A DNA stretch of 64,000 nucleotides from a bacterium (GTDB lineage: Bacteria; Vulcanimicrobiota; Vulcanimicrobiia; Vulcanimicrobiales; SCRA01): assembly GCA_004297985.1 (NCBI GenBank), contig SCRA01000080.1, positions 62,001-126,000 on the forward strand, read 5' to 3'. Shown in pieces: positions 1-64,000 of this stretch; position 1 is the first letter of the stretch; each line of letters opens with the position of its first letter. Both the position numbers and the translations under genes were made by a program. Below the pieces are notes generated by a model, which was not told where the DNA came from, did not search any database, and saw only the letters and a list, made by a program, of their open reading frames with translations.

Positions 1-436
1 TGACCATCTCGCGGCCGCCGCCCTTGCCTTCCTCGGCAGGCTGGAAGCAGAACAGCAGCGTGCCGGCGAGCTCGTCGCGCCGCGCCATCAGGATGCGCGC
101 TGCGCCCAAGAGCATCGCCACGTGCGCATCGTGGCCACAGGCGTGCATCTTCCCCGGTACAGTGGAGCGGAACGGCAGGTCGTTCTCCTCCTCGATGGGC
201 AAGGCGTCCATGTCGGCGCGCAGCAGAATCGTTCGCCCCGGCCTGCCGGTGCGTAAGACGCCCACCACGCCCGTCTTGGCGATCCCCGCGCGTACGTCGT
301 AACCTAGTGCGCGAAGCCGAGCCTCGACGAGTGCGGAGGTGCACACCTCCTCGAAGGCTAGCTCCGGGTGGGCATGGAGGTCGCGGCGCGTGGCCACGAC
401 TTCGTCGAGCACGTCACGAGGAATGGCGATCGTCAT
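1..436 (-). CDS. M20D-family amidohydrolase, N-terminal part (cut by left edge)
   Basis: Reading leftwards from an ATG at 436, the frame stays open to the window edge, giving about 145 residues. It holds the start of an M20D aminoacylase/amidohydrolase (hippurate or IAA-amino-acid hydrolase type). The N-terminal RRDLHAHPELAFEE motif is followed by LLRADMDALPI and then by the GKMHACGHDAHVAM metal-binding block, whose Cys and His residues are typical dimetal ligands of this family. PAEEGKGGG follows just before the edge and carries the catalytic Glu pair. The family removes acyl groups from N-acyl amino acids in the cytoplasm. The start codon overlaps the stop of the upstream alpha/beta hydrolase (ATGA), so the two are translationally coupled. 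The exact substrate cannot be told, and the C-terminal half lies outside the window. Confidence 0.85.
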   Translation of the reverse strand, partial: MTIAIPRDVLDEVVATRRDLHAHPELAFEEVCTSALVEARLRALGYDVRAGIAKTGVVGVLRTGRPGRTILLRADMDALPIEEENDLPFRSTVPGKMHACGHDAHVAMLLGAARILMARRDELAGTLLFCFQPAEEGKGGGREMV

Positions 437-1263
437 GCCCGGAGGTTCGGGATGGCGCCGATAAACGCTTCCAGCGCCGCGCCGACGAACGAGGGGGTAT
501 CGGCATGGGAGTGGTGGCCGGCGTCAGGCACGGTCACCAAGTGTGCCCCGGGGATTCCCACGGCCAGCTCTTCGCAGAGTGCGCGCGGCACGATCGCGTC
601 GTGCGCGCCCCAGAGCACTAACGTGGGAACGGTGATGCCAGCCAAGAACGGACGGTAGTCGCCCGTCCAGGTCGCCAGCGTGAAGCGTGTGAAGGCGCGT
701 CGATCCTTGCTCGACATCTGGCGCACGGAGTCGGTGCGCCGGTATGCGGGGGCGCGCGGAGGCAGCACCAGGTTGGCCCGCCCCTCCGAATACGTGACGA
801 GCGAGGGTGCCGCCAGTACGTCGTCGATGATGCATGCCGCCACGGCCTCGCCGTCCGGGTAGGCCGCGAAACTATCCAGCAGGCAGAGGCTGGCGATGCG
901 TTCCGGCGCCAAGCGCCAGAGCTCTAAGCCGACGATCCCGCCGAGGCCGCAGCCAACGAGATGGAAGCGATCCACGCCGAGTGCGTCGGCGACGGCCAGA
1001 GCATCGCGCGCGAAGCCGGTGCGCGTGATCGAAGAGAGATTGGAGGGAACGGGCGCAACGCCGTTGCCGCGCAGCTCCACGGCTGCGCAGCGAAAGTATC
1101 GCGAGAGGGAAGAGAGCTGTGGCGCCCAGATCTCCGCCGTCGAGCCGACGCCGTGGACGAAGATCACGGGCTCACCGGTGCGCCCGGCCACCCGTGCCAC
1201 ACAGCGCACACCGTCGCTCGCCGTGCATACCAGCGCATCCATGACGGGTTCCGTCTTCGGCAC
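433..1263 (-). CDS. alpha/beta-hydrolase fold protein lacking the Ser nucleophile
   Basis: A 276-residue single-domain alpha/beta hydrolase of usual length. The oxyanion-hole motif HGVG is at residues 37-40, the acid Asp222 lies in LWGAHDAIVP and the His250/251 pair in DAGHHSH. The nucleophile elbow, normally G-x-S-x-G-G, reads GCGLGG at 104-109, so Gly106 occupies the Ser position. I rechecked these codons on the raw strand. The remaining triad is intact. The protein is therefore either a non-hydrolytic member (binding protein or lyase-like) or uses the neighbouring Cys105 in an unusual way; both are inference. It lies between the DMT transporter and the M20D amidohydrolase on the same strand (12 bp gap upstream, 4 bp overlap downstream), probably one operon. 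Substrate unknown. Confidence 0.85.
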   Translation of the reverse strand: MPKTEPVMDALVCTASDGVRCVARVAGRTGEPVIFVHGVGSTAEIWAPQLSSLSRYFRCAAVELRGNGVAPVPSNLSSITRTGFARDALAVADALGVDRFHLVGCGLGGIVGLELWRLAPERIASLCLLDSFAAYPDGEAVAACIIDDVLAAPSLVTYSEGRANLVLPPRAPAYRRTDSVRQMSSKDRRAFTRFTLATWTGDYRPFLAGITVPTLVLWGAHDAIVPRALCEELAVGIPGAHLVTVPDAGHHSHADTPSFVGAALEAFIGAIPNLRA

Positions 1264-1275
1264 CCCGCGGCGACG

Positions 1276-2157
1276 TTACTGCGGGGACTCCTCCGCGTGG
1301 CCGTACTCCTCGTGCAGGACCTTCGCCAGCGAGAGGATGAGCGCGGCGCCACCCACGATCTGCCCCGGCGCGAGCGGATTGTGGAGGAAGATCACGGCCA
1401 GCACCGCGGTGATTGCCGGCTCGAGAATCACGGCGAACGAGACCGTGCTCGCCGAAAAGTGCCGCAGTGAGACGTTGAGCCCCGTGTGGCCGAGGAGCTG
1501 AGGGATGAGGGCCATGCCGATGATGCCCAGCCACGCCTGGCGCGGGAAACCCCATGCCGGTTGACGCGAGAGCAGCAGGGCCAGCAGCATCGTCAGCGCC
1601 GCGGCGGGATAGGTCCACGTGACCACCGCGCGTGCGTCGACGCGCGTGCGTATGGGGCGCACGATGAGGAAGTAGGTGCCGATCGCCATCGCGCCGCCCA
1701 CCGCCATCAGCCAGCCCAGCGCTTCGTGACCTGGGTGCGGAACGAGCGTGCGGTCGCTGTGAACGACGAGCCAGACGCCGACGGCCGCCACGCTCAACCA
1801 CCCCCAGAACGAGCGGCGCGGACGATCGACTCCGGTGATCGCGCCGTAGAGCCCCGTCCACACGGGCGTCGTCGAGACCAGCAGCGTGGAGGTGACGACG
1901 CTGACGAACTCGATGCTGCCGACCCACAGTGCAAAATGGACGGCTAGCGCCGCGCCGGCGACGGCGAGTCGCGCGCGATCCAACGGCTCCACGCGCACCG
2001 GACGCAGCATGCCCGGCGCGGCGAGCGCGAGCGAGGCGATGATCAGACGCCAAGCGGCGACCGCCAGCGGCCCCGCGCCGTCGAGCGCGATGCGTGCGAA
2101 CACGCCGCCGGTAGAGACCGCGCAGAGCGCCAGCAGGAGGACAACGATCGCCGTCAT
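1276..2157 (-). CDS. DMT-superfamily (EamA-type) membrane transporter
   Basis: A 293-residue integral membrane protein built from two EamA repeats, with about ten hydrophobic segments starting at MTAIVVLLLALCAVSTGG. The family exports amino acids, metabolites or drugs across the inner membrane. I start it at the ATG at 2157. The open frame runs further upstream, but that part is antisense to the M20 dipeptidase on the other strand and is charged, non-membrane sequence. The repeat ends and charged loops (for example VHSDRTLVPHPGHEA between halves) fit the EamA layout. It is divergent from the dipeptidase gene, with about 60 bp between the starts, and is the first gene of a minus-strand unit with the hydrolase and amidohydrolase. 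An amino-acid derivative made by those enzymes could be its cargo, but that is only context. Confidence 0.85.
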   Translation of the reverse strand: MTAIVVLLLALCAVSTGGVFARIALDGAGPLAVAAWRLIIASLALAAPGMLRPVRVEPLDRARLAVAGAALAVHFALWVGSIEFVSVVTSTLLVSTTPVWTGLYGAITGVDRPRRSFWGWLSVAAVGVWLVVHSDRTLVPHPGHEALGWLMAVGGAMAIGTYFLIVRPIRTRVDARAVVTWTYPAAALTMLLALLLSRQPAWGFPRQAWLGIIGMALIPQLLGHTGLNVSLRHFSASTVSFAVILEPAITAVLAVIFLHNPLAPGQIVGGAALILSLAKVLHEEYGHAEESPQ

Positions 2158-2217
2158 GAGCGTGCGTCGTTCCCGTGCGCAAGGCCTGGCCCCTCGTCGT
2201 GGGCGAAGCCAAGAGCC

Positions 2218-3600
2218 ATGCTGCAAACCGACGACCTCACCCGTTACTGCGACGATCACCGCCAGGAGGCGCTGGAGGAGCTCGAGGACTGGCTGCGCAT
2301 ACCCTCCATCAGCGCCGACGGCGCGCACCGTGCGGACGTGCGGCGCGCCGCCGAGCACGCCGCAACGCGCATGCGGGCGCTGGGCATGCAGCGCGCGGAG
2401 GTGTTGGAGTCCAAAGGCCACCCCGTCATCTACGGCGAGTGGCTGGGTGCTCCGGGCAAGCCGACGGTGCTCGTCTACGGCCACTACGACGTGCAACCCG
2501 TCGACCCGCTGGAGCTCTGGGCTTCGCCGCCATTCGAGCCGCAGGTGCGCGACGGTCATCTTTTCGCGCGCGGTGCCGTCGACGACAAGGGCCAAGTCGT
2601 GATGCATTGGGAGGCCTTCGCCGCCCATCTGAGGACGCGCAAGACCCTTCCGTTGAATCTCAAGTACATCATCGAGGGCGAGGAAGAGATCGGCTCGCCC
2701 AACTTCGACGACTTCGTCGCGCACCATCGCGACCTGCTGGCCTGCGACGTCGTGGTGGTCTCCGACACTCCCATCTTCTCCGAGGACGTCCCTTCGCTCA
2801 CCATCGCCGTGCGTGGCCTGGTCAATTGGGAGATCCACGTCGATGGGCCGACGCTGGGCGACCAGCACTCGGGCCTCTTCGGCGGCGCGATCGACAACCC
2901 GATCAACGCGCTGACGCACATCGTCGCCAAGCTGAAGGACGAGCACGGGCGCATCACGGTCCCCGGCTTCTACGACGACGTGCGTGAGCTGGGGCCGCAA
3001 GAGCGTGCGGAGATTGCCGCCCTGCCGTTCGACGAGGCCGCCGAGGCCAAGCGCTTAGGCGTGCCGCAGCTCCACGGTGAGCGCGGCTTCAATCCGCTGG
3101 AGCGCATGTGGTGGCGCCCAACGCTGGATTGCAACGGCATCTGGGGCGGCTATCAAGGTGAGGGCTCCAAGACGATCATTCCCGCCAAGGCCGGCTGTAA
3201 GATCACGGCGCGTTTGGTGCCGGATCAGGATCCCGCGCGCATCACGAAGTTGGTGGCCGACTATATCCGCGCGATCACGCCGCCTGGCGTCCGCGTCCAC
3301 GTGGAGAGCCACGAGGCAGGACGTGCCATCGTCACCTCGCGCGAGCATCCCGCCACCAAGGCGGCAGCGCGCGCCATGGAGCGCGCCTTCGGCAAGCCTC
3401 CGGTGATGATCGGCATGGGCGGCTCGATCGGCCCGGTGGCCACTTTCGATCGCACGCTGCGCCTCCCGCAGGTCCTCATCGGCGTCGGGCTCCCCGACGA
3501 CCAGACACATGCTCCCAACGAGAAGTTCACCCTCTCGCAATTCTATGGCGGCATCAAGACGATGGCGTACCTCTGGGACGAGTTGGCCGCCACCTTGTAA
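2218..3600 (+). CDS. M20-family metallodipeptidase (PepV/CNDP-like)
   Basis: A 460-residue cytoplasmic dipeptidase of the M20 family (carnosinase/Cys-Gly dipeptidase type). The zinc-site pattern is complete: GHYDVQP at 88-94 (His89 ligand, Asp91 catalytic), GAVDDKGQ at 119-126 (bridging Asp), EGEEEIGS at 153-160 (catalytic Glu155 and ligand Glu156), Asp183 in VSDTP, and the C-terminal His in QTHAPNE. The dimerisation or lid domain sits between about residues 195 and 370 (IAVRGLVNWEIHVDGP onward). Its length and motif order match dipeptidases rather than the M20D amidohydrolase at the left edge of the window. It releases amino acids from short peptides. Transcribed alone, divergently from the DMT transporter. 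Confidence 0.9.
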   Translation: MLQTDDLTRYCDDHRQEALEELEDWLRIPSISADGAHRADVRRAAEHAATRMRALGMQRAEVLESKGHPVIYGEWLGAPGKPTVLVYGHYDVQPVDPLELWASPPFEPQVRDGHLFARGAVDDKGQVVMHWEAFAAHLRTRKTLPLNLKYIIEGEEEIGSPNFDDFVAHHRDLLACDVVVVSDTPIFSEDVPSLTIAVRGLVNWEIHVDGPTLGDQHSGLFGGAIDNPINALTHIVAKLKDEHGRITVPGFYDDVRELGPQERAEIAALPFDEAAEAKRLGVPQLHGERGFNPLERMWWRPTLDCNGIWGGYQGEGSKTIIPAKAGCKITARLVPDQDPARITKLVADYIRAITPPGVRVHVESHEAGRAIVTSREHPATKAAARAMERAFGKPPVMIGMGGSIGPVATFDRTLRLPQVLIGVGLPDDQTHAPNEKFTLSQFYGGIKTMAYLWDELAATL

Positions 3601-3735
3601 CGGCGCCGTGTAACCGAGTCGTAACGGCTTCGTCTTATCAAAATAGCATCGATGGCCGGAACTATCCGCCCGCATGCAGCCGTTCTCCGGTCATCGACAC
3701 CGACCGCCGTCGTACGGATCATGAGGATGAGGGTA

Positions 3736-3975
3736 ATGAAGCACAAATTGACCGTTCTGATCGCCGGACTCGCCTTCGTGGCGGGCGCGGCCGTTCCAAC
3801 TCTCGCCATGGAGCACCACCCGGACATGCGCGCCGCGTTGAACGCGCTCTTCAGCGCGCGGACGCACCTGCAGACCAGCAACCGCGACTTCAGCGGCTTG
3901 CGCGTGAAGGCACTGGGCGAGACCAACGAAGCTATCCGCGACGTGCAGGCGGCCATCTCCTCCGATCCGCATTAG
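3736..3975 (+). CDS. small secreted protein, function unknown
   Basis: A 79-residue protein with a clear Sec signal peptide (MKHKLTVLIAGLAFVAGAAV, cleavage probably after PTLA). The mature helical segment of about 55 residues contains ARTHLQTSNRDFSGLR and ends in a regularly spaced DVQAAISSDPH. Nearby in-frame ATGs at 3721 and 3727 also exist; I prefer 3736 because the purine-rich GAGGATGAGGG lies just upstream and the signal peptide then begins with Met-Lys. Short helical secreted proteins with this HLQ...DFSGHR-like pattern recur in soil bacteria as hypotheticals, but I do not recognise a named family. It stands alone between the dipeptidase and an intrinsic-terminator-like hairpin. Confidence 0.7.
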   Translation: MKHKLTVLIAGLAFVAGAAVPTLAMEHHPDMRAALNALFSARTHLQTSNRDFSGLRVKALGETNEAIRDVQAAISSDPH

Positions 3976-3987
3976 GGAGCCCGTGCT

Positions 3988-4013
3988 GAGGCCGTCCCGC
4001 AAGGGGCGGCCTC
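3988..4013 (+). terminator. GC-rich hairpin with GCAA tetraloop
   Basis: A near-perfect inverted repeat (GAGGCCGTCCC - GCAA - GGGGCGGCCTC) lies 12 bp after the stop of the small secreted protein. The stem of about 11 bp is closed by a stable GNRA tetraloop. No U-tract follows, so termination would have to rely on the stem alone or on Rho; otherwise it acts as a 3'-end stabiliser. Confidence 0.5.
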
Positions 4014-4035
4014 GCACGCTGGGGAAGGCCGCGTC

Positions 4036-4461
4036 ATGCGCGATACGCTGCGCGTCGGCATGACGCATACGCTCCGTCTCATCGTTCCCGAGCGGTTGAC
4101 GGTTCCCGGCATAATGCCGGACGTTGGGAGCTGGCAAGAGATGCCCAACGTTCTTGCCACCTCGATGCTGGTGGCCCTCATGGAATGGGCGGCGCTGGAG
4201 ATTCTCCTCCCGCACCATGACAAGGGCGAGCAGTCGGTCGGGGTCCATATCGACATGAGCCACGTGTCGGCGACGCCGCCGGGTATGCCGGTCGAGATCA
4301 CGGCGACGCTGGTGGCCATCGAGGGCAAGTTCTACGACTTCGAGATCGTGGGACGCGATCAGTTCGACGTCATCGGCGAAGGCAAACATCGCCGCGCCGC
4401 CATCAAGCGCGCGAAGTTCGACGAGCGGCTGAGCCAGAAGATCGCGCGTATGAGCGCTTGA
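4036..4461 (+). CDS. FlK-like hot-dog acyl-CoA thioesterase
   Basis: A 141-residue single hot-dog domain protein. Residues 38-55 (MPNVLATSMLVALMEWAA) and the later GVHIDMSHVSATPPG closely follow fluoroacetyl-CoA thioesterase FlK, including the Thr, Glu and His positions of its catalytic set. Family members in general bacteria hydrolyse small or branched acyl-CoAs, and fluoroacetate specificity should not be assumed. The last codons overlap the TTG start of the following DUF488 gene (TTGA), so the two are co-translated. The start at 4036 is the first ATG after the hairpin at 3988-4013. Confidence 0.8.
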   Translation: MRDTLRVGMTHTLRLIVPERLTVPGIMPDVGSWQEMPNVLATSMLVALMEWAALEILLPHHDKGEQSVGVHIDMSHVSATPPGMPVEITATLVAIEGKFYDFEIVGRDQFDVIGEGKHRRAAIKRAKFDERLSQKIARMSA

Positions 4462-4960
4462 AACTCTACACGATCGGCCACGGTACGCGCGCGGGCGAAG
4501 AGTTCCTGCGCCTCCTAAAGGCGCATGGGGTCACGCGCCTGCTCGACGTACGCACGGCACCGGGCTCGCGCCTGAACCCCCAGTTCGGAATGGCGGCGCT
4601 GCAGCACATGCTGGAGCGCCAGGGTATCACCTACGAGCACCACCCGGAGTTAGGCGGCTTTCGCAAGGGCCTTGGCGCGAAGAGCCCCAACACGGCCTGG
4701 AAGAACGAGAGCTTCCGCGGTTACGCCGACTACATGCTGCAGGACGAGTTCTGGAAGGCGCTCGATGCCGTGCTCGCCAAGGCGGCGAATGAGCCGCTGG
4801 CGGTGATGTGCAGCGAGACGCTCTGGTGGCGTTGCCACCGCCGCCTGATCGCCGATGCCGCCACGGCACGCGGCGCCGACGTACGTCATATCATGCGCGC
4901 CGATCTCGCCGAGGCGCATCGGCTGATGCCGCCGGCGCGCATCTCGGGCGACCGCGTTGC

Positions 4961-6802
<1,842 letters not shown>

Positions 6803-6837
6803 GGACGAGGGTTCGCGAGCGCGAATGGCATCTCATT

Positions 6838-8037
6838 GTGACGACATCCGCTCGTGAGAGACTCCAGAGCCTTCCACCGCTGGCGCGCGAGAGCGCGCAG
6901 ACCCCCCATTCCGGCATACGCGAGATCGCGAACCTTGCGCAGATGAATTCCGAGGCGATTCGCCTGGAAATCGGCCAGCCGAACTTTCGCACGCCGGAGC
7001 ACGTCGCCGCCGCGGCGCGGCGTGCGATCGATGAAGGCTGGACGTTCTACACGCAGACGCAGGGTTTGCTCTCGCTGCGCGAAGCGTTGGCGGAGAAGCT
7101 GGCGCGCGTCAACGGTATCGCGGCGGCGACGCCGGATCGGATCACCTGCGGAGTAGGCGGCGTCGGTGTGATCGCCGCGGCGTTCGCCTCCGTGCTCGAA
7201 GCGGGGGACGAGGTGCTCCTTCCCGATCCCGCCTGGCCGAATTTTCGCATCATGTGCGCCTGGGCGCACGCGCGCCCGGTCTCCTACCGTTGCCCCGCGC
7301 AGGCAGGCTACCAGCCGGACGTCGAGCACCTCGCCTCGCTGATCACCCCGCGCACCAAGCTGATCGTCGTCAATAGCCCGAACAATCCTACCGGGGCGAT
7401 CTGGAGTCGCGACGCGCTCACGCGAATCGCCGAGCTGGCGCAGCGCCATGGCATCTGGATGCTCAGCGACGAGTGTTACGATCAGATCGTGCTCGACGGC
7501 GAGATCCAGAGCTCCGCCGCGCTCGTTCCGGAGGCGCCGATCATCAGCGTCTTCACCTTCTCCAAGACGTATGCGATGACGGGTTGGCGTCTCGGCTACG
7601 GAGTCGCCCCCGAGCCGCTGATCGACACGATGGCCAAGGTGCTGGAGTCGACCTGCTCCTGCTCGCCGACCGTCTCGCAGAAGGCGGCCGAGGCGGCACT
7701 CGCGGGGCCGCAGGAACCGGTCGCGGAGATGGTGGCCGCCTACCGTCGCCGGCGCGATCTGGTGGCGGACATCCTGCGCGCGGACGGCCTGCTGGCCGCG
7801 CTGCCGGCGGGTGCCTTCTACGTGATGGCCGATGTCTCGCCCAGCGGGATGGAATCGCGTGACTTCGCGCTGGCGCTGCTGCGCGAGCGCGGCGTGGCCG
7901 TCGCGCCGGGCAGCGCCTTCGGAAACGTAGCGGCGAAAGCGGTGCGCATCAGCCTTGCCAGCTCGGAGGAGGATCTGCGGGAGGGCGTCACGCGTCTGTG
8001 CACGTTCGTGAGGGAGCGCGCGGGGGCGCGTGGCTAG
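6838..8037 (+). CDS. class I/II PLP-dependent aminotransferase
   Basis: A 399-residue fold-type I aminotransferase starting at GTG 6838. The family's landmarks are present: substrate-loop IRLEIGQPNFRTPEH near residue 45, NSPNNPTGA at 179-187, Asp211 and Tyr214 in SDECYDQIV, the Schiff-base Lys243 in FTFSKTYAMTGWRLGYG, and a C-terminal Arg in KAVRISLASSEE. It transfers amino groups between an amino acid and a 2-oxo acid in the cytoplasm. The subgroup resembles aspartate/tyrosine aminotransferase-like enzymes, but substrate cannot be fixed from sequence alone. It is the first gene of a tightly overlapping nine-gene run to 17460 and overlaps the next gene by 8 bp. Confidence 0.9.
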   Translation: MTTSARERLQSLPPLARESAQTPHSGIREIANLAQMNSEAIRLEIGQPNFRTPEHVAAAARRAIDEGWTFYTQTQGLLSLREALAEKLARVNGIAAATPDRITCGVGGVGVIAAAFASVLEAGDEVLLPDPAWPNFRIMCAWAHARPVSYRCPAQAGYQPDVEHLASLITPRTKLIVVNSPNNPTGAIWSRDALTRIAELAQRHGIWMLSDECYDQIVLDGEIQSSAALVPEAPIISVFTFSKTYAMTGWRLGYGVAPEPLIDTMAKVLESTCSCSPTVSQKAAEAALAGPQEPVAEMVAAYRRRRDLVADILRADGLLAALPAGAFYVMADVSPSGMESRDFALALLRERGVAVAPGSAFGNVAAKAVRISLASSEEDLREGVTRLCTFVRERAGARG

Positions 8038-10066
8038 CCGCCACGCGGCGCTGGCGGCGCTGCTCGCCGCTGCCGCAGTGATGCCGGTTTCGGTGCAAGC
8101 GACGGTTCTGCCGCAGCCGCGTGAGGCTGCCGTCGGCGCCTGTGTCTCGCCGCTGAAGACCTATGAGGTTCGCTTCGAAGGCGTGGCGCGCGAGCGCGGC
8201 GCGCTGGAGATTCTCGACGAGCGCTGGCGTGCGCTCGGGCTGACGGCGCGCACACCTGCGGATGTCGCGGTGCGCGTCTCCTCGCTGAGCGAGAGCGATC
8301 GCGCCTCGCGCGCGAAGCTGGGCGACGAGGGCTATATCCTCCGGGTGAGCCGCGGCCAGGCCCACGTTGAGGCCGACACGGCGGCGGGGCGCTTCTACGG
8401 GCTGATGACGTTGGCGCAGCTCCCGCGGCCTGATGGCGCCGGCTGGTGCCTGCCGCAAGCGCGCATCGTCGACGAGCCGGCGATGCGCTGGCGCGGCGTC
8501 TCCGACGACGTCTCGCGCGGCCCCATCCCTACGATGGACTTCTTCGAGGAGCGCATCCGCACCATCGCGGCGTTCAAGGGCAATCTCTACTCGCTCTACT
8601 TCGAGAGCGCGTTCCGTGACCCAAGCGTGCCGCTGTCCTCGCCGCCGGACGCGCTTACGCCACGAGAGCTGGCGCGGCTCGCCGCGTACGCGGCGCGCTT
8701 TCATGTGGCGCTTATGCCGGAGCAGGAGACGTTGGGGCACATGCACCGCTTGCTCTCGCTCGAGCGTTTCTCCGATCTCGCGGAGCTGCCGCACGACTAC
8801 GTACTGGCACCCGCCGTACCCGCGGCGGAGCGTCTCGTTCAGCGGATCGTCAAAGACGAAGCGGCCGAAGTGAAGGGACGCACCCCGTTCTTCCACGTCG
8901 GAGGCGACGAGCCGAACCTCGTGGGCACCGGGCGCTCTGCCGGCCTGCGCGAGCGCGAGGGGAGCGAGGCGATGTACCTCGGCTACTACGCGCCGCTCTT
9001 CGCGACCGTCACCTCGATGGGGATGCGCCCGGTCATCTGGGGCGACGTCCTTCTGGCGCATCCGGATGCGGTCGCGGCGCTGCCGAAAAGCGTGGTGGTG
9101 GCGAACTGGCACTATGCGGCCGAGCCCTCCTACGAGAAGTATCTGACGCCGTTCGCGAACGCCGGCATCGAGCAGATGGTAGCGCCGGGGGCCGATGACT
9201 GGGGCCAAATCTATGCCGATCTCTCGACCGCCACAGCCAATGCGGCGACCTTCGTGCGCGACGGCCAGGCCACGCCCAAGGTAATCGGCATGCTGGAGAC
9301 CGTCTGGCACGACGACGGCGAGAGCCTCTTCGCGAACACGTGGTACCCCGTGCTCTTCGCGCTCTCCGCGGCTTGGCAGCCCGCGCCGATCGACGAGCGC
9401 GCCTTCCATGCACGCTTCGACTGGGCGTTCTTCGGCACCGGCGATCAGCGCTTGGCGAACGACCTCGACAGCCTGCGCGCGGCGCAGGATGATCTGCGCA
9501 CCACGCCCACCGATCCCTCGAACTATCTCTTCTGGATCGACCCGTTTCGTAACCAGCGGCGCATCTTCGCGCAGATCGAGGTGACCAAGCTGCGCCTCGA
9601 CGCGGAGCGCGCGCTGCACGATCTGGAGACCCAGAGCGCGCCGCCCCCGCTGCATGCCGATGCTCTCCCCGCTATGCGCCTGGCGGCGGAACGCTACGAC
9701 TTCCTGGGGCGCAAGTATCAGATCGCGCGCGAGTTCGACGCCTACTACGCCGATGCGCTGGCCCACGCCGGCAAGGATGATGAACGTGTCTTCCACGATC
9801 TCTTCCTGGCGCGCTACCTGCTCTGGGAGTGGCGTGACAACCTCAGCGTCGTCCGCGACGACTACGCGCGTGCTTGGGAACGCGAGTGCCGCCCCGCGTA
9901 CCTCTCGAACGTGCTGGCGCGCTATGACGAGTGGCGCTCGAACGTGCTGCGCATGGAGGATCGCCTGCAGGGGGTGACGCGCGAGCGCTACTATCGCGAA
10001 GATCACCGCCTTCCGACGCGTGCCGAGCTCTTCTCTGGACTCGACGTGGGGAACGAGGCGCCGTGA
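8030..10066 (+). CDS. GH20-like beta-N-acetylhexosaminidase, exported
   Basis: A 678-residue protein starting at GTG 8030. An N-terminal signal-like stretch (LAALLAAAAVMPVSVQA) is followed by a small alpha/beta domain (about 30-150) and a TIM barrel whose HVGGDEP at 289-295 supplies the Asp293-Glu294 pair of glycoside hydrolase family 20. In that family the Asp orients the substrate acetamido group and the Glu is the acid/base. The barrel entry MRWRGVSDDVSRGPIPTMDF fits a GH20 beta-1/beta-2 segment. About 200 residues after the barrel (FDWAFFGTGDQRL onward) form a helical C-terminal domain. It would release N-acetylhexosamines from glycans or muropeptides outside the cytoplasmic membrane. Downstream GlcNAc-kinase-like and NanE genes support an amino-sugar role. 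Confidence 0.8.
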   Translation: MASRHAALAALLAAAAVMPVSVQATVLPQPREAAVGACVSPLKTYEVRFEGVARERGALEILDERWRALGLTARTPADVAVRVSSLSESDRASRAKLGDEGYILRVSRGQAHVEADTAAGRFYGLMTLAQLPRPDGAGWCLPQARIVDEPAMRWRGVSDDVSRGPIPTMDFFEERIRTIAAFKGNLYSLYFESAFRDPSVPLSSPPDALTPRELARLAAYAARFHVALMPEQETLGHMHRLLSLERFSDLAELPHDYVLAPAVPAAERLVQRIVKDEAAEVKGRTPFFHVGGDEPNLVGTGRSAGLREREGSEAMYLGYYAPLFATVTSMGMRPVIWGDVLLAHPDAVAALPKSVVVANWHYAAEPSYEKYLTPFANAGIEQMVAPGADDWGQIYADLSTATANAATFVRDGQATPKVIGMLETVWHDDGESLFANTWYPVLFALSAAWQPAPIDERAFHARFDWAFFGTGDQRLANDLDSLRAAQDDLRTTPTDPSNYLFWIDPFRNQRRIFAQIEVTKLRLDAERALHDLETQSAPPPLHADALPAMRLAAERYDFLGRKYQIAREFDAYYADALAHAGKDDERVFHDLFLARYLLWEWRDNLSVVRDDYARAWERECRPAYLSNVLARYDEWRSNVLRMEDRLQGVTRERYYREDHRLPTRAELFSGLDVGNEAP

Positions 10067-11331
10067 TCGCCGGTGCCGCACTGATTGCGACGTTCGTCCT
10101 GGCTGCCGTGCTCATGTGGCGGCGCATGCTGCCGGCGCTGCTGGCCGTGCCCCTGGTGGCGCTCCTGGCGGGAATCGTCTCGGGAGTGCACCCCCAGCAA
10201 TTGCTCCAAGCGATCGGCGAAGGCACGTCGGGGCGCATCGCCCCCGCTTACGCCGCCGTGATCTTCGGAGCGCTTCTGGGGCGCGTCACGATGCGCACGG
10301 GCATCGCGGAGTATCTCGTCTCGCGCGCTGCGGAGTTCGGCGGCGACCGGCCCTATGCGGTGGTCGTCTCCGTCGGCGTCGCCGTCGCCGCGCTCTTCAC
10401 GACGCTCACGGGCCTCGGAGCGATCGTGATGGTGGGCGGCATCGCGCTTCCTGTGATGCTCTCGGTCGGCGTGCGGCGCGAGACGGCCGCCTGCGCCTTC
10501 CTGATGTTCTTCGCCTTGGGTGCGACGTTCAACGTGGCGCTCTGGACGCTCTACGGCGGGATCGTGGGTGCCTCGACGGCGGCGTTTGCAACATTGGCTC
10601 CGCCTGTCTTCGTCGCCGCGGCGCTAGCTCTGGCTGCCTTCCTGCTGATGAGCGCGCGGCGCGAGCGCGGCTTCGCCCGTCTCGCGCTCGACGATCCCTT
10701 CGCGAGCGTCGCACCCGAGGTGCCGTGGCCGGCGCTGATCGCTCCGGTGCTGCCGTTGATCCTCATCCTTGCCTTCCGCTGGGGGGCCTGGGGCCCGGTC
10801 CCCGCCTTCTTGATCGCGGCGGTCTACGCGGCGGTCATCGTGCGTCCGCGCGACGCCGTGCAGACGCTGGTCTCCAGTGCCGTGCGCGGCATCGAGGACG
10901 TGGCCCCAGCCGTCTTTCTGATGATGGGCATCGGCATGTTGCTGGCGGTGGCGGCGCTCCCGCAGGTCCATGATGCGCTGGCCCCGATCGTGGCGCGCAT
11001 CGCGCCGCGCCATGCCGTGACCTATGCCATGCTCTTCGGCTTGCTCTCGCCGTTGGCGCTCTACCGCGGTCCGCTCAACCCCGTGGGCGTGGGCGTTGCC
11101 ATCTTCGCCGTGCTCGCCCAGCAGGGGGCGCTGCCGCCGCTGGCTTTGGCGGCGGCCGTGCTCGCCGTGGTGCAAGTGCAGAACGTCTGCGATCCCACCA
11201 ACACGCAGAACGTCTGGGTAGCCAACCAAGTGGGCGTGGACGTCGAAACGATCACCAAACGCACGCTTTCGTTCCAGACGGGCGTGGCCATCGCCGTAGC
11301 CGCCGGCGCCGCATGGGCGTTCCATCTGTGA
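10063..11331 (+). CDS. IT-superfamily permease (GntP/CitMHS-like)
   Basis: A 422-residue inner-membrane protein with about eleven to twelve hydrophobic segments, starting at a GTG that overlaps the GH20 stop (GTGA). Two re-entrant-like regions are suggested by TLTGLGAIVMVGG and by the C-terminal VQVQNVCDPTNTQNVWVANQ, as in ion-transporter superfamily proteins for gluconate, citrate or other organic anions. I cannot assign a substrate. Placement after the hexosaminidase and before kinase and epimerase genes suggests import of a product of that pathway, for instance a sugar acid or an N-acyl amino acid. A longer open frame exists upstream but runs across the GH20 gene, so I start here. Confidence 0.75.
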   Translation: MIAGAALIATFVLAAVLMWRRMLPALLAVPLVALLAGIVSGVHPQQLLQAIGEGTSGRIAPAYAAVIFGALLGRVTMRTGIAEYLVSRAAEFGGDRPYAVVVSVGVAVAALFTTLTGLGAIVMVGGIALPVMLSVGVRRETAACAFLMFFALGATFNVALWTLYGGIVGASTAAFATLAPPVFVAAALALAAFLLMSARRERGFARLALDDPFASVAPEVPWPALIAPVLPLILILAFRWGAWGPVPAFLIAAVYAAVIVRPRDAVQTLVSSAVRGIEDVAPAVFLMMGIGMLLAVAALPQVHDALAPIVARIAPRHAVTYAMLFGLLSPLALYRGPLNPVGVGVAIFAVLAQQGALPPLALAAAVLAVVQVQNVCDPTNTQNVWVANQVGVDVETITKRTLSFQTGVAIAVAAGAAWAFHL

Positions 11332-12089
11332 TCGCCGCGTTGCTGCTGGCGGCGGCGTCGGCGTTGATCGCGCAGTTTCCCGGGCTTTTTGCGCCGCTGG
11401 CGGCGGCACGTACCATCGCCGTCACGCCTGCGGCAAGCATCGATGCAGACGTGGCGGCGCGCGAAGCGGGGCGCGCCATCGATCAAACTTGGAACGATCT
11501 GCGCCCCCTGAGCTTTGAAGGCGACGCCGCCGAAAGCGACTGCCGCGTCAAGCCCTTCGCTGCCGATGCGCGCATCGCCGCCGACGATACCCCGTATGCG
11601 GACGGCCTGCTCGTTGAAGTCACCTTCGATCTCGTCGACTGCGCGGGATGGGAAGTGGACCAGTGGACGGAGCAGCGGCTGCTGCCCGGCGGTGCGTCTC
11701 GGGCGGAGGTGGAGCGGGCGCTGCGCACGCTGGCGCGCCACGCCGTCACCGATGCCGACATCTGGGCGCACCTGCATCGGCAGCGCGCGCAACGCCTCTT
11801 CGGGGAAGGCCTCGCGCTGCTGCCCGGCGACCCGCCCACCTATCTCTACAGTTTCTACAAGACGCCGGACGGCAAGATGCGTGTGGCCGTGCGCCCGGGC
11901 GGCCCCGCCTGGGAGGCCGGCGTTCGAGGCGGCGACGTGTTGGTACGACTCGACGGAACATTCTGGTGGGAATACGGGACCTTCCAAACACAGCGCCGAG
12001 CCTACGACGGCCGCCCGCACACGCTCTCGCTCGAGCGCGGGGCGCGGACGCTCGAGGTGCGCCTGGGCGCTCCGTTGGAGCTGCGCTGA
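11313..12089 (+). CDS. secreted/anchored PDZ-domain protein
   Basis: A 258-residue protein with an N-terminal hydrophobic anchor or signal (VIAALLLAAASALIAQFPGLF). A central region of about 150 residues contains two Cys (SDCRVKPF, DLVDCAGWEVDQW), and a C-terminal PDZ-like segment follows (MRVAVRPGGPAWEAGVRGGDVLVRLDG). PDZ domains bind extended C-termini or serve as protease adaptors, but no protease domain is present here. It overlaps the permease gene by 19 bp and is followed 6 bp later by the hydantoinase gene, so it belongs to the same transcript. It is probably periplasmic; its partner is unknown. Confidence 0.75.
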   Translation: MGVPSVIAALLLAAASALIAQFPGLFAPLAAARTIAVTPAASIDADVAAREAGRAIDQTWNDLRPLSFEGDAAESDCRVKPFAADARIAADDTPYADGLLVEVTFDLVDCAGWEVDQWTEQRLLPGGASRAEVERALRTLARHAVTDADIWAHLHRQRAQRLFGEGLALLPGDPPTYLYSFYKTPDGKMRVAVRPGGPAWEAGVRGGDVLVRLDGTFWWEYGTFQTQRRAYDGRPHTLSLERGARTLEVRLGAPLELR

Positions 12090-12095
12090 TCCTCG

Positions 12096-14189
12096 ATGCA
12101 GCATTGCGCGCGCGTGCGGATCGGCGTCGACGTCGGCGGAACGTTCACCGACGTGGTGGCAGTCGATGCCGCGAGCGGCGCACTGCTGGGCTCGCTGAAG
12201 GTGCCGACGACCCATCGCGCCGCCGAAGGCGTGGCGCTGGGCATCGTTGAGGCGCTGGAGCGCGCGTTATGCGCCTGGAGCCTCGCACCCGAGGACGTGG
12301 TCTTCCTTGCGCACTCCACGACGCAGGCCACCAACGCGCTGCTGGAGGGCGATCTCGCGCGCGTCGGCGTACTTACCGTCGGATCCGGCGTGGAGGGTCT
12401 GCTAGCGCGCATGGCGGCGCGTGTCCCTGCGCTGTGCCCGGCCGCGGGAGTCGAGTTGCGCCCGCTCCACGGCTGGCTCTCCGCGCACCATCCCGAGCGC
12501 CTCGAGGCGGCGATCGACGCGCTGCGCGCGGGCGGCGCCGAGGCGATCGTCGCCGCCGACGCGTTCTCCGTCGATCGCCCCGCGCGCGAAGCGCATATCG
12601 CTGCCGTCGCCCGCCGCCGTGTGGGTTTCGCGACGGCGACGCACGATGTCAGCACGCTCTACGGACTGCGCGTGCGCACGCGCACGGCGGTGGTCAACGC
12701 CGCGATGCTCCCCACCATGGTGCGCACGGCGCGCATGACCGGCGATGCGGCGCGGCGCGCGGGCATTCCCGCGCCGCTGATGATCATGCGCAGCGACGGC
12801 GGCGTGATGGATGCGCGGGAGATGGAGCGGCGTCCTGTGGCGACCATGCTCTCCGGCCCCGCGGCCGGCGTGGCGGGGGCCCTCTTCCACGAGCGCCTAT
12901 CGGAGGGCATCTTCGTGGAAGTCGGCGGCACCAGCGCCGATTGCAGCGCCGTGGTCGATGGAAGGCCGCAGACGCGTGCCGCCACGCTTGGCGGAGCGCG
13001 AACCAGCGTTGAGGCGCTCGACGTGCGCACGCTTGCCGTGGCGGGTGGAAGCCTCGCGCGTCTGCGCGATGGCGCCGTTGTCGATCTCGGGCCGCGCAGC
13101 GCGCACATCGCCGGTTTGCGCTATTCCTGTTTCGCACCGCCCGGCATCTTCGCCGCAGCGGCGTTCGCGCCGACGGACGACGGTTTTCTCGCCGTACGCG
13201 GCGGCGACGGCGAGCGCTACGCCCTCACGCCGACATGCGCGGCCAATGCGCTGGACCAAATCCCGGAGGGCGCCTTCGCCCGTGCTCCCGGAGGCGAGGC
13301 TGCGCGCGCCGCCTTCACCTGCGCCGCGCGTGCCTTGGGAAGCGGGGCAGAGCCTCTGGCGCGCGCCATCCTCGACCTTGCCGCCGAGCGGCTCGCCCCC
13401 GTCTTCGCCGCGCTCATCCGCGCCTACGCGCTGGCGTCGCCCGTGACGATCGTGGGCGGCGGCGGCGGTGCGGGGGCCCTGATCCCCTATGTCGCGCAGC
13501 GTCTTGGCCACCCGTGGCGCCTGGCGCGCAACGCCGAAGTGATCTCGCCGATCGGCGTAGCCCTGGCGCTGGTGCGCGACGTGGTAGAGCGCACGATCGT
13601 CGATCCAACGCCCGACGATGTGGTGCGCGTGCGCGCCGAAGCGGAGGCGGCCGCCGTGCGCTCCGGCGCCGATCCGGCGGGCGTGCAGGTGGCGGTGGAA
13701 GTGGATGCGCGGCGCAATCGCGTACGCGCCGTGGCAACGGGGGCGACGGCGCTGGGCGGAACGGCCGTACCGCGCGTCGCCGACGAAGCTGCGCGGCGTA
13801 TGGAGGCGGCTCGAGCGCTGGGCGTCGCGCCGGAGGACGTGCGCGAAGCGGCGCGTACTCGGACGTTCGTCGTCTACGTGACGGAAGCGCGGCGTGCCGC
13901 TGCCGTCGACCACGCCGGCGTGGTGCGCCTGCGCAGATTCGATGCTTGGGCGCGAGTCCTTCCGGCGGGCGAGGTTGCGGCGCAGCTTGCGCACGCTTTG
14001 GAGCGTTGGACGACATTTGGCGACGTGGGGCGGGCTCTGCCGCGATGCGCGCTGCTGGTGGGCGGCCGCGTGGTGGAGGTGGCGGATGTGTCCTCCGTCG
14101 CGCAGGCTGTTGCCCTCGCCCGCGAAGAAGTGCGTACCATGCCAAGCGAAGAGCCGGTCGGGATCGTGCTCTCCCGTCAGCGCGCGTGA
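12096..14189 (+). CDS. hydantoinase/oxoprolinase family protein, subunit A type
   Basis: A 697-residue HyuA-like protein. Residues 8-22 (RIGVDVGGTFTDVVA) form the ASKHA phosphate-binding loop of the hydantoinase/oxoprolinase N-terminal domain. AHSTTQATNALLEG and GPAAGVAGALF are further family signatures, and IVGGGGGAGALIPYVAQRLG in the second half carries the C-terminal ATPase loop. Family members open hydantoin or 5-oxoproline rings with ATP, or carboxylate acetone-like ketones, usually together with a B subunit. No HyuB gene is adjacent; an FAD oxidoreductase follows instead, overlapping by 4 bp. The natural substrate is therefore open; a cyclic amide made in cell-wall or amino-acid catabolism is one option. 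Length is normal for subunit A. Confidence 0.85.
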   Translation: MQHCARVRIGVDVGGTFTDVVAVDAASGALLGSLKVPTTHRAAEGVALGIVEALERALCAWSLAPEDVVFLAHSTTQATNALLEGDLARVGVLTVGSGVEGLLARMAARVPALCPAAGVELRPLHGWLSAHHPERLEAAIDALRAGGAEAIVAADAFSVDRPAREAHIAAVARRRVGFATATHDVSTLYGLRVRTRTAVVNAAMLPTMVRTARMTGDAARRAGIPAPLMIMRSDGGVMDAREMERRPVATMLSGPAAGVAGALFHERLSEGIFVEVGGTSADCSAVVDGRPQTRAATLGGARTSVEALDVRTLAVAGGSLARLRDGAVVDLGPRSAHIAGLRYSCFAPPGIFAAAAFAPTDDGFLAVRGGDGERYALTPTCAANALDQIPEGAFARAPGGEAARAAFTCAARALGSGAEPLARAILDLAAERLAPVFAALIRAYALASPVTIVGGGGGAGALIPYVAQRLGHPWRLARNAEVISPIGVALALVRDVVERTIVDPTPDDVVRVRAEAEAAAVRSGADPAGVQVAVEVDARRNRVRAVATGATALGGTAVPRVADEAARRMEAARALGVAPEDVREAARTRTFVVYVTEARRAAAVDHAGVVRLRRFDAWARVLPAGEVAAQLAHALERWTTFGDVGRALPRCALLVGGRVVEVADVSSVAQAVALAREEVRTMPSEEPVGIVLSRQRA

Positions 14190-15547
14190 GCGCATACGCC
14201 TCGGATGTCCTCGTCGTCGGCGGCGGCAACGCCGGCTGCATGGCCGCGTTGGCCGCCGCGCGCCACGGCGCCGACGTGCTGGTGATCGAGCGGTACGGCT
14301 TTCTCGGCGGCACGGCGACGGCGGCGATGGTTGGGCCGTGGATGACCTTCCACGCGGGGGAACGGCGCGTGGTGGGCGGCATCGCGCAGGAGGTCGTCGA
14401 GCGCCTCCAGGCGCGCGGCGGCTCGCCGGGCCATCTCCCCGATGCCTCGAGCTACGTCCCCACGATCACGCCGTTCGATCCCGAGATACTCAAGGCCGTG
14501 CTCTTCGAGATGATGGAGGAGGCGGGCGTTCGTCTCGTGCTCCACGCCTGGTTGCTCGATGCGCTGATGGACGGCGCGCGAGTGCGCGGTGCACGCTTCG
14601 CGACGGTAGGCGGGGTGCGCGAGGCGTGCGCGAGGATCAGCATCGATGCAACGGCCGACGCCCGCCTCGCGTTCTCCGCGGGCGTGGCGATGCAGCAGGG
14701 CGACGAGCGCGGGCGCGTCCAGCCGTGCACGATGATCTTCCGCCTCTCTCACGTCGACCGCGGGGCGCTGGCCGCGTACATTCGCGCCCATCCCGACCAG
14801 ATGCGCACGCACCTCGACGCGCGCAGCGTGCGCGCCGAGGATCTTACGGCGGTGGCCGGGCTCTACGAGTTGTGGGAGCGTGCGCGCTCCGCCGGCGAGG
14901 TGAGCGTCCCGCGCGAGCTGGTCTCGCTCTTCGCCACGCCTTATAGCGACGAGATGACGGTCAACATGACGCGTGTGACGGGCGTCGATCCGCTCGATCC
15001 CGACGATCTCACGCGCGCCGAGATCGAGGGGCGCAGGCAGGCGATGGAGTTGGTGACGTTCTTCCAGCGCCATGTTCCGGGCTTCGAGGGCTCGCGTCTC
15101 GCGGCCAGCGCCGTGCAGTTGGGCGTTCGCGAGACGCGGCGCATCGTGGGCGAGTACGTCTTGACGGCGGAGGATCTGCTGGCCGCCCGCCGCTTCCCCG
15201 ATGCGGTCGCGCGCAGCGGTTACCCCATCGACATTCACAATCCCACTGGCGCCGGAACGCTCACGAAACGGCTCCCTCCCGGCGAGACCTATGAGATCCC
15301 CTATCGCTGTCTGGTTCCCGCCGGGATCGACGGCATGCTGGTGACAGGACGCTGCATCTCGACAACCCATGAGGCGCTGGCCTCCACGCGTCTCACGCCT
15401 ACCGTGATGACGCTGGGACAGGCGGCAGGGACGGCTGCGGCGCTGTGCACGCGCGAGGATACGCGCCCGCGCGACGTCGACGGGCGGCGCCTGCGCGCGA
15501 TCCTGCGTGACGACGGCGTCGATCTCCCGGAGCAGGCGGCGCGGTAG
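14186..15547 (+). CDS. FAD-dependent oxidoreductase (FAD_oxidored family)
   Basis: A 453-residue flavoprotein starting at GTG 14186 (GTGA overlap with the hydantoinase stop). The dinucleotide loop VLVVGGGNAGCMAALAAARHG near residue 8 is followed by an acidic VIERYGFLGGTATAAMVGPW. This GGTAT pattern is typical of the FAD_oxidored family, whose members are often annotated only as FAD-dependent oxidoreductases. Near the C terminus, GMLVTGRCISTTHEALASTR and a second FAD contact (TVMTLGQAAGTAAALC) complete the cofactor site. No Fe-S or signal sequence is visible, so it is probably cytoplasmic. Its position after hydantoinase A suggests it oxidises the same compound; the substrate is unknown. A long upstream open frame is antisense or out-of-frame to the hydantoinase and is not part of the protein. 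Confidence 0.85.
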   Translation: MSAYASDVLVVGGGNAGCMAALAAARHGADVLVIERYGFLGGTATAAMVGPWMTFHAGERRVVGGIAQEVVERLQARGGSPGHLPDASSYVPTITPFDPEILKAVLFEMMEEAGVRLVLHAWLLDALMDGARVRGARFATVGGVREACARISIDATADARLAFSAGVAMQQGDERGRVQPCTMIFRLSHVDRGALAAYIRAHPDQMRTHLDARSVRAEDLTAVAGLYELWERARSAGEVSVPRELVSLFATPYSDEMTVNMTRVTGVDPLDPDDLTRAEIEGRRQAMELVTFFQRHVPGFEGSRLAASAVQLGVRETRRIVGEYVLTAEDLLAARRFPDAVARSGYPIDIHNPTGAGTLTKRLPPGETYEIPYRCLVPAGIDGMLVTGRCISTTHEALASTRLTPTVMTLGQAAGTAAALCTREDTRPRDVDGRRLRAILRDDGVDLPEQAAR

Positions 15548-15873
15548 TGGACCCCGTTCAGGTAGCGGCCGACTGGGGGCTGAAGGTGGCGGTCGAGGAG
15601 TTCGGCGACGCCGCGCGCGCTGTGGCCGCCGAATACGACCCGCGCCTCAAGACCATTCGCGTCAACGCGCGCGTGCTCGGCGATCGCTGCGATGCCGCCG
15701 GCACGCTGGCGGCGTGCGTTGCGCACGAGCTCTACCACCATCTCGAGCACATCGGTTGCGTGCGGAGCCGGCCGGGCGGCCGCCAACGTGAAGCGCTCGC
15801 GGATGCCTATGCCCGTCGCTATTTCGATCTCGCCGTGGATCCCGCACAGGTGCGGCGGACGTTGGAGCGATGA
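15547..15873 (+). CDS. small HExxH metallopeptidase-like protein (ImmA/IrrE type)
   Basis: A 108-residue protein starting at a GTG that shares one base with the preceding stop (TAGTG). It contains HELYHH at 60-65 (zinc-binding HExxH) and a downstream Glu in REALADAYARRY around residue 82 that could be the third ligand, the pattern of M78/ImmA-IrrE peptidases. There is no helix-turn-helix domain, which many regulatory M78 proteins have. Family members cleave repressors or are stress-linked; here the neighbours are metabolic. It could remodel a regulator of this operon or simply be a small cytoplasmic peptidase. Both are inference. Confidence 0.7.
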   Translation: MDPVQVAADWGLKVAVEEFGDAARAVAAEYDPRLKTIRVNARVLGDRCDAAGTLAACVAHELYHHLEHIGCVRSRPGGRQREALADAYARRYFDLAVDPAQVRRTLER

Positions 15874-16781
15874 AGCTTTTCGTGGGAGTCGACGGTGGTC
15901 AGACGGCAACGCAGGCCGTGGTGGGCGACGAGCACGGTACGGTGTTGGGACGCGGCGAGAGTGGCCCCGCCAACCACGTCGACGAACCCGGCGCCGATGA
16001 ACGCCTGCGCGTTGCCGTCGAGAAGGCGGTGCGGGGCGCGCTCTATAACGCCGGGCTGGCCTCGGCGACCCTCTTCGCGGGGGCGCACGTGGCGCTGACG
16101 GGGGAGATCGAAGAGCGGCGGACGGCGGCGGTGGGGAGGGCGGTTCGTGCGGAGCGGTTGACCGTCGGCCACGATGCGCAAGCCGCGTGGATGGGCGCGT
16201 TTGCCGGTGCCCCGGGCATCGCGGTGATCGCCGGCACCGGCTCGGTGGCCTTCGGACGCAATGCGCGTGGCGAGGAGGTGCGCGTGGGGGGCTGGGGCTA
16301 CCTGTTCGGCGACCGCGGCTCCGCGTTTTGGCTCGCCGCGGAGGCGATCCGGCGTGCTCTGGATATCTTGGACCGCGGGCGGGAGACGCCGCTGGGCGAG
16401 GCCGCGCGCCGCCACTTTGACGTCGGGCGCTTGCCCGAGATCCCCGCCGCCTTCTACCGCCGGAACCTCTCGCGCGATGCCGTGGCCGGCTTCGCGCGCG
16501 TCGTCACCGCAATGGCCGCACAGGGTGACGTAGAAGCGGTGGGGCTGGTCGAGGAAGCGGGGCGTACCCTCGCGGAGTTGGCGCTGGTGGCGTTGGATCG
16601 CCTCGGTCTGCGCCGCGGCGAGGTGGCACTCGTCGGCGGCGCGTCCGCCGATCCGCTCCTGCGCCGGGCGACGGGGCGCGAGCTGGGCCTGCGGGGGGCG
16701 ACGATGCGCGAGCCGTTGGCCGAACCGGTCGTGGGTGCGCTGTGGTTGGCTGGGACCGGGCAGGAGGGCGGGCGTGCTTGA
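15870..16781 (+). CDS. BadF/BadG/BcrA/BcrD-type ATPase, N-acetylglucosamine-kinase-like
   Basis: A 303-residue ASKHA-fold protein. LFVGVDGGQTATQAVVGDE at the N terminus is the phosphate-1 loop, IAVIAGTGSVAFGRN the phosphate-2 loop, and GGWGYLFGDRGSAFWLA the motif that distinguishes the GlcNAc-kinase branch of this family from the radical-activating BadF/HgdC proteins, which carry a Cys-ligated Fe-S cluster. No such Cys pair is visible. It probably phosphorylates an N-acetylhexosamine with ATP in the cytoplasm. It is overlapped by the peptidase gene (4 bp) and itself overlaps nanE by 8 bp, which fits a kinase-epimerase pair. Confidence 0.82.
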   Translation: MKLFVGVDGGQTATQAVVGDEHGTVLGRGESGPANHVDEPGADERLRVAVEKAVRGALYNAGLASATLFAGAHVALTGEIEERRTAAVGRAVRAERLTVGHDAQAAWMGAFAGAPGIAVIAGTGSVAFGRNARGEEVRVGGWGYLFGDRGSAFWLAAEAIRRALDILDRGRETPLGEAARRHFDVGRLPEIPAAFYRRNLSRDAVAGFARVVTAMAAQGDVEAVGLVEEAGRTLAELALVALDRLGLRRGEVALVGGASADPLLRRATGRELGLRGATMREPLAEPVVGALWLAGTGQEGGRA

Positions 16782-17460
16782 ACCGATTCTTCCGTTTCCG
16801 CGGGGGCTTGTGGTCAGCGTTCAAGCGGAGGAGGGCAGCCCTCTCGACGACCCGGCGGTGCTTGCCGCGATGGCCCGCTCCGCCGAGCGAGGCGGCGCGG
16901 TGGCTGTGCGTGCCCAAGGGGTGGCGAACATCCGCGCCATCCGTGCGTGCTGCGCCTTGCCGATCATCGGGCTCATCAAGCGTCATGTCCCCGGGAGCGA
17001 CGTCTACATCACGCCAGCCTATGAGGATGCGCGGGCGATCGCGCGAGCCGGCGCCGACGTGGTGGCTCTCGATGCCACGCCCCGCTCTCGCCCCGGAGGC
17101 GCCGTCCTGGCCGAGATCATCGCAGCGATCCATCGTGAGCTGGGATGCCCCGTCATGGCGGACTGCGCTACGTTCGAAGACGCCTTGGCGGCGCAGACGC
17201 TTGGTGCCGACATCCTCGCAACCACCCTCTGCGGATACACGAGCGAGACCCGCGCCGTCCCGCTACCCGCACTCGACCTCGTGGCACGTATCGCGGCTGC
17301 GGCGCGCCGTCCGACGTTGTGCGAGGGGGGAGTCGGGCACCCGAGTGAGGCAGCCGCCGCGCTCGCCCGCGGCGCGTACGCCTGCGTGGTGGGCACCGCG
17401 ATCACCAACGTCGACGCGTTGACGCGCGCCTTTGCGGCCGCCGCTCGAGGCCAGGCCTAA
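16774..17460 (+). CDS. nanE: N-acetylmannosamine-6-phosphate 2-epimerase
   Basis: A 228-residue TIM-barrel protein starting at GTG 16774. The family pattern is clear: GGLVVSVQAEEGSPL-like start, GLIKRHVPGSDVYITP with the catalytic Lys, a conserved Asp in DVVALDATPRSRPGG, ADCATFEDALAAQTLGAD, and LCEGGVGHPSEA with the catalytic Glu. It converts ManNAc-6-phosphate to GlcNAc-6-phosphate. Directly upstream is the GlcNAc-kinase-like gene, so together they could channel ManNAc or GlcNAc freed by the hexosaminidase into central metabolism. NagA and NagB are not in the window. It ends the nine-gene run. Confidence 0.88.
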   Translation: MLEPILPFPRGLVVSVQAEEGSPLDDPAVLAAMARSAERGGAVAVRAQGVANIRAIRACCALPIIGLIKRHVPGSDVYITPAYEDARAIARAGADVVALDATPRSRPGGAVLAEIIAAIHRELGCPVMADCATFEDALAAQTLGADILATTLCGYTSETRAVPLPALDLVARIAAAARRPTLCEGGVGHPSEAAAALARGAYACVVGTAITNVDALTRAFAAAARGQA

Positions 17461-17472
17461 CGATTCCGCCGC

Positions 17473-17493
17473 GCGAAGCAACGCGGGCTTCGC
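17473..17493 (+). terminator. hairpin after nanE
   Basis: An inverted repeat with 7 bp arms (GCGAAGC - AACGCGG - GCTTCGC) begins 12 bp after the nanE stop and ends 15 bp before the next ATG. No T-run follows. It could end or attenuate the nine-gene transcript; equally it may be a leader hairpin of the downstream gene. Confidence 0.4.
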
Positions 17494-17508
17494 ACCACGG
17501 AGGAATGC

Positions 17509-18042
17509 ATGTTCAAGCGAGCTCTACCCGCCCTCGTTCTCGGATTGGCCGCCGCGTTGCCTATCGCCGGAGGAGCCGCCGAGCAGGCGACGCCCATGGA
17601 TCACGTTCCGCCGATCACGGTGACGGTGGTGCCGGAGGCCGGCGCGCCCGTGCTGCTCGATGTCGTCAAGGCGCAACGCGACGGCGACGGCGACATCGAC
17701 GTCGCTGCCAGCTACCACAATACCGAGCGCAAGGCCGTCACGGCCCTGCGCGTGCGCTTCGACGTCTTCGATCCGTTCGGTGGCGAGCTCGGCTACTTCA
17801 ACGGCGTATCGCAGGATCCGCTGGCTGCGCTCAAAGCCGCAACCATCGAGTGGAACGGCGACCAGCCGTATCCTATCTCCGCCGCGCTCCGCGCCCGCGT
17901 CACCGCCGTGGCCTTTGCCGACGGCACGTTTTGGCAAGCCTCAGATGTGCCGAACGCGGTCATCGACGCCGAGCATCATCGTCTGCTCCAGATCTACAAA
18001 GATAACGGTCTTCAAGCGTTGCTCAAGGCCCTCGGCCAGTAG
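17509..18042 (+). CDS. secreted protein of unknown function
   Basis: A 177-residue protein with a Sec signal peptide (MFKRALPALVLGLAAALPIA, likely cleavage after GGAA) and a good ribosome site (GGAGGA 6 bp upstream of the ATG). The mature part is a beta-rich domain, with alternating strands such as ITVTVVPEAGAPVLLDVV, VAASYHNTERKAVTALRVRF and YPISAALRARVTAVAFADG. It ends in an amphipathic helix, RLLQIYKDNGLQALLKALG. The layout resembles periplasmic FxLYD/immunoglobulin-like proteins, but I do not recognise a family. It stands between the amino-sugar operon and the oxidase operon and probably has its own promoter or reads through the hairpin at 17473-17493. Confidence 0.75.
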   Translation: MFKRALPALVLGLAAALPIAGGAAEQATPMDHVPPITVTVVPEAGAPVLLDVVKAQRDGDGDIDVAASYHNTERKAVTALRVRFDVFDPFGGELGYFNGVSQDPLAALKAATIEWNGDQPYPISAALRARVTAVAFADGTFWQASDVPNAVIDAEHHRLLQIYKDNGLQALLKALGQ

Positions 18043-18061
18043 AGCAGGTTGCAGCGCGCGC

Positions 18062-18091
18062 TTGATTCTGCGACGTATGTCGCAGTAGAGA
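18062..18091 (+). promoter_or_regulatory. candidate promoter of the cytochrome oxidase operon with a dyad in the spacer
   Basis: TTGATT (18062-18067) and TAGAGA (18086-18091) lie 18 bp apart, a reasonable sigma-70-like pair, about 90 bp before the ctaC start. The whole 18 bp spacer is a dyad: arms CTGCGAC (18068-18074) and GTCGCAG (18079-18085) around GTAT. A repressor bound there would sit between the -35 and -10. The half-site resembles operators of BlaI/MecI/CopY-type repressors, though that comparison is from memory. The -10 match is moderate. Confidence 0.5.
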
Positions 18092-18092
18092 G

Positions 18093-18110
18093 TCTTCTCG
18101 AATGAGAAGA
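18093..18110 (+). promoter_or_regulatory. perfect inverted repeat in the ctaC leader
   Basis: TCTTCTC (18093-18099) and GAGAAGA (18104-18110) are perfect 7 bp arms around GAAT. The dyad starts 1 bp after the proposed -10 and would overlap the transcription start. It may be a second operator or a small leader hairpin. Confidence 0.45.
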
Positions 18111-18180
18111 TACCGAGAAAGGACGAGGAATCGCTTGGCGCGCGGCTAATCCACAGATGCGCTTCAGGAGTACAACAGCA

Positions 18181-19269
18181 TTGGCTCATCAAGTCAATAA
18201 TATTGATTTCCGCCGCCATCTCGATCGTTCGTTTTGGTCTGTGACTTTGGTCCTAGCGGTGATCAGCGTCATTCTCGTCGTGCTGATCGCCATCTGGCCG
18301 ATCAACGGTACGCTGGCCGTCGCGGCGACCTCGGACTACGGGATCGACGCGCTTTTCAAGTTCATGCTGTTCGTCGCAACACCGATCTTCGTGTTCGTGA
18401 ACGGCTACGTCGTGTATTTCGCGCGGCGCTACAAGCATCGGAGTGATGAACCCGCCGATGCCGTCGGCATCCCACTCTACGGCGTGGTGCCCCTCGAGAT
18501 CTGGTGGACCGTCATTCCGGTGTTCTTGATGGTGGTCTTGGGAGTGTGGAGCGCTGTCACGCTCTTCTCTCTCTACAAGCCGCAGGCGGGGGCGCTCAAC
18601 GTCGAGGCGATCGGTCACCAGTGGAAGTTCGAGCTCCGCTACCCTGGTCTGAAGAGCTCCTTCTACGGCGATTTCTACCTGCCGGTCAACCGTCCGGTGA
18701 CGATGAACATCACCAGCGCCGATGTCATACACTCCTTCTGGGTACCGCAGTTCCGCGTCAAGCTGGACATGGTGCCGGGCATGGTGCAGCAGCTCCACTT
18801 CACGCCTACCGAGGTCGGCAGCTATCCGCTGATCTGCACGGAGTTCTGCGGCATCGGCCACGGTGATATGCGCACTACCGTGCATGTCGTCTCGCAGGCT
18901 GACTACGCCAAGTGGTTCTCCGGTACGCAGCAGAAGGTGGCCCAGGCCGCGGCGGCGGCTGGCTCGCTCAACTTGACGGCGGGCGATGCCGCTAAGGGGC
19001 AGGCGGTTTTCGAGCAGAAGTGCTCGGTGTGTCACAGCATGGCTGCGTTCGCCCAGAAGAAGGTTGGGCCAGGCCTTCAGAACATCCTCAGCGACCCTGC
19101 GCACCCCAAGCTCGTCGACGGTAGTGCGGCGACGCCTGAGAGCGTTGCCCACATCATTCAGAACGGCTATTCCGGGGACATCGGCGTCATGCCGAACGCC
19201 CAGGCAAACGGCCTCTCGAGCAGCGACGTGTCCAACCTCGTCGCCTACTTGAAGAGCCAGAGCAAGTAA
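18181..19269 (+). CDS. ctaC: cytochrome c oxidase subunit II fused to cytochrome c (caa3 type)
   Basis: A protein of 362 residues from the TTG at 18181, which has AGGAG 10 bp upstream; an in-frame ATG at 18157 adds eight residues but lacks such a site. Two membrane helices (about 20-40 and 57-82) precede the periplasmic cupredoxin domain. CuA ligands are His184 in HSFWVPQ and Cys219, Cys223, His227 and Met230 in CTEFCGIGHGDM. A C-terminal cytochrome c domain follows an Ala-rich linker, with haem-binding CSVCH at 281-285 and an axial Met in IGVMPNA. The fusion defines a caa3-type oxidase that can take electrons without a separate soluble cytochrome. First gene of the oxidase operon. Confidence 0.95.
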   Translation: MAHQVNNIDFRRHLDRSFWSVTLVLAVISVILVVLIAIWPINGTLAVAATSDYGIDALFKFMLFVATPIFVFVNGYVVYFARRYKHRSDEPADAVGIPLYGVVPLEIWWTVIPVFLMVVLGVWSAVTLFSLYKPQAGALNVEAIGHQWKFELRYPGLKSSFYGDFYLPVNRPVTMNITSADVIHSFWVPQFRVKLDMVPGMVQQLHFTPTEVGSYPLICTEFCGIGHGDMRTTVHVVSQADYAKWFSGTQQKVAQAAAAAGSLNLTAGDAAKGQAVFEQKCSVCHSMAAFAQKKVGPGLQNILSDPAHPKLVDGSAATPESVAHIIQNGYSGDIGVMPNAQANGLSSSDVSNLVAYLKSQSK

Positions 19270-19293
19270 GAAGCAGCGGGAGCCTTACGTAGT

Positions 19294-20955
19294 ATGAGCA
19301 CGGATACCATCGAGATCCTACGGCGTGCCGACAAACCGATCCATCCGGCGCCGGAGTCCTTCATCAAGAAGTACATCTTCTCGGTCGACCACAAAGTCGT
19401 CGGGATCCAGTACTTCATCGTCTCGGGACTCATGATTCTGCTCTCCGGCCTCTTCGCCGAAGCGATCCGCGTGCAGCTCACCGGGCCGCACAATACGTTC
19501 CTCACGCCGCAGCAGTTCGATGAGGCATTTACGTTTCACGGAACGCTGATGGTCTGGTTCGGAGCGATTCCCCTCGTCACGGGCGCCTTCGGCAACTTCG
19601 TCATGCCGCTGCAGATCGGGGCGCGCGACGTCGCCTTCCCGTGGCTGAACATGTTCAGTTTCTGGACCTTCCCGCCGGCCGTGTTGATCTTGCTCTCCAG
19701 CCTCGCCTTCGGCGCCCCGAACGCCGGTTGGACGGAGTACCCTCCCGTTTCGCTTCAGGCGGGCGTCGGCATCGTCTTCTGGACCACGGCCGTCTTTACG
19801 GTGGGCATCGGCGCAACGCTGACAGCCCTCAACTTCTTGACGACAGTGATCAAGATGCGCGCTCCGGGGATGACCTTCACCCGGATGCCGCTCTTCGTCT
19901 GGGCGTCGGCGGTCACGGCGGTGCTCTCACTGGTGGCGACGACGGCGCTGGCCTCTGCGCTCGGCTCGCTTTTCCTGTCGCACGTCTTCAACGTCCCGTT
20001 CTACGATCCGACACGCGGCGGCACGGTGGTGCTCTTCCAGCACATGTTCTGGTTCTACTCGCACCCCGCCGTCTATATCTTGATCATTCCGGTCTTCGGC
20101 ATCGTCTCGGAGATCATCCCGACCTTCGCGCGCAAGCCGATCTTCGGCTACAAGCTCATCGCCTACTCGACGGTCTCCATCGCGCTGCTCTCGTTCATGG
20201 TCTGGGCGCACCACATGTTTACCTCTGGTCTCGGGCCATGGGTGACGATGCCCTTCATGATCCTGAGCATGTTGATCGCCGTGCCGACGGGCATCAAGAT
20301 CTTCTCGTGGACGGCCACGCTCTTCGGCTCGAATCTGCGCCTCACGACGGCGATGCTCTTCGTGCTCGGCTTCCTCTCGACGTTCACGATCGGCGGCATC
20401 ACGGGCGTCATGCTCGCCTCCGTTCCGGTCGACTGGCACGAGCATGCCACGTACTTCCTGGTAGCACACATCCACTACGTGCTCTTCGGCGGCACCCTGA
20501 TGGGCGTGCTTGGCGGGATCTACTACTGGTGGCCGAAGGTGACGGGCCGCCTCATGAGCGAGAAGCTCGGCAAGTGGCACTTCTGGCTGACCTTCATCTT
20601 CTTCAACGCGACCTTCTTGCCGATGCACTTCGTGGGCTTGCTCGGCATGCCGCGCCGCGTGGCCTACTACGATCCGGCGTTCCATGGGCTCAATCTGTTC
20701 ATCAGCATCAGCGCGTTCCTCTTGGCGGGTGCCTTCCTGTTGCTCTTCGCCAACGCGTTCTGGAGCCTGAAGAAGGGTCCGGCAGCCGGCCCCAACCCGT
20801 GGGGCGCGCGTACGCTGGAGTGGATGATCTCCTCGCCGCCGCCGCACTACAACTTCAAGGAGATACCGGAGGTCTACGCGACGCCGTACGGCTACGGTGA
20901 GCCATTACCGTACAGCGCGCCGTATGACCAAGTGTCGACCACGCCGACGTACTAG
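19294..20955 (+). CDS. ctaD: cytochrome c oxidase subunit I, A2-type
   Basis: A 553-residue, 12-helix haem-copper oxidase catalytic subunit. Haem a ligands are His82 (FHGTLMV) and His394. His392 of HIHYVLFGG binds haem a3. CuB is held by His257 and the HH pair 306-307 (WAHHMF), with Tyr261 as the cross-linked tyrosine. The K-pathway Lys335 is in VPTGIKIFSW. The D-pathway glutamate of mitochondrial-type oxidases (HPEVY) is missing: the motif reads YSHPAVY at 255-261, the Tyr-Ser signature of A2-type oxidases such as Thermus caa3. It reduces O2 to water and pumps protons in the inner membrane. GGAG precedes the ATG, and it lies 24 bp after ctaC. Confidence 0.96.
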   Translation: MSTDTIEILRRADKPIHPAPESFIKKYIFSVDHKVVGIQYFIVSGLMILLSGLFAEAIRVQLTGPHNTFLTPQQFDEAFTFHGTLMVWFGAIPLVTGAFGNFVMPLQIGARDVAFPWLNMFSFWTFPPAVLILLSSLAFGAPNAGWTEYPPVSLQAGVGIVFWTTAVFTVGIGATLTALNFLTTVIKMRAPGMTFTRMPLFVWASAVTAVLSLVATTALASALGSLFLSHVFNVPFYDPTRGGTVVLFQHMFWFYSHPAVYILIIPVFGIVSEIIPTFARKPIFGYKLIAYSTVSIALLSFMVWAHHMFTSGLGPWVTMPFMILSMLIAVPTGIKIFSWTATLFGSNLRLTTAMLFVLGFLSTFTIGGITGVMLASVPVDWHEHATYFLVAHIHYVLFGGTLMGVLGGIYYWWPKVTGRLMSEKLGKWHFWLTFIFFNATFLPMHFVGLLGMPRRVAYYDPAFHGLNLFISISAFLLAGAFLLLFANAFWSLKKGPAAGPNPWGARTLEWMISSPPPHYNFKEIPEVYATPYGYGEPLPYSAPYDQVSTTPTY

Positions 20956-20975
20956 GGAGAGGCGAGAGCACATCG

Positions 20976-21593
20976 ATGGCAGTTCAGACGGAAGCCCTCG
21001 GCCACGGCCACGGCTATGGTCACGAGGCGATGACGCAGGAGGAGTACGTCGAGCAGCGCGATCTGCGCTTCCTCGGCTTCCTGCTCTTCCTATTCACCGA
21101 CTCGATCTTCTTCACGGCCTACATCTTCGCCGCGCTCTATCTGCGTAGCGCGGCGCCGGTGTGGCCTCCGGTCGGCGTGGAGCGTCCCGACGTCAACCTG
21201 GGCGCGGTCAATGCGATCATCCTCTTCGGCTCGGGCATCACGGCGCATTACGCCATGCACCGGCTGAAGGAGAGCCGCTTCATCGGCTACGTCTGGTTCA
21301 CGATCGTTACGATCATCCTGGGATCGCTCTTCTTGGGCGGCCAAGCCTACGAGTATGCCCACATCCACGCCACGTGGTCGGGGAGTACGTTCGGGGCGGC
21401 ATTCTTTACCCTGACGGGACTTCACGGATTCCACGTTCTCGTGGGCGTCGTCTACCTGATCGTCACACTGCTGCAGTCGGTAGCGGGGAAGTACACGCCG
21501 GAGCGCCACTTCGGCCTCACCGCCGCCACCCTGTACTGGCACTTCGTCGACGTCATCTGGGTGGTGCTCTTCTTCCTGTTCTACATCTACTGA
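20976..21593 (+). CDS. ctaE: cytochrome c oxidase subunit III
   Basis: A 205-residue membrane protein with five predicted helices. The hydrophilic N terminus is rich in His and Gly (GHGHGYGHEAMTQEEY). TLTGLHGFHVLVGVVYL and the C-terminal HFVDVIWVVLFFLFYI are conserved in COX3/CyoC proteins. The short form without the first two helices is normal for bacterial caa3-type enzymes. It stabilises subunit I and proton uptake. It begins 20 bp after ctaD with GGGAGAGG upstream, in the same transcript. Confidence 0.93.
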   Translation: MAVQTEALGHGHGYGHEAMTQEEYVEQRDLRFLGFLLFLFTDSIFFTAYIFAALYLRSAAPVWPPVGVERPDVNLGAVNAIILFGSGITAHYAMHRLKESRFIGYVWFTIVTIILGSLFLGGQAYEYAHIHATWSGSTFGAAFFTLTGLHGFHVLVGVVYLIVTLLQSVAGKYTPERHFGLTAATLYWHFVDVIWVVLFFLFYIY

Positions 21594-21614
21594 TCGACGA
21601 GGCGTAGCGAGGCT

Positions 21615-21827
21615 ATGGACACTGCATACATCGCGGATACCATCGGAGCAATTGGAGCGATCGTCGTCGGCTTCTTCGCGATCCGCTTCCTGCGCAAGGA
21701 GTGGAAGCTCAAAGGGGCCGACATCGGGGTGACCAAGGTCATGTTGACCTTGCTCGTCATCGGTTGCGTGGAGGCGTTGCTCGTCGGGCTCCGTATCGTC
21801 GGTCAAACCCCGCTGAGCACACACTAG
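21615..21827 (+). CDS. small two-helix membrane protein of the oxidase operon
   Basis: A 70-residue protein with two hydrophobic helices (TIGAIGAIVVGFFAIRFL and VMLTLLVIGCVEALLVGLRI) separated by a charged RKEWKLKGADIG loop. Subunit-IV-like small proteins often close bacterial oxidase operons and help assembly, although this one has no sequence match that I recognise. It sits 21 bp after ctaE and 10 bp before another tiny membrane protein gene. Function inferred from position only. Confidence 0.7.
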   Translation: MDTAYIADTIGAIGAIVVGFFAIRFLRKEWKLKGADIGVTKVMLTLLVIGCVEALLVGLRIVGQTPLSTH

Positions 21828-21837
21828 GAGTCAGATC

Positions 21838-22035
21838 GTGGCAATCGACCAACAACACTTCGGCGACGGCGACTTTGGGATGCGCGATAGCGCAGGCGTC
21901 CCCCGCGCCGTCATCTGGCTCGCGTTCGTCGGCTTCGCGGTGATCGTCACTGTAGGCGGCTTCGTTGCGTTCAACTCGAATACCGGGTTGATGTGGCCGC
22001 CCGGCGCGACACTGACGATCCCGCTCGGCCTATAG
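21838..22035 (+). CDS. small single-helix membrane protein of the oxidase operon
   Basis: A 65-residue protein from GTG 21838 with AGGAG 9 bases before it. A charged N terminus of about 23 residues precedes one helix (AVIWLAFVGFAVIVTVGGFV) and a short outward segment, NSNTGLMWPPGATL. It is the last gene of the cta operon, and its stop abuts, with no spacer, the stop of the opposing gene. It could be an accessory subunit of the oxidase; no family recognised. Confidence 0.65.
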   Translation: MAIDQQHFGDGDFGMRDSAGVPRAVIWLAFVGFAVIVTVGGFVAFNSNTGLMWPPGATLTIPLGL

Positions 22036-22602
22036 CTACCCGACGCGCCGCTTGCGCGGGTTGAGCCCGATGCCCAATGTCGGGAAACCCTGCGGAAGCG
22101 CGCCGGTGGGCACTCCGTCGATTGCGTGGACCCCGCCGTACTCGCTGAACTCGATCAACGCGGGGCCGATATCGTACGACTGCGGCTGCTCGCCGCGCAA
22201 CGGCCACTCTCCGGCCACATCCCCCGACTCCGTCAGAACCGCCAGGTAACCGCTCTCGTTGGGAGCGCTCTTGGCGTCACGCCCGCGCAGACGAACGTAC
22301 CCGTCGGCGACAAAGATGGGGCGGAGCGTCGCAAGGACGGCGGTAACCGGCTTGACGAGCAAGGCGACCGCATAGCTGGCGAACGCGAGCGCCGTCAGCA
22401 GGATGAGCGGTGCCCAGATGGGCTCGTTGCGAAACTGGAAATACGTCAGGATCCCACAGCCGACTGCGAGGACGCTCGACTCCAGCGCGATCGTCGCCAT
22501 TCCGAGCGCGCCTTGAACCACGACGCGACGCTCTTCGCGTCGCCAGGCGCGGTGTGGGAGCTGCTCGCGCAGGTCGTGAGGGTTCAAGCGTCGCTCAGTC
22601 AC
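22036..22602 (-). CDS. membrane protein with two helices and a C-terminal soluble domain
   Basis: A 188-residue protein starting at GTG 22602; the frame is open further but upstream codons run antisense to the SCO gene. A basic, Arg-rich N terminus (EQLPHRAWRREERRVVVQG) is followed by two helices, about residues 32-50 and 58-80. A soluble domain of about 100 residues follows (IFVADGYVRLRGRDAKSAP and onward). No recognised family. It converges end to end with the oxidase operon and is divergent from the SCO gene, with about 60 bp between starts. Association with respiration is by position only. Confidence 0.65.
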   Translation of the reverse strand: MTERRLNPHDLREQLPHRAWRREERRVVVQGALGMATIALESSVLAVGCGILTYFQFRNEPIWAPLILLTALAFASYAVALLVKPVTAVLATLRPIFVADGYVRLRGRDAKSAPNESGYLAVLTESGDVAGEWPLRGEQPQSYDIGPALIEFSEYGGVHAIDGVPTGALPQGFPTLGIGLNPRKRRVG

Positions 22603-22662
22603 GGAAACGGTGCCTTCGCGCGCGCAGGAGGCCGCTCCTCGCGGCCCTAAGCACCGTTCACT

Positions 22663-23667
22663 ATGGCTCTCCGGTCGCGCCTCCTGGCCCCGCTCGTCAC
22701 GTTCCTCATGGTGGCCTGTGTTGCGCTCTCCGCCTCCGCCACGGAGAGGCTCGTGCCCGTGCACGGCGTGATCATCGCCGTGATGCCGAACGGCAACGCG
22801 ATCCTGCGTAACGATCCTGTTCCCGGAACGCTGAATTCACAGTCCATCGAGTACCGCATCCGGAGCGGGCCGAAGCTGACCTCCGGTGAGGAGGTCGACG
22901 CGCTCATCGATATGTCGACTACGCCGTGGTCGCTGCGTCACGTGCACGATGCGGCCGACACCGTGGCCGGCGCCGCGAATGCGCGCGTCACCCGCATCTT
23001 GGGAGCAGGCGATCATCTGCCCGACGTAGCGCTGGTCGATCAGCGTGGGCGCCTCGTGCATCTTGCGGAGTTCATCGGCAAGACGACGGTCGTCAGCTTC
23101 ATCTACACGCGTTGCAAGGACGCCGGCGAGTGCCCCGCCGTCACCGCGAAGTTCCACTACCTGCAGGAGCAGTTTGGTAACGGCCCGTTCCATCTGCTCG
23201 AGATCACGATCGATCCGAAGTACGATACGCCTGCCGTGCTCGCCGGCTACGCCAAGGAGGCCGGCGCCGATCCTGCGCGCTGGTCGCTATTGACTGGTGA
23301 GCCCTCGATGGTCAAGACCGTCGGCGACGACTTCAACCTCTCCGTCGTCGAGGACACGCCCGGCAACTTCCTGCACAACGACGTGACCCTCTTGGTGGCT
23401 CCCGACGGCCGCATCGCGCAGGTCATTCAAACCGACGCTTGGCCGCCGAAGGACGTATTGGCCGCTTCGCGCAATCTGGCCGGCCTCTCTTCGTCGCCGC
23501 TGCGGCGCTTCAACCTCTGGCTCATGTCCGGCGTCATCGCGCTCTGCGGTGGAAGCCAGCAAGTCGCCAGCGGCGTGTTGAGCCTGATCTGGCTCACGTT
23601 GGGCCTCGCCGTCTTCGGCTATCTCTTTTACTGGACGGCGAAGAAGATCTTCATCGAGAACGTCTGA
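22663..23667 (+). CDS. SCO1/SenC-family protein with N-terminal copper-binding-like domain
   Basis: A 334-residue protein with a signal peptide (LLAPLVTFLMVACVALSASA). Residues 30-85 resemble the CusF/copper-binding small beta domain (VPVHGVIIAVMPNGNAILR, then a PG turn). The thioredoxin-like SCO domain spans about 110-275. The copper site has Cys151 and Cys157 (CKDAGECP) separated by five residues rather than the classical three. The distal His is in NFLHNDVTLLV. A hydrophobic helix near the C terminus (VLSLIWLTLGLAVFGYLFY) anchors it. SCO proteins deliver copper to CuA of subunit II, consistent with the caa3 operon beside it. Confidence 0.85.
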   Translation: MALRSRLLAPLVTFLMVACVALSASATERLVPVHGVIIAVMPNGNAILRNDPVPGTLNSQSIEYRIRSGPKLTSGEEVDALIDMSTTPWSLRHVHDAADTVAGAANARVTRILGAGDHLPDVALVDQRGRLVHLAEFIGKTTVVSFIYTRCKDAGECPAVTAKFHYLQEQFGNGPFHLLEITIDPKYDTPAVLAGYAKEAGADPARWSLLTGEPSMVKTVGDDFNLSVVEDTPGNFLHNDVTLLVAPDGRIAQVIQTDAWPPKDVLAASRNLAGLSSSPLRRFNLWLMSGVIALCGGSQQVASGVLSLIWLTLGLAVFGYLFYWTAKKIFIENV

Positions 23668-23696
23668 TCGCTCTCGCTCTTACCCGCGCGTTGTGA

Positions 23697-24020
23697 CGGG
23701 GTCGCCCCCGTTCGGGGACGCTCCTCGCTCGCCTCACGCTCGCTCGATCACTTCCTTCGTCGCGCCTCCGCCCATCCGTGGGCTCCCGGCGCGACTCAGA
23801 GACCCCTCAGGGGGCAACCCCGCCACCCCGCGCGAGTTGCATCGGCTTGCGCCTCGACGCCTCGACGGAGCCGTGGGTGAGGAGCGGCGGGCTTCGGGCG
23901 GGCGTGGACCCCGAAGAGGGCCTCCGACGTCCGAGCGGAGCCATGGATGGCGAGAGCGAGGACGCGGCGGAGCAGGAGGCGCGCAGGAGCGCGCGCCGAC
24001 GAGCGTCCCTCGAAGGGGTC
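23697..24020. repeat. composite cloverleaf-type palindromic repeat, copy A
   Basis: The 392 bp between the SCO and MFS genes, which converge, holds no credible gene but strong dyads. The right-hand unit (23907-24020) has an outer stem (GACCCC..GAGGG paired with CCCTC..GGGGTC) and an inner hairpin CTCCG/CGGAG. A conserved ATGGCGAGAGCG follows, and then a GGCGCGC/GCGCGCC hairpin. Bases 23974-24001 are identical to 52506-52533 in copy B. The left part (23697-23815) is a degenerate inverted version of the same unit, and a partial direct one is near 23865-23905. Possible roles: bidirectional terminator, REP-like mobile element, or structured RNA. Confidence 0.7.
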
Positions 24021-24059
24021 TATGCCCGCCTGAAGCCCTAGCGTGGCTCGTTGCAAAGT

Positions 24060-25472
24060 CTACGTGGGAACGGAAGCCGGCGCCGATGCGACGCGCTTGG
24101 GGATGCGCAGCGTCGCGAACATCACGATGAGCGCCACGGCGGCGAAAAGCGTGTAGGCGTGCACGTAGCCCGGTACCGCGGAGATGTGCAGGCCGATGAG
24201 CGCGCCGGCGAACGCGCTGCCGACGATCTGCCCGAAGATCAGGAATATCGAGAGCAGGCCCACGGCGGTGGCGCGCATCTCGTCCGGCGCGGCGTTGGTC
24301 ACGAGATACCGTGTAGGCGCGCCGAGCAGCGAGCCGAAGCCCAGGCCCGCCACGACGAGCGAGGCGATCGCCAGCGGCAGCACGGTCACGAATGCGGCGA
24401 ATGCGGCCATGCCGATGGCCACAAAGAGACTACCGAGGAAGAGCACGGCGCGTGCGCCGACCTTATCGAGCGCGCGTCCCGCCACGGGAACGACGGCGAC
24501 GAAACAGAACGCCGCCAGCGCCGCGAGGCCACCGGCGGAGATGGCGCTCAGACCGTCGGCGGCCATGAGCGCGGCCGGTACGAAGAAGAGCGAGCCCTCT
24601 AAGATGCCGATGCCGATCTCCAGCAGGTTCGCAAGCCGCAAGGTTGGGATGCGCAACAGGAGTGGCGGTACGACGGGGTCCGCGGCCTGGCGCTCGACGG
24701 CGGCGAACGCGGCCAGCAGCACCGCCGCGGCCAACAGCTCCCAGAGCGAGGCGGCGTTGGCTGCGCTGAAGAGATGATCGGTCTGCAGCCGCGTCAGGCC
24801 CGCCGTTCCCGCTAGGAGCGCTGCACCCAGCAAGACGATGCCGGCGAAGTCGAGCGCGCCGCGCCGCGGCGTTCCACCGCGGTGGACGTGGCGCATCGAG
24901 AGCGCGATGACGATGGCCGCCAGGGGCAGGTTGAGGGCGAAGACCCAGCGCCAGTCGAGCACGTGCACGATCGTTCCACCCAGTGCGGGGCCGACGATGC
25001 CGGCCAGACCCCAGATGGCGCCCAACATCCCCAAGGCGCTGCCGCGGCTCTCCTCCGGTACGCGATCGGCGACCGTCGCCGTGGCAACGGGGAAGATGCC
25101 GCCGGCGCCGGCGGCTTGGACGATGCGGCCGACGATCAACGTCTCGTAGCTGGACGCGAGGATCGCGATCAGCGATCCTACCGCGAAGAGCGTCACGTCG
25201 AGCATGTAGATTGTACGCCGTCCGTAGACGTCGGAGAGCTTCGACATCACGGGAATGGCCACGACGTAGGCCAGCAGGTAGGCGGTGAAGATCCACGAGA
25301 GCGAGCGCGCCCCGACGTCGAACTGCGCGCCGATCTGATGGAGTGCCGGAGAGAGCGCCGAGAGATCGAGCGCACCCATGAAGACGCCGAGCATCAGCGT
25401 GAGGAGCAGCGGCATGACCTCGCGCACCCCGCGGCGGCCCGTTTCCGGGCGGCTCTCCGTTGTCGAACCCAT
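24060..25472 (-). CDS. MFS transporter, DHA2-like drug exporter
   Basis: A 470-residue protein with about 14 hydrophobic segments. The first helix ends in GALDLSALSPAL with the Asp typical of drug/H+ antiporters. Motif A is KLSDVYGRRTIYML, and motif C reads IWGLAGIVGPALGGTI. It probably exports hydrophobic compounds in exchange for protons. It lies 13 bp downstream of ctaB in a ctaA-ctaB-MFS run, and its 3' end faces the repeat element. The substrate is unknown; sharing a transcript with haem A biosynthesis is not evidence for haem transport. Confidence 0.87.
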   Translation of the reverse strand: MGSTTESRPETGRRGVREVMPLLLTLMLGVFMGALDLSALSPALHQIGAQFDVGARSLSWIFTAYLLAYVVAIPVMSKLSDVYGRRTIYMLDVTLFAVGSLIAILASSYETLIVGRIVQAAGAGGIFPVATATVADRVPEESRGSALGMLGAIWGLAGIVGPALGGTIVHVLDWRWVFALNLPLAAIVIALSMRHVHRGGTPRRGALDFAGIVLLGAALLAGTAGLTRLQTDHLFSAANAASLWELLAAAVLLAAFAAVERQAADPVVPPLLLRIPTLRLANLLEIGIGILEGSLFFVPAALMAADGLSAISAGGLAALAAFCFVAVVPVAGRALDKVGARAVLFLGSLFVAIGMAAFAAFVTVLPLAIASLVVAGLGFGSLLGAPTRYLVTNAAPDEMRATAVGLLSIFLIFGQIVGSAFAGALIGLHISAVPGYVHAYTLFAAVALIVMFATLRIPKRVASAPASVPT

Positions 25473-25485
25473 AAGACGAAGACCT

Positions 25486-26394
25486 CTAGACGAGCTGGTC
25501 CACCACCATCGCGGTGCAGATCAGCGCGAGGTAGAGGAGCGAGTACTTGAACATCGTCATATACACCGGCCGCGCCGGCTGCATCAGCACGCGCAGCGCG
25601 AGGTAAAGGAAGTAGCCGCCCAGCAACGCTGCAGCTACGAAGAAGACGGCGCCCAGGATGTGTAGCGGATAGGCGAAGAGCAGCGTCGTCGCTGCGAGGA
25701 TGATCGTGTAGACGAGGATCTGGATGCGTGTATGCTGCTCGCCGGCGACGTTGGGAAGCATGGGAATGCCCGCCTTTTCGTAGTCGGTCTCCACGGCCAG
25801 CGCAAGTGCCCAGAAGTGCGGCGGCGTCCAGAGGAAGATCACGGCGAAGAGCGCTAGCGCGGGGAGGCCGATCTGATGGGTCACGGCGGCCCAGCCCACG
25901 AGCGGCGGAATGGAGCCCGCACCGCCGCCGATGACGATGTTCATCGGCGTACGGCGCTTGAGCCAGACCGTATAGATGACGCAATAGTAGAACTGGCCGA
26001 ACATCGCCAGCACCATGGCCAGCGGGTTGACCAGCAGACCCAAAACCAGGTAGGCCGCGATGCCCGTTGCAGCGGTAAAGATCAGCGCCTGATACGGCTG
26101 CAGGCGTCCCGTCGGCAGCGGCCGCCATGCCGTCCGCTTCATCTTCGGGTCGATGTCACGGTCGTACCAGCAGTTGAAGGCGCCCGAGCTGGCCGAGGAG
26201 AGCCCGCCGCCCAGCAGCGTCCAGAAGAGGATCTCCGGTGAAGGCATCCCGTGCGCCGCCATGATCATCGCGGCTACCGTTGTGATGAGTAGCAAGACGA
26301 TGATGCGCGGCTTGGCGAGCTCGAAGTAGGCGTTGTATACGGCGGGCTCGAGCCACGAGGGGCGCGCGCCGGCGCCCTGCGTCTCGGAGATCAT
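25486..26394 (-). CDS. ctaB: protohaem IX farnesyltransferase (haem O synthase)
   Basis: A 302-residue UbiA-superfamily membrane enzyme starting at the ATG that overlaps the ctaA stop (ATGA). The first polyprenyl-diphosphate site is NCWYDRDIDPKMKRT, with the Asp-rich N/DxxxD pattern. A second is VETDYEKAGIPMLPNVAG. LPTGRLQPYQAL and FLWTPPHFWALAL are hallmarks of CtaB/COX10. It adds a farnesyl group to haem B to make haem O, the precursor for the haem A of the caa3 oxidase. Nine helices are expected and the hydropathy agrees. The longer open frame upstream overlaps ctaA and is not used. Confidence 0.95.
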   Translation of the reverse strand: MISETQGAGARPSWLEPAVYNAYFELAKPRIIVLLLITTVAAMIMAAHGMPSPEILFWTLLGGGLSSASSGAFNCWYDRDIDPKMKRTAWRPLPTGRLQPYQALIFTAATGIAAYLVLGLLVNPLAMVLAMFGQFYYCVIYTVWLKRRTPMNIVIGGGAGSIPPLVGWAAVTHQIGLPALALFAVIFLWTPPHFWALALAVETDYEKAGIPMLPNVAGEQHTRIQILVYTIILAATTLLFAYPLHILGAVFFVAAALLGGYFLYLALRVLMQPARPVYMTMFKYSLLYLALICTAMVVDQLV

Positions 26395-27350
26395 GCGCGC
26401 GTTGCTCGCGCCTGCGGCAAGAAGGCCGCGCGTACGAGCAGCACGACGTACGTGGCGTAGAGAAGCGAAGCGTTTGCGGCGTGCGCTTCGCGCAGCGGCA
26501 TCGGGAGCCGGCCTAGCACGTTGGCCACGCCCAATGCGATCTGCACGGCCACCAGCGCGAGGGCGATCAGCGCGATGGCGCGCAAATCTCCGCGCTGGCT
26601 GCGCAGAGTGGCGATCACCGCCAAGACCGCACAGAAGAGGACGGCGTAGGCCAGAGCGCGGTGCGTCATCTGCGCTCCCTGCGGCCATGCCAAGCCGAAC
26701 CAATGGCCGTCGCATGACGGGAAGCCCGAACACGTGAGGCCGAAGCCGCTAGAGCTGACGTACGCCCCCATCGCCGTGGTGGTGAGCGCCGCCAGCGCCG
26801 CGAGCCAGAGCCACGGGGTCGCCGCGGCGGGATGGCGGCGCTCCGCCTGTTCCGCCGCTGTCGGCCCCCAGGCCAGTACGGCGACGGCGATGATGGAGCC
26901 CAGCAACAGCATGCCGCACGTCCAGTGCGCCGTGACCGATGGTGGATCGTTGCTGGCGAAGATGGTGATCCCGCCCAGCGCGATCTGCAGGATCAGGAAG
27001 CCGATCACGGCCCACGCCGCACGGCCGGCCTGCGGCAGCTCGCGACGGTTGACCCAAGCCAGCGCCAGCACGATCAGCGTCAAGGGACCCACGATGGGGC
27101 CGGCGATCAACCGGTGGAGCGACTCGAGAAACGGGAAGCCATAGAGCGTCAGCAGCGAATGTGCACTGCAATTCGGCCATGTCGGGCAGCTCATGCCGCC
27201 GTTGTTGATGCGCACCCAACTGCCGAGGATCGCAAGCAAGTAGACGCAAACGGCGAGGCCCGCGGCTAGCCAGCGGAATGCTGTAACACGCGCTACCACA
27301 GATCGCACGCCAGCCCGGGCGGCGAGGGATGACCGATACTGAGTTTCCAT
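26391..27350 (-). CDS. ctaA: haem A synthase (COX15/CtaA)
   Basis: A 319-residue, eight-helix membrane protein. The four haem-ligand histidines are in ESLHRL, TAHWTCG, MTHRALAY and REAHAANASL. Two cysteine pairs, one in each half, are CPTWPNC and CSGFPSC, as in the Bacillus-type enzyme. It oxidises the methyl group of haem O to the formyl group of haem A. AGGAG lies 5 bp before the ATG at 27350. First gene of ctaA-ctaB-MFS, divergent from a lipoprotein gene with 147 bp between. Together with ctaB and SCO this completes a cofactor set for the nearby oxidase. Confidence 0.95.
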   Translation of the reverse strand: METQYRSSLAARAGVRSVVARVTAFRWLAAGLAVCVYLLAILGSWVRINNGGMSCPTWPNCSAHSLLTLYGFPFLESLHRLIAGPIVGPLTLIVLALAWVNRRELPQAGRAAWAVIGFLILQIALGGITIFASNDPPSVTAHWTCGMLLLGSIIAVAVLAWGPTAAEQAERRHPAAATPWLWLAALAALTTTAMGAYVSSSGFGLTCSGFPSCDGHWFGLAWPQGAQMTHRALAYAVLFCAVLAVIATLRSQRGDLRAIALIALALVAVQIALGVANVLGRLPMPLREAHAANASLLYATYVVLLVRAAFLPQARATRA

Positions 27351-27497
27351 GGACTCCTAGGTTGTAGTGCTAGGGCGCAAAACAGGTCTAGCGTTCGCCG
27401 TGAACGGTCACTTCCCCGCAAGCACTGGGTAGGTTTCGAGCGGGGTAACGACCGTGGTAACAGGCGGAGCCTGCGGGTTGCCGAACCTTCGCGGGCG

Positions 27498-27977
27498 ATG
27501 GGGACGAGGCTCGATAGGGAACGCCGGCTGATCGCGCGGCTGCCGTGCTGGCTAGCCGGCGGGCTGTTGCTTCTCGCCCTTGTGGGGTGCCGCGACATCC
27601 GAGTCCGCACCTACGCCCAGGGATACTCCTTCACCCCCGCCTCCGGTCCCCAGATCACGGTGGTGCGCAGTACGCGCCAAATGGGCGCGCTGGGGATCGA
27701 CCTGCGCGGCATCGACTACCGCCATGTCTTCGCCGTGGTGCTGTTGATGGGTCCCCATCCATACGAAGGCTTTCACCAAGTGATCGCCTCCATCAAGGCC
27801 AACGACACACGGGTGCGCGTGGTGGCTTTCGAGCAGGCGCCGGATACGCCGGGACCCGACCGGCTCAATCGCTCCTACACGGTCTGGGTGATTCCCAACC
27901 TCGTCTACCGCTCTGGGGCGCAGGTTGAGGCGGTGACCCCGGACGGAGCGCCATTCGCCTCGACGATCCTGCCGTGA
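27498..27977 (+). CDS. putative lipoprotein, function unknown
   Basis: A 159-residue protein. A basic start is followed by a hydrophobic segment ending in the lipobox LALVGC (Cys near residue 31), so it is probably lipid-anchored. The mature part has one beta-rich domain with RHVFAVVLLMGPHPYEGFHQ and ends in IPNLVYRSGAQVEAVTPDG. No family recognised. The gene is divergent from ctaA. The 147 bp between them contains a small CGTTC/GAACG dyad near 27400 but no promoter I would defend. Confidence 0.7.
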   Translation: MGTRLDRERRLIARLPCWLAGGLLLLALVGCRDIRVRTYAQGYSFTPASGPQITVVRSTRQMGALGIDLRGIDYRHVFAVVLLMGPHPYEGFHQVIASIKANDTRVRVVAFEQAPDTPGPDRLNRSYTVWVIPNLVYRSGAQVEAVTPDGAPFASTILP

Positions 27978-27990
27978 GGGCCTTAGCCTG

Positions 27991-28443
27991 TTAGACGGAG
28001 AGGCGGTGGCGAGCCGCGGCGCCCGCCGGCGTACCATCCAGGGCGCGAAGCTCCTCTTCGTCGAGCAGGCGTGGTCTATCGCGCTCCGTGGAGACGACGC
28101 AGTAGAAGCCAAGCGGTCCGCTCGCGGAGGCTTCGTTGACGAACTGGTGCGCGGTGTTGGCCGGCACGTAGATGACATCGCCCTCGTGCGCCTCGTACGC
28201 TTCACGGCCGACGATCACCGTGCCGTATCCGTGCGAGATGATGACATAGTGCTCGTGTTCGTGGCGTTCGAGGCTCGAGTAGCCGCCGGGAGCCACGTCG
28301 AAGTGGCGGACCTGCATCGTCGCGCCCGTCACGATCGTGTGGCGCGTGACGCCGTTGAAGTCGCCTTCGCGCTTGTATTCGCGGGGCTCGACGCCGCGCC
28401 AACCGTCGGAGGTACGGGGGGTGAAGGAACGTGCCTGATCCAC
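27991..28443 (-). CDS. cupin-domain protein
   Basis: A 150-residue protein starting at GTG 28443. The single cupin barrel carries motif 1 with its metal ligands in ERHEHEHYVIISHG and motif 2 in PANTAHQFVNE, so a metal site of three His and one Glu is intact. Small cupins serve as isomerases, dioxygenases or sugar-binding sensors. The next gene upstream on the strand is GH130-like (12 bp gap), so a sugar-related role is possible. I cannot name the reaction. Confidence 0.8.
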   Translation of the reverse strand: MDQARSFTPRTSDGWRGVEPREYKREGDFNGVTRHTIVTGATMQVRHFDVAPGGYSSLERHEHEHYVIISHGYGTVIVGREAYEAHEGDVIYVPANTAHQFVNEASASGPLGFYCVVSTERDRPRLLDEEELRALDGTPAGAAARHRLSV

Positions 28444-28455
28444 GCATCGGCGCTT

Positions 28456-29511
28456 CTAGGCGGCAGAGGCCACGACCTCTTCACTCAGGGTCAAGCGCGC
28501 GTGGCCGATGCGCGCGTCTGCCATGCCGTAGTAGATGTCGAAGACCCGCCCGCCGAGGTCGGTACGCATGTCGAGCGCCGTGGGAAAGACGACGTTGGCA
28601 ACGATGCCGCTGCACTCGAGCGGCGTCTCCGGCGTGAGGATAGGCTCCGGGGATCGGTAGAGGACGTGGTCGGGGCGTTCGGCATCGTGAATGAGGACGC
28701 CGGCGGAGTAGCGCAGTTCGAATCCGCCATCGCACGGGGTTGCGTCGACCCCGTGATAGAGGCTGAGCCACCCCTCGGCGACTCGGACGGGCGGCGTGCC
28801 CGCCCCGAGCTTCAAGCGCCCCCATGCCTCGTCGGGCGTGGCGACCTTGACGGTTTCGCGCATCTGCAAGAGGTTCGTGCGGTCGGCGAGCACCCCGGTC
28901 AGCGGCACGTAGGCGATGGAGATCGACTCGCGCTGCGCGGGCTCCGTCGCCAGCAAGGTAGGAATCGCATCGCGCCCGTCGAGCACCGAGAGATGGAGCA
29001 TCGGGCGGTGGTACATCGCCAGCGAGAGTACGCCGCCGGGTGAGAGGACGGGCTCGGGGAAGAAGGCGGCGTCCTTGTCGTCGCCGTCGTGGGCCTTACA
29101 AGCGGTGAAGTCGACCAGTCCCAAGCGTTCCCAGCGGTAGGCGTCGCTGGAGAGCGCGAGCGCGACGCGCGGGCCCGCGGGGCCGAAGGCCGTGTACGCC
29201 ATCACGTAGCGATCGATGGCGTGAACGAAGGTGACGCGCGGATCTTCGCAGCCGTAGCCGGGATCGGAACGGACTTCGTACGGAGCCTCGGGCTCGAGCG
29301 CGTAGCCTAGGCGCTCGAACGTTCCGTGCTCGGCGCGCACCAGGCCGATGCGCGAGATGTTTCCCGCGGCCACGCAGCGCGGGTAGATGAGCAGTCGTCC
29401 GTCGCGGTCGCGCGCGCAGGCTGGGTTGAGAATGCCCTCGCTCTCGTCGGGGTTGCCGTCCTGCGGAACCAGCGGGACCCCGCAGCGCACGACGTTCGCA
29501 TCGAACTCCAT
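28456..29511 (-). CDS. GH130-family glycosidase/phosphorylase-like protein
   Basis: A protein of 351 residues from the ATG at 29511; a start at 29601 would add 30 residues that do not fit the fold. The five-bladed propeller pattern of GH130 is visible: NPDESEGILNPACARDRDGR, GNISRIGLVRAEHG, YGCEDPRVTFVHAIDRYVMAYT, and LSLYHGVDATP near the C terminus with the His used for phosphate binding in mannosyl phosphorylases. GH130 enzymes phosphorolyse or hydrolyse beta-mannosides. The Asp of GCEDPR is the likely acid. It lies 12 bp upstream of the cupin gene and is probably cotranscribed. Confidence 0.8.
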   Translation of the reverse strand: MEFDANVVRCGVPLVPQDGNPDESEGILNPACARDRDGRLLIYPRCVAAGNISRIGLVRAEHGTFERLGYALEPEAPYEVRSDPGYGCEDPRVTFVHAIDRYVMAYTAFGPAGPRVALALSSDAYRWERLGLVDFTACKAHDGDDKDAAFFPEPVLSPGGVLSLAMYHRPMLHLSVLDGRDAIPTLLATEPAQRESISIAYVPLTGVLADRTNLLQMRETVKVATPDEAWGRLKLGAGTPPVRVAEGWLSLYHGVDATPCDGGFELRYSAGVLIHDAERPDHVLYRSPEPILTPETPLECSGIVANVVFPTALDMRTDLGGRVFDIYYGMADARIGHARLTLSEEVVASAA

Positions 29512-29631
29512 CTCACCGTACCTTTCGGTCGTTTCCCGGCGCCTCAAGACCACATGATACCGCTCGTGCCCTCCCGTGCCAAGTGAGAGGATGCTCAACA
29601 TCGCGGGCTAGGCGGCCTCTGGGCGTGGGTG

Positions 29632-31155
29632 TCAGGCGCGGCTGCGGGCACGCAGGTGGAAACGCTGGATCTTGCCCGTGGCCGTCTTGGGTAGGCCGTC
29701 AACGATCGTTACCCAGCGCGGATACTTATACGGCGCCAGCCGCTCTTTGACGAAGAGCTGCAGCTCGCTCTCGGTGGGTGCCTGCTTGGGCGACTTGAGC
29801 ACGACGTAGGCATGCGGCTTGATCAGGCCGTCTTGGTCCTCGTGCCCCACGACGGCGCACTCCAGCACCGCCTCGTGCGCGGTAAGCGCCGCCTCCACTT
29901 CGACCGGCGAGACCCAGATGCCGCCGACTTTGAGCATGTCATCGCTGCGCCCGGCGTGCCAATAGTAGCCATCGGCGTCGCGCCGGTACTTGTCGCCGGT
30001 GCGGATCCACGATCCATCGAGCACGGCCTTCGTACGCTCGTGCTTGTTCCAATAGAGCGCCATCGTCGAGTCGCCCTCCACCAGCAGATCGCCGGTGGCT
30101 TCGTCTTCGACGTCATGCCCCTCTTCGTCGACGATGCGCACGCGGTAACCTGGGACGGGCTTGCCGCTCGACCCGGCGCGGCACGCACCGAACTCGTTGG
30201 TGAGGAAGATGTGACAGATCTCCGTGGAGCCGATGCCGTCGAGGATCTCCAGGCCCGTGCGTTCCTTCCAGCGCTCGAAGATCGGCGCTGGGAGCGACTC
30301 ACCGGCGCTCACGCAGGCGCGCACGCTGGAGAAATCGGCTTCGGCACCGGCGTCCATCGCGGCGAGCATCTGCGCGTAGGCCGTCGGTACGCCGAAGAAG
30401 AGCGTGGGGCGATAGAGCGCAACCTGCTCGAAGACGGCCAGCGGGGTCGGGCGTCCCGCGAAGAGGATGCACGCGGCGCCCACATCCATCGGAAAGTATT
30501 GGGCGTTGCCCAAGCCGTAGGCGAAGAAGAGCTTGGCGATGCTGAAGGCGCGGTCGTCGGGCCGCACGTCGAGGACACGCTCGCCATAGGTGCGCGCGCA
30601 GATCCAGGGGTCATGGTGGAGGTGGACGACGCCCTTGGGCTCACCTGTGGTGCCGCTGGAGTAGAGGAAGAAGGCGAAGGCGTCGCGGTGCGTCTGCTGG
30701 TAGTCCGCGCGCGGCGTCGTGCGCCCCACCTGCTCGAGCAGATGGGCGGCATCCCAGACGGTGCAGCCGGACGGCGCGACGGCGGCGCCGTCGACGATTG
30801 TGGGATCGGCGATCACCAGGCGCGCGTCGCAGTCGGCGAGGATCGCGCGATAATCGTCCGCTTTGAGCAGCGTGTTCAGCGGTACCGCCACGGCACCGGC
30901 CGCCAGCGCTCCCCAGAACGCCACCGACCACGCGCGTGAGTCCGGCAGGGTGATCGCCACGCGCTCGCCGCGGTGGATGCCCTGCGCCTCGAGCGCGGCG
31001 GCGAAGCGGCGCACTTCATCGTCGAGTTGGGCGTAGGTCAGCTTCTCGCCGTTGGACACCAGCGCCACGCGCTCGCCGTTCCCCTGGGCGACATGGCGGC
31101 CGACGAACCACTGCGCTGCGTTGAATTGAGCGGGAAGAGTGTCCGCTGCTCTCAT
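29632..31155 (-). CDS. benzoate-CoA-ligase-family AMP-forming synthetase
   Basis: A protein of 507 residues starting at the ATG of an ATGA overlap with the thioesterase upstream. ANL-superfamily motifs: FFLYSSGTTGEPKGVVHLHH (P-loop), GIGSTEICHIFLTNE, the Asp of SWIRTGDKYRRDADGYYWH, and the catalytic Lys in LPKTATGKIQRF at the C terminus. HHDPWICARTYGERVL and the overall length match the benzoate/hydroxybenzoate-CoA ligase branch. It would activate an aromatic or short acid as CoA thioester using ATP. The thioesterase partner could proof-read or release the product. No ring-reducing or oxygenase genes lie in the window. Confidence 0.85.
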   Translation of the reverse strand: MRAADTLPAQFNAAQWFVGRHVAQGNGERVALVSNGEKLTYAQLDDEVRRFAAALEAQGIHRGERVAITLPDSRAWSVAFWGALAAGAVAVPLNTLLKADDYRAILADCDARLVIADPTIVDGAAVAPSGCTVWDAAHLLEQVGRTTPRADYQQTHRDAFAFFLYSSGTTGEPKGVVHLHHDPWICARTYGERVLDVRPDDRAFSIAKLFFAYGLGNAQYFPMDVGAACILFAGRPTPLAVFEQVALYRPTLFFGVPTAYAQMLAAMDAGAEADFSSVRACVSAGESLPAPIFERWKERTGLEILDGIGSTEICHIFLTNEFGACRAGSSGKPVPGYRVRIVDEEGHDVEDEATGDLLVEGDSTMALYWNKHERTKAVLDGSWIRTGDKYRRDADGYYWHAGRSDDMLKVGGIWVSPVEVEAALTAHEAVLECAVVGHEDQDGLIKPHAYVVLKSPKQAPTESELQLFVKERLAPYKYPRWVTIVDGLPKTATGKIQRFHLRARSRA

Positions 31156-31610
31156 AGTTCGCGTCCCTCCAGTGCGCGCAGGCCCGCGCGTTGTGCATCG
31201 TTCCACGGCTTGCTCCGATCGTCATCGAAGTCGTACGAGACGGCAACGGTGCGGGAGAGCGTACGGATATCCCCGTCGGGGCCCAGGATCGCCTGTTCCA
31301 GATCGAGGCTCGAGCGTCCCAGTCGCGCGCAACGCGTCAGCACGCGCAGTGCCTCGTCGTAGTAGCAAGGGGCCACGAAGCGCGTCGTGATCTCCGCCGC
31401 CACGTGGTCGAGGCGCAGATGCCCGTTGGGGTCGTCGACGCACGCCGCACCCATGAAAGCCAGGCGCGCCTGCTCGAGATAGAGACCGTACGAGGTGTTG
31501 CTGACGTGACCGACTTGATCGGTCTCGCAGTAGCGCGGGCGTACGTCGATGGCATGACGGAAGCCGGCGAGCCACGCCTCATGACCACCGGGCTCGAAAG
31601 GCTGAAGCAT
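31152..31610 (-). CDS. 4HBT-type acyl-CoA thioesterase
   Basis: A 152-residue hot-dog protein if started at ATG 31610; in-frame GTG 31622 and TTG 31649 are also possible. RPRYCETDQVGHVSNTSY carries the Asp/Asn-His region of 4-hydroxybenzoyl-CoA thioesterase-like enzymes. ITTRFVAPCYYDEALRV and the following strand are the rest of the fold. It hydrolyses a CoA thioester in the cytoplasm. It is cotranscribed with, and overlaps by 4 bp, the benzoate-CoA-ligase-like gene, which supports an aromatic acyl-CoA substrate. Divergent from the MntP-like gene. Confidence 0.82.
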   Translation of the reverse strand: MLQPFEPGGHEAWLAGFRHAIDVRPRYCETDQVGHVSNTSYGLYLEQARLAFMGAACVDDPNGHLRLDHVAAEITTRFVAPCYYDEALRVLTRCARLGRSSLDLEQAILGPDGDIRTLSRTVAVSYDFDDDRSKPWNDAQRAGLRALEGREL

Positions 31611-31660
31611 ACCAGTGCTCACCAGGATTCGGTTCTCCTCGACGCGCAACCGAGCCCTCT

Positions 31661-32230
31661 ATGCCCGAGTTCCACGAAGCGTTGAAGATCGTCGCCGTCG
31701 CCGCCGCTATCGGACTCGACGTGCTAGCGGTCTCTACCGGCATCGGCATCGCCGGCATTCCCTGGCCCACGCGGATACGCATGGGCATCGCCTTCTCGGC
31801 GGCGGAGATCTCGATGCAGATCATCGGCGTCGTGCTGGGGACGGCCTTGGGCAGAGTGGCAGGCGAAGTTGCGGCCTACGCGGGGTTCTCCGTGCTGGCC
31901 GTGCTCGGCGTCATCATGGTGCGGGAGAGTTTCGTCGAGCGGGAGACGAAGGCGTTCGCGGTCGACACAGGGTTCGGCCTCCTCGTCGCCTCGCTCTCCA
32001 TCAGCCTCGACTCGCTGGGCGTTGGTTTCTCGATCCCGTCGCTCCATCTGCCGGTCGTCACGCTCTTGAGCGTGGTCGCCGTGACGACCGTAGCCTTCAC
32101 GCTGACCGGTCTGGCCTTCGGCCAGCGGCTCGGCGAGCGCTTCGAGGAGGGGGCGGAGCGCTCGGCCGGGGTGGTCTTGGTCGCCTTGGCGATCCTGTTT
32201 GCGATGCAGCACATATTCGGAGGGCATTGA
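31661..32230 (+). CDS. MntP-like manganese efflux protein
   Basis: A 189-residue, six-helix membrane protein. Two inverted repeats each carry an Asp in a helix: AAIGLDVLAVSTGIG in the first and SISLDSLGVGFSIPS in the second, as in MntP/YebN. It is likely to export Mn2+ across the inner membrane. No manganese riboswitch (yybP-ykoY type) can be seen in the 50 bp before its start, although that gap is too short to hold one unless it overlaps the thioesterase gene. Threonine dehydratase follows 4 bp later. Confidence 0.85.
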   Translation: MPEFHEALKIVAVAAAIGLDVLAVSTGIGIAGIPWPTRIRMGIAFSAAEISMQIIGVVLGTALGRVAGEVAAYAGFSVLAVLGVIMVRESFVERETKAFAVDTGFGLLVASLSISLDSLGVGFSIPSLHLPVVTLLSVVAVTTVAFTLTGLAFGQRLGERFEEGAERSAGVVLVALAILFAMQHIFGGH

Positions 32231-32234
32231 GGTC

Positions 32235-33203
32235 ATGGCACAGGTTCAGTATGCGATCGGCATCGACGATGTGCGGGCGGCGGCGCAGCGTCTGGCAGGC
32301 GTGGCGCACCATACGCCCGTCGCGCGCGTCCACGCGCTCGATGAGCGCGCGGGCGCCCAGCTCTTTCTGAAGTGCGAGAACCTCCAGCGAGTCGGTGCCT
32401 TCAAGTTTCGCGGCGCCTACAACGCGCTGGCCCAACTCAGCGATGAGGAGCGCGCGAGGGGCGTGTTGGCTTTCTCCTCGGGAAACCACGCGCAGGGCGT
32501 TGCGCTGGCCGCGCGGCTGCTCGGCATTGCCGCCACCATCGTGATGCCCACCGATGCCCCGGCATCGAAGCTGGCGGCGACCCGCGGCTACGGCGCCAAG
32601 GTGGTGCTCTACGATCGCTACGAGGTGAACCGTGAAGATGTGGCGCGCAAGGTGCAGGGTGAGACGGGCGCGACGCTGATTCCCCCCTACGACGATCCGC
32701 GTATCATGGCAGGCCAGGGGACGGCGGCGCTCGAGCTGTTGGAGGAAGTACCGGACCTCGACGTCCTCTTCGTCCCCGTGGGCGGCGGCGGGCTGCTCTC
32801 CGGGTGTACCGTCGCCGCCACGGCGTTACGTCCGGGGATCCGCGTCTATGGTGTGGAGACGGAGGCGGGTAACGACTGGTGGCAGTCCTGGCAGCGCAAC
32901 GAGCGCGTGGAGATCGGCGTACCGAAGACCATCGCCGACGGCATGCAGACCACGTCACCCGGGCGATTGACGTTCCCTCTCGTGCGCGCCTTGGCGGCGG
33001 GCATCGTGCTGGTCTCCGAGGACGAGGTGCGGCAGGCGATGCGGCTGCTGCTCGAGCGAGGAAAGCTGTTGGCAGAGCCCTCGGGCGCCACGTCGCTGGC
33101 GGCGGCACTCTTCCGTAAGGCTGAGATCGCCGGGAAAAAGGTCGGCATCGTCATCAGCGGAGGCAACGTCGATATGGAGCGTCTGGCCACGCTCATCGCA
33201 TAG
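32235..33203 (+). CDS. threonine/serine dehydratase
   Basis: A 322-residue PLP enzyme of fold type II starting at ATG 32235. The Schiff-base Lys lies in VGAFKFRGAYNAL, the substrate loop is SSGNHAQGVAL, the PLP phosphate site is PVGGGGLLSG, and the last strand has VISGGNVDM. It deaminates threonine to 2-oxobutyrate or serine to pyruvate. There is no ACT regulatory domain, so this is the catabolic or short form, and it could also act as a serine racemase, which shares these motifs. Last 11 bp overlap convergently the 3' end of the helicase-nuclease gene. Confidence 0.88.
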   Translation: MAQVQYAIGIDDVRAAAQRLAGVAHHTPVARVHALDERAGAQLFLKCENLQRVGAFKFRGAYNALAQLSDEERARGVLAFSSGNHAQGVALAARLLGIAATIVMPTDAPASKLAATRGYGAKVVLYDRYEVNREDVARKVQGETGATLIPPYDDPRIMAGQGTAALELLEEVPDLDVLFVPVGGGGLLSGCTVAATALRPGIRVYGVETEAGNDWWQSWQRNERVEIGVPKTIADGMQTTSPGRLTFPLVRALAAGIVLVSEDEVRQAMRLLLERGKLLAEPSGATSLAAALFRKAEIAGKKVGIVISGGNVDMERLATLIA

Positions 33204-36200
33204 CAGGCGCGCCCTCGTACGCGGTACATGGCTGGCCGCGATAGGGACAGGTCGCGCAGGCGAGGCCGGGTCGTGCGGGGTACTCGCCCCGCGCGATGCA
33301 TGCGGCGATCTCGCGCACTCGCTCGGCGGCGTCCGTCTCCGGTGGGTGGACCTCTCGCACGGCGCCGTCGCGCACCAAGAGAAGCGACGTCTCCCACTGC
33401 CGTGCGCCGAAGAGGTGCGTTGCGGCCTCGCGATAGATGGCGAGCTGGAGGCCGTAGTGGTCCGTCTCGCCGCTGCCCGTCTTGTAGTCGACGATCAGCG
33501 CGCGATCGCCGAGCTCCGCCACGAGGTCTATCGCGCCGACAATCGTGGTCCCACCGATCTCCACCGAGAAGGGAACCTCGGCGCCGAGCACGCGCGCCTG
33601 CGCGAGCGGGTGCGCCAGGTAGGCTCCCAGCGAGGCGCGCGCTGCGGCGATGCGCTCCGCGCCGAGGCGGCCGTGCAGTTGCAGCTCGTCGAGCGAGCGC
33701 ACGAAGGCGGCGAGAAGGTCGCAGCGCTCACCGGCGATGCGCTCCAGGTTGTAGCATTCCAGCGCCGCGTGGATCAACGCGCCGTACTCGGCGGCGCCGA
33801 TTTCGTTGCGCGCGTTGGGCGGCAGAGTCGGCTCCGCGAGTCCCGGAAGCCCCAGCACGTCTTCGTACGCGTAGCGCAGCGGGCAAGTGGCGTAGCTATC
33901 GAGCTTGGTGAAGGAGAGCATGCGTCCGCCGTCGCGCGAGCGCGGCAAGACATCGTCGCGGCGCTCGGCATCGTCGCGCGCGCGTTGGGCACGCAGCAGC
34001 TCCACCATACTGGCATCGTCGCCGCCGGCGCGAGCCGCAACGGCGCGCGGGGTCGACGTTTCGAGAGAGAGCGGAGCGGTGAGCAGGCGCACGCCGTCCA
34101 GCGCGCGGACCTCGGCGAGAAACTCGGAGCAGCTCTCGCCGCCGCCTCCGCTCGCGCTTACCGTTCCGCAGACGTAGACGCGATCCCGAGCGCGCGTCAA
34201 CGCGACGTAGAAGAGTCGCCGCTCCTCGGCGAGCTCGCGTGCCCTCCACGCGTCGGCGGCGGCATCGCCGCCCGCGCTGAAGCGCGCATGCAACGCGTGG
34301 TAGGTCGGAGCGCCGTCTTGGTCGCGGGTGACGATCAGCGTGCGCTCGCCGTAGTCCCAGACGACGGAGTCGGGCGCGCGGTAGGCGGGAAAGACGTTCC
34401 TCGTCACCTCGGCGACGAAGACCGCGGGCCACTCGCGCCCTTTGGCCCAGTGGATGGTCGAGATCGTGACGGCGTCGGCCGCCGGCGGATCGGCCTCGCG
34501 CTCGTCGAAGGCGACCTCACGAAGCCCGTCGAGATACTCGAGAAACTCGGGGATGCGCGCCTCGGGGAGATCCCGTGCGAAGCTCTGGGCGATCTCGATC
34601 AGCCGGTGCAGATTCGCCAGCGCTTGCCGTCCGTCGAGACTCTCCTGCGCCGCAGCCGCGTAACGGTACTCCAGCCCGCTGGCCCGCAGGACGCGCTGCA
34701 CCGCCTCGGCGAGCGGCAGCGACCCCACGCCGTCGAGCTCGTCGGCGATCTCGCGCAGCGTCTCGACGCGTTCCCGCGCCTCGCCGTCGAGCGCCGGCGG
34801 CAGCGGCTCCACGAGCACGGCGCGCGTCAATTGCAGACGCCGCTCTTCCACCTCCCGTTCGGCGCTGCCCGGTGCGGCCAGCGCGGCGATCGTCTCCTCG
34901 TTGGCGCCGATAATCCCGCTGCCGAGCACGCGCAGCATCGCCGTGTCGTCGGTGGGATCGTCGGTGAAGCGCAGCCATGCCATGGCTTCTTCGACCTCCC
35001 CGGCCTGGTAGAAGCCCACGCCTCCCGTGGTACGGGCGGGGATGCCGCGGCGTGCCAGCGCGTCGACGTAGACCTGGGCATGCGTCTTGCGCCGCAAGAG
35101 AATCGCGATCTGCGCGTAGGCGAGCCCGCGCTCGGCTACCAGGCGCTCCGCCTCCGCGGCGATCGCTTCCGCCTCGCGCTCGCGCGCGTCTCCGTTCGCG
35201 CGCCCCTGTATCTGCGCTGCGATGACGCTTACCTCTTCGCCGTTGCCCGTCCCGTCGCGTAACGCCCGCATCGGCATCTCCTCGCGTCGCTGCGGGGCGA
35301 TCGCGAGGTGTGCGGCGTCGAGGATGGGTTGGAGCGAGCGGAAGTTCTCGTCGATGCCGGCGGCGCCATGCCGTGCGGCGAGGCGTTCGATCTCGTCCGG
35401 GCGTGCGTTGCGGAAGCCGTAGATCGACTGGCGTGGATCTCCCACCAGCATCACGCCGTGGAGGCGCTCGCCGAAGATGCGCTCGACGAGCCGCTGCTGG
35501 GCGGCGTTGGTGTCCTGATATTCGTCGACGACGCAGTGGGTGAATCGCGCTCGGATCGCGCTCCGGTGCTCGTCGTCGTCCAGCAGGTGGTCCAGGTGCG
35601 CGATGAGGTGAGCGTAGGTCGCCTCGCCGCGCTCGGCGAGCAGCGCATCGAAGCGCTCCATCACCGTCGCCATCACCCGCGCGACCGTCGTCTCCATCTC
35701 CATTTGCGCGCGCAGGGTATCCGGCGAAGGCGCCTCGTGGCGGCGCGCCAGCGCCTCTTTGGCTTTGGGTTCCCCCATCCGCGCCTTGGTCCTATAGAAG
35801 CCGTCGCGCAGCTCACCTGAGATGGCAAGGGTCCGCGGCAAGCCCTCTCCGCTCCACAGCGCGCGCTGTGCGCGCCTCACGCTCGCGAGCAGGCTCTGCG
35901 CCGTGAGGCCCTCCTCCGTCACCGTCGTGACTAGGCGGTAGAGCAGTGCCAGGGCTTTCCCCGGCGCGATGAGATCGAGCGCCGCGGGCACGGCGATCTC
36001 GCCCAGCCGGCCGTGGAGCAGCTCACGGTAGACTTCGTGGAAGCGCGTCAGCGCCTCGCTCTCCTCGAGCACGCGTAGATCGGGATCGAGCTCGGCACGA
36101 TAGGCGTGGAGCACGAGCATCTCGCGGCAAAAGGCGTGGAACGTCGAGACCTTGATCTCGTCGCCGCGGCTGCCCAGGCGCACGGCCAAGCGCGCGGAGA

Positions 36201-36402
36201 GCTCTGCGGCCGCGCTGCGCGAGAAGGTGACGGCGAGGATGCCGCGCGGCTCCACGTTCTCGTGGCGCACGAGCCAGCGGATGCGCTCGACCAGCGTCGC
36301 GGTCTTCCCGCTGCCGGCTCCGGCGATCACCACCAGTGGGGCGCGGGGATCATGCTCGATGATGCGGCGTTGCTGCGCGCGCGGCGTGAGCTCAGTGGGC
36401 AT
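33193..36402 (-). CDS. UvrD-like helicase / RecB-type nuclease fusion (AdnA-like)
   Basis: A protein of 1069 residues from ATG 36402 (the frame opens upstream, but that overlaps the next gene). Helicase motifs: Walker A GAGSGKT at 28-34, VVDEYQDTN (Walker B), GDPRQSIYGFRNA, IDENFRS, TISTIHWAKGREWP and YVALTRARDRVYV. The C-terminal quarter is a PD-(D/E)xK nuclease: GAIDLVAELGDRALIVDYKTG provides the Asp and the D-x-K. Four cysteines (one in YATCPLRYAY, three in CATCPYRGQPC) match the Fe-S staple of AddB/RecB-like nucleases. Together with the preceding gene it resembles AdnAB, which resects double-strand breaks; the subunit assignment is a guess. The 11 bp overlap with the upstream gene supports equal production. 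Confidence 0.85.
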   Translation of the reverse strand: MPTELTPRAQQRRIIEHDPRAPLVVIAGAGSGKTATLVERIRWLVRHENVEPRGILAVTFSRSAAAELSARLAVRLGSRGDEIKVSTFHAFCREMLVLHAYRAELDPDLRVLEESEALTRFHEVYRELLHGRLGEIAVPAALDLIAPGKALALLYRLVTTVTEEGLTAQSLLASVRRAQRALWSGEGLPRTLAISGELRDGFYRTKARMGEPKAKEALARRHEAPSPDTLRAQMEMETTVARVMATVMERFDALLAERGEATYAHLIAHLDHLLDDDEHRSAIRARFTHCVVDEYQDTNAAQQRLVERIFGERLHGVMLVGDPRQSIYGFRNARPDEIERLAARHGAAGIDENFRSLQPILDAAHLAIAPQRREEMPMRALRDGTGNGEEVSVIAAQIQGRANGDAREREAEAIAAEAERLVAERGLAYAQIAILLRRKTHAQVYVDALARRGIPARTTGGVGFYQAGEVEEAMAWLRFTDDPTDDTAMLRVLGSGIIGANEETIAALAAPGSAEREVEERRLQLTRAVLVEPLPPALDGEARERVETLREIADELDGVGSLPLAEAVQRVLRASGLEYRYAAAAQESLDGRQALANLHRLIEIAQSFARDLPEARIPEFLEYLDGLREVAFDEREADPPAADAVTISTIHWAKGREWPAVFVAEVTRNVFPAYRAPDSVVWDYGERTLIVTRDQDGAPTYHALHARFSAGGDAAADAWRARELAEERRLFYVALTRARDRVYVCGTVSASGGGGESCSEFLAEVRALDGVRLLTAPLSLETSTPRAVAARAGGDDASMVELLRAQRARDDAERRDDVLPRSRDGGRMLSFTKLDSYATCPLRYAYEDVLGLPGLAEPTLPPNARNEIGAAEYGALIHAALECYNLERIAGERCDLLAAFVRSLDELQLHGRLGAERIAAARASLGAYLAHPLAQARVLGAEVPFSVEIGGTTIVGAIDLVAELGDRALIVDYKTGSGETDHYGLQLAIYREAATHLFGARQWETSLLLVRDGAVREVHPPETDAAERVREIAACIARGEYPARPGLACATCPYRGQPCTAYEGAPAMR

Positions 36403-39400
36403 CGACGCCTCCGCTCTCGCCGTCGACGGCAACGCGGTCGCAGGCGGTACGGAAGGGGCAGTGGGCACAAGCGTCTCCCGGCTGAGGAGCATAGCCGGCG
36501 CGACCGTCGTAGAGGTCGCCGCAGAGATCGGCGATGCGCGTCAGTCCCGCGTCGAGCTCACGCTGGGTAAGCGCATCCCTTGCGACGGAGTTGGAAGCGC
36601 CCTCGGCGGCACCAAGCGTCGCCAGCCGCGAGGAGGAGGTGCGCTCGGCGGGAGAGCGTCCGCGCAGAAAGAGCAGATCGAGCGCAACGATCTTCGCCTG
36701 CGGATCGCGTTGCGTGAGCGCCGCGGCGTAGAGAGGCAACTGCACCACGCCGTCGAGTGCGCCGCCGAGCGGAAGCGCCTCTTCCGTGGCCAATCGGCGG
36801 AAGCGCGCAGCAAACGGGTGGTCGCGCCCGGTCTTGTAGTCGCGGATGACCACGCCATCGGCCGTCTCGTCGACGCGATCGATGCGCCCGGTTAACGTAT
36901 GGGTGCGTCCGTCGCTCGCCGTGAGCGAGAAGGTCACCTTCAGCTCGCGCTCGCGCACGGCGAAGCGTGGTTGGTCCTCCAGCCAGCGCAGGTAACGGCG
37001 CGCGTAGTCGCGCGCGCGCTCGGCGATCATCGCGACCAGCGCAGGCTGTTCGCCCAAACGCGCGTTTCGCGGGCGCTCTCGCTCACGCTCGAGGGCGTGC
37101 GCGATCGCTGCCTCGAGCGCGCGCGCGGACGCCTCCTCGCCTGCGGCGATGACCTGCTCGCTGCCCGGATAGCGCTCGTGAAAGTCGGAGAGAGCGGCGT
37201 GCAGGACGGTGCCCAGGAGGGCGGACGCGCTCTCGCGCTCGTCGCCCTGCGCGCGCACGACGTAGCGATAAAAAAACTGACGTGGGCAGCGCAGGTAGCA
37301 CTCGATGGCGCTGGGCGAGAGCGCACCCGAGGGGAGCGCGGGCGTGGCGGGCGGTTGGCTCTCGAAGGCCTGGCGCACGCTCACGATGCGCCGTGCGGCG
37401 GCGCCGTGAACCGCGTCGTCCACGTGCACGCCGCTCGAGGTGAGCCGGCGCAGCGCAAGCACGCGCTCGTCCTCGTCGAGTACGTCACCGCCGCCCTCGC
37501 TCGGCTCGCCGATGCCGGCACGCTCGATGAAGGGCGAGGGGGCGAGGTCGGCCCCTTCGTCCTGCGTATAGCTCGTCAGCACCAAGTGCTCGGCTGCGCG
37601 CGTGCAGGCGACGTAGAAGAGGCGCAACTCCTCGTCGCGCTGCTCCTGAGCCGTCGGCGTGCGCGGCAGATTCACGGCATGGAAGAGCGCCTCTTGAGCC
37701 GCCTCGTCGAGCAACGGATCGGGGCGCGGCTGGGCGGGAAGCCTGCCGCGCACGGCGCCGGCGACGAAGACCAGGGGAAACTCGAGCCCTTTGGCGGCGT
37801 GCATCGAGAGCACGTGAACGCCTTCGCCTTCCGGCGGTCCCTCGGTCTCGGCCAGCAGGCCGAAGAGCTCGGATGCTCGCTCCGCGAGATGCGCGGCGGC
37901 GCCGGGTGACCCCCCGAAGACGGCATCGACGTCTCCAGCCAAGTCGATCAAGGTGCGCAGCCGGCGCGCCGACGTGGCCTGCGCCTCTCGGTCACGGTGC
38001 GGCGCGGTGATGGCCGCGGCCACGTCATGGGCCCGTGCGATCGAGACGACGAGGTCGCGCGCGCCGAGGCGGCGCCAGCGGGAGCGATGCGCTGCGAAGG
38101 CGGCGGCGAAGTTTGCGATGCGCGCCCGCTCCCGTTCCGAGAGCTCGGCGCTGTTGGCCAGCGCCGCGAGGTCGGCGAAGGAGGCCTCGCCGAGCGCGCG
38201 CCGTGCGAAGCGCAACGCGCGTGCGCGGATGCCGACCACCGGTGAGGAGAGTAGACGCGCGAGGCGCTGGCCGTCGGCCGGCTCGCCCAGCGCCGCGAGG
38301 TAGGTGAGCACGAAGTCGATGGCGGGATCGCCCAGCGCCTCGGCGGCGTCGGCGCGCACGACGGGGATGCCCTGCGCGCGTAACGCGAAGGCGATGCGCT
38401 CGGCGTGGCCTCTGGTCTCGCGCAGCAGCACTGCGACATCGGCGTAGCGCAACGGGTGCGCGCCTGTTGCGGCGCGCGGCGCGCCCACGAGGCGCCGGAT
38501 CTCGCGCGCGATCCCAGCGGCCTCGCCAGACCGATCGCGGTAGCACAGCCAGCGCACCGCTCCAGCGTGTCCGGCCACGCTGCGCGTGAGGCTCTCGCAG
38601 CTCAGCACGGGGTCGAGAGGCACATCGCCCTCACGCGGTGCCCGCGCGAGCCGGTTTGCGCAGGCGAGCACCTCGGGCGGGCAGCGATGGTTCTCCTGGA
38701 GCACGATCGTGCCAGGGGCGAAGCGCGCGCGGAAGTCCTCGATCGCCGCCGGAGCCACGTTGCGGAAACGATAGATGGACTGGTTGGGATCGCCGACGGC
38801 GGTGATCTGCGCGCCGGCCCCGGCCAGCAGGCTCAACAGGTCGAGCTGGGCGGGATCGGTGTCCTGCAGCTCGTCGACGAAGACGTACGCGTAGCGCCGC
38901 GGCGTTGCGCGCAGCGCGTCGACGGCCGCATTGACGAGATCGCGAAAGTCGCGCAAGCCGAGGCGGCGCTGCTCGTCTTCGTAGGAGCGATAGAGGCCGG
39001 CCAGCGTAAGGAGCGCCAAGCGCGTGGGCAGACCATCCGTTGCCATGGCCGCGCTGAGCACGCCGGCGGCGTCGACGCGCGCCTGTTTGCAGCGCGCGAT
39101 GAAGTTGGCTGCGTCGGTAGCGAACTTCGCGCTCTTCAGCGCCTGGGGCGTGAAGTATCCGGTGCTCACCTGCCCGTTGTCGACCGCGACACGGCAGACG
39201 CGCTCGATCAACAAGCGCTCCTTGGCGGGAGTCAGCATTCCCGCCGCACCCGGCGCGCGTGGGCGCGAACGGTCCAACGTCTCGAGCGCGAACGCGTGAA
39301 AGGTAGAGCAGGCCGGCAGCCGCCCGCCGCTACACAGATGGAGGGCAACGCGCTCGCGCAGTTCGCGTGCCGCCTTGCGCGCGAAGGTGAGCATCAAGAT

Positions 39401-39604
39401 CTCCGGTTGCTCGCCGCCGGCGGCGCGTGCGCAATCGATCAGCGCGGCTGCGCGCCGCGCGAGCGTCTCGGTCTTTCCCGTTCCGGGGCCCGCCAACAGC
39501 AACAGGTGGCCGTCGCGAAAGGCGATCGCCTCGCGCTGCCGTGCGCCCAGATCTACGTTAGCCGTACCGTCCACCGCCGCCAGCATAGCGCGCGCGGATG
39601 CCAC
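36392..39604 (-). CDS. UvrD-like helicase / RecB-type nuclease fusion (AdnB-like)
   Basis: A 1070-residue protein starting at GTG 39604 (an in-frame ATG at 39586 is also possible). Walker A is GPGTGKT at 39-45. Other motifs are FVDELQDTDPAQ, GDPNQSIYRFRNV, LQENHRCPPEV, SMHAAKGLEFPLVFV and FYVACTRAAEHLVL. The C-terminal nuclease shows GRIDRVDETADGVVIRDYKTG, with four Fe-S-type cysteines in LRCPRQFFYRY and CAHCPFRTAC. Its size is almost identical to the partner gene. Both halves are intact in both proteins, the defining layout of mycobacterial AdnAB, whereas AddAB keeps an active helicase only in AddA. It likely processes DNA ends for recombination. Confidence 0.85.
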   Translation of the reverse strand: MASARAMLAAVDGTANVDLGARQREAIAFRDGHLLLLAGPGTGKTETLARRAAALIDCARAAGGEQPEILMLTFARKAARELRERVALHLCSGGRLPACSTFHAFALETLDRSRPRAPGAAGMLTPAKERLLIERVCRVAVDNGQVSTGYFTPQALKSAKFATDAANFIARCKQARVDAAGVLSAAMATDGLPTRLALLTLAGLYRSYEDEQRRLGLRDFRDLVNAAVDALRATPRRYAYVFVDELQDTDPAQLDLLSLLAGAGAQITAVGDPNQSIYRFRNVAPAAIEDFRARFAPGTIVLQENHRCPPEVLACANRLARAPREGDVPLDPVLSCESLTRSVAGHAGAVRWLCYRDRSGEAAGIAREIRRLVGAPRAATGAHPLRYADVAVLLRETRGHAERIAFALRAQGIPVVRADAAEALGDPAIDFVLTYLAALGEPADGQRLARLLSSPVVGIRARALRFARRALGEASFADLAALANSAELSERERARIANFAAAFAAHRSRWRRLGARDLVVSIARAHDVAAAITAPHRDREAQATSARRLRTLIDLAGDVDAVFGGSPGAAAHLAERASELFGLLAETEGPPEGEGVHVLSMHAAKGLEFPLVFVAGAVRGRLPAQPRPDPLLDEAAQEALFHAVNLPRTPTAQEQRDEELRLFYVACTRAAEHLVLTSYTQDEGADLAPSPFIERAGIGEPSEGGGDVLDEDERVLALRRLTSSGVHVDDAVHGAAARRIVSVRQAFESQPPATPALPSGALSPSAIECYLRCPRQFFYRYVVRAQGDERESASALLGTVLHAALSDFHERYPGSEQVIAAGEEASARALEAAIAHALERERERPRNARLGEQPALVAMIAERARDYARRYLRWLEDQPRFAVRERELKVTFSLTASDGRTHTLTGRIDRVDETADGVVIRDYKTGRDHPFAARFRRLATEEALPLGGALDGVVQLPLYAAALTQRDPQAKIVALDLLFLRGRSPAERTSSSRLATLGAAEGASNSVARDALTQRELDAGLTRIADLCGDLYDGRAGYAPQPGDACAHCPFRTACDRVAVDGESGGVDAH

Positions 39605-39625
39605 CAGGGTGGCACGGTCGTTGGC

Positions 39626-40063
39626 TCACTCCTCCAAAATCTCGCCGGTGAGCTCCCAGAGGCTGGCCCATTCTCCGCCGCTCGACGCGAGGCGCAGGTA
39701 GAGGAGGCTATCGTCGATCTGCAGCTCCTCGATGATGTCGCTGCGTCGCTTTGCGCTGAGCCAACTGCGCTCCAAGACCACCTGCCCCTCACTCTGAACG
39801 ATGCGGATCGAGCGTCCCGTTTCGGTGCAGCGAACGCCCTCGTCGCTCACTTCCACCAAGTCGGGTGCGAGCGAGTAGGCCGCCTCGGCGATCTTCTTGC
39901 CGATGAAGCGCAACTGCAGGCGCAAACGCTGGAGACGCCCCTCCAGCGGGAGCTCGCTGAGCGTGCGCGAAAGCCGGCGCTCGGCCAGCAGGCGCGCGTT
40001 CTCGAGCACGTGGTCCGAGAGCTCGGACTCCAGCGCTTCGATCGGTGGATTCTCCTCTTCCAT
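39626..40063 (-). CDS. conserved-looking hypothetical protein upstream of the helicase-nucleases
   Basis: A 145-residue soluble protein. The N-terminal half is helical and rich in Leu, Arg and Glu (ENARLLAERRLSRTLSELP), possibly a coiled coil. The C-terminal half is beta-rich and highly charged (RSIRIVQSEGQVVLERSWL), ending EWASLWELTGEILEE. No Cys and no known motif. The stop is 21 bp before the helicase-nuclease start and the gene follows the GH5-like gene with no gap. Function unknown; a DNA-repair link rests only on adjacency. Confidence 0.7.
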   Translation of the reverse strand: MEEENPPIEALESELSDHVLENARLLAERRLSRTLSELPLEGRLQRLRLQLRFIGKKIAEAAYSLAPDLVEVSDEGVRCTETGRSIRIVQSEGQVVLERSWLSAKRRSDIIEELQIDDSLLYLRLASSGGEWASLWELTGEILEE

Positions 40064-41320
40064 TCAGGTCCCCATTGCCGGGTAGTGCGCGTAGTTCTCG
40101 CGCAGGGCGCGAGATGGATCCGCGTACCAGACCGTCTCGTCGAGCGTGAGCGCGGCGGGCGGGCGGATAGCGGGTGCGCCGCCGGTGAAGGTACGCAGGC
40201 GCGCGCCGATCTCCTTGAGGCGCCCCCCTGCGTCGGAGAGACCGAAGCGCAGCTCCCAGGGCGCGCGGTCGAAGGGCGGCATCCGTTCCAGCGCAGGATC
40301 GTAGTCGCTCCAGCACCAGTAGAGCGCCCCTGCCGCTCCCTCGGCGTGCAGACGCGTTAGCGCCGCCATCGCGTGATCGGCCAGCTCGCGCTCGGAGTAG
40401 CAGGCATAGGGGGCAGCGTTGGGCGGCCGGGGCGCCGGTGCGCGCGCGACTTCGGCCCCAGGGAGGGTGACGTACTCCCCGGGGGAGACGGCCCCGAGTG
40501 GGCACTGCGGGCCGCCCCATTCGCTGAAGATCAGCGGCTTGCCGCCTTGCAGTGCGCGCATCGCGGCGCCCAGGAAGGGGACTGCGCCGGCGTCGAGACG
40601 CCCGCGCGACCACAGCGAGTAGATGGCATAGCCGTGCATCGTGGTGAGCTGCCAGGGGGCGGAGATCGTCGAGGGACGGATGCCGCGGTCGCGCTCCAGA
40701 TCTTCGCCGTGCAGGCCGCCCGTGACGGCGACGCCGGCGGGAGCCAGCGCCTCGCAGAGCCGCGCGCTCCAAGCCGCGGCATCGCGCGGCTCTCGCGGCT
40801 CGCGCAAGTTCGAGAACTCGTTGCCGAGATCGAAGGCCCAGAGCGCCGGGTGGCCGCACCAGCGCGCCGCCAGCCGCGCGGCGCAGAAGACCTGGGCGCG
40901 CACGAGAAAGGGGTCGGCATAGAGATCGCCGGCGCCGGTCGCGCGTTCAAGGCCGCCGGCGATGGTGCGAAAGCGCCCCGCGGGCGCGTTGCGGTCGAGG
41001 GCCCAGCGCGGCAGCCAGTTCACGCCGGACATGTGCCCCGTGAAGAGCGTGGGCATCGCGAGAAGTCCGTGCGCCGCGCAGGCGTCGAGTACGTGGTCGG
41101 CGTGGGCGAGGACGGCGCTATCGAGGTGATCCGGCTCCGGCTGGAGATCGTCCCACATCAGAAAGAAGCGCACGACGCGCATGCCCAGTTCCGCGATGCG
41201 CGCGCAGTCGTCGGCGAACTCTCCGGGGTCGAAGGCGCGCCACCATGCCATCGCGCAGCGGCGAGGCCAGTAGTTGACGCCGAGGAGAAACGGCGACCCC
41301 GGCGTCAACGGGAGATTCAC
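40064..41320 (-). CDS. GH5-like glycosidase (cellulase/mannanase fold)
   Basis: A protein of 418 residues from GTG 41320 (GTGA overlap with the kinase gene). It has a TIM-barrel hydrolase layout. LLGVNYWPRRCAMAWWRAFD is the start of the barrel, and FAFDLGNE-like sequence (ALWAFDLGNEFSNL) supplies the Asn-Glu acid/base of clan GH-A. GGKPLIFSEWGGPQCPLG supplies the second Glu (nucleophile) on strand 7. No signal peptide is visible, so it may act on cytoplasmic oligosaccharides. Neighbouring ROK kinase suggests a sugar product that is phosphorylated. The exact substrate, such as mannosides or glucosides, is not determined. Confidence 0.8.
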   Translation of the reverse strand: MNLPLTPGSPFLLGVNYWPRRCAMAWWRAFDPGEFADDCARIAELGMRVVRFFLMWDDLQPEPDHLDSAVLAHADHVLDACAAHGLLAMPTLFTGHMSGVNWLPRWALDRNAPAGRFRTIAGGLERATGAGDLYADPFLVRAQVFCAARLAARWCGHPALWAFDLGNEFSNLREPREPRDAAAWSARLCEALAPAGVAVTGGLHGEDLERDRGIRPSTISAPWQLTTMHGYAIYSLWSRGRLDAGAVPFLGAAMRALQGGKPLIFSEWGGPQCPLGAVSPGEYVTLPGAEVARAPAPRPPNAAPYACYSERELADHAMAALTRLHAEGAAGALYWCWSDYDPALERMPPFDRAPWELRFGLSDAGGRLKEIGARLRTFTGGAPAIRPPAALTLDETVWYADPSRALRENYAHYPAMGT

Positions 41321-42270
41321 GTCTGGCGCAGCATGTAGGTGGCCGCTCCGATGGCACCCGCATCGTTCTCCAGCGTGGCCGTCACGATCTCGAATCCGTT
41401 CGGATCGGCCATGGTCGTCAGCGCGCGCACGCGCGGCACGAGAGGATCGAGCATGAAGGCGTCGGCGCCGGAGACACCGCCTCCCAGCGCGATGCGCTCG
41501 GGATTGAGGATGGTCACCAGATTGGCGATACCTAGCGCTAGATCGTCGATCCAGCGGTCCCACGCGGTGCGCGCATGCTGATCGCCCTCCTCCGCCATCT
41601 TGCGGATGGCCTTGGTGCCGAGCTTGCGCGCCTTGTAGGTCAGCTTGCTGCGCGGAAACGAGGGACCCAGTGCGACGACGTGGCGCAGCAGCCCCGTGCC
41701 CGAGGCCTGCGCCTCGAAGCAGCCGATCTTGCCGCAGGCGCAGACGAAGCCGTCGTGCGCGCGGATCTGGTGGTGCCCAACCTCACCGGTCGTCCAGCCG
41801 CTGCCGAGGAGCAGCTCGCCGTTCATCACGATGCCGCCGCCGATCCCCGTGCCAAGCGTGAGCATGAGGAAGTCGCGCGTGCCGCGCCCGGCGCCGAAGG
41901 CGTACTCCCCCAGCGTCGCAGCGCGCGCATCGTTGATGACGTGAACGCGCTGCCCCAGCGCCGTGGCCACCAACGCTCCCAACGGCACGTCGTGCCACTC
42001 GAAGTTCGGCGAGTAACGTACGATACCGCTGCGCGCGTCGATGCGGCCCGGGGATCCGATCCCGATGCCGGCGACGCTGCGCCCCTTGGCGTCGGCCAAT
42101 GCCAGCTTGACGCAGCCGGCCAGTGCGGAGACGACCTTGGCAGGGTCGTGGTCGACGAGATCCGTCTCGTGGCGGGAGCCGATCTTGCCCTGCGCGTCGA
42201 CCGTCGCGGCCATCACGTGGGAGCCGCCGAGGTCGACACCGACGGCGATGGGCTGCTCGCTGCCGCTCAC
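41317..42270 (-). CDS. ROK-family sugar kinase
   Basis: A 317-residue protein starting at GTG 42270, overlapping coxG by 4 bp. IAVGVDLGGSHVMAATVD is the ATP loop; LMLTLGTGIGGGIVMNG is the second phosphate-binding motif. The ROK zinc site reads CACGKIGCFEAQASG with an upstream His in GEVGHHQIRAH. There is no N-terminal helix-turn-helix, so this is an enzyme rather than a repressor. Glucokinase activity is the commonest role. It precedes the GH5-like gene by a 4 bp overlap, giving a hydrolase-kinase pair inside an otherwise Cox/DNA-repair run. Confidence 0.87.
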   Translation of the reverse strand: MSGSEQPIAVGVDLGGSHVMAATVDAQGKIGSRHETDLVDHDPAKVVSALAGCVKLALADAKGRSVAGIGIGSPGRIDARSGIVRYSPNFEWHDVPLGALVATALGQRVHVINDARAATLGEYAFGAGRGTRDFLMLTLGTGIGGGIVMNGELLLGSGWTTGEVGHHQIRAHDGFVCACGKIGCFEAQASGTGLLRHVVALGPSFPRSKLTYKARKLGTKAIRKMAEEGDQHARTAWDRWIDDLALGIANLVTILNPERIALGGGVSGADAFMLDPLVPRVRALTTMADPNGFEIVTATLENDAGAIGAATYMLRQT

Positions 42271-42728
42271 GTGGCGCTGCGCCCCCGTGCCACTTCCTCG
42301 CGCACGTTGGCGGCGAACTGCGCCAGCAGGCGGCCGGCGACGCTCTGGATCATGCCGCCGCCGAACTGGGCGAGCACGCCGGAGATGCGCGCGTCGGCCG
42401 CCACGGTCACGATGGTAGCCTCTCCGTCGGCGCCGGCAGACGTGCGCATCGTGGCGGCGGCGTTCCCGCGCCCCTTGGTGTCGGCGGCCTCCACGTCGAG
42501 TACGGCCGCGTGCGCGCTCTCGTCCAGCAAGGTACGGCGGATGGTAGCGCGATAGGTGAGCGCCACCGGTCCTACTTTCAGCGTCACGCCCGCCTTGTAG
42601 GTCTGCTCGTCGATCTTCTCGTCGATCGTGGTGCCGGGGAGGCAGCGCGCCGTTCGCGGGATGTCGCGTAAGACGTCCCACACCTGGTCGAGCGGCGCCT
42701 CGATGCGCGCGGTGTTGGTGATCTCCAT
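42267..42728 (-). CDS. coxG: CoxG-like SRPBCC protein
   Basis: A 153-residue START/SRPBCC-fold protein. EITNTARIEAPLDQVWDVLRD at the N terminus and LPGTTIDEKIDEQTYKAGVT match the CoxG family. In known CO dehydrogenase clusters CoxG is a membrane-recruitment or carrier protein; family homologues can bind hydrophobic quinone-like molecules. It lies 8 bp downstream of xdhC/coxF. A hydrophobic C-terminal helix is not obvious, which is a difference from some CoxG proteins. Confidence 0.85.
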   Translation of the reverse strand: MEITNTARIEAPLDQVWDVLRDIPRTARCLPGTTIDEKIDEQTYKAGVTLKVGPVALTYRATIRRTLLDESAHAAVLDVEAADTKGRGNAAATMRTSAGADGEATIVTVAADARISGVLAQFGGGMIQSVAGRLLAQFAANVREEVARGRSAT

Positions 42729-42736
42729 GAGACGGA

Positions 42737-43852
42737 TTATACCGCGGGCGCCGAGCGCTCCTGGAAACGGGCACGGTGGATCGGGCCGCTGCTCTCCGTG
42801 AGGAATCCTCCGAGGTGTCCCGTGCGCAGCGCGACGATCTCCGCGGCGATCGCCACGGCCGTCTCCTCCGGCGTCGTGGCGCCGATGTCGAGGCCGATAG
42901 GTGCGCGGATGCGCTCCAGCTCGCGCTCGGTCACGCCTTCGGCGCGCAGGTCGGCCACGCGCCGCTCGTGCGTGGAGCGGCTGCCCATCGCACCGATGTA
43001 CCCGGCGTTCGTGCGCAGCGCTATCTTCAGCAGCGGGACGTCGAACTTGGGGTCGTGCGTCAGCACGCAGATCACCGTGCGCTCGTCGACGGCTGCTTGC
43101 GTGAGGAACTCATCGGGCCAGGCGGCGATGACCTCGTCGGCATCGGGGAAGCGCACGCGCGTGGCGAAGGTGCGCCGCGCGTCCACCACGGTGACGCGGT
43201 AGCCCAGATAGCGTCCCAGCGTCACCAGCGCGCGGCTGAAGTCTACGGCGCCGAAGATGTAGAGATCTGGGCGCGGGACGAAAGCGTCGATGAACAGGCG
43301 CACGCCGCTCTCGAGCGGCTGGCCTTTGAGCCCGTATTCGCGCGTGACCGACGTGCCGCGTGCCAAGCACGAGCTCGCGTCCTCGCGGACCCGGTAGGAG
43401 AGCCCTTCGTTGCCGAGCATGCCCACGCTTGCGCCCTCGCGTCGTACGAGCATCGCGGCGCCGGCATCGGGTCCCTCGATCTCCACGCAGAGTGCGATCG
43501 GCTCGTCGCGGCGCAATGCCTCCACCAGCACGGGAAACTCGTCGTAGAGCGGCTGGACGAAGCAGTGGATGGTGCCGCCGCAGGTCAAGCCGACGGAGAT
43601 GCCCTGCTCATCGGAGATGCCGTAGGTCACCAGCCGCGCTCGGCGGCTCTCCAGCACCTGCTCGGCCTCTTCGACCAGCGCCCCCTCGACGCAGCCGCCG
43701 GAGACGGAGCCCGCTACCTCGCCTCGATCGTTGACGGCCATCGCCGCCCCCGGGCCGCGCGGCGCCGAGCGCTCCACTTGCACCACCGTCGCCACGGCCA
43801 CCTTGCGGCCCTCGCGGCGCCAACGATCGACCTGTTCGAAGATGTCTTTCAC
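42737..43852 (-). CDS. XdhC/CoxF-family molybdenum-enzyme maturation factor
   Basis: A 371-residue protein with the XdhC N-terminal domain (ATVVQVERSAPRGPGAAM, SVSGGCVEGALVEEAE) including the conserved Cys used for sulfuration. A C-terminal Rossmann domain follows (YIFGAVDFSRALVTLGRYLG, GAMGSRSTHERR, APIGLDIGATTPEETAVAI). XdhC proteins bind molybdenum cofactor and help insert its terminal sulfur into molybdenum hydroxylases such as XDH or CODH. It overlaps coxE by 4 bp. The cytoplasmic target is presumably the CoxL-like subunit encoded divergently. Confidence 0.88.
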   Translation of the reverse strand: MKDIFEQVDRWRREGRKVAVATVVQVERSAPRGPGAAMAVNDRGEVAGSVSGGCVEGALVEEAEQVLESRRARLVTYGISDEQGISVGLTCGGTIHCFVQPLYDEFPVLVEALRRDEPIALCVEIEGPDAGAAMLVRREGASVGMLGNEGLSYRVREDASSCLARGTSVTREYGLKGQPLESGVRLFIDAFVPRPDLYIFGAVDFSRALVTLGRYLGYRVTVVDARRTFATRVRFPDADEVIAAWPDEFLTQAAVDERTVICVLTHDPKFDVPLLKIALRTNAGYIGAMGSRSTHERRVADLRAEGVTERELERIRAPIGLDIGATTPEETAVAIAAEIVALRTGHLGGFLTESSGPIHRARFQERSAPAV

Positions 43853-45000
43853 CGGTGCGGCTCCTCGTCTCCCAGCCGGCGCACCAGCGCCAGCACATCC
43901 TCGAGCGCCCGCAAGTTGTGGCCGGCGACCAATGCGTCGACGTACGGCAGGGCATTGGCCATGCCGGCGGCGAGCGGCTCGAACGTGGGGTCCTTCTTGT
44001 TGGGGTTTACCCAGATGACGCGATGGCTCAGCAGCCGTAGGCGGCGCATCTGCTCGCCCACCAAGGCGGGATCCTCCCGCTCCCAGCCGTCGGAGAGAAT
44101 CACCACGACCCCGCCTCGCGTGACCCCGCGTTGCGCGTAGATGCGCACGAAGCTCTCCAGCGAAGCACCGATGCGCGTCCCCCCGCCCCAGTCGTCGAAG
44201 CAGCGGGCGGCGGCGCGCAGCGCATCGTCGCGGGTGGCCGCCGCGAGCGGATGGGTGAGCTCGACGAGATGCGTGCCGAAGGCGAAGACGCGCACGTTGG
44301 CGTGCGATTCGACGGCGGCGCGCAGGAACTGGATCAACGCGCGGCTGTAGGCGCTCATCGATCCCGAGACGTCGCAGAGCAGGATCAGCGACCGCGTGCG
44401 CAGGCGGCGGCGAGCGTACACCAAGTGCACGGGATCGCCCGCCGTGCGCAGGCTCCGGCGCAGGGTACGCGGGAGGTCGACACGGTGGCCGTGCGCCGAG
44501 GGGCGCGTGCGGCGCGAACGGCGCAGAGGCAGGGCCAGGCGCAACTCCTCGATCAGACGAGCGGCAAGGCGGTGCTCGTGCTCGCTGTACTCGGCGAAGT
44601 CCATCTCGCGCAGGCGCGCCGCCGGCGAGGCCAGCGAGCGCGGGAGCGCCTCCTCACGCTGCTCGCGTTCATCCGCGGGTTCGCGCGGGCCGGCCGGTGC
44701 GAGCGGCACGGGGATGCTGGGCGGCTGCCGATCCTCGACGGGCGCCTCCACATGCAGGTGGTGCGTGCCCGCCCAATAGGCCTGAAAGCTGCGCTCAAAG
44801 GTTTCGAGGTCGCTGCTGCGCCGCAGGAGGCTCAAGCGCGCCGCCCAGTAGAGTGCGCGCGGCTCCGCGGCGTCGAGGATGCGCAACGCATCGGCGAAGA
44901 GCGCGACGCCGCCTTCGGGGACGGGCAGCCCCTCGGCGCGCAGCGCACGCGCGAACCCGGAGAGCGCGGCCAGCACCTGCGCCGGCGCTCCGGCTGCCAC
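43849..45000 (-). CDS. coxE: CoxE-like von Willebrand factor A protein
   Basis: A 383-residue protein. The C-terminal VWA domain has the MIDAS motif LCDVSGSMSAYS (D-x-S-x-S) and TRIGASLESFVR. The Arg-rich central region of about 90 residues (RRSRRTRPSAHGHRVD) and a helical N terminus complete the CoxE layout. CoxE works with the MoxR-type ATPase CoxD to activate CO dehydrogenase, probably inserting copper or sulfur into the active site in the classical form I enzyme. The ATPase gene lies 5 bp upstream. Confidence 0.9.
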   Translation of the reverse strand: MAAGAPAQVLAALSGFARALRAEGLPVPEGGVALFADALRILDAAEPRALYWAARLSLLRRSSDLETFERSFQAYWAGTHHLHVEAPVEDRQPPSIPVPLAPAGPREPADEREQREEALPRSLASPAARLREMDFAEYSEHEHRLAARLIEELRLALPLRRSRRTRPSAHGHRVDLPRTLRRSLRTAGDPVHLVYARRRLRTRSLILLCDVSGSMSAYSRALIQFLRAAVESHANVRVFAFGTHLVELTHPLAAATRDDALRAAARCFDDWGGGTRIGASLESFVRIYAQRGVTRGGVVVILSDGWEREDPALVGEQMRRLRLLSHRVIWVNPNKKDPTFEPLAAGMANALPYVDALVAGHNLRALEDVLALVRRLGDEEPHR

Positions 45001-45005
45001 GGTAC

Positions 45006-45860
45006 TCAGGCCCCCACGACGGCAGCCAGCCCGCGCCCCAGCACAAGTGCCGTATCCTCGCGATACTTCAACACGACACCGAGCGTACGCTCTGCCGCCC
45101 CCACGTCCAAGCGGCCCAAACCTAGGCTCCCCAAGGCCTGCGCCCAGTCCAGCGATTCGGCGATCCCCGGCGGCTTACGCAGCTCCATCGCACGCAGACG
45201 TGCCACCGCCGTAGCCACGTCGCGCGCGAGCTCCGCTCCCAGGTGCGGCAGGCGCGCGCGCAGGATCTCCAGCTCGCGCTCCGGAGTGGGGTGCTCGATC
45301 CAGTGGTAGTAGCAGCGCCGCTTGAGCGCGTCGTGCAGCTCGCGCGTGCGGTTGGAGGTTAGCACCACGACGGGCGGTGCGACGGCACGGAAGGCTCCCC
45401 GTTCGGGAATCGTCACGGAGAACTCGCCGAGAAACTCGAGCAGGAAGGCTTCGAACTCGTCGTCGGCGCGATCGAGCTCGTCGATCAGCAGCACGCCGCC
45501 TTCGAGTGAGCGCAGCAGCGGACGGCGGATAAGGAACTCCTCGGAGTAGAGGTCACCCAGTGCGCCTCCGCCGGCTTCGCTGCGCCTAATGGCTAAGAGC
45601 TGCCGGCCGTAGTTCCACTCGTAGACCGCGTCGTGGACGTCGAGGCCTTCGTAGCATTGTAAGCGAATCATCGGCTGGTCGAGGGCGCGTGCGAGCGCCT
45701 TGGCGGCCTCAGTCTTGCCTACCCCCGCCTCGCCTTCCAACAACAGCGGATGGCGCAATCGTACCGCCAGGTGAAGCGCGGTGGCGAGCCCGGTGTCGGC
45801 AAGGTATTCCACGTTGCGGAGGCGCGCGAGCAACTCCTCGACGGAGACCGGCTCGTTCAC
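45006..45860 (-). CDS. coxD: CoxD-like MoxR AAA+ ATPase
   Basis: A protein of 284 residues from GTG 45860, chosen because GGAGAG lies 6 bp upstream; an upstream in-frame start at 45926 crosses the coxS promoter region. Walker A is LEGEAGVGKTEAAKALAR, Walker B LLIDELDRADDEFEAF, sensor 1 VLTSNRTRELHDALKRRC. This is the MoxR/CoxD type of ATPase that forms hexamers and acts on molybdenum or copper enzymes with a VWA partner (CoxE, next gene). It is divergent from coxS with 86 bp between the two starts. Confidence 0.9.
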   Translation of the reverse strand: MNEPVSVEELLARLRNVEYLADTGLATALHLAVRLRHPLLLEGEAGVGKTEAAKALARALDQPMIRLQCYEGLDVHDAVYEWNYGRQLLAIRRSEAGGGALGDLYSEEFLIRRPLLRSLEGGVLLIDELDRADDEFEAFLLEFLGEFSVTIPERGAFRAVAPPVVVLTSNRTRELHDALKRRCYYHWIEHPTPERELEILRARLPHLGAELARDVATAVARLRAMELRKPPGIAESLDWAQALGSLGLGRLDVGAAERTLGVVLKYREDTALVLGRGLAAVVGA

Positions 45861-45946
45861 GGTGAGCTCTCCTTCATCTTCGCAGGGACAACGCTCGGTT
45901 CGCGTTGAAAGGCGACCATCCCTCATCGTTCGCTGGAGGCGTCACC

Positions 45947-46456
45947 ATGAAACGTTCGATTTCGGTGACCGTGAACGGCGCGAAGTGGACGGGTGACGTC
46001 GAGCCCCGCACGTTGCTCGTGTACTTTCTGCGCGACACCCTTGGCCTGACCGGCACCCATGTCGGATGCGACACGTCGTCCTGCGGCGCATGCACGGTCT
46101 TGCTCGACGGTCAATCCGTGAAGTCCTGCACGCTGCTCGCCGTACAAGCCGACGGCGAGAGCGTCACCACCATCGAGGGCATCGGCGACGCCGAGCACCT
46201 CCATCCCGTGCAGACGGCGTTTTGGGAGGAGCACGGCCTGCAGTGCGGCTACTGCACGCCGGGGATGATCGTCTCCGCTTGCGACTTGCTGCAGCGCAAC
46301 CCCGATCCCAGCGAGGCGGAGATCCGCGAGGCGCTCTCCGGCAATCTCTGCCGCTGCACCGGATACCAGAACATCGTCAAGGCCGTTCAACACGCCGCCG
46401 CCGCGATGCGCGCACCGAAGATGGAGCGCGAGCGCGTCGGCGCACCTGCGGACTGA
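45947..46456 (+). CDS. coxS: CO-dehydrogenase-type small subunit, 2x[2Fe-2S]
   Basis: A protein of 169 residues from ATG 45947 with GGAGG 7 bp upstream. The plant-type ferredoxin cluster is held by [15 protein letters not shown] and the later SC at position ~60. The second cluster is held by CGYCTPGM and CRCTGYQNI, the xanthine-oxidase-family helical domain. It passes electrons from the molybdenum site to FAD in CoxM. First gene of coxS-coxL-coxM, 15 bp before coxL. Confidence 0.93.
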
Positions 46457-46471
46457 ATCGAGGAGGGCTCC

Positions 46472-48820
46472 ATGGCCTTCACCAGCATGATGGGTGCGCG
46501 CGTCACGCGGCGCGAAGACCCTCGCCTCATCACCGGCCGCTCGACGTACGTGGACGACGTGAAGCTGGTCGGCACCACCTACGCTGCTTTCGTGCGCTCA
46601 CCGTTCGCGCATGCGAAGATCACGCGCATCGACGTCTCCGCCGCCAAGGCCAGCCCGGGCGTCTTGGCCGCCTTCACCGCGGACGATATGCGCAACGTGG
46701 GCGACGTTCCCACGGCACCGCAGATCGAAGGGCTCAAGGTTCCAAAGCATCCGCCGCTGGCACGCGGACGCGTTGCCTATGCGGGAGAGCCGGTGGTCGC
46801 CGTCATCGCCGAAACGCCCGCAGCGGCGCGCGATGCAGCCGATCTGGTCGAGGTGGAGTATGAGGAGCTGCCCGCCGTCGTCGACCTCGAGCGCGCCGTC
46901 GCCGGTGCGCCCTACGTACACGACGAGTTCGGCACCAACATCGCCTTTACGATGGAAATCAACGGCGGCGATACCGAGTCGGCGTTCAAGAACGCGGCGG
47001 TGACGGTCTCCGAGCGCCTGCTCAATCAGCGTCTGGCGCCCGTCTCGATCGAGCCGCGCGGCATGGTGGCGCACTGGGAGCCGGGCCCGCAGCATCTCAC
47101 GCTGTGGTCCTCGACGCAGATTCCGCATCTGCTGCGCACGCAGATGGCCGTGGCGCTCGGCATCCCCGAACATCGGGTTCGATCGATCGCGCCGGAGGTC
47201 GGCGGCGGCTTCGGCAGCAAGCTCGACGTCTACGCGGAGGAGATCGTCGCGGCGTTCGCTTCGCGCGCGCTCGATCGCCCCGTGAAGTACGTCGAGACGC
47301 GCAGCGAGAGCTTCATGGCTACCGTCCACGGGCGCGATCAGATCGACCTCGTAGAGATAGCAGCCGATCGAGACGGCCGTATCAGCGGGCTGAAGGTGAA
47401 GATCCTCGCCAACCTCGGCGCATACCATCAACTGCTGACACCGGCAATCCCCACGCTTACCGCGCTGATGGTACCGGGCGCCTACGACATCAAGAACGTG
47501 GCCGTTACGCTCCACGGTCTTTTTACCACGGAGGTGCCAACCGATGCCTATCGCGGTGCAGGGCGCCCCGAGGCGACCTATCTCATCGAGCGGGCGATCG
47601 ATCTGTTGGCTGCCAAGCTCGGTATGGATCCCGCCGAGGTGCGCCGCCGCAATCTGATCAAGAAAGAGCAGTTCCCCTACGCCTCGGCCGTCGGCCTCAC
47701 GTACGACACCGGTGACTACCACGCCGCCTTCGAGAAGGCGTTGCAGCTCGCCGGCTACGACGCGTTGCGCAAGGAGCAGGAGCACGGGCGCAGCGAGGGG
47801 CGACTGTTGGGTATCGGTCTCTCCTCGTACGTGGAGGTCTGCGGCATGGGTCCCTCCTCCGCGCTTCCCGCGCCGGGTTGGGGGAGCGCCACCGTGCGCA
47901 TGGAGCCTACCGGACGCGTCACGGTGATGACGGGCGCTTCGCCGCACGGCCAAGGCGAGGAGACGACCTTCGCGCAGATGGTCTCCGATCGCCTGGGCGT
48001 TCCCATCGACGACGTCGTCGTTCTCCACGGCGATTCGGCCATCGTGCAGTACGGTATCGGTACCTTCGGCTCGCGCAGCACGGCCGTCGACGGCGCCGCA
48101 CTCTATCGCGCGCTCGACACGGTGCGCGAAAAGGCGATGAAGATCGCCGCGCACCAGATGGAGGCCAACGTCGGCGACCTCGAGTTCAAGAACGGTAAGA
48201 TCGCCGTCAAAGGCAATCCAGAGAAGGCGATGTCCATCGGCGAGGTGGCCTTCGCCGCCTTCCGCGGGCTCAATCTCCCACCGGACGTGGAGCCGGGTCT
48301 TGAGGCCACGCGCCGCTTCGAGCCGCCCAACTTCGTCTACCCCTTCGGTACCCACGTCTGCGTGGTGGAGATCGAGCGCGCCACGGGTGCGGTGAAGGTC
48401 CTCAAGTACGTTGCCGTCGACGACTGCGGGAACATCATCAATCCCATGATCGTCGAAGGACAGATCCACGGCGGCATCGCGCAGGGGTTGTCGCAGGCGC
48501 TCTACGAGGAGATCGTCTACGACGAGAACGGCCAGTTGACGAATGGTTCGCTCCTACAGTATGCCGTGCCGCATGCCGGTCAACTGCCGATGTACGAGCT
48601 GGATCGCACCGTCACTCCGACCGACGTGAACCCGATGGGCATCAAGGGGGTCGGCGAGGCGGGGACGATCGGCGCCACACCCGCCGTGGTCAACGCGGTG
48701 GTCGACGCCCTCGCGCCCTTCGGCATCGTCAACATGGACATGCCCTGCAAACCCGAGCGCGTCTGGCGCGTGATGAGCGGCCACGACGGCGAGACCAACG
48801 AAAAGGCGGCGAAATCGTGA
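46472..48820 (+). CDS. coxL: form II CO-dehydrogenase-like molybdenum large subunit
   Basis: A 782-residue molybdopterin hydroxylase subunit. The active-site loop reads AYRGAGR at 359-365. That is the form II (BMS) signature, as opposed to AYRCSFR with the Cu-binding Cys of bona fide aerobic CODH. The catalytic Glu lies in [14 protein letters not shown] near the C terminus. [14 protein letters not shown] is the cofactor loop. It oxidises or hydroxylates a small substrate at Mo; whether CO is that substrate is undecided for form II enzymes. The accessory genes on the other strand fit this subunit. Confidence 0.92.
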
Positions 48821-49677
48821 TACCCGCAAGCTTCGACTACCTGACGGCGGACTCGGTGGAGCAGGCTATCGGTCTGCTCAAGCAGCACGGCGACGAAGCC
48901 AAGCTGCTCGCCGGCGGCCATTCGCTACTTCCAATGATGAAGTTGCGCCTCGCGCGCCCGAACGTACTCATCGACCTGCGCAATGTGGCCGGAATGCGCG
49001 GCATCAAGACGACCGCGCGCGGCCTAGAGATCGGCGCGCTGACGACGCACGCCGCGGTGGCCCAGAGCACCGAGGTATCGGCTTATGCCCCGCTGCTGGC
49101 CGAGGCGGCCGCCGCCGTCGGCGACGTCCAGGTGCGCCACTGTGGGACGCTGGGCGGCTCCGCGGCCCATGCGGATGCCGCGGCCGACGAGCCCGCTGCG
49201 CTGCTGGCGCTCGAGGCGCAGTTCGAGATCGCCGGAGCCTCCGGCGTTCGCACCGTCGCGGCAAGGGACTTCTTCGTCGATATGTTCACGACGGCGCTTG
49301 GGCCGAACGACGTGCTGACGGCGGTGATCCTGCCGCGCGCCTTCCCCGCCTCCGCTTACGCGAAGCTGCCGCACCCCGCCTCGCACTATCCCGTGGTGGG
49401 TGCGGCGTGCGCGCTCGCGGTGAGCGGCGGCTCAATCGAAGGCGCGCGCATCGCGATCACCGGCGTGGGCAGCGTGCCCTTCCGGGCCACGCACGTCGAG
49501 GGATTGTTGGCCGGCATTCCGGTGCACGATCGCAAGAAGATGGAGTCGCTCTGTGCCGAGGCGGCACGCGGCGTAGAGGCCCGCAGCGATGCCTACGCCG
49601 GCGCCGAGTACCGCGTTGCGATGGCCGACGTGATGGCGGCCCGCGCTGTGCTGGCCGCTGCGGAACGCGCGCGGTGA
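48817..49677 (+). CDS. coxM: CO-dehydrogenase-type FAD medium subunit
   Basis: A 286-residue FAD protein starting at GTG 48817 (GTGA overlap with coxL). The two FAD diphosphate motifs are LLAGGHSLLPMMKLRLARP near residue 30 and CGTLGGSAAHADAAADEPA near residue 105. It transfers electrons from the Fe-S subunit to quinone or another acceptor. The gene order S-L-M differs from the M-S-L order of Oligotropha CODH and is common in form II clusters. Cytoplasmic, membrane-associated by analogy. Confidence 0.92.
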   Translation: MIPASFDYLTADSVEQAIGLLKQHGDEAKLLAGGHSLLPMMKLRLARPNVLIDLRNVAGMRGIKTTARGLEIGALTTHAAVAQSTEVSAYAPLLAEAAAAVGDVQVRHCGTLGGSAAHADAAADEPAALLALEAQFEIAGASGVRTVAARDFFVDMFTTALGPNDVLTAVILPRAFPASAYAKLPHPASHYPVVGAACALAVSGGSIEGARIAITGVGSVPFRATHVEGLLAGIPVHDRKKMESLCAEAARGVEARSDAYAGAEYRVAMADVMAARAVLAAAERAR

Positions 49678-49703
49678 CCCACGCTCCGGGTGGCTGACCG
49701 GCC

Positions 49704-50189
49704 ATGCTGGCGTTTGCCGTGCTCGCCTTCTCGCTGATGAGCCCGGCCTTCCCCGGGGGCGGCGTCATCCCGCGCGCGCACGCGCACTCCCTGGGGCAGT
49801 GTGGGGGAGAGAACCTCTCGCCGCCGTTGCGCTGGAGCGGGGTACCGGTAGGGGCGCGATCCTTCGCGTTGACGATCGTCGATTCCGACGCCAAGGCGCC
49901 GGGCGGCTGGGTACATTGGGTGGCCTACGATATCCCCGGCGATGCGCGATCGCTCGAGGCGGCGCACGAACCCACAGGGGAGGCGCTGACCAGCTTCGGG
50001 ACAGCGGGCTACGGCGGCCCCTGCCCCCCGGCAGGCGATCCGCCGCACCACTACCACATTACGCTCTACGCGCTCGACGTGGCGGCGTTGCGCCTCCCCG
50101 GAGGGGCTGACATCGCCGGTCTACGCGAAGCGATGAAGGGCCACGTCCTCGCGGCGGCGACCCTCGTGGGCACCTATCGCCGCAGGTAG
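49704..50189 (+). CDS. YbhB/YbcL (PEBP/Raf-kinase-inhibitor-like) family protein
   Basis: A 161-residue PEBP-fold protein with a hydrophobic start that may be an export signal or a strand (MLAFAVLAFSLMSPAF). Signature motifs are GENLSPPLRWSGVP, IVDSDAKAPGGWVHWVAYD and the ligand-pocket GPCPPAGDPPHHYHITLYAL. Bacterial YbhB proteins are of uncertain function; the fold binds phospholipid-like or phosphorylated ligands. It follows coxM by 26 bp and may share its transcript, but there is no known role with CODH. Confidence 0.85.
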   Translation: MLAFAVLAFSLMSPAFPGGGVIPRAHAHSLGQCGGENLSPPLRWSGVPVGARSFALTIVDSDAKAPGGWVHWVAYDIPGDARSLEAAHEPTGEALTSFGTAGYGGPCPPAGDPPHHYHITLYALDVAALRLPGGADIAGLREAMKGHVLAAATLVGTYRRR

Positions 50190-50193
50190 CTCA

Positions 50194-51117
50194 CTACACC
50201 GGCATGGTTGCGGCGCGGGCCTTGGGCAGCAGGTCGGGCTGGGCACCGCCGCGCGGTGCGACGACGGGGTTCTCCAGCGTCCCGATGCCTTCGACGTAGA
50301 CCCGCACCGTCTCGCCGTCCTTGAGATAACGGGGCGGCTTGCGCGCGAAGCCGACCCCCGCCGTCGTGCCCGTGAAGATGAGGTCGCCTGGTTCGAGCGT
50401 CGTGATGCGGGTGATGTACTCGATCATCTGGCCGACGTCGAAGATGAACTGCGAGGTGCGCGAGCGCTGCAGCAGATCCCCGCCGATCTCGAGCCAGATC
50501 TCCAGGTCGCCGGGGTTTGCGAGGTCGTCAGGAGTGACGACCACGGGTCCGACGGGTGTGGTGCGATCGAAGATCTTTCCCGCCATCCATTGTCCGCTCA
50601 CGCCTTGGAAGTCGCGCACCGAGACGTCGTTGCCGATAGTGAGGCCGCCCACCACACTCCAGCCTCGCTCCACGGGAACGTGACTAGCGTGCCGTCCGAT
50701 GACCAAGACCAACTCCGCCTCGTAGTCTACTTTCACGCTCTCGCGCGGCAGCTCGATGGGAGCGCCGTGCGGGATCAGCGTCGAGGCGTACTTTGGAAAG
50801 AGCGCGGGCGCCTTCGGGATCTCCATGCCGACTTCGGCGGCGTGGTCACGGTAGTTCAGCCCCACGCAGATCACCTTGCGCGGATCGAGCACGGGAAGCA
50901 GCGTGCGCACGTCGTCCGTGGCCAGCGTCTCGTGCCCGGCGAGCGCCGCCTCTGCGACGAGCGCGGCCTCGGCAGCGCGAACCGCTTGCGCTCGCGCGTC
51001 CTCCTCCAACGTGAAGAAGGCGGCGACGTCGGTCACGCCGGGGAGCGAAGCGACGCGGCCATGGCGCTCGATGGCGAGCTGCGGCTTGCCGTTGTGGTCG
51101 AAGGTGATCAATCGCAT
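50194..51117 (-). CDS. fumarylacetoacetate-hydrolase-family enzyme
   Basis: A protein of 307 residues from ATG 51117. VICVGLNYRDHAAEVGM is the family entry motif. Metal ligands lie in DYEAELVLVIG and in the second strand, and GNDVSVRDFQ (conserved Asp) and IFTGTTAGVGFARKPP complete the core. The N-terminal 80 residues form the usual small domain. Members hydrolyse or decarboxylate 2-oxo acids and acylpyruvates with Mg2+ or Mn2+, often in aromatic catabolism. It converges with the PEBP gene (4 bp between stops) and is divergent from the acyl-CoA dehydrogenase. The substrate is open. Confidence 0.88.
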   Translation of the reverse strand: MRLITFDHNGKPQLAIERHGRVASLPGVTDVAAFFTLEEDARAQAVRAAEAALVAEAALAGHETLATDDVRTLLPVLDPRKVICVGLNYRDHAAEVGMEIPKAPALFPKYASTLIPHGAPIELPRESVKVDYEAELVLVIGRHASHVPVERGWSVVGGLTIGNDVSVRDFQGVSGQWMAGKIFDRTTPVGPVVVTPDDLANPGDLEIWLEIGGDLLQRSRTSQFIFDVGQMIEYITRITTLEPGDLIFTGTTAGVGFARKPPRYLKDGETVRVYVEGIGTLENPVVAPRGGAQPDLLPKARAATMPV

Positions 51118-51230
51118 GGAGATGCCATCCGCGCTCGGTGTGCCATCGTCCTTCCTGCCCCATCCCGCTGCGCGGAAGATTTCGCGGCGAGCAGTCGAGG
51201 GGCGCGGCGCACGCCGTCGAAGCCCCGGCC

Positions 51231-52406
51231 ATGGCATACGCTGGTACCGACTTCTACGATCTCGACGCCTCACTTACCGCGGAGCAGCGCCAGGTGCGCG
51301 ACACCGTGCGCGCCTTCGTCGACGACCGTGTCCTCCCGGTCATCGAAGACGCCTGGCTTGGGGGGCGCTTCCCCGCCGAGCTGGTGCCGACGCTCGGCGC
51401 GCTCGGCGTCTTCGGCGCCAACCTCCCGGAGGAGTACGGTTGTGCCGGGCTCGACAACGTGGCCTACGGTCTGATCATGCAGGAGCTCGAGCGCGGTGAT
51501 TCGGGCCTGCGCTCCTTTGCCAGCGTCCAAGGGGCGCTGGTGATGTATCCTATCTACGCCTTCGGCAGCGAGGAGCAGCGCCGGCGCTGGCTGCCAGCGC
51601 TGGCAAAGGGAGAGAAGATCGGCTGTTTCGGCCTCACCGAGCCGGATTACGGCTCGAATCCCGCCGGCATGCTTACCCGCGCGCGGCGCCGCGGCGACCG
51701 CTGGCTGCTGAGCGGCAGCAAGATGTGGATCACCAACGGGTCGCGGGCCGATGTGGCCGTGGTCTGGGCTAAGACCGACGACGGCGAGGCCGACTCGATT
51801 CGCGGTTTCCTGGTCGAACGCGGGATGCCCGGCTTCACCGCGCGCGACCAGAAAGGGAAGCACTCGCTGCGGGCCTCGGACACCAGCGAGCTGGCGTTCA
51901 ACGAGGTGGAGCTGCCGCTGGAGAGCATGCTCCCTAAGAGCGGGGGGCTGAAGTCGCCGCTGATGTGCCTAACGCAGGCGCGCTACGGCATCGCGTGGGG
52001 GGCAATCGGCGCAGCGATGGCCTGCTTCGAGCAGGCGCTGGAGTACAGCAAGACGCGCGTGATGTTCGACGTCCCGATCGGCGCCAAGCAGATCCAGCAG
52101 GAGCACCTCGCGGAGATGATCACGGAGATCACCAAGGCTCAGCTCGTGGCTCTCCAACTGGGGCGGCTCAAGGACGCCGGCACGATGAAGCCCCAGCAGG
52201 TGAGCCTGGCCAAGCGCAACAACGTCGACATGGCATGCGACGTGGCGCGCGCCGCGCGGCGCATGATGGGCGCCAACGGCATCCTCGCGGAGTACGTCCC
52301 GATGCGTCACATGGCCAACCTCGAGTCCGTCTACACGTACGAGGGGACGCACGACGTTCACGCGCTCATCCTCGGCCAAGCGCTCACCGGGATGAGCGCG
52401 TTCTAA
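51231..52406 (+). CDS. acyl-CoA dehydrogenase, glutaryl-CoA-dehydrogenase-like
   Basis: A 391-residue flavoenzyme. SGLRSFASVQGALVMYPI carries the Arg and SVQ...M-PI pattern of glutaryl-CoA dehydrogenase. CFGLTEPDYGSNPAGM is the FAD region, KMWITNGSRADV the middle domain, and TYEGTHDVHALILGQALTG holds the catalytic Glu as in GCDH. GCDH oxidises and decarboxylates glutaryl-CoA to crotonyl-CoA at the end of lysine, tryptophan and benzoyl-CoA breakdown. This would suit the benzoate-CoA-ligase-like gene in the window. The ATG at 51231 has no strong Shine-Dalgarno sequence. Confidence 0.87.
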   Translation: MAYAGTDFYDLDASLTAEQRQVRDTVRAFVDDRVLPVIEDAWLGGRFPAELVPTLGALGVFGANLPEEYGCAGLDNVAYGLIMQELERGDSGLRSFASVQGALVMYPIYAFGSEEQRRRWLPALAKGEKIGCFGLTEPDYGSNPAGMLTRARRRGDRWLLSGSKMWITNGSRADVAVVWAKTDDGEADSIRGFLVERGMPGFTARDQKGKHSLRASDTSELAFNEVELPLESMLPKSGGLKSPLMCLTQARYGIAWGAIGAAMACFEQALEYSKTRVMFDVPIGAKQIQQEHLAEMITEITKAQLVALQLGRLKDAGTMKPQQVSLAKRNNVDMACDVARAARRMMGANGILAEYVPMRHMANLESVYTYEGTHDVHALILGQALTGMSAF

Positions 52407-52420
52407 CCAACGCGTCCCGG

Positions 52421-52572
52421 AAGCACTGGGGCGACCCGCGTTTCCCCCACGGGGGCTCCGAGGCGCGCGCGGAGCCAGGATGGCGAGAGCGCGCGCGAGG
52501 GCAGTAGGAGGCGCGCAGGAGCGCGCGCCGACGCGCGGCCCCGTGGGGGGAATGTGGGTCGCCCGCAGTGCG
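52421..52572. repeat. cloverleaf-type palindromic repeat, copy B
   Basis: The 166 bp between the two converging genes is almost entirely an inverted repeat. The outer arms (about 52421-52456 and 52537-52572) pair over some 35 bp with few mismatches: GCACTG..GGGCGACCC on the left, GGGTCGCCC..CAGTGC on the right. Inside are a GGCTCCG/CGGAGCC hairpin, the GATGGCGAGAGCG block, and a GGCGCGC/GCGCGCC hairpin. Bases 52506-52533 are identical to 23974-24001 of copy A. The outer stem differs in sequence between copies but pairs in both. Bidirectional terminator, REP-like element or structured RNA are possible. Confidence 0.75.
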
Positions 52573-53007
52573 TTAGATCTTCATCTCCGGGAAGCACTCC
52601 ACGTCGTCGGCTTCGAGCACGTCCAGTAAGTTGGTCATCTGCGGATTGCGCGCGGCGACGGGATAGGTCTTGTAGACGTAGGCGCGGTTGGCGTCGGTGA
52701 CGACGTGGTCCTCGGCCTCCTCGTTCCATGCCGCGCGCAGCTCGTCGGTGAGGCCGGTGCGGTCGCGGAACCAGCGCACGACGTCGTCCTCGCTCTGCGC
52801 CGCCGCGACTACGTCGAGCAGCTCCTGCGGCGAGATCTCGAAGAACGAGAGGAACATCCCGCTCAGTCCGCCGGGCGGATACTCTCCGGAAGTTCCACCG
52901 GGAAGCGCGGCGCGCCACTTGTCGATCGTGCGCGCGAGGACGAGCAGTCCGTCGAGCTTGGCCCGCGGCGACCGGGGCGGGCGAATTGAAAGGTCCAGGG
53001 GCTCCAT
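52573..53007 (-). CDS. DUF5069-family protein
   Basis: A protein of 144 residues from ATG 53007, which has AAGGAG 6 bp upstream; an earlier ATG at 53061 lacks a site. PRSPRAKLDGLLVLARTIDK at the N terminus and the central SFFEISPQELLDVVAAA with DDVVRWFRDRTG are the DUF5069 pattern. Function is not established. The C terminus (LLDVLEADDVECFPEMKI) is intact and its stop abuts the repeat element. Divergent from the serine-hydrolase gene by 184 bp, in which I see no convincing promoter. Confidence 0.82.
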   Translation of the reverse strand: MEPLDLSIRPPRSPRAKLDGLLVLARTIDKWRAALPGGTSGEYPPGGLSGMFLSFFEISPQELLDVVAAAQSEDDVVRWFRDRTGLTDELRAAWNEEAEDHVVTDANRAYVYKTYPVAARNPQMTNLLDVLEADDVECFPEMKI

Positions 53008-53191
53008 CGATGACTCCTTCGGGCGTGAAAACTGGGGAGGCGGTCCGCTCTCCACCTGCACGGTACGTGTGCGGCGGCACTCCGGGCTAGGACCACCGTC
53101 GCAGCGGACACTCCGTGTGCGCAGGAGAACGCAGGCCCCGCCGGGAGTTCACCGGGGAGGCATCGGAGTTGGCGGCGGGAGGACGATTTGC

Positions 53192-54538
53192 ATGCGCAGG
53201 TGGCTCTGGCTGAGAGGATCGTGGCGACTCGCGCTCGCTGTCGTGCTCGCGATCGGAGCGCAGGCGGGCGCTCGCGCCGATACCGTTCTGCCGGCGGCGA
53301 CTCCGGAGTCCGCCGGCATGTCGAGTGCGGCGCTGGCACGCCTCGATCCGATCATCGGGGGACTCATCGCCAAAGGCGACATGCCCGGTGCGGTGGTCGT
53401 GATCGCTCGCCGCGGATCGGTGGTCTATCGCAAAGCATACGGCCAGCGTGCGCTCTATCCGGCACCGCAAGGCAACTCCGTCGATACCATCTACGACCTC
53501 GCTTCAATGACCAAGCCCATCGGGACGGCAACCGCCGTGATGAAATTGGTCGAAGAAGGGAAGGTCAGGCTCTGGGATCGCGCGGCCTTCTACGATTCCG
53601 CCTTTGCCCAGCACGGCAAAAGCCAGGTGACGATCGAGGAGCTGCTCGATCACAGCGCGGGCCTGCCCAGCGCGCTGAACGAGGCGCAGTCGGTGCTGCC
53701 GGAGGCGCAAGGCGAGGCGATCGTCGACGCGATGCCGCTGCATTTCGCGCCAGGCACGCGCTTCGAGTACTGCAATACGTGCTACATCGAGCTGGCACGC
53801 ATCGTGCGTCTGGTCTCCGGCATGCCGATCAAGGAGTTCGACGCCAAGGAGCTCTTCGGGCCGCTCGGCCTGGCGAGTTCCCTGCTCTTCGATCCGCCGG
53901 TGGAACTGCAGGCGCGCGTAAGCCCCGAGGCGCAGGCGGGACGGGGGCGTTACCTGCGCGGCCGTTTCGTGATCGAAGGCCGCGGTGCGATCGGCGCCGA
54001 GGGGCACGCCGGGCTCTTCGGAACCGCAGACGCCGTCGCGGCCTACGCGCAGATGCTGCTGAACGGCGGCGAGCTCGACGGCGTGCGCGTCCTCTCCCCC
54101 GCTACCGTCGCCGCGATGCTGCGTCCGTACTACCTGGGGCGACACTCGCAACGCATGGGCGACGTGCGCGGTCTGGGTTGGGACGAGGAGACCACCTACT
54201 CTTCCAATCGCGGCGAGATTTTCGGCGTCGGCGGCTTCGGCCACACGGGCTCGACTGGGTGCTCGCTGTGGGTCGATCCTGCGACGCAGACGATCGTCGT
54301 GCTGCTGACCAATTCCGCGCACGCTCCGCATGCCAGCGATGACGACGTGATCCGTCTTTACGCCAAAGTCTCGACGATCGCCGCCGGCGCTATCACCGAT
54401 CCCACGGCGCTCTCTGCCATGCAGCGCGAAGCCGCGGCGTGGAGCGCGCAGGTTGCGGCGCAGACGCCCGGATTCGACGGCTGGGCGTCATTCGACCAGC
54501 GGCTCTGGAGCAGGACGGGAAAAGGCACGGAGTTCTGA
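53192..54538 (+). CDS. secreted serine hydrolase, class C beta-lactamase/EstB fold
   Basis: A 448-residue protein from ATG 53192 with GGGAGG 8 bp upstream. The Sec signal (LRGSWRLALAVVLAIGAQA) ends around ARAD. The catalytic S-x-x-K is Ser105-Met-Thr-Lys108 (LASMTKPIG), and Tyr193-Cys-Asn195 is the Y-x-N motif. HTG in FGHTGSTGC is the third motif (in place of KTG). It probably acts as an esterase, DD-peptidase or beta-lactam-hydrolysing enzyme in the periplasm; HTG is commoner in esterases and peptidases than in lactamases. Transcribed alone. Confidence 0.87.
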   Translation: MRRWLWLRGSWRLALAVVLAIGAQAGARADTVLPAATPESAGMSSAALARLDPIIGGLIAKGDMPGAVVVIARRGSVVYRKAYGQRALYPAPQGNSVDTIYDLASMTKPIGTATAVMKLVEEGKVRLWDRAAFYDSAFAQHGKSQVTIEELLDHSAGLPSALNEAQSVLPEAQGEAIVDAMPLHFAPGTRFEYCNTCYIELARIVRLVSGMPIKEFDAKELFGPLGLASSLLFDPPVELQARVSPEAQAGRGRYLRGRFVIEGRGAIGAEGHAGLFGTADAVAAYAQMLLNGGELDGVRVLSPATVAAMLRPYYLGRHSQRMGDVRGLGWDEETTYSSNRGEIFGVGGFGHTGSTGCSLWVDPATQTIVVLLTNSAHAPHASDDDVIRLYAKVSTIAAGAITDPTALSAMQREAAAWSAQVAAQTPGFDGWASFDQRLWSRTGKGTEF

Positions 54539-54652
54539 TCGCAGCGATCGTCGCCGGCGAAATCTGCGCCATCGATATCGCGTATCGCTGGAGGCGCTAG
54601 CGCTTTACTCTCTCGCCGGCGCGCAGTATGTGTGAGACGGAGGGCACGTACT

Positions 54653-56062
54653 ATGACGTCCGGCACGATAGCCAACACCACACAAGCGACCACCGAGGTA
54701 CAGCGCCTCGCACGGTTCGTCCACGGCGTCGTCTACGAAGACTTCACCGAGTCCACGCGGACGGCGCTGAAGATTCGCATCCTCGACGCGCTGGGTTGCG
54801 CGATCGGTGCGCTGGGTGCGCCCCCCATGCGCGCGCTGCGCGAGCTGGTCGAGAGCCTCGGCGGAGCTCCCTCTGCCACGTTGATCGGAGGAGGGAGCAC
54901 GTCACCCGATCGCGCGGCGCTCTACAACGGGGCGCTGGTACGCTATCTCGACTTCAACGACGCGTTCTTGGCGCCGCATGAGACCTGCCATCCCAGCGAC
55001 AACCTGGGCGCGGTGCTGGCCGCCGCCGAGCATTCCGGTGCCACGGGCAGGCGGCTCTTGGCGGCGCTGGCAGTGGCCTATGCGGTCCAGTGCCGTCTCT
55101 CGGAGGTGGCGCCGGTGCGCGGCAAGGGCTTCGATCATACGACGCAGGGCGCATACGCCGCCGCCGCGGGCGCGGCATATGCGCTGGACCTCGGCGAGGA
55201 GCAGACGGCCCATGCTATCGCAATCAGCGGCACCGCCAACAACGCTCTGCGCGTCACGCGCACGGGGCGGCTCTCCAACTGGAAGGGCCTGGCCTATCCC
55301 AATACCGGGATGAACGCGCTCTTCGCAGCGCTGTTGGCGGCGCACGGCATCACCGGGCCTCTCGAGGTATTCGAAGGCATCAAGGGCTTCATGGAGACGA
55401 TCGCGGGGCATTTTCCCATCTCGTGGACGTCCGCCGCGCTGCGCGCGGTAGAACGCACGAGCCTAAAACGATTCAACGCCGAGATTCATGCGCAGTCCGC
55501 CATCGAGGGCATCTTGGATCTGCGCCGCGAGCACGGTTTGACAGGCGAGCTGGTCGAGGGAATCGAGTTGGCGACCTTTGACGTCGCACGGAACATCATC
55601 GGCGGCGGCGAGGAGGGCGAGAAGTATACCGTCACCACGAAAGAAGAAGCCGATCACAGTCTTCCCTACATGCTGTCGGCGGCGTTGCTCGACGGTGAGT
55701 TGACGCCGCACCAGTATCTTCCCGAACGCATCGCGCGCGACGACGTCCAACGCCTTCTGCGACGCGTGCGCGTCGTCGCCGATCCCGCACTTACGGCGCG
55801 CTTTCCGGCGCAAATGCCGGCTCGACTGACGATTGCGCTTGCCGGAGACCGCACGCTGCGCGTGGAGAAGAACGACTACGCGGGGTTCTACGCTCGGCCC
55901 ATGCGCTGGGAGCAGGTCACCGAAAAATTTCACACACTGGCCGCACCGCATGCCGATGAAGCGATGCGCCGAGGGATCATCGAGATCGCAGCGGACTTGG
56001 AACATCATCGCGTCGGCGAGCTCACCGGCCTGCTGCGGCACATCAAGGAGTACACACGATGA
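54653..56062 (+). CDS. MmgE/PrpD-family protein (2-methylcitrate-dehydratase-like)
   Basis: A 469-residue protein from ATG 54653; GTG 54632 is an alternative. LYNGALVRYLDFNDAFLAP with the following HPSDNLGAVLAAA is close to the PrpD active-site region. GFDHTTQGAYAAAAGAAYAL and TGRLSNWKGLAYPNTG are also family motifs. PrpD dehydrates 2-methylcitrate; relatives are cis-aconitate decarboxylase and iminodisuccinate epimerase. The stop overlaps the ATG of the ComA-like gene (ATGA), so the two are translated together. No prpB or prpC is nearby, which argues against a simple methylcitrate cycle here. Confidence 0.87.
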   Translation: MTSGTIANTTQATTEVQRLARFVHGVVYEDFTESTRTALKIRILDALGCAIGALGAPPMRALRELVESLGGAPSATLIGGGSTSPDRAALYNGALVRYLDFNDAFLAPHETCHPSDNLGAVLAAAEHSGATGRRLLAALAVAYAVQCRLSEVAPVRGKGFDHTTQGAYAAAAGAAYALDLGEEQTAHAIAISGTANNALRVTRTGRLSNWKGLAYPNTGMNALFAALLAAHGITGPLEVFEGIKGFMETIAGHFPISWTSAALRAVERTSLKRFNAEIHAQSAIEGILDLRREHGLTGELVEGIELATFDVARNIIGGGEEGEKYTVTTKEEADHSLPYMLSAALLDGELTPHQYLPERIARDDVQRLLRRVRVVADPALTARFPAQMPARLTIALAGDRTLRVEKNDYAGFYARPMRWEQVTEKFHTLAAPHADEAMRRGIIEIAADLEHHRVGELTGLLRHIKEYTR

Positions 56063-56895
56063 AAGAGCTCATGAGAGAGGTCCGGGCATTCCCCTTCATC
56101 CCCGTCAACCAGCGCGACGAGAAGCCGCGCAAGATCGGACTCACAGAGATCCGTGGACCGTACTATTCGGCCATGGGAAAGCGCTATCTGGAGGACGTGT
56201 TGGAGACGATGGCGCCGTACGTCGATAGTTTGAAGTTCGCCGGCGGATCGTTCGTGCTCATGCCGCGCAAGGCGCTGGCGGAGCTCATCGAGACGGCGCA
56301 CCGGTACGACGTGCTCGTGTCGACGGGCGGTTTCATCGAACGCGTTCTGACGTACGGTGCGGGCACCGTGGACCGCTACATCGAGGAGTGCAAGGCAGTC
56401 GGTTTCGACATCCTCGAGATCTCGGCGGGATTCGTCACCTACCCCACCGACGATTGGCTGCGTCTCATCGAGAGGGTGCGCAAGGCCGGCCTCAAGGCTA
56501 AACCCGAGATCGGCATTCAATTCGGCGCGGGTGGTGCGACGAGCGCCGCTGAGCTGCAGGCCGAAGGAACTCGCGATCCCGCTTACGCGATCTCTCAGGC
56601 CAAGCGCTTCCTCGATGCAGGCGCGGATCTGTTGATGATCGAGTCCGAAGGCATCACCGAGAACGTCACCACTTGGCGGACCGACGTGGCCGCTCGCTTG
56701 ATTGACGCCTTGGGTCTAGAGAAGATCATGTTCGAGGCTGCCGATCCCGACGTCTTCTCGTGGTACGTGAAGAACTATGGCCCGGAGATCAACCTCTTCG
56801 TTGATCACAGCCAGATCGTTCAACTCGAGACGCTGCGCAGCGGGTTGTGGGGAATGAAGTCGGACTGGGGACGCGTGGTCACCTACAAGGGATAG
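56059..56895 (+). CDS. phosphosulfolactate-synthase (ComA)-like protein
   Basis: A 278-residue TIM-barrel protein of the PSL-synthase/ComA/HSA32 family. SLKFAGGSFVLMPRKALAEL, STGGFIERVLTYGAG, GFDILEISAGFVTYP, GLKAKPEIGIQFGAG, DAGADLLMIESEGI and QLETLRSGLWGMKSDWG align along the archaeal ComA barrel. ComA adds sulfite to phosphoenolpyruvate in coenzyme M synthesis. The bacterial and plant (HSA32) relatives carry longer loops, as this one does, and their reaction is unknown. Coupled to the PrpD-like gene. No other comB/comC-type genes are visible, so CoM synthesis is not supported. Confidence 0.85.
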   Translation: MKELMREVRAFPFIPVNQRDEKPRKIGLTEIRGPYYSAMGKRYLEDVLETMAPYVDSLKFAGGSFVLMPRKALAELIETAHRYDVLVSTGGFIERVLTYGAGTVDRYIEECKAVGFDILEISAGFVTYPTDDWLRLIERVRKAGLKAKPEIGIQFGAGGATSAAELQAEGTRDPAYAISQAKRFLDAGADLLMIESEGITENVTTWRTDVAARLIDALGLEKIMFEAADPDVFSWYVKNYGPEINLFVDHSQIVQLETLRSGLWGMKSDWGRVVTYKG

Positions 56896-56934
56896 CGTAA
56901 AGTGCAGTTGCCATGCCGTGCCTGACGCGGCACC

Positions 56935-56963
56935 TTGTCAGTGTTGCCGTTGGGTTTTATGCT
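56935..56963 (+). promoter_or_regulatory. sigma-70-like promoter of the DUF1059 gene
   Basis: TTGTCA (56935-56940) and TATGCT (56958-56963) are separated by exactly 17 bp. Each differs from consensus at few positions. The start of transcription would fall near 56970, leaving a leader of about 25 bases with GGAGGAG at 56984-56990 before the ATG at 56996. This is the clearest canonical promoter in the window. Confidence 0.7.
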
Positions 56964-56995
56964 GAGAAGAGCCGGATTCAACTGGAGGAGAGAGC

Positions 56996-57190
56996 ATGGC
57001 TACTGCAACGCGTAAGATGATCGATTGCCGACTCTACCCTAGCGATTCGAACTGCTCGCTGACCATCGCGGGCACGGAGGAGGAGGTGCTCAAAGCCGCT
57101 CGGGAGCACGCTGTCTCGGCTCACGGGCACCCGGACTCCCCGGAGCTCGTGGCGTCGCTGCGCAGCGTCCTGAAGGACGAGAAGAGCTAA
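56996..57190 (+). CDS. DUF1059-family small protein
   Basis: A 64-residue soluble protein. MIDCRLYPSDSNCSLTIAG and the following GTEEEVLKAAREHAVSAHG are the DUF1059 pattern. The family keeps a Cys-x9-Cys and two His (here EHAVSAHGH) that might hold a metal, though this is not proven. Function unknown. It has its own strong promoter and Shine-Dalgarno site, implying high expression. Its stop overlaps the stop of the opposing glycosyltransferase gene by 4 bp. Confidence 0.83.
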   Translation: MATATRKMIDCRLYPSDSNCSLTIAGTEEEVLKAAREHAVSAHGHPDSPELVASLRSVLKDEKS

Positions 57191-58353
57191 CGGCCCGCGG
57201 CGGCGTACTGCGGCTGGCGAATGCCGGCGAATCCGATGACGAGATCGGCGATCTGGCGCGACGCCTGCGGGCGTGCGATGTTCCGCTCGCATTCGCGCAT
57301 CCGCTCGAGTCGTTTGGGATCGCGAAGCAGACGCTGGACCGCGCGCACCGTCTGATTGACGGAGAGCGTCACTTCGCCGATCCCGGTACGCCGCACGTGA
57401 TCGATGTTGCCGCGCTCCTGCCCCGGCACGTAGTCGTAGACGATCATCGGGACGGCGGCGACGCAGGCTTCGGCGATCGCACCCGGCCCTGCTTTGGTCA
57501 CGAGAAGGTCGGCGGCACGCATCAGCGCGGGAACTTCGTGGGTGAAGCCGAGCACCGTCATCGGTACGTCGAAGACGCCGCTCATCTCCTCGAGCCGCGC
57601 CTTTAGTGTGTCGTTGCGCCCAGTGCAGACGACGATGTGGGCGTTCTTCAGGCCGGCGGTTCCGAGGGCGTCGGTGATGCGCGAGAGTTTACCTCCGCCT
57701 TCGCCACCGGCCATCAGTACCACCACTTGGCGGTCCTGCGGCAGGCCCAAGCGCTCGCGGATCTGCGCGCGCGACTCGTCGTAGTCGGCAAAGCGCGGAT
57801 GGACGGGATGGCCGAGCAAGTGAATCTTCTGCGGAGCGACGCCGCGCTCGATGGCGCAGGCGCGTACCTCCGCGGATGGGACGACGATAGCGTCGGCGGC
57901 GGGTGCGATCCATCCCGCGTGCACGCGCCCCAGATCCGTGATGACGGTGACGATGGGGGCGTGGCTTCCCAGCTCGCCGCGTACGCGCAGCGCGACGTGG
58001 TTGAGCAGCGGGTGCACGGAGACGATGACATCCGGGTTATACGAGCGCATGAGGCGCAAGAGAGCCTGACGGTAGAGCGAGTTGCAGCTCTCTACGAGCG
58101 TGCGGTATCGTCGTTTACCGTTGGTGACGTAGTAGAGCGCGCCGTAGACGAAGGGCCCGTACTTGAGGGCGAGGTGGTAACCGGTGTTGAGCGCGCTCAA
58201 CGGGAAGCGGCACTGGACCAGTGCGTCCTCGATACGATACTCGAATGCGTCGGCGTCGGGGCGTTCGGTGAGCGCGGCAGCGATGGCCTCGGCGCCGGCA
58301 CGATGACCGCCGCCGCTGTCCGAGATGAGGAAGAGAATCCGCCGCCGATGCAT
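57187..58353 (-). CDS. MGDG-synthase-like glycosyltransferase (GT28)
   Basis: A protein of 388 residues from ATG 58353. RRILFLISDSGGGHRAGAEAIAAAL is the entry of the monogalactosyldiacylglycerol-synthase N domain, with acceptor-site VSVHPLLNHVALRVRG and ITDLGRVHAGWI. The C domain has MAGGEGGGKLSRITDALG and the nucleotide-sugar site TKAGPGAIAEACVAAVPMIV. It would attach a sugar to diacylglycerol at the membrane (as UgtP or MGD1), building glycolipids. The conserved pattern is clear but donor sugar unknown. Just upstream (13 bp) is a tiny ORF on the same strand. Confidence 0.87.
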   Translation of the reverse strand: MHRRRILFLISDSGGGHRAGAEAIAAALTERPDADAFEYRIEDALVQCRFPLSALNTGYHLALKYGPFVYGALYYVTNGKRRYRTLVESCNSLYRQALLRLMRSYNPDVIVSVHPLLNHVALRVRGELGSHAPIVTVITDLGRVHAGWIAPAADAIVVPSAEVRACAIERGVAPQKIHLLGHPVHPRFADYDESRAQIRERLGLPQDRQVVVLMAGGEGGGKLSRITDALGTAGLKNAHIVVCTGRNDTLKARLEEMSGVFDVPMTVLGFTHEVPALMRAADLLVTKAGPGAIAEACVAAVPMIVYDYVPGQERGNIDHVRRTGIGEVTLSVNQTVRAVQRLLRDPKRLERMRECERNIARPQASRQIADLVIGFAGIRQPQYAAAGR

Positions 58354-58366
58354 GATCGAGATCAGG

Positions 58367-58552
58367 CTACTGTTCGGCGATGCCATGGAGCGTCTCGCCA
58401 GCCCGGAGTATCGGCTCTACGGCGCGGCGCGCTTCGTCCAGGGAGCGCCCCTCCACACAGATCGTCCACGTACGCCCCTCGAGATCGGAGACTGCCGCGA
58501 TGAAACGGCGTCGCCCGACGAGCGTAGTAGCGAAGTTGCCGACCTCGGCCAT
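58367..58552 (-). CDS. small hypothetical protein upstream of the glycosyltransferase
   Basis: A 61-residue protein from ATG 58552, with AGGAAG about 11 bp upstream; an ATG at 58576 is also in frame. EVGNFATTLVGRRRFIAAVS and the balanced DLEGRTWTICVEGRSLDEARR suggest a small alpha/beta fold (beta-beta-beta-helix). No family recognised. It lies 13 bp before the glycosyltransferase gene and is likely cotranscribed. Confidence 0.55.
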   Translation of the reverse strand: MAEVGNFATTLVGRRRFIAAVSDLEGRTWTICVEGRSLDEARRAVEPILRAGETLHGIAEQ

Positions 58553-58626
58553 ACTGTTGCGATCTTCCTTGTTCATGATATGCCGGGCGCAACTCTCGTC
58601 GACTCGGCGTAGTCTTGGCGAGTAAG

Positions 58627-58863
58627 ATGTTTGGCGTGATCCGCCCCTACGACCCTGCTTCGCCTCTCACGCTTGCCCTCATTTTCGGCTATGCGCTTGC
58701 AGCGGTGCTCGTGGTGGGCGGGATCTGGCTTCGCGAGCATCTCAAGCGGCGTGCCTCCCGAATGGCGGCCCGCCACGCCAAGATCATGCCAACAGAAGAT
58801 TTGCTTCCCTACACGGAGATACCCTTGCTGAAGGGGCGGGGAGACGACAGGCGGCGCAGTTGA
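58627..58863 (+). CDS. small single-helix membrane protein
   Basis: A 78-residue protein from ATG 58627 (TTG 58615 is a possible earlier start). One membrane helix (LTLALIFGYALAAVLVVGGIW) follows a short N-terminal segment and is followed by a basic tail (RRASRMAARHAKIMPTEDLLP). It resembles NuoA-like or Cox-assembly small proteins only in size. Function unknown. The gene is divergent from the preceding minus-strand tiny gene and ends 19 bp before the stop of the TVP38-like gene on the opposite strand. Confidence 0.6.
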   Translation: MFGVIRPYDPASPLTLALIFGYALAAVLVVGGIWLREHLKRRASRMAARHAKIMPTEDLLPYTEIPLLKGRGDDRRRS

Positions 58864-58882
58864 GAACGAACACACGTTCGTT

Positions 58883-59431
58883 CTATCGTAAGAAGTCGAC
58901 GGCTCGCCAGCCAACGTAGGCCGTGAAAACGGCCACGGGAATCGCCACCACAGCGGTCGTCCACAGGTGGCGAAGGATCGAAATCTTGTAGAAGCCGGCT
59001 ACGTTGTTGGCGATCGTCCCCCCGACCCATGGAACCACGCGCAAGGCGAGCAGGAAGAGCGGGGAGCCCACGGGGAGGCGCTTGACCCACGGCGGCAGGC
59101 GCTCCAAGTCCTCGTGAATATCGAGGAATTCCCCGGTCCTGCGCGCGATGAGATAGGTGCTGACGCCTCCTAGCATGACGCCGACGCAGTTGACCAGCGC
59201 CCCCTCCCAAAGACCGAAGATGGCGCCGTTGAGCAGCGCCAAGATATCCGACGAGACGAACGGCGAGCTGACCAGCCCTACGTAGATGACGATGGAGACG
59301 ACTGGGCCCAGCGGTCCTGCCGCGATGAGCCATGCCTGCAGCAGATGGCGGTGATGGACGGCGGTGTATGCTAATGCGAAGGCGAGAAGTAACGCGCTCA
59401 GCGGAATGAGGGCACGAAGGCGGCGGCTCAC
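58883..59431 (-). CDS. TVP38/TMEM64-family (DedA-like) membrane protein
   Basis: A protein of 182 residues from GTG 59431; an open frame extends to 59578 but crosses the ppk start, so a longer N terminus is unlikely. The VTT domain pattern is visible: SSPFVSSDILALLNGAIFGLW, the Gly-rich NCVGVMLGGVSTYLIARRTG and the R-x-x-P loop in LALRVVPWVGGTIANNVAGF. DedA/VTT proteins scramble or flip lipids or carry small ions in the inner membrane. Position beside a glycolipid-type glycosyltransferase is suggestive only. 79 bp separate its start from ppk. Confidence 0.82.
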   Translation of the reverse strand: MSRRLRALIPLSALLLAFALAYTAVHHRHLLQAWLIAAGPLGPVVSIVIYVGLVSSPFVSSDILALLNGAIFGLWEGALVNCVGVMLGGVSTYLIARRTGEFLDIHEDLERLPPWVKRLPVGSPLFLLALRVVPWVGGTIANNVAGFYKISILRHLWTTAVVAIPVAVFTAYVGWRAVDFLR

Positions 59432-59510
59432 CGCTGGCGAGTTCTCTCGGATCGAGGGAATCTCTTTTCGAGAGGTTGCCCCCGCGTGCCACGGCGAAAC
59501 GCACCGGTCC

Positions 59511-61625
59511 ATGTTGGAATCCGCGGGCGTGGAACTGCGCCGCCCAAGTGCGGGCGCGGACCTCGACCTCGACGACACCTCCCTCTACGTCAGCCGCGAG
59601 CTGAGCTGGCTCGCCTTCAACGCGCGCGTGCTGGAGGAGGGTTTCGACGCGCGCCATCCGCTGCTCGAGCGCCTCAAGTTCCTCGCAATCTTTGCCACCA
59701 ATCTCGACGAATTCTTCATGATTCGCGTGGCGGGGTTAAAGCAGCAGATCGATGCCGGCGTCGTGCGCCCTTCCGACGACGGCCTCTTGCCGCGCGAACA
59801 CGTACACGTCATTCGCGAGCACCTCGACCCGGTCGTTCAGCGGCACGTCGAGGCGCTGCAGCACGATCTCCTTCCCGCTCTCGCGGAAGCAGGCGTCTGT
59901 CTCGTCTCGCACGGCGAGCTGCGTCCCGAGGACCGCACGGCTTTGCGGCACGTCTTCGACGATCAGATATTCCCCGTGCTCACCCCGCTGGCGGTCGATC
60001 CTGGCCACCCCTTCCCGTATATCTCCAACCTCAGCCTCTCGCTGGCCGTGGAGATCGATGACCCTCGCGGCGACGGTGAGTCCACGCATTTCGCACGTGT
60101 CAAGGTGCCGCAAGTGCTGCCGCGCTTCATTCCGCTCGCGCCGCTCCCCGGCCTGGCCTACCGTTTCGCCCTGCTCGAGGACGTGATCGGCGACAACCTC
60201 GCCGAGCTCTTCCCCGGGATGCGCGTGCGGTCGTGGTATCGTTTCCGCGTTACGCGCAACGCCGACCTCGATCTTCAGGAAGACGAAGCCGACGATCTGC
60301 TGGAGATGGTCGAGTCGGAGCTGCGCAAGCGGCGCTTCGGCGTAGCCGTCCGTCTCGAGGCCGATCGGCGCATGCCCGAGTACATGCTCGCGCTGTTGAT
60401 GGAGGGCATCGAGGTCGAAGGGCAGGACGTCTATGAGGTCGACGGCCCGATGGCCGTGGGCGACTTCTTGTCGCTGGCCAACCTCGATATTCCCGAGCTG
60501 CACGACAAGCCGTTCTCACCCACGGTGCCGGCGCGGCTCCACGGCAGAACCGACCTCTTCGCCGCCATTCGCGAGAGCGACATCCTGCTCCATCACCCGT
60601 TCGACTCGTTCGAGCCGGTGGTGCAGTTCGTGCAGGAAGCGGCGAGCGACCCGCACGTGCTGGCCATCAAGCAGACGCTGTACCGCACCAGCGGCGACTC
60701 GCCCGTGGTACGCGCGCTGATGGAGGCGGTAGCCAACGGCAAGCAGGTAGCGGCGTTGGTGGAGCTCAAGGCGCGCTTCGACGAGGAGAACAACATTCAC
60801 TGGGCGCGCAACCTAGAACGCGCGGGCGTGCACGTGGTCTACGGTTTGTTGGGCCTCAAGACGCACTGCAAGACGACCCTGGTGGTACGCAAGGAAGACG
60901 ATGGACTGCGCCGCTACGTGCACGTCGGAACGGGAAACTACAACGACAAGACGGCGCGCGTCTACACGGACCTCTCGTTCTTCACGTGCCGTAGCGAGAT
61001 TGGCGCCGACGTCACCGACCTCTTCAACTTCTTGACCGGTTTCTCGCGCCGCGAGCGTTATCGCAAGCTCTTGGTAGCGCCCATCGACCTACGCCCCTCC
61101 TTGCTGGAACTGATCGAACGAGAGTCCGATCATGCTCGCCACGGCCGGCCTGCGCGGATCCTGGCGAAGATGAACGCCGTCACCGATCATGCCGTCATCC
61201 GCGCGCTCTACGAGGCGTCACGCGCCGGCGTCGAGATCGACCTGGTCATCCGCGGCATGTGTGCGCTGCGGCCCGGGCTTCCGGGCGTCAGCGAGCGGAT
61301 TCGCGTGCGCAGCATCGTGGGACGCTTTCTGGAGCACTCGCGGGCTTGGTACTTCGCCAACGGCGGCTCGGAGTCCGTATATCTGGGGAGCGCGGACTGG
61401 ATGGGGCGCAACCTCGACCGGCGCGTGGAGGTCATGGTTCCCATCGAGGATCCGCACCTGCGCCGGTGGATCCGCGAGCGCTTCCTCGCGGCTTACCTCG
61501 CCGACAACGCGATGGCGCGGGAGTTGCAGTCCGATGGCCGTTACGTGCGGTGCGCTCCGGCGCCCGGCGAGCCGGTACTCGCATCTCAGGCGCGCTTCTT
61601 GACCGAGGGGATGCTGCGCCTTTGA
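59511..61625 (+). CDS. ppk1: polyphosphate kinase 1
   Basis: A protein of 704 residues from ATG 59511. YVSRELSWLAFNARVLEEGF and LKFLAIFATNLDEFFMIRVAG open the N domain. VVYGLLGLKTHCKTTLVVRKE is the active-site His motif of the first phospholipase-D-like half, and the second half shows VIRGMCALRPGLPGVSERI. ADWMGRNLDRRVEVMVPIED is near the C terminus. It makes inorganic polyphosphate from ATP. Its last base is shared with egtD (TGATG), so polyphosphate kinase and EgtD are translationally coupled. Confidence 0.93.
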   Translation: MLESAGVELRRPSAGADLDLDDTSLYVSRELSWLAFNARVLEEGFDARHPLLERLKFLAIFATNLDEFFMIRVAGLKQQIDAGVVRPSDDGLLPREHVHVIREHLDPVVQRHVEALQHDLLPALAEAGVCLVSHGELRPEDRTALRHVFDDQIFPVLTPLAVDPGHPFPYISNLSLSLAVEIDDPRGDGESTHFARVKVPQVLPRFIPLAPLPGLAYRFALLEDVIGDNLAELFPGMRVRSWYRFRVTRNADLDLQEDEADDLLEMVESELRKRRFGVAVRLEADRRMPEYMLALLMEGIEVEGQDVYEVDGPMAVGDFLSLANLDIPELHDKPFSPTVPARLHGRTDLFAAIRESDILLHHPFDSFEPVVQFVQEAASDPHVLAIKQTLYRTSGDSPVVRALMEAVANGKQVAALVELKARFDEENNIHWARNLERAGVHVVYGLLGLKTHCKTTLVVRKEDDGLRRYVHVGTGNYNDKTARVYTDLSFFTCRSEIGADVTDLFNFLTGFSRRERYRKLLVAPIDLRPSLLELIERESDHARHGRPARILAKMNAVTDHAVIRALYEASRAGVEIDLVIRGMCALRPGLPGVSERIRVRSIVGRFLEHSRAWYFANGGSESVYLGSADWMGRNLDRRVEVMVPIEDPHLRRWIRERFLAAYLADNAMARELQSDGRYVRCAPAPGEPVLASQARFLTEGMLRL

Positions 61626-62602
61626 TGCTTTCCACCCAACGCTGGCACATCCGGCGTCTGCGCGCATCTGTCTCAACGTTCGCCGACGACGTTCGCGAGG
61701 GGCTGCTTGCCGTGCCGCGGCGGCTGCCTGCCAAGTATCTCTACGATGCCCTGGGCTCGCTGCTCTTCGATGCCATCACTGCGCTTCCCGAGTACTACCT
61801 CACGCGCGCCGAGCGCGAGATACTCGAACGCGATGGCGATGCCGTGGTTGCGGCGGCGGGTTCTCCCGACGAACTGGTGGAGCTGGGCGGCGGAAGCGGC
61901 GCGAAGACGCAGTTGCTGGTCGAGGCGGCGTTGCGAGCCACGCCTTCCGTGCAGCTCCACGCCGTCGATATTGCCGAGGAGGCGATCGAGGCCGCGGCGC
62001 GGCGCATGGTCGAGCGTCATCCCGCGTTGACGATCGTCGGCTACGCCGGGGACTACGAAGCTGGGCTCGAGGCGCTGCGCCTCGATGGACGACGCGCCTT
62101 GATGCTCTTCCTAGGCTCGAACATCGGTAACCTCGACCCGCACGATGCCTGCGCCTTGATGCTCCTGATGCGCACCGCGCTTCGCACGGGCGATGCCCTT
62201 CTGTTGGGGACCGATCTGCGCAAAGATTCCGCGGTCCTCGAGGCCGCGTACAGCGACGCCTTGGGCGTGACGGCAGCCTTCGAGCGCAATATTCTGGTGC
62301 GCATCAACCGCGAGCTGGGCGGTACGTTCGACCTCGCGCGCTTTCGCCACGTCGCCGCCTACGACGTGGAGAGCGGCTGTGTGACGAGCCGTTTGGTCTG
62401 CCTGCGCTCGCAAGAGGTACACATCGCCGCTCTTGGTCTGACGCTGCGCATCCAGGCCGGCGAGACGATTCACACCGAGAATTCGTACAAGTACGACGAA
62501 GCCGAGATCGACGCCATGGCGGCCGCCGGCGGCTTCGAGCGCGTCACGAGCTGGTACGACGCGGCGCACGCCTTCGCGCTCAGCCTCCTGCGGGTGGCGT
62601 AG
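61625..62602 (+). CDS. egtD: EgtD-like L-histidine N-alpha-methyltransferase
   Basis: A 325-residue SAM methyltransferase starting at the ATG that shares a base with the ppk stop. ALPEYYLTRAEREILE is the N-terminal substrate motif; LVELGGGSGAKTQLLVEAAL is the SAM loop. The family hallmark GSNIGNLDPHDA follows, and HTENSYKYDEAEIDAMAAA ends the protein with the Glu/Ser residues used for histidine. It makes hercynine, the first step to ergothioneine. The expected partner EgtB (sulfoxide synthase) is not in the window. The last 23 bp overlap the ABC permease gene convergently. Confidence 0.9.
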   Translation: MLSTQRWHIRRLRASVSTFADDVREGLLAVPRRLPAKYLYDALGSLLFDAITALPEYYLTRAEREILERDGDAVVAAAGSPDELVELGGGSGAKTQLLVEAALRATPSVQLHAVDIAEEAIEAAARRMVERHPALTIVGYAGDYEAGLEALRLDGRRALMLFLGSNIGNLDPHDACALMLLMRTALRTGDALLLGTDLRKDSAVLEAAYSDALGVTAAFERNILVRINRELGGTFDLARFRHVAAYDVESGCVTSRLVCLRSQEVHIAALGLTLRIQAGETIHTENSYKYDEAEIDAMAAAGGFERVTSWYDAAHAFALSLLRVA

Positions 62603-63212
62603 GAGCGCGCAGCGCGTGCTCCGCAACACGCAGCGCGCCGTCGGCGATCAGCGCGAGCGCCGCGATGCCTAGCGTTCCGGCAGCGATGAGGCGAATATCT
62701 TGCCGTTCGATGCCGGCGAAGATCAGCGTGCCAAGACCTCCCGCGTCGATCCAAGCGGCGACGCTGGCAATCGCGATGATCGAGACGGCGGCCACGCGTG
62801 CGCCGGCGATCGCTACCGGCGCAGCGATGGGGAGCTCGACGCGCAGGAAGACCTGGAGCGGGGTCATGCCCAGGCCCCGTGCCGCGTCGACCATCCACGA
62901 CGGAACGCTCTGTATTGCGGCAACCACGTTGCGCACGAGGATGATCTGCGCATAGGCGACCAACGCCGTCACGGCCGTCCAGAATCCTAGTCCCATGACC
63001 GGGATGAGCAGTGCGAAGAGCGCGAGGCTAGGGATCGTATAGATGGCGTCGAGTGCGGCGATGAGCGGGAGCCCGGCGCGGCTGCGGCGCGCTGCGAGGA
63101 GTCCGAGGGGAAGGGCGATCGTCAGCGCGATCGCAAATGCCGTACCGCAGAGCAAGAGATGCTCGAGCGTGCGCGCGGCGATCTCGCCGGCATGCCCGGT
63201 GAGCCAGCTCAC
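62580..63212 (-). CDS. ABC transporter permease, osmoprotectant (OpuCB/ProW) type
   Basis: A 210-residue protein starting at GTG 63212 (GTGA overlap with the ATPase gene). Five to six helices are present. The EAA-loop region is VVAAIQSVPSWMVDAARGLG followed by MTPLQVFLRVELPIAAPVAI, typical of ProW/OpuCB permeases. It brings betaine, choline or related compounds through the inner membrane. It converges on egtD with a 23 bp overlap. Note that ergothioneine and hercynine are betaines, so a link to EgtD is possible but only inferred. Confidence 0.88.
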   Translation of the reverse strand: MSWLTGHAGEIAARTLEHLLLCGTAFAIALTIALPLGLLAARRSRAGLPLIAALDAIYTIPSLALFALLIPVMGLGFWTAVTALVAYAQIILVRNVVAAIQSVPSWMVDAARGLGMTPLQVFLRVELPIAAPVAIAGARVAAVSIIAIASVAAWIDAGGLGTLIFAGIERQDIRLIAAGTLGIAALALIADGALRVAEHALRAPTPPAGG

Positions 63213-64000
63213 CGGCGAACCGCGTTGCGCAGCGTGTCGAGATCGAGAACGGCGGCCTCGCGGCCGTCGTGCATGACGCGTACGCGGGGTGCTCCCGTCT
63301 CCAGCATGACGGCGAGGGCGGCGCGCAGCGAGACACCGGCATCGAGCGCGGGGATCGTGCCCGGCTCTTCGGGGAGCGGCGTTCCCCGCGCCGCACTCGC
63401 CGTGAGCTCGCCGAGTGTGATCACGGAGAGGCGGCGCAGGGCGTCGTCCGCATCGACCAACTCCGCGACGAACGGCGTGGCGGGATGGGTGAGGATCTCG
63501 GCGGGTGTCCCCGTCTGCTCGAAGTGACCGTCGCGCATCACGACGAGCATATCGGCCAGAGAGAGCGCCTCTTCCACGTCGTGCGTCACGAAGAGGATGG
63601 TGGCGCCGGTTCGCCGCTGCAGCGCCAGCGTCTCCTTTTGGAGGCTGGCGCGCACGATGGCATCGACGGATCCGAACGGCTCGTCCATCAGCAGAATCGA
63701 TGGCTCAGCGGCGAGCGCCCGTGCGATGCCCACGCGCTGCTGCTGTCCGCCGGAGAGTTGGCTGGGATAACGATCGCGGAAGGACTGCGGATCCAGGGAG
63801 ACTTGGGCGAGCAGCGTATCGACGCGTTCCGACACGCGCTGGGAATCCCAGCCCAGCAGGTTCGGGACCACGGCCACGTTCTGCGCCACGGTGAGGTGCG
63901 GGAAGAGTCCCACGGCTTGGATGACATAGCCGATGCGGCGGCGCAAGGCAATGGGGTCGAGGCCGGCGGTGTCGCGCCCGTCGATCTCGATGCGCCCGCC
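63209..64000 (-). CDS. ABC transporter ATP-binding protein (OpuCA/ProV-like), cut by the right edge
   Basis: The frame remains open to base 64000, so the N terminus with Walker A lies outside. Visible parts: [18 protein letters not shown], the Q-loop [18 protein letters not shown], signature [15 protein letters not shown], Walker [17 protein letters not shown]-loop [11 protein letters not shown]. The last 70 residues ([16 protein letters not shown] and onward) are a short CBS-like region, as in osmoprotectant importers. It energises the neighbouring permease. A substrate-binding protein is expected beyond the edge. Confidence 0.88.

Follow-up and report, generated by a model that had tools for sequence, protein, structure and literature searches.

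CsrA sponges of the CsrB/RsmZ type are single-locus small RNAs with many sites. Dispersed palindromes of the REP/BIME type (GTAG and CGTC families), which have been thought of as DNA, are hairpins of 20–40 bp with an unpaired tag, and REPs have been reported in dnaE2 genes (PMC3733652). TwoAYGGAY, an orphan RNA that is predicted to bind CsrA, has two loops with the CsrA motif, stems with tandem GA, and an external stem that is poorly conserved (PMC4333381; also PMC2864571); it occurs in Gammaproteobacteria, among others. The element described here joins these two separate subjects.

The element was noticed in a stretch of 64,000 nucleotides (the window, to which unprefixed positions refer; part of contig C72) of an Eremiobacterota genome that comprises 3.19 Mb in 90 contigs. 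It belongs to a repeat of ~120 bases with about twenty copies in that genome, and is a dispersed mobile repeat rather than a fixed structure belonging to one gene pair. Overall, we describe it as a dispersed palindromic repeat that resembles REP/BIME sequences but is unusual in its size and anatomy, and which is multicopy, mobile, kept at the 3' ends of genes, and constrained on the strand that carries GGA in its loops. We put the probability of this combined reading, in which a mobile REP-like repeat is under selection for the single-stranded fold of its GGA strand, at roughly two in three. Taken separately, that it is a mobile REP-like repeat is very probable, and that the single-stranded fold of the GGA strand is the selected thing is likely.

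Like REP/BIME sequences, the copies are dispersed multicopy extragenic palindromes that lie near stop codons in convergent and tandem rather than divergent gaps, form dimers of opposite orientation (11 of 11 pairs in the own genome), hetero-dimers among them, can be in frame within DNA repair genes (dnaE2 included), and are absent from the phages and plasmids searched. Unlike them, the element is about 120–200 nt rather than 20–40, and has a three-way junction, a locus-specific outer stem, and GGA-tipped hairpins in place of a single hairpin with an unpaired GTAG or CGTC tag. The number of copies, tens or fewer, is a further difference. Rickettsia palindromic elements (RPEs), too, are palindromic and can be in frame in coding genes, although by description their structure is unrelated (PMC3733652). 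Like the CsrB/RsmZ sponges, the element carries GGA in the loops of its hairpins (CAGGATG, CANGGATG); it differs in having two sites per copy, dispersed copies, and no promoter that we could find.

The window holds two full copies, A and B, and a diverged one that lies inverted beside copy A, so that the two form a back-to-back (-)(+) pair (Table 1). Scores are from two covariance models: R1, whose training set included copies A and B, and R2, made from copies in nine other genomes that were found using R1. Copy A scores 105 bits with R1. An earlier note on this locus, made from the sequence alone, had proposed that the right unit is an outer stem enclosing two hairpins, that the left half is an inverted copy of it, and that the element separates an SCO gene from an MFS gene. 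All of this was borne out. The right unit folds into a three-way junction at -97.6 kcal/mol (z -5.8; shuffled sequences were never as good), and the left half was recovered by R2 and has a significant fold of its own. For a further partial copy at about 23865, also suggested there, the models give no support, and the motif ATGGCGAGAGCG, taken by itself, shows no significant excess there (26 matches with at most two mismatches in the window, where 21 are expected).

Table 1. Features of the window. The R2 E-values of copies A and B are not fully independent because R2 was built via R1, whose training set took in both copies; the left copy was in the training set of neither model.
Feature	Position	Strand	Remarks
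SCO1/SenC protein, left neighbour of copy A	22663..23667	+	PF02630, E 1.9e-18
Diverged inverted copy (left half)	23700..23819	-	R2 36.7 bits, E 1.3e-5; fold z -5.1
Full copy A, right unit	23904..24023	+	Model positions 1-118; R2 93.0 bits, E 2.4e-17
Pairing arms of copy A, full reach	about 23894-24033		
5' outer arm of copy A, locus-specific	23904..23920	+	Helix 1; pairs with 24007-24023
Hairpin 1 with GA-rich internal loops	23921..23970	+	Helices 2-4
Tip of hairpin 1, GCCA-TGGA-TGGC	23940..23951	+	CsrA-type CANGGATG
Hairpin 2, holding the 28-base core	23972..24004	+	Helix 5; loop AGGAGC at 23985-23990
3' outer arm of copy A	24007..24023	+	Helix 1; pairs with 23904-23920
MFS transporter, right neighbour of copy A, convergent	24060..25472	-	PF07690, E 3e-52
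Acyl-CoA dehydrogenase, left neighbour of copy B	51138..52406	+	PF02771/PF02770/PF00441
Full copy B	52438..52555	+	R2 98.9 bits, E 1.4e-18; fold z -8.2
Pairing arms of copy B, full reach	about 52429-52564		
DUF5069 protein, right neighbour of copy B, convergent	52573..53061	-	PF16798

The consensus consists of a locus-specific outer stem, hairpin 1, whose internal loops are rich in GA, and hairpin 2, which ends in a loop of the AGGA type. In a set of 14 copies from the own genome, 95.8% of the cells in paired columns are paired, and both sides have changed in 22 of the 43 pairs. The score for covariation, 0.429, was reached by 0 of 500 shuffles, for which it is 0.160, and is at most 0.114 when the partners are slid. 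The outer stem (helix 1) has two-sided changes in 13 of 17 pairs. In hairpin 2 every cell is paired, and the stem occurs in the own genome in three compensated versions (GGCGCGC/GCGCGCC, GCGGCGC/GCGCCGC, and GCGGTGC/GCACCGC). The 28 bases at 23974-24001 are indeed identical to 52507-52534 in copy B, as the earlier note had pointed out. However, this "core" is not a signature of the family: it is just hairpin 2 in one of its three versions, and half of the own-genome copies differ there, with compensation. In the 87 copies from nine genomes the stem columns are near random. The GGA columns are 99–100% conserved, and the flanking GCC/GGC and the internal-loop GA positions are nearly fixed, although this loop conservation is partly selected for, because the model that found the copies contains sequence information and the named loci were picked by an exact pattern. 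The GGA loops of the partner repeat families (GCACAGGATGTGC, CCTACATGGATGTAGG) are free of such selection by model or pattern. The invariant part is the GCCA-(N)GGA-TGGC tip together with its GGA/GAGA internal loop; the GA-rich internal loops and the junction are conserved as well.

BLAST locates the element at 15 places in the own genome, and R1 gives 23 matches at E up to 1 (21 at 0.001 or better). Several of these copies sit at contig ends, and four contigs of the congener G001 terminate exactly at the boundary of the core, where the matches are core-only. The true copy number is therefore probably higher, because cores shared between copies with different arms broke the assembly. In the phylum, covariance-model matches occur in 75 of 149 Eremiobacterota genomes, and the exact-pattern matches that carry names are mostly Candidatus Eremiobacterota. 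At E up to 0.01, 16 matches each were obtained in a Chromatiales chromosome and in a Planctomycetota genome, and these are alike in architecture when folded; related structures with CATGGATG hairpins occur at two spirochaete loci. A pattern match in Legionellaceae (L087) does not fold as the element and is taken as chance. The phage, plasmid, and E. coli collections that we searched gave zero matches, and viral contigs bearing the short motif did not match the model; an origin in phages or plasmids was accordingly rejected. At least three further families have the same architecture with other cores, GGA loops included (partner elements at L017, L018, L022, and L025; L027:713-823; L011-L013), and often form hetero-pairs with the first family.

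The placement of the copies relative to genes is not random. Genes were called with a simple codon model; an NCBIfam scan covered ten proteins, and those that it named (nuoF, nuoG, infB, atpD, alaS) agree with the calls in strand. Across the nine genomes, the gaps that hold elements are convergent in 35 cases, tandem in 41, and divergent in one, compared with 2, 32, and 19, respectively, for those gaps of 100 nt or more in these stretches that hold no element (convergent versus divergent, P 6e-12). Within tandem gaps, 37 of 43 elements are closer to the upstream stop codon, at a median of 33 nt, and in 29 of 43 the GGA strand runs antisense to the gene upstream (P 0.03); such counts of orientation are not independent, because the copies within one genome are related. 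Wherever one gap holds two elements, these stand back to back, with the (-) copy on the left and the (+) copy on the right. This order holds at 11 of 11 own-genome loci and, for G001 and G003, in 10 of 10 stretches, counts in which some stretches are orthologous and some partners are weak (E 0.004–0.006) and at contig ends. At locus L018 the order is kept in three congeners though the families differ. A divergent-promoter role for the spacer of such pairs was rejected, given that the spacers between families 1 and 2 are too short (about 25 nt).

The 3'-end placement, with its strong convergent excess, and a stem that is long and stable on either strand are what one would expect of a bidirectional transcription terminator, or of a stabiliser of mRNA 3' ends, serving the genes on its two sides. 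Yet we consider this quite improbable. No T-tract terminator was found in the region of the window, and termination needs neither the GGA nor the GA positions that are conserved. One copy lies between nuoF and nuoG, inside the operon, and another directly after the neighbour of atpD in a same-strand run; termination would be harmful at both places, and the nuoF-nuoG copy in particular argues against such a role. Moreover, the congener G001 manages without the element at the copy-B and L039 loci.

Comparison of congeners shows how readily the sites and their arms turn over. Locus A is common to the own genome (G000), G003, and G001, where its right arm shows decay. Locus B is empty in G001, where the palindrome is absent, and in G003 it holds an element of opposite orientation adjoining a remnant of the G000 arm. 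As a general mechanism, insertion into a pre-existing terminator loop was rejected, since at the empty copy-B site of G001 the stop codons are just a few bases apart and a palindrome is lacking. At L017, G000 and G003 share the arms, between which the core is inverted in one relative to the other; at L027 the core is inverted and the arms are wholly different. Between own-genome copies the arms are 51% identical and the cores 85%. Together with the turnover of sites, this indicates that the core moves or is exchanged. One copy, at L277:3805-3923 (C85:37804-37922 of the own genome), is even inside dnaE2, which encodes an error-prone DNA polymerase. It is in frame and free of stops, and other alpha chains of DNA polymerase III do not align to the stretch that holds it. 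A second copy (C85:36268-36388) lies where this gene begins.

This mobility and the lability of orientation, along with the in-frame dnaE2 copy, as reported for REPs (PMC3733652), are also what would be seen with a non-autonomous DNA element that is selfish or neutral. Its GGA-strand fold would then be the single-stranded DNA substrate of a putative transposase, and its position at gene ends would be what purifying selection has left. A strand-specific structure suits single-strand recognition, and the GYAG motif that flanks hairpin 2 recalls the GTAG tag of REPs, although it is modelled as paired. Against this, the search for RAYT (PF01797) in the own genome was negative, by which a RAYT-mediated REP of the GTAG class was rejected, and no other mobilising enzyme was identified there. 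The genes tested between neighbouring copies encode DUF899, PrmC, and SDR proteins and no transposase, so a cargo transposase was likewise rejected. The element has locus-specific outer arms, not the conserved terminal inverted repeats that a MITE of a DDE transposon would have at its ends. Orientation relative to local GC skew is about 49 lagging to 39 leading, without clear bias, and a preference for one replication strand was therefore discarded too. On balance, we regard a purely selfish or neutral element as a possibility, somewhat doubtful.

The earlier note had also reasoned that an identical core combined with diverged stems that still pair is what a selected structure would show. A structured, covarying repeat did emerge, and none of the three outcomes that the note would have taken as refutation (no further copies, unpaired stems, placement at random with respect to gene ends) came about; the argument from core identity and arms alone was not sufficient. 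Diverged yet paired arms are by themselves no proof of selection, because arm-to-arm copying within a palindrome gives mirrored changes too. The L032 orthologues of G000 and G003 have nearly identical cores and a block of adjacent changes mirrored on both arms, which looks like palindrome conversion, and arm pairing may be partly maintained by copying of this kind. Taken to its limit, the pairing of the outer arms would be a mutational product of template-switch correction rather than of selection, as could also be argued from arms that differ completely between loci while remaining near-perfect. We regard this as possible but somewhat doubtful: the internal hairpins covary as well, and symmetric copying would not be expected to favour wobble pairs on one strand.

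This strand asymmetry of wobble pairs is an independent sign of selection. In arms extended outside the model and aligned symmetrically, G-U mismatches number 64 on the GGA strand versus 29 on the other (P 0.0004); within the model columns the counts are 61 versus 13, although the model itself is biased there. Because wobble survives mostly on the GGA strand, it is the fold of this strand that is kept, as RNA or as single-stranded DNA. Of the 183 hairpin loops in the elements, 139 (76%) contain GGA, compared with 24 of 664 loops from flanking background (3.6%); TCC is in just one of the 183. The pattern CA(N)GGA(N)G is matched by hairpin 1 in 75 of 87 copies and by hairpin 2 in 54 of 87; in one genus (G023) the GGA has been lost from hairpin 2 (CACGATG).

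For the mobile repeat with a constrained GGA strand, these properties suggest a mechanism. The fold may act at the RNA level, arising in read-through transcripts and in convergent 3' transcripts, and with its two CsrA-type loops each copy could accommodate one CsrA dimer, so that a spreading repeat would scatter CsrA sites at gene ends. The folded form could instead be single-stranded DNA; the wobble excess of the GGA strand would also be met in that case. CsrA as the ligand is a tentative proposal, plausible but somewhat doubtful. The own genome encodes CsrA (C23:9909-10064). Among genomes at least 90% complete, CsrA is present in 44 and absent in 2 of those with the element, and present in 20 and absent in 19 of those without it (P 2e-6); this table was put together by hand from two lists, and the association is not independent evidence of function because lineages differ in both traits. 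The near-complete exceptions are G103 (97% complete, with two element copies and no CsrA match) and G090. The orientation data do not favour CsrA binding, and since the GGA strand is mainly antisense in tandem gaps, those copies would put no GGA loops into the mRNA of the upstream gene. A simple mRNA role is made less likely by this orientation and by the loss of GGA in G023.

In the genus of G103 (g28), neither G102 nor G103 has a CsrA match, and the genus offers a natural test of the fate of the loops without CsrA.

By its published description, TwoAYGGAY resembles the element in its two hairpins with GGA loops, tandem GA, and variable outer stem, and the two likely belong to a common class. 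Its descriptions, unlike the element, involve no repetition, mobility, or 3'-end placement, and the taxa in which the element occurs include Chromatiales and otherwise differ. We therefore also weighed the view that the element is primarily a TwoAYGGAY-type regulatory RNA that sequesters CsrA, its repetition being secondary. The match of both hairpins to the CsrA pattern, the agreement in anatomy (PMC4333381), and the association of element and CsrA among genomes are in its favour. In addition, the best match of the TwoAYGGAY covariance model (RF01731) in a Leptospiraceae genome coincides with the element of L073, although with a sub-threshold score (26 of 43 bits). This model stays below its gathering score in all eight genomes searched, the own one among them, and the element was for this reason not filed as RF01731. 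The mainly antisense GGA strand in tandem gaps and the rapid turnover of sites do not fit sequestration as the main role, and the element stems are very stable whereas the CsrA ligands reported from SELEX had short ones (PMC7652899). Sequestration as the main role appears rather doubtful. More generally, a scan of the window against Rfam returned no family at gathering score and nothing convincing at relaxed thresholds, by which membership in a known RNA family was rejected.

Eremiobacterota, Chromatiales, and Planctomycetota thus contain abundant structured elements (with related ones in two spirochaete genomes) for which there is no Rfam match above threshold. They bear on whether REP-like repeats act as RNA and on whether a repeat can spread protein-binding sites to gene ends. 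A broader idea, which we put forward as speculative and rather improbable, is that a self-spreading repeat class of several phyla brings pairs of CsrA-binding hairpins to gene ends, with TwoAYGGAY as a local form. If true, a mobile repeat would shape the CsrA regulon or its buffering.

Two observations concern the surroundings of the elements. In the Chromatiales chromosome (G041; e.g., L200 and L207), long intergenic regions contain several nested palindromes, and a classical GGAGCGGC-TTTAGCCGC REP-like hairpin occurs beside elements. At L027:1001-1182, on the (-) strand, a 6S RNA gene (RF00013, 52 bits) is convergent with a gap that bears an element.
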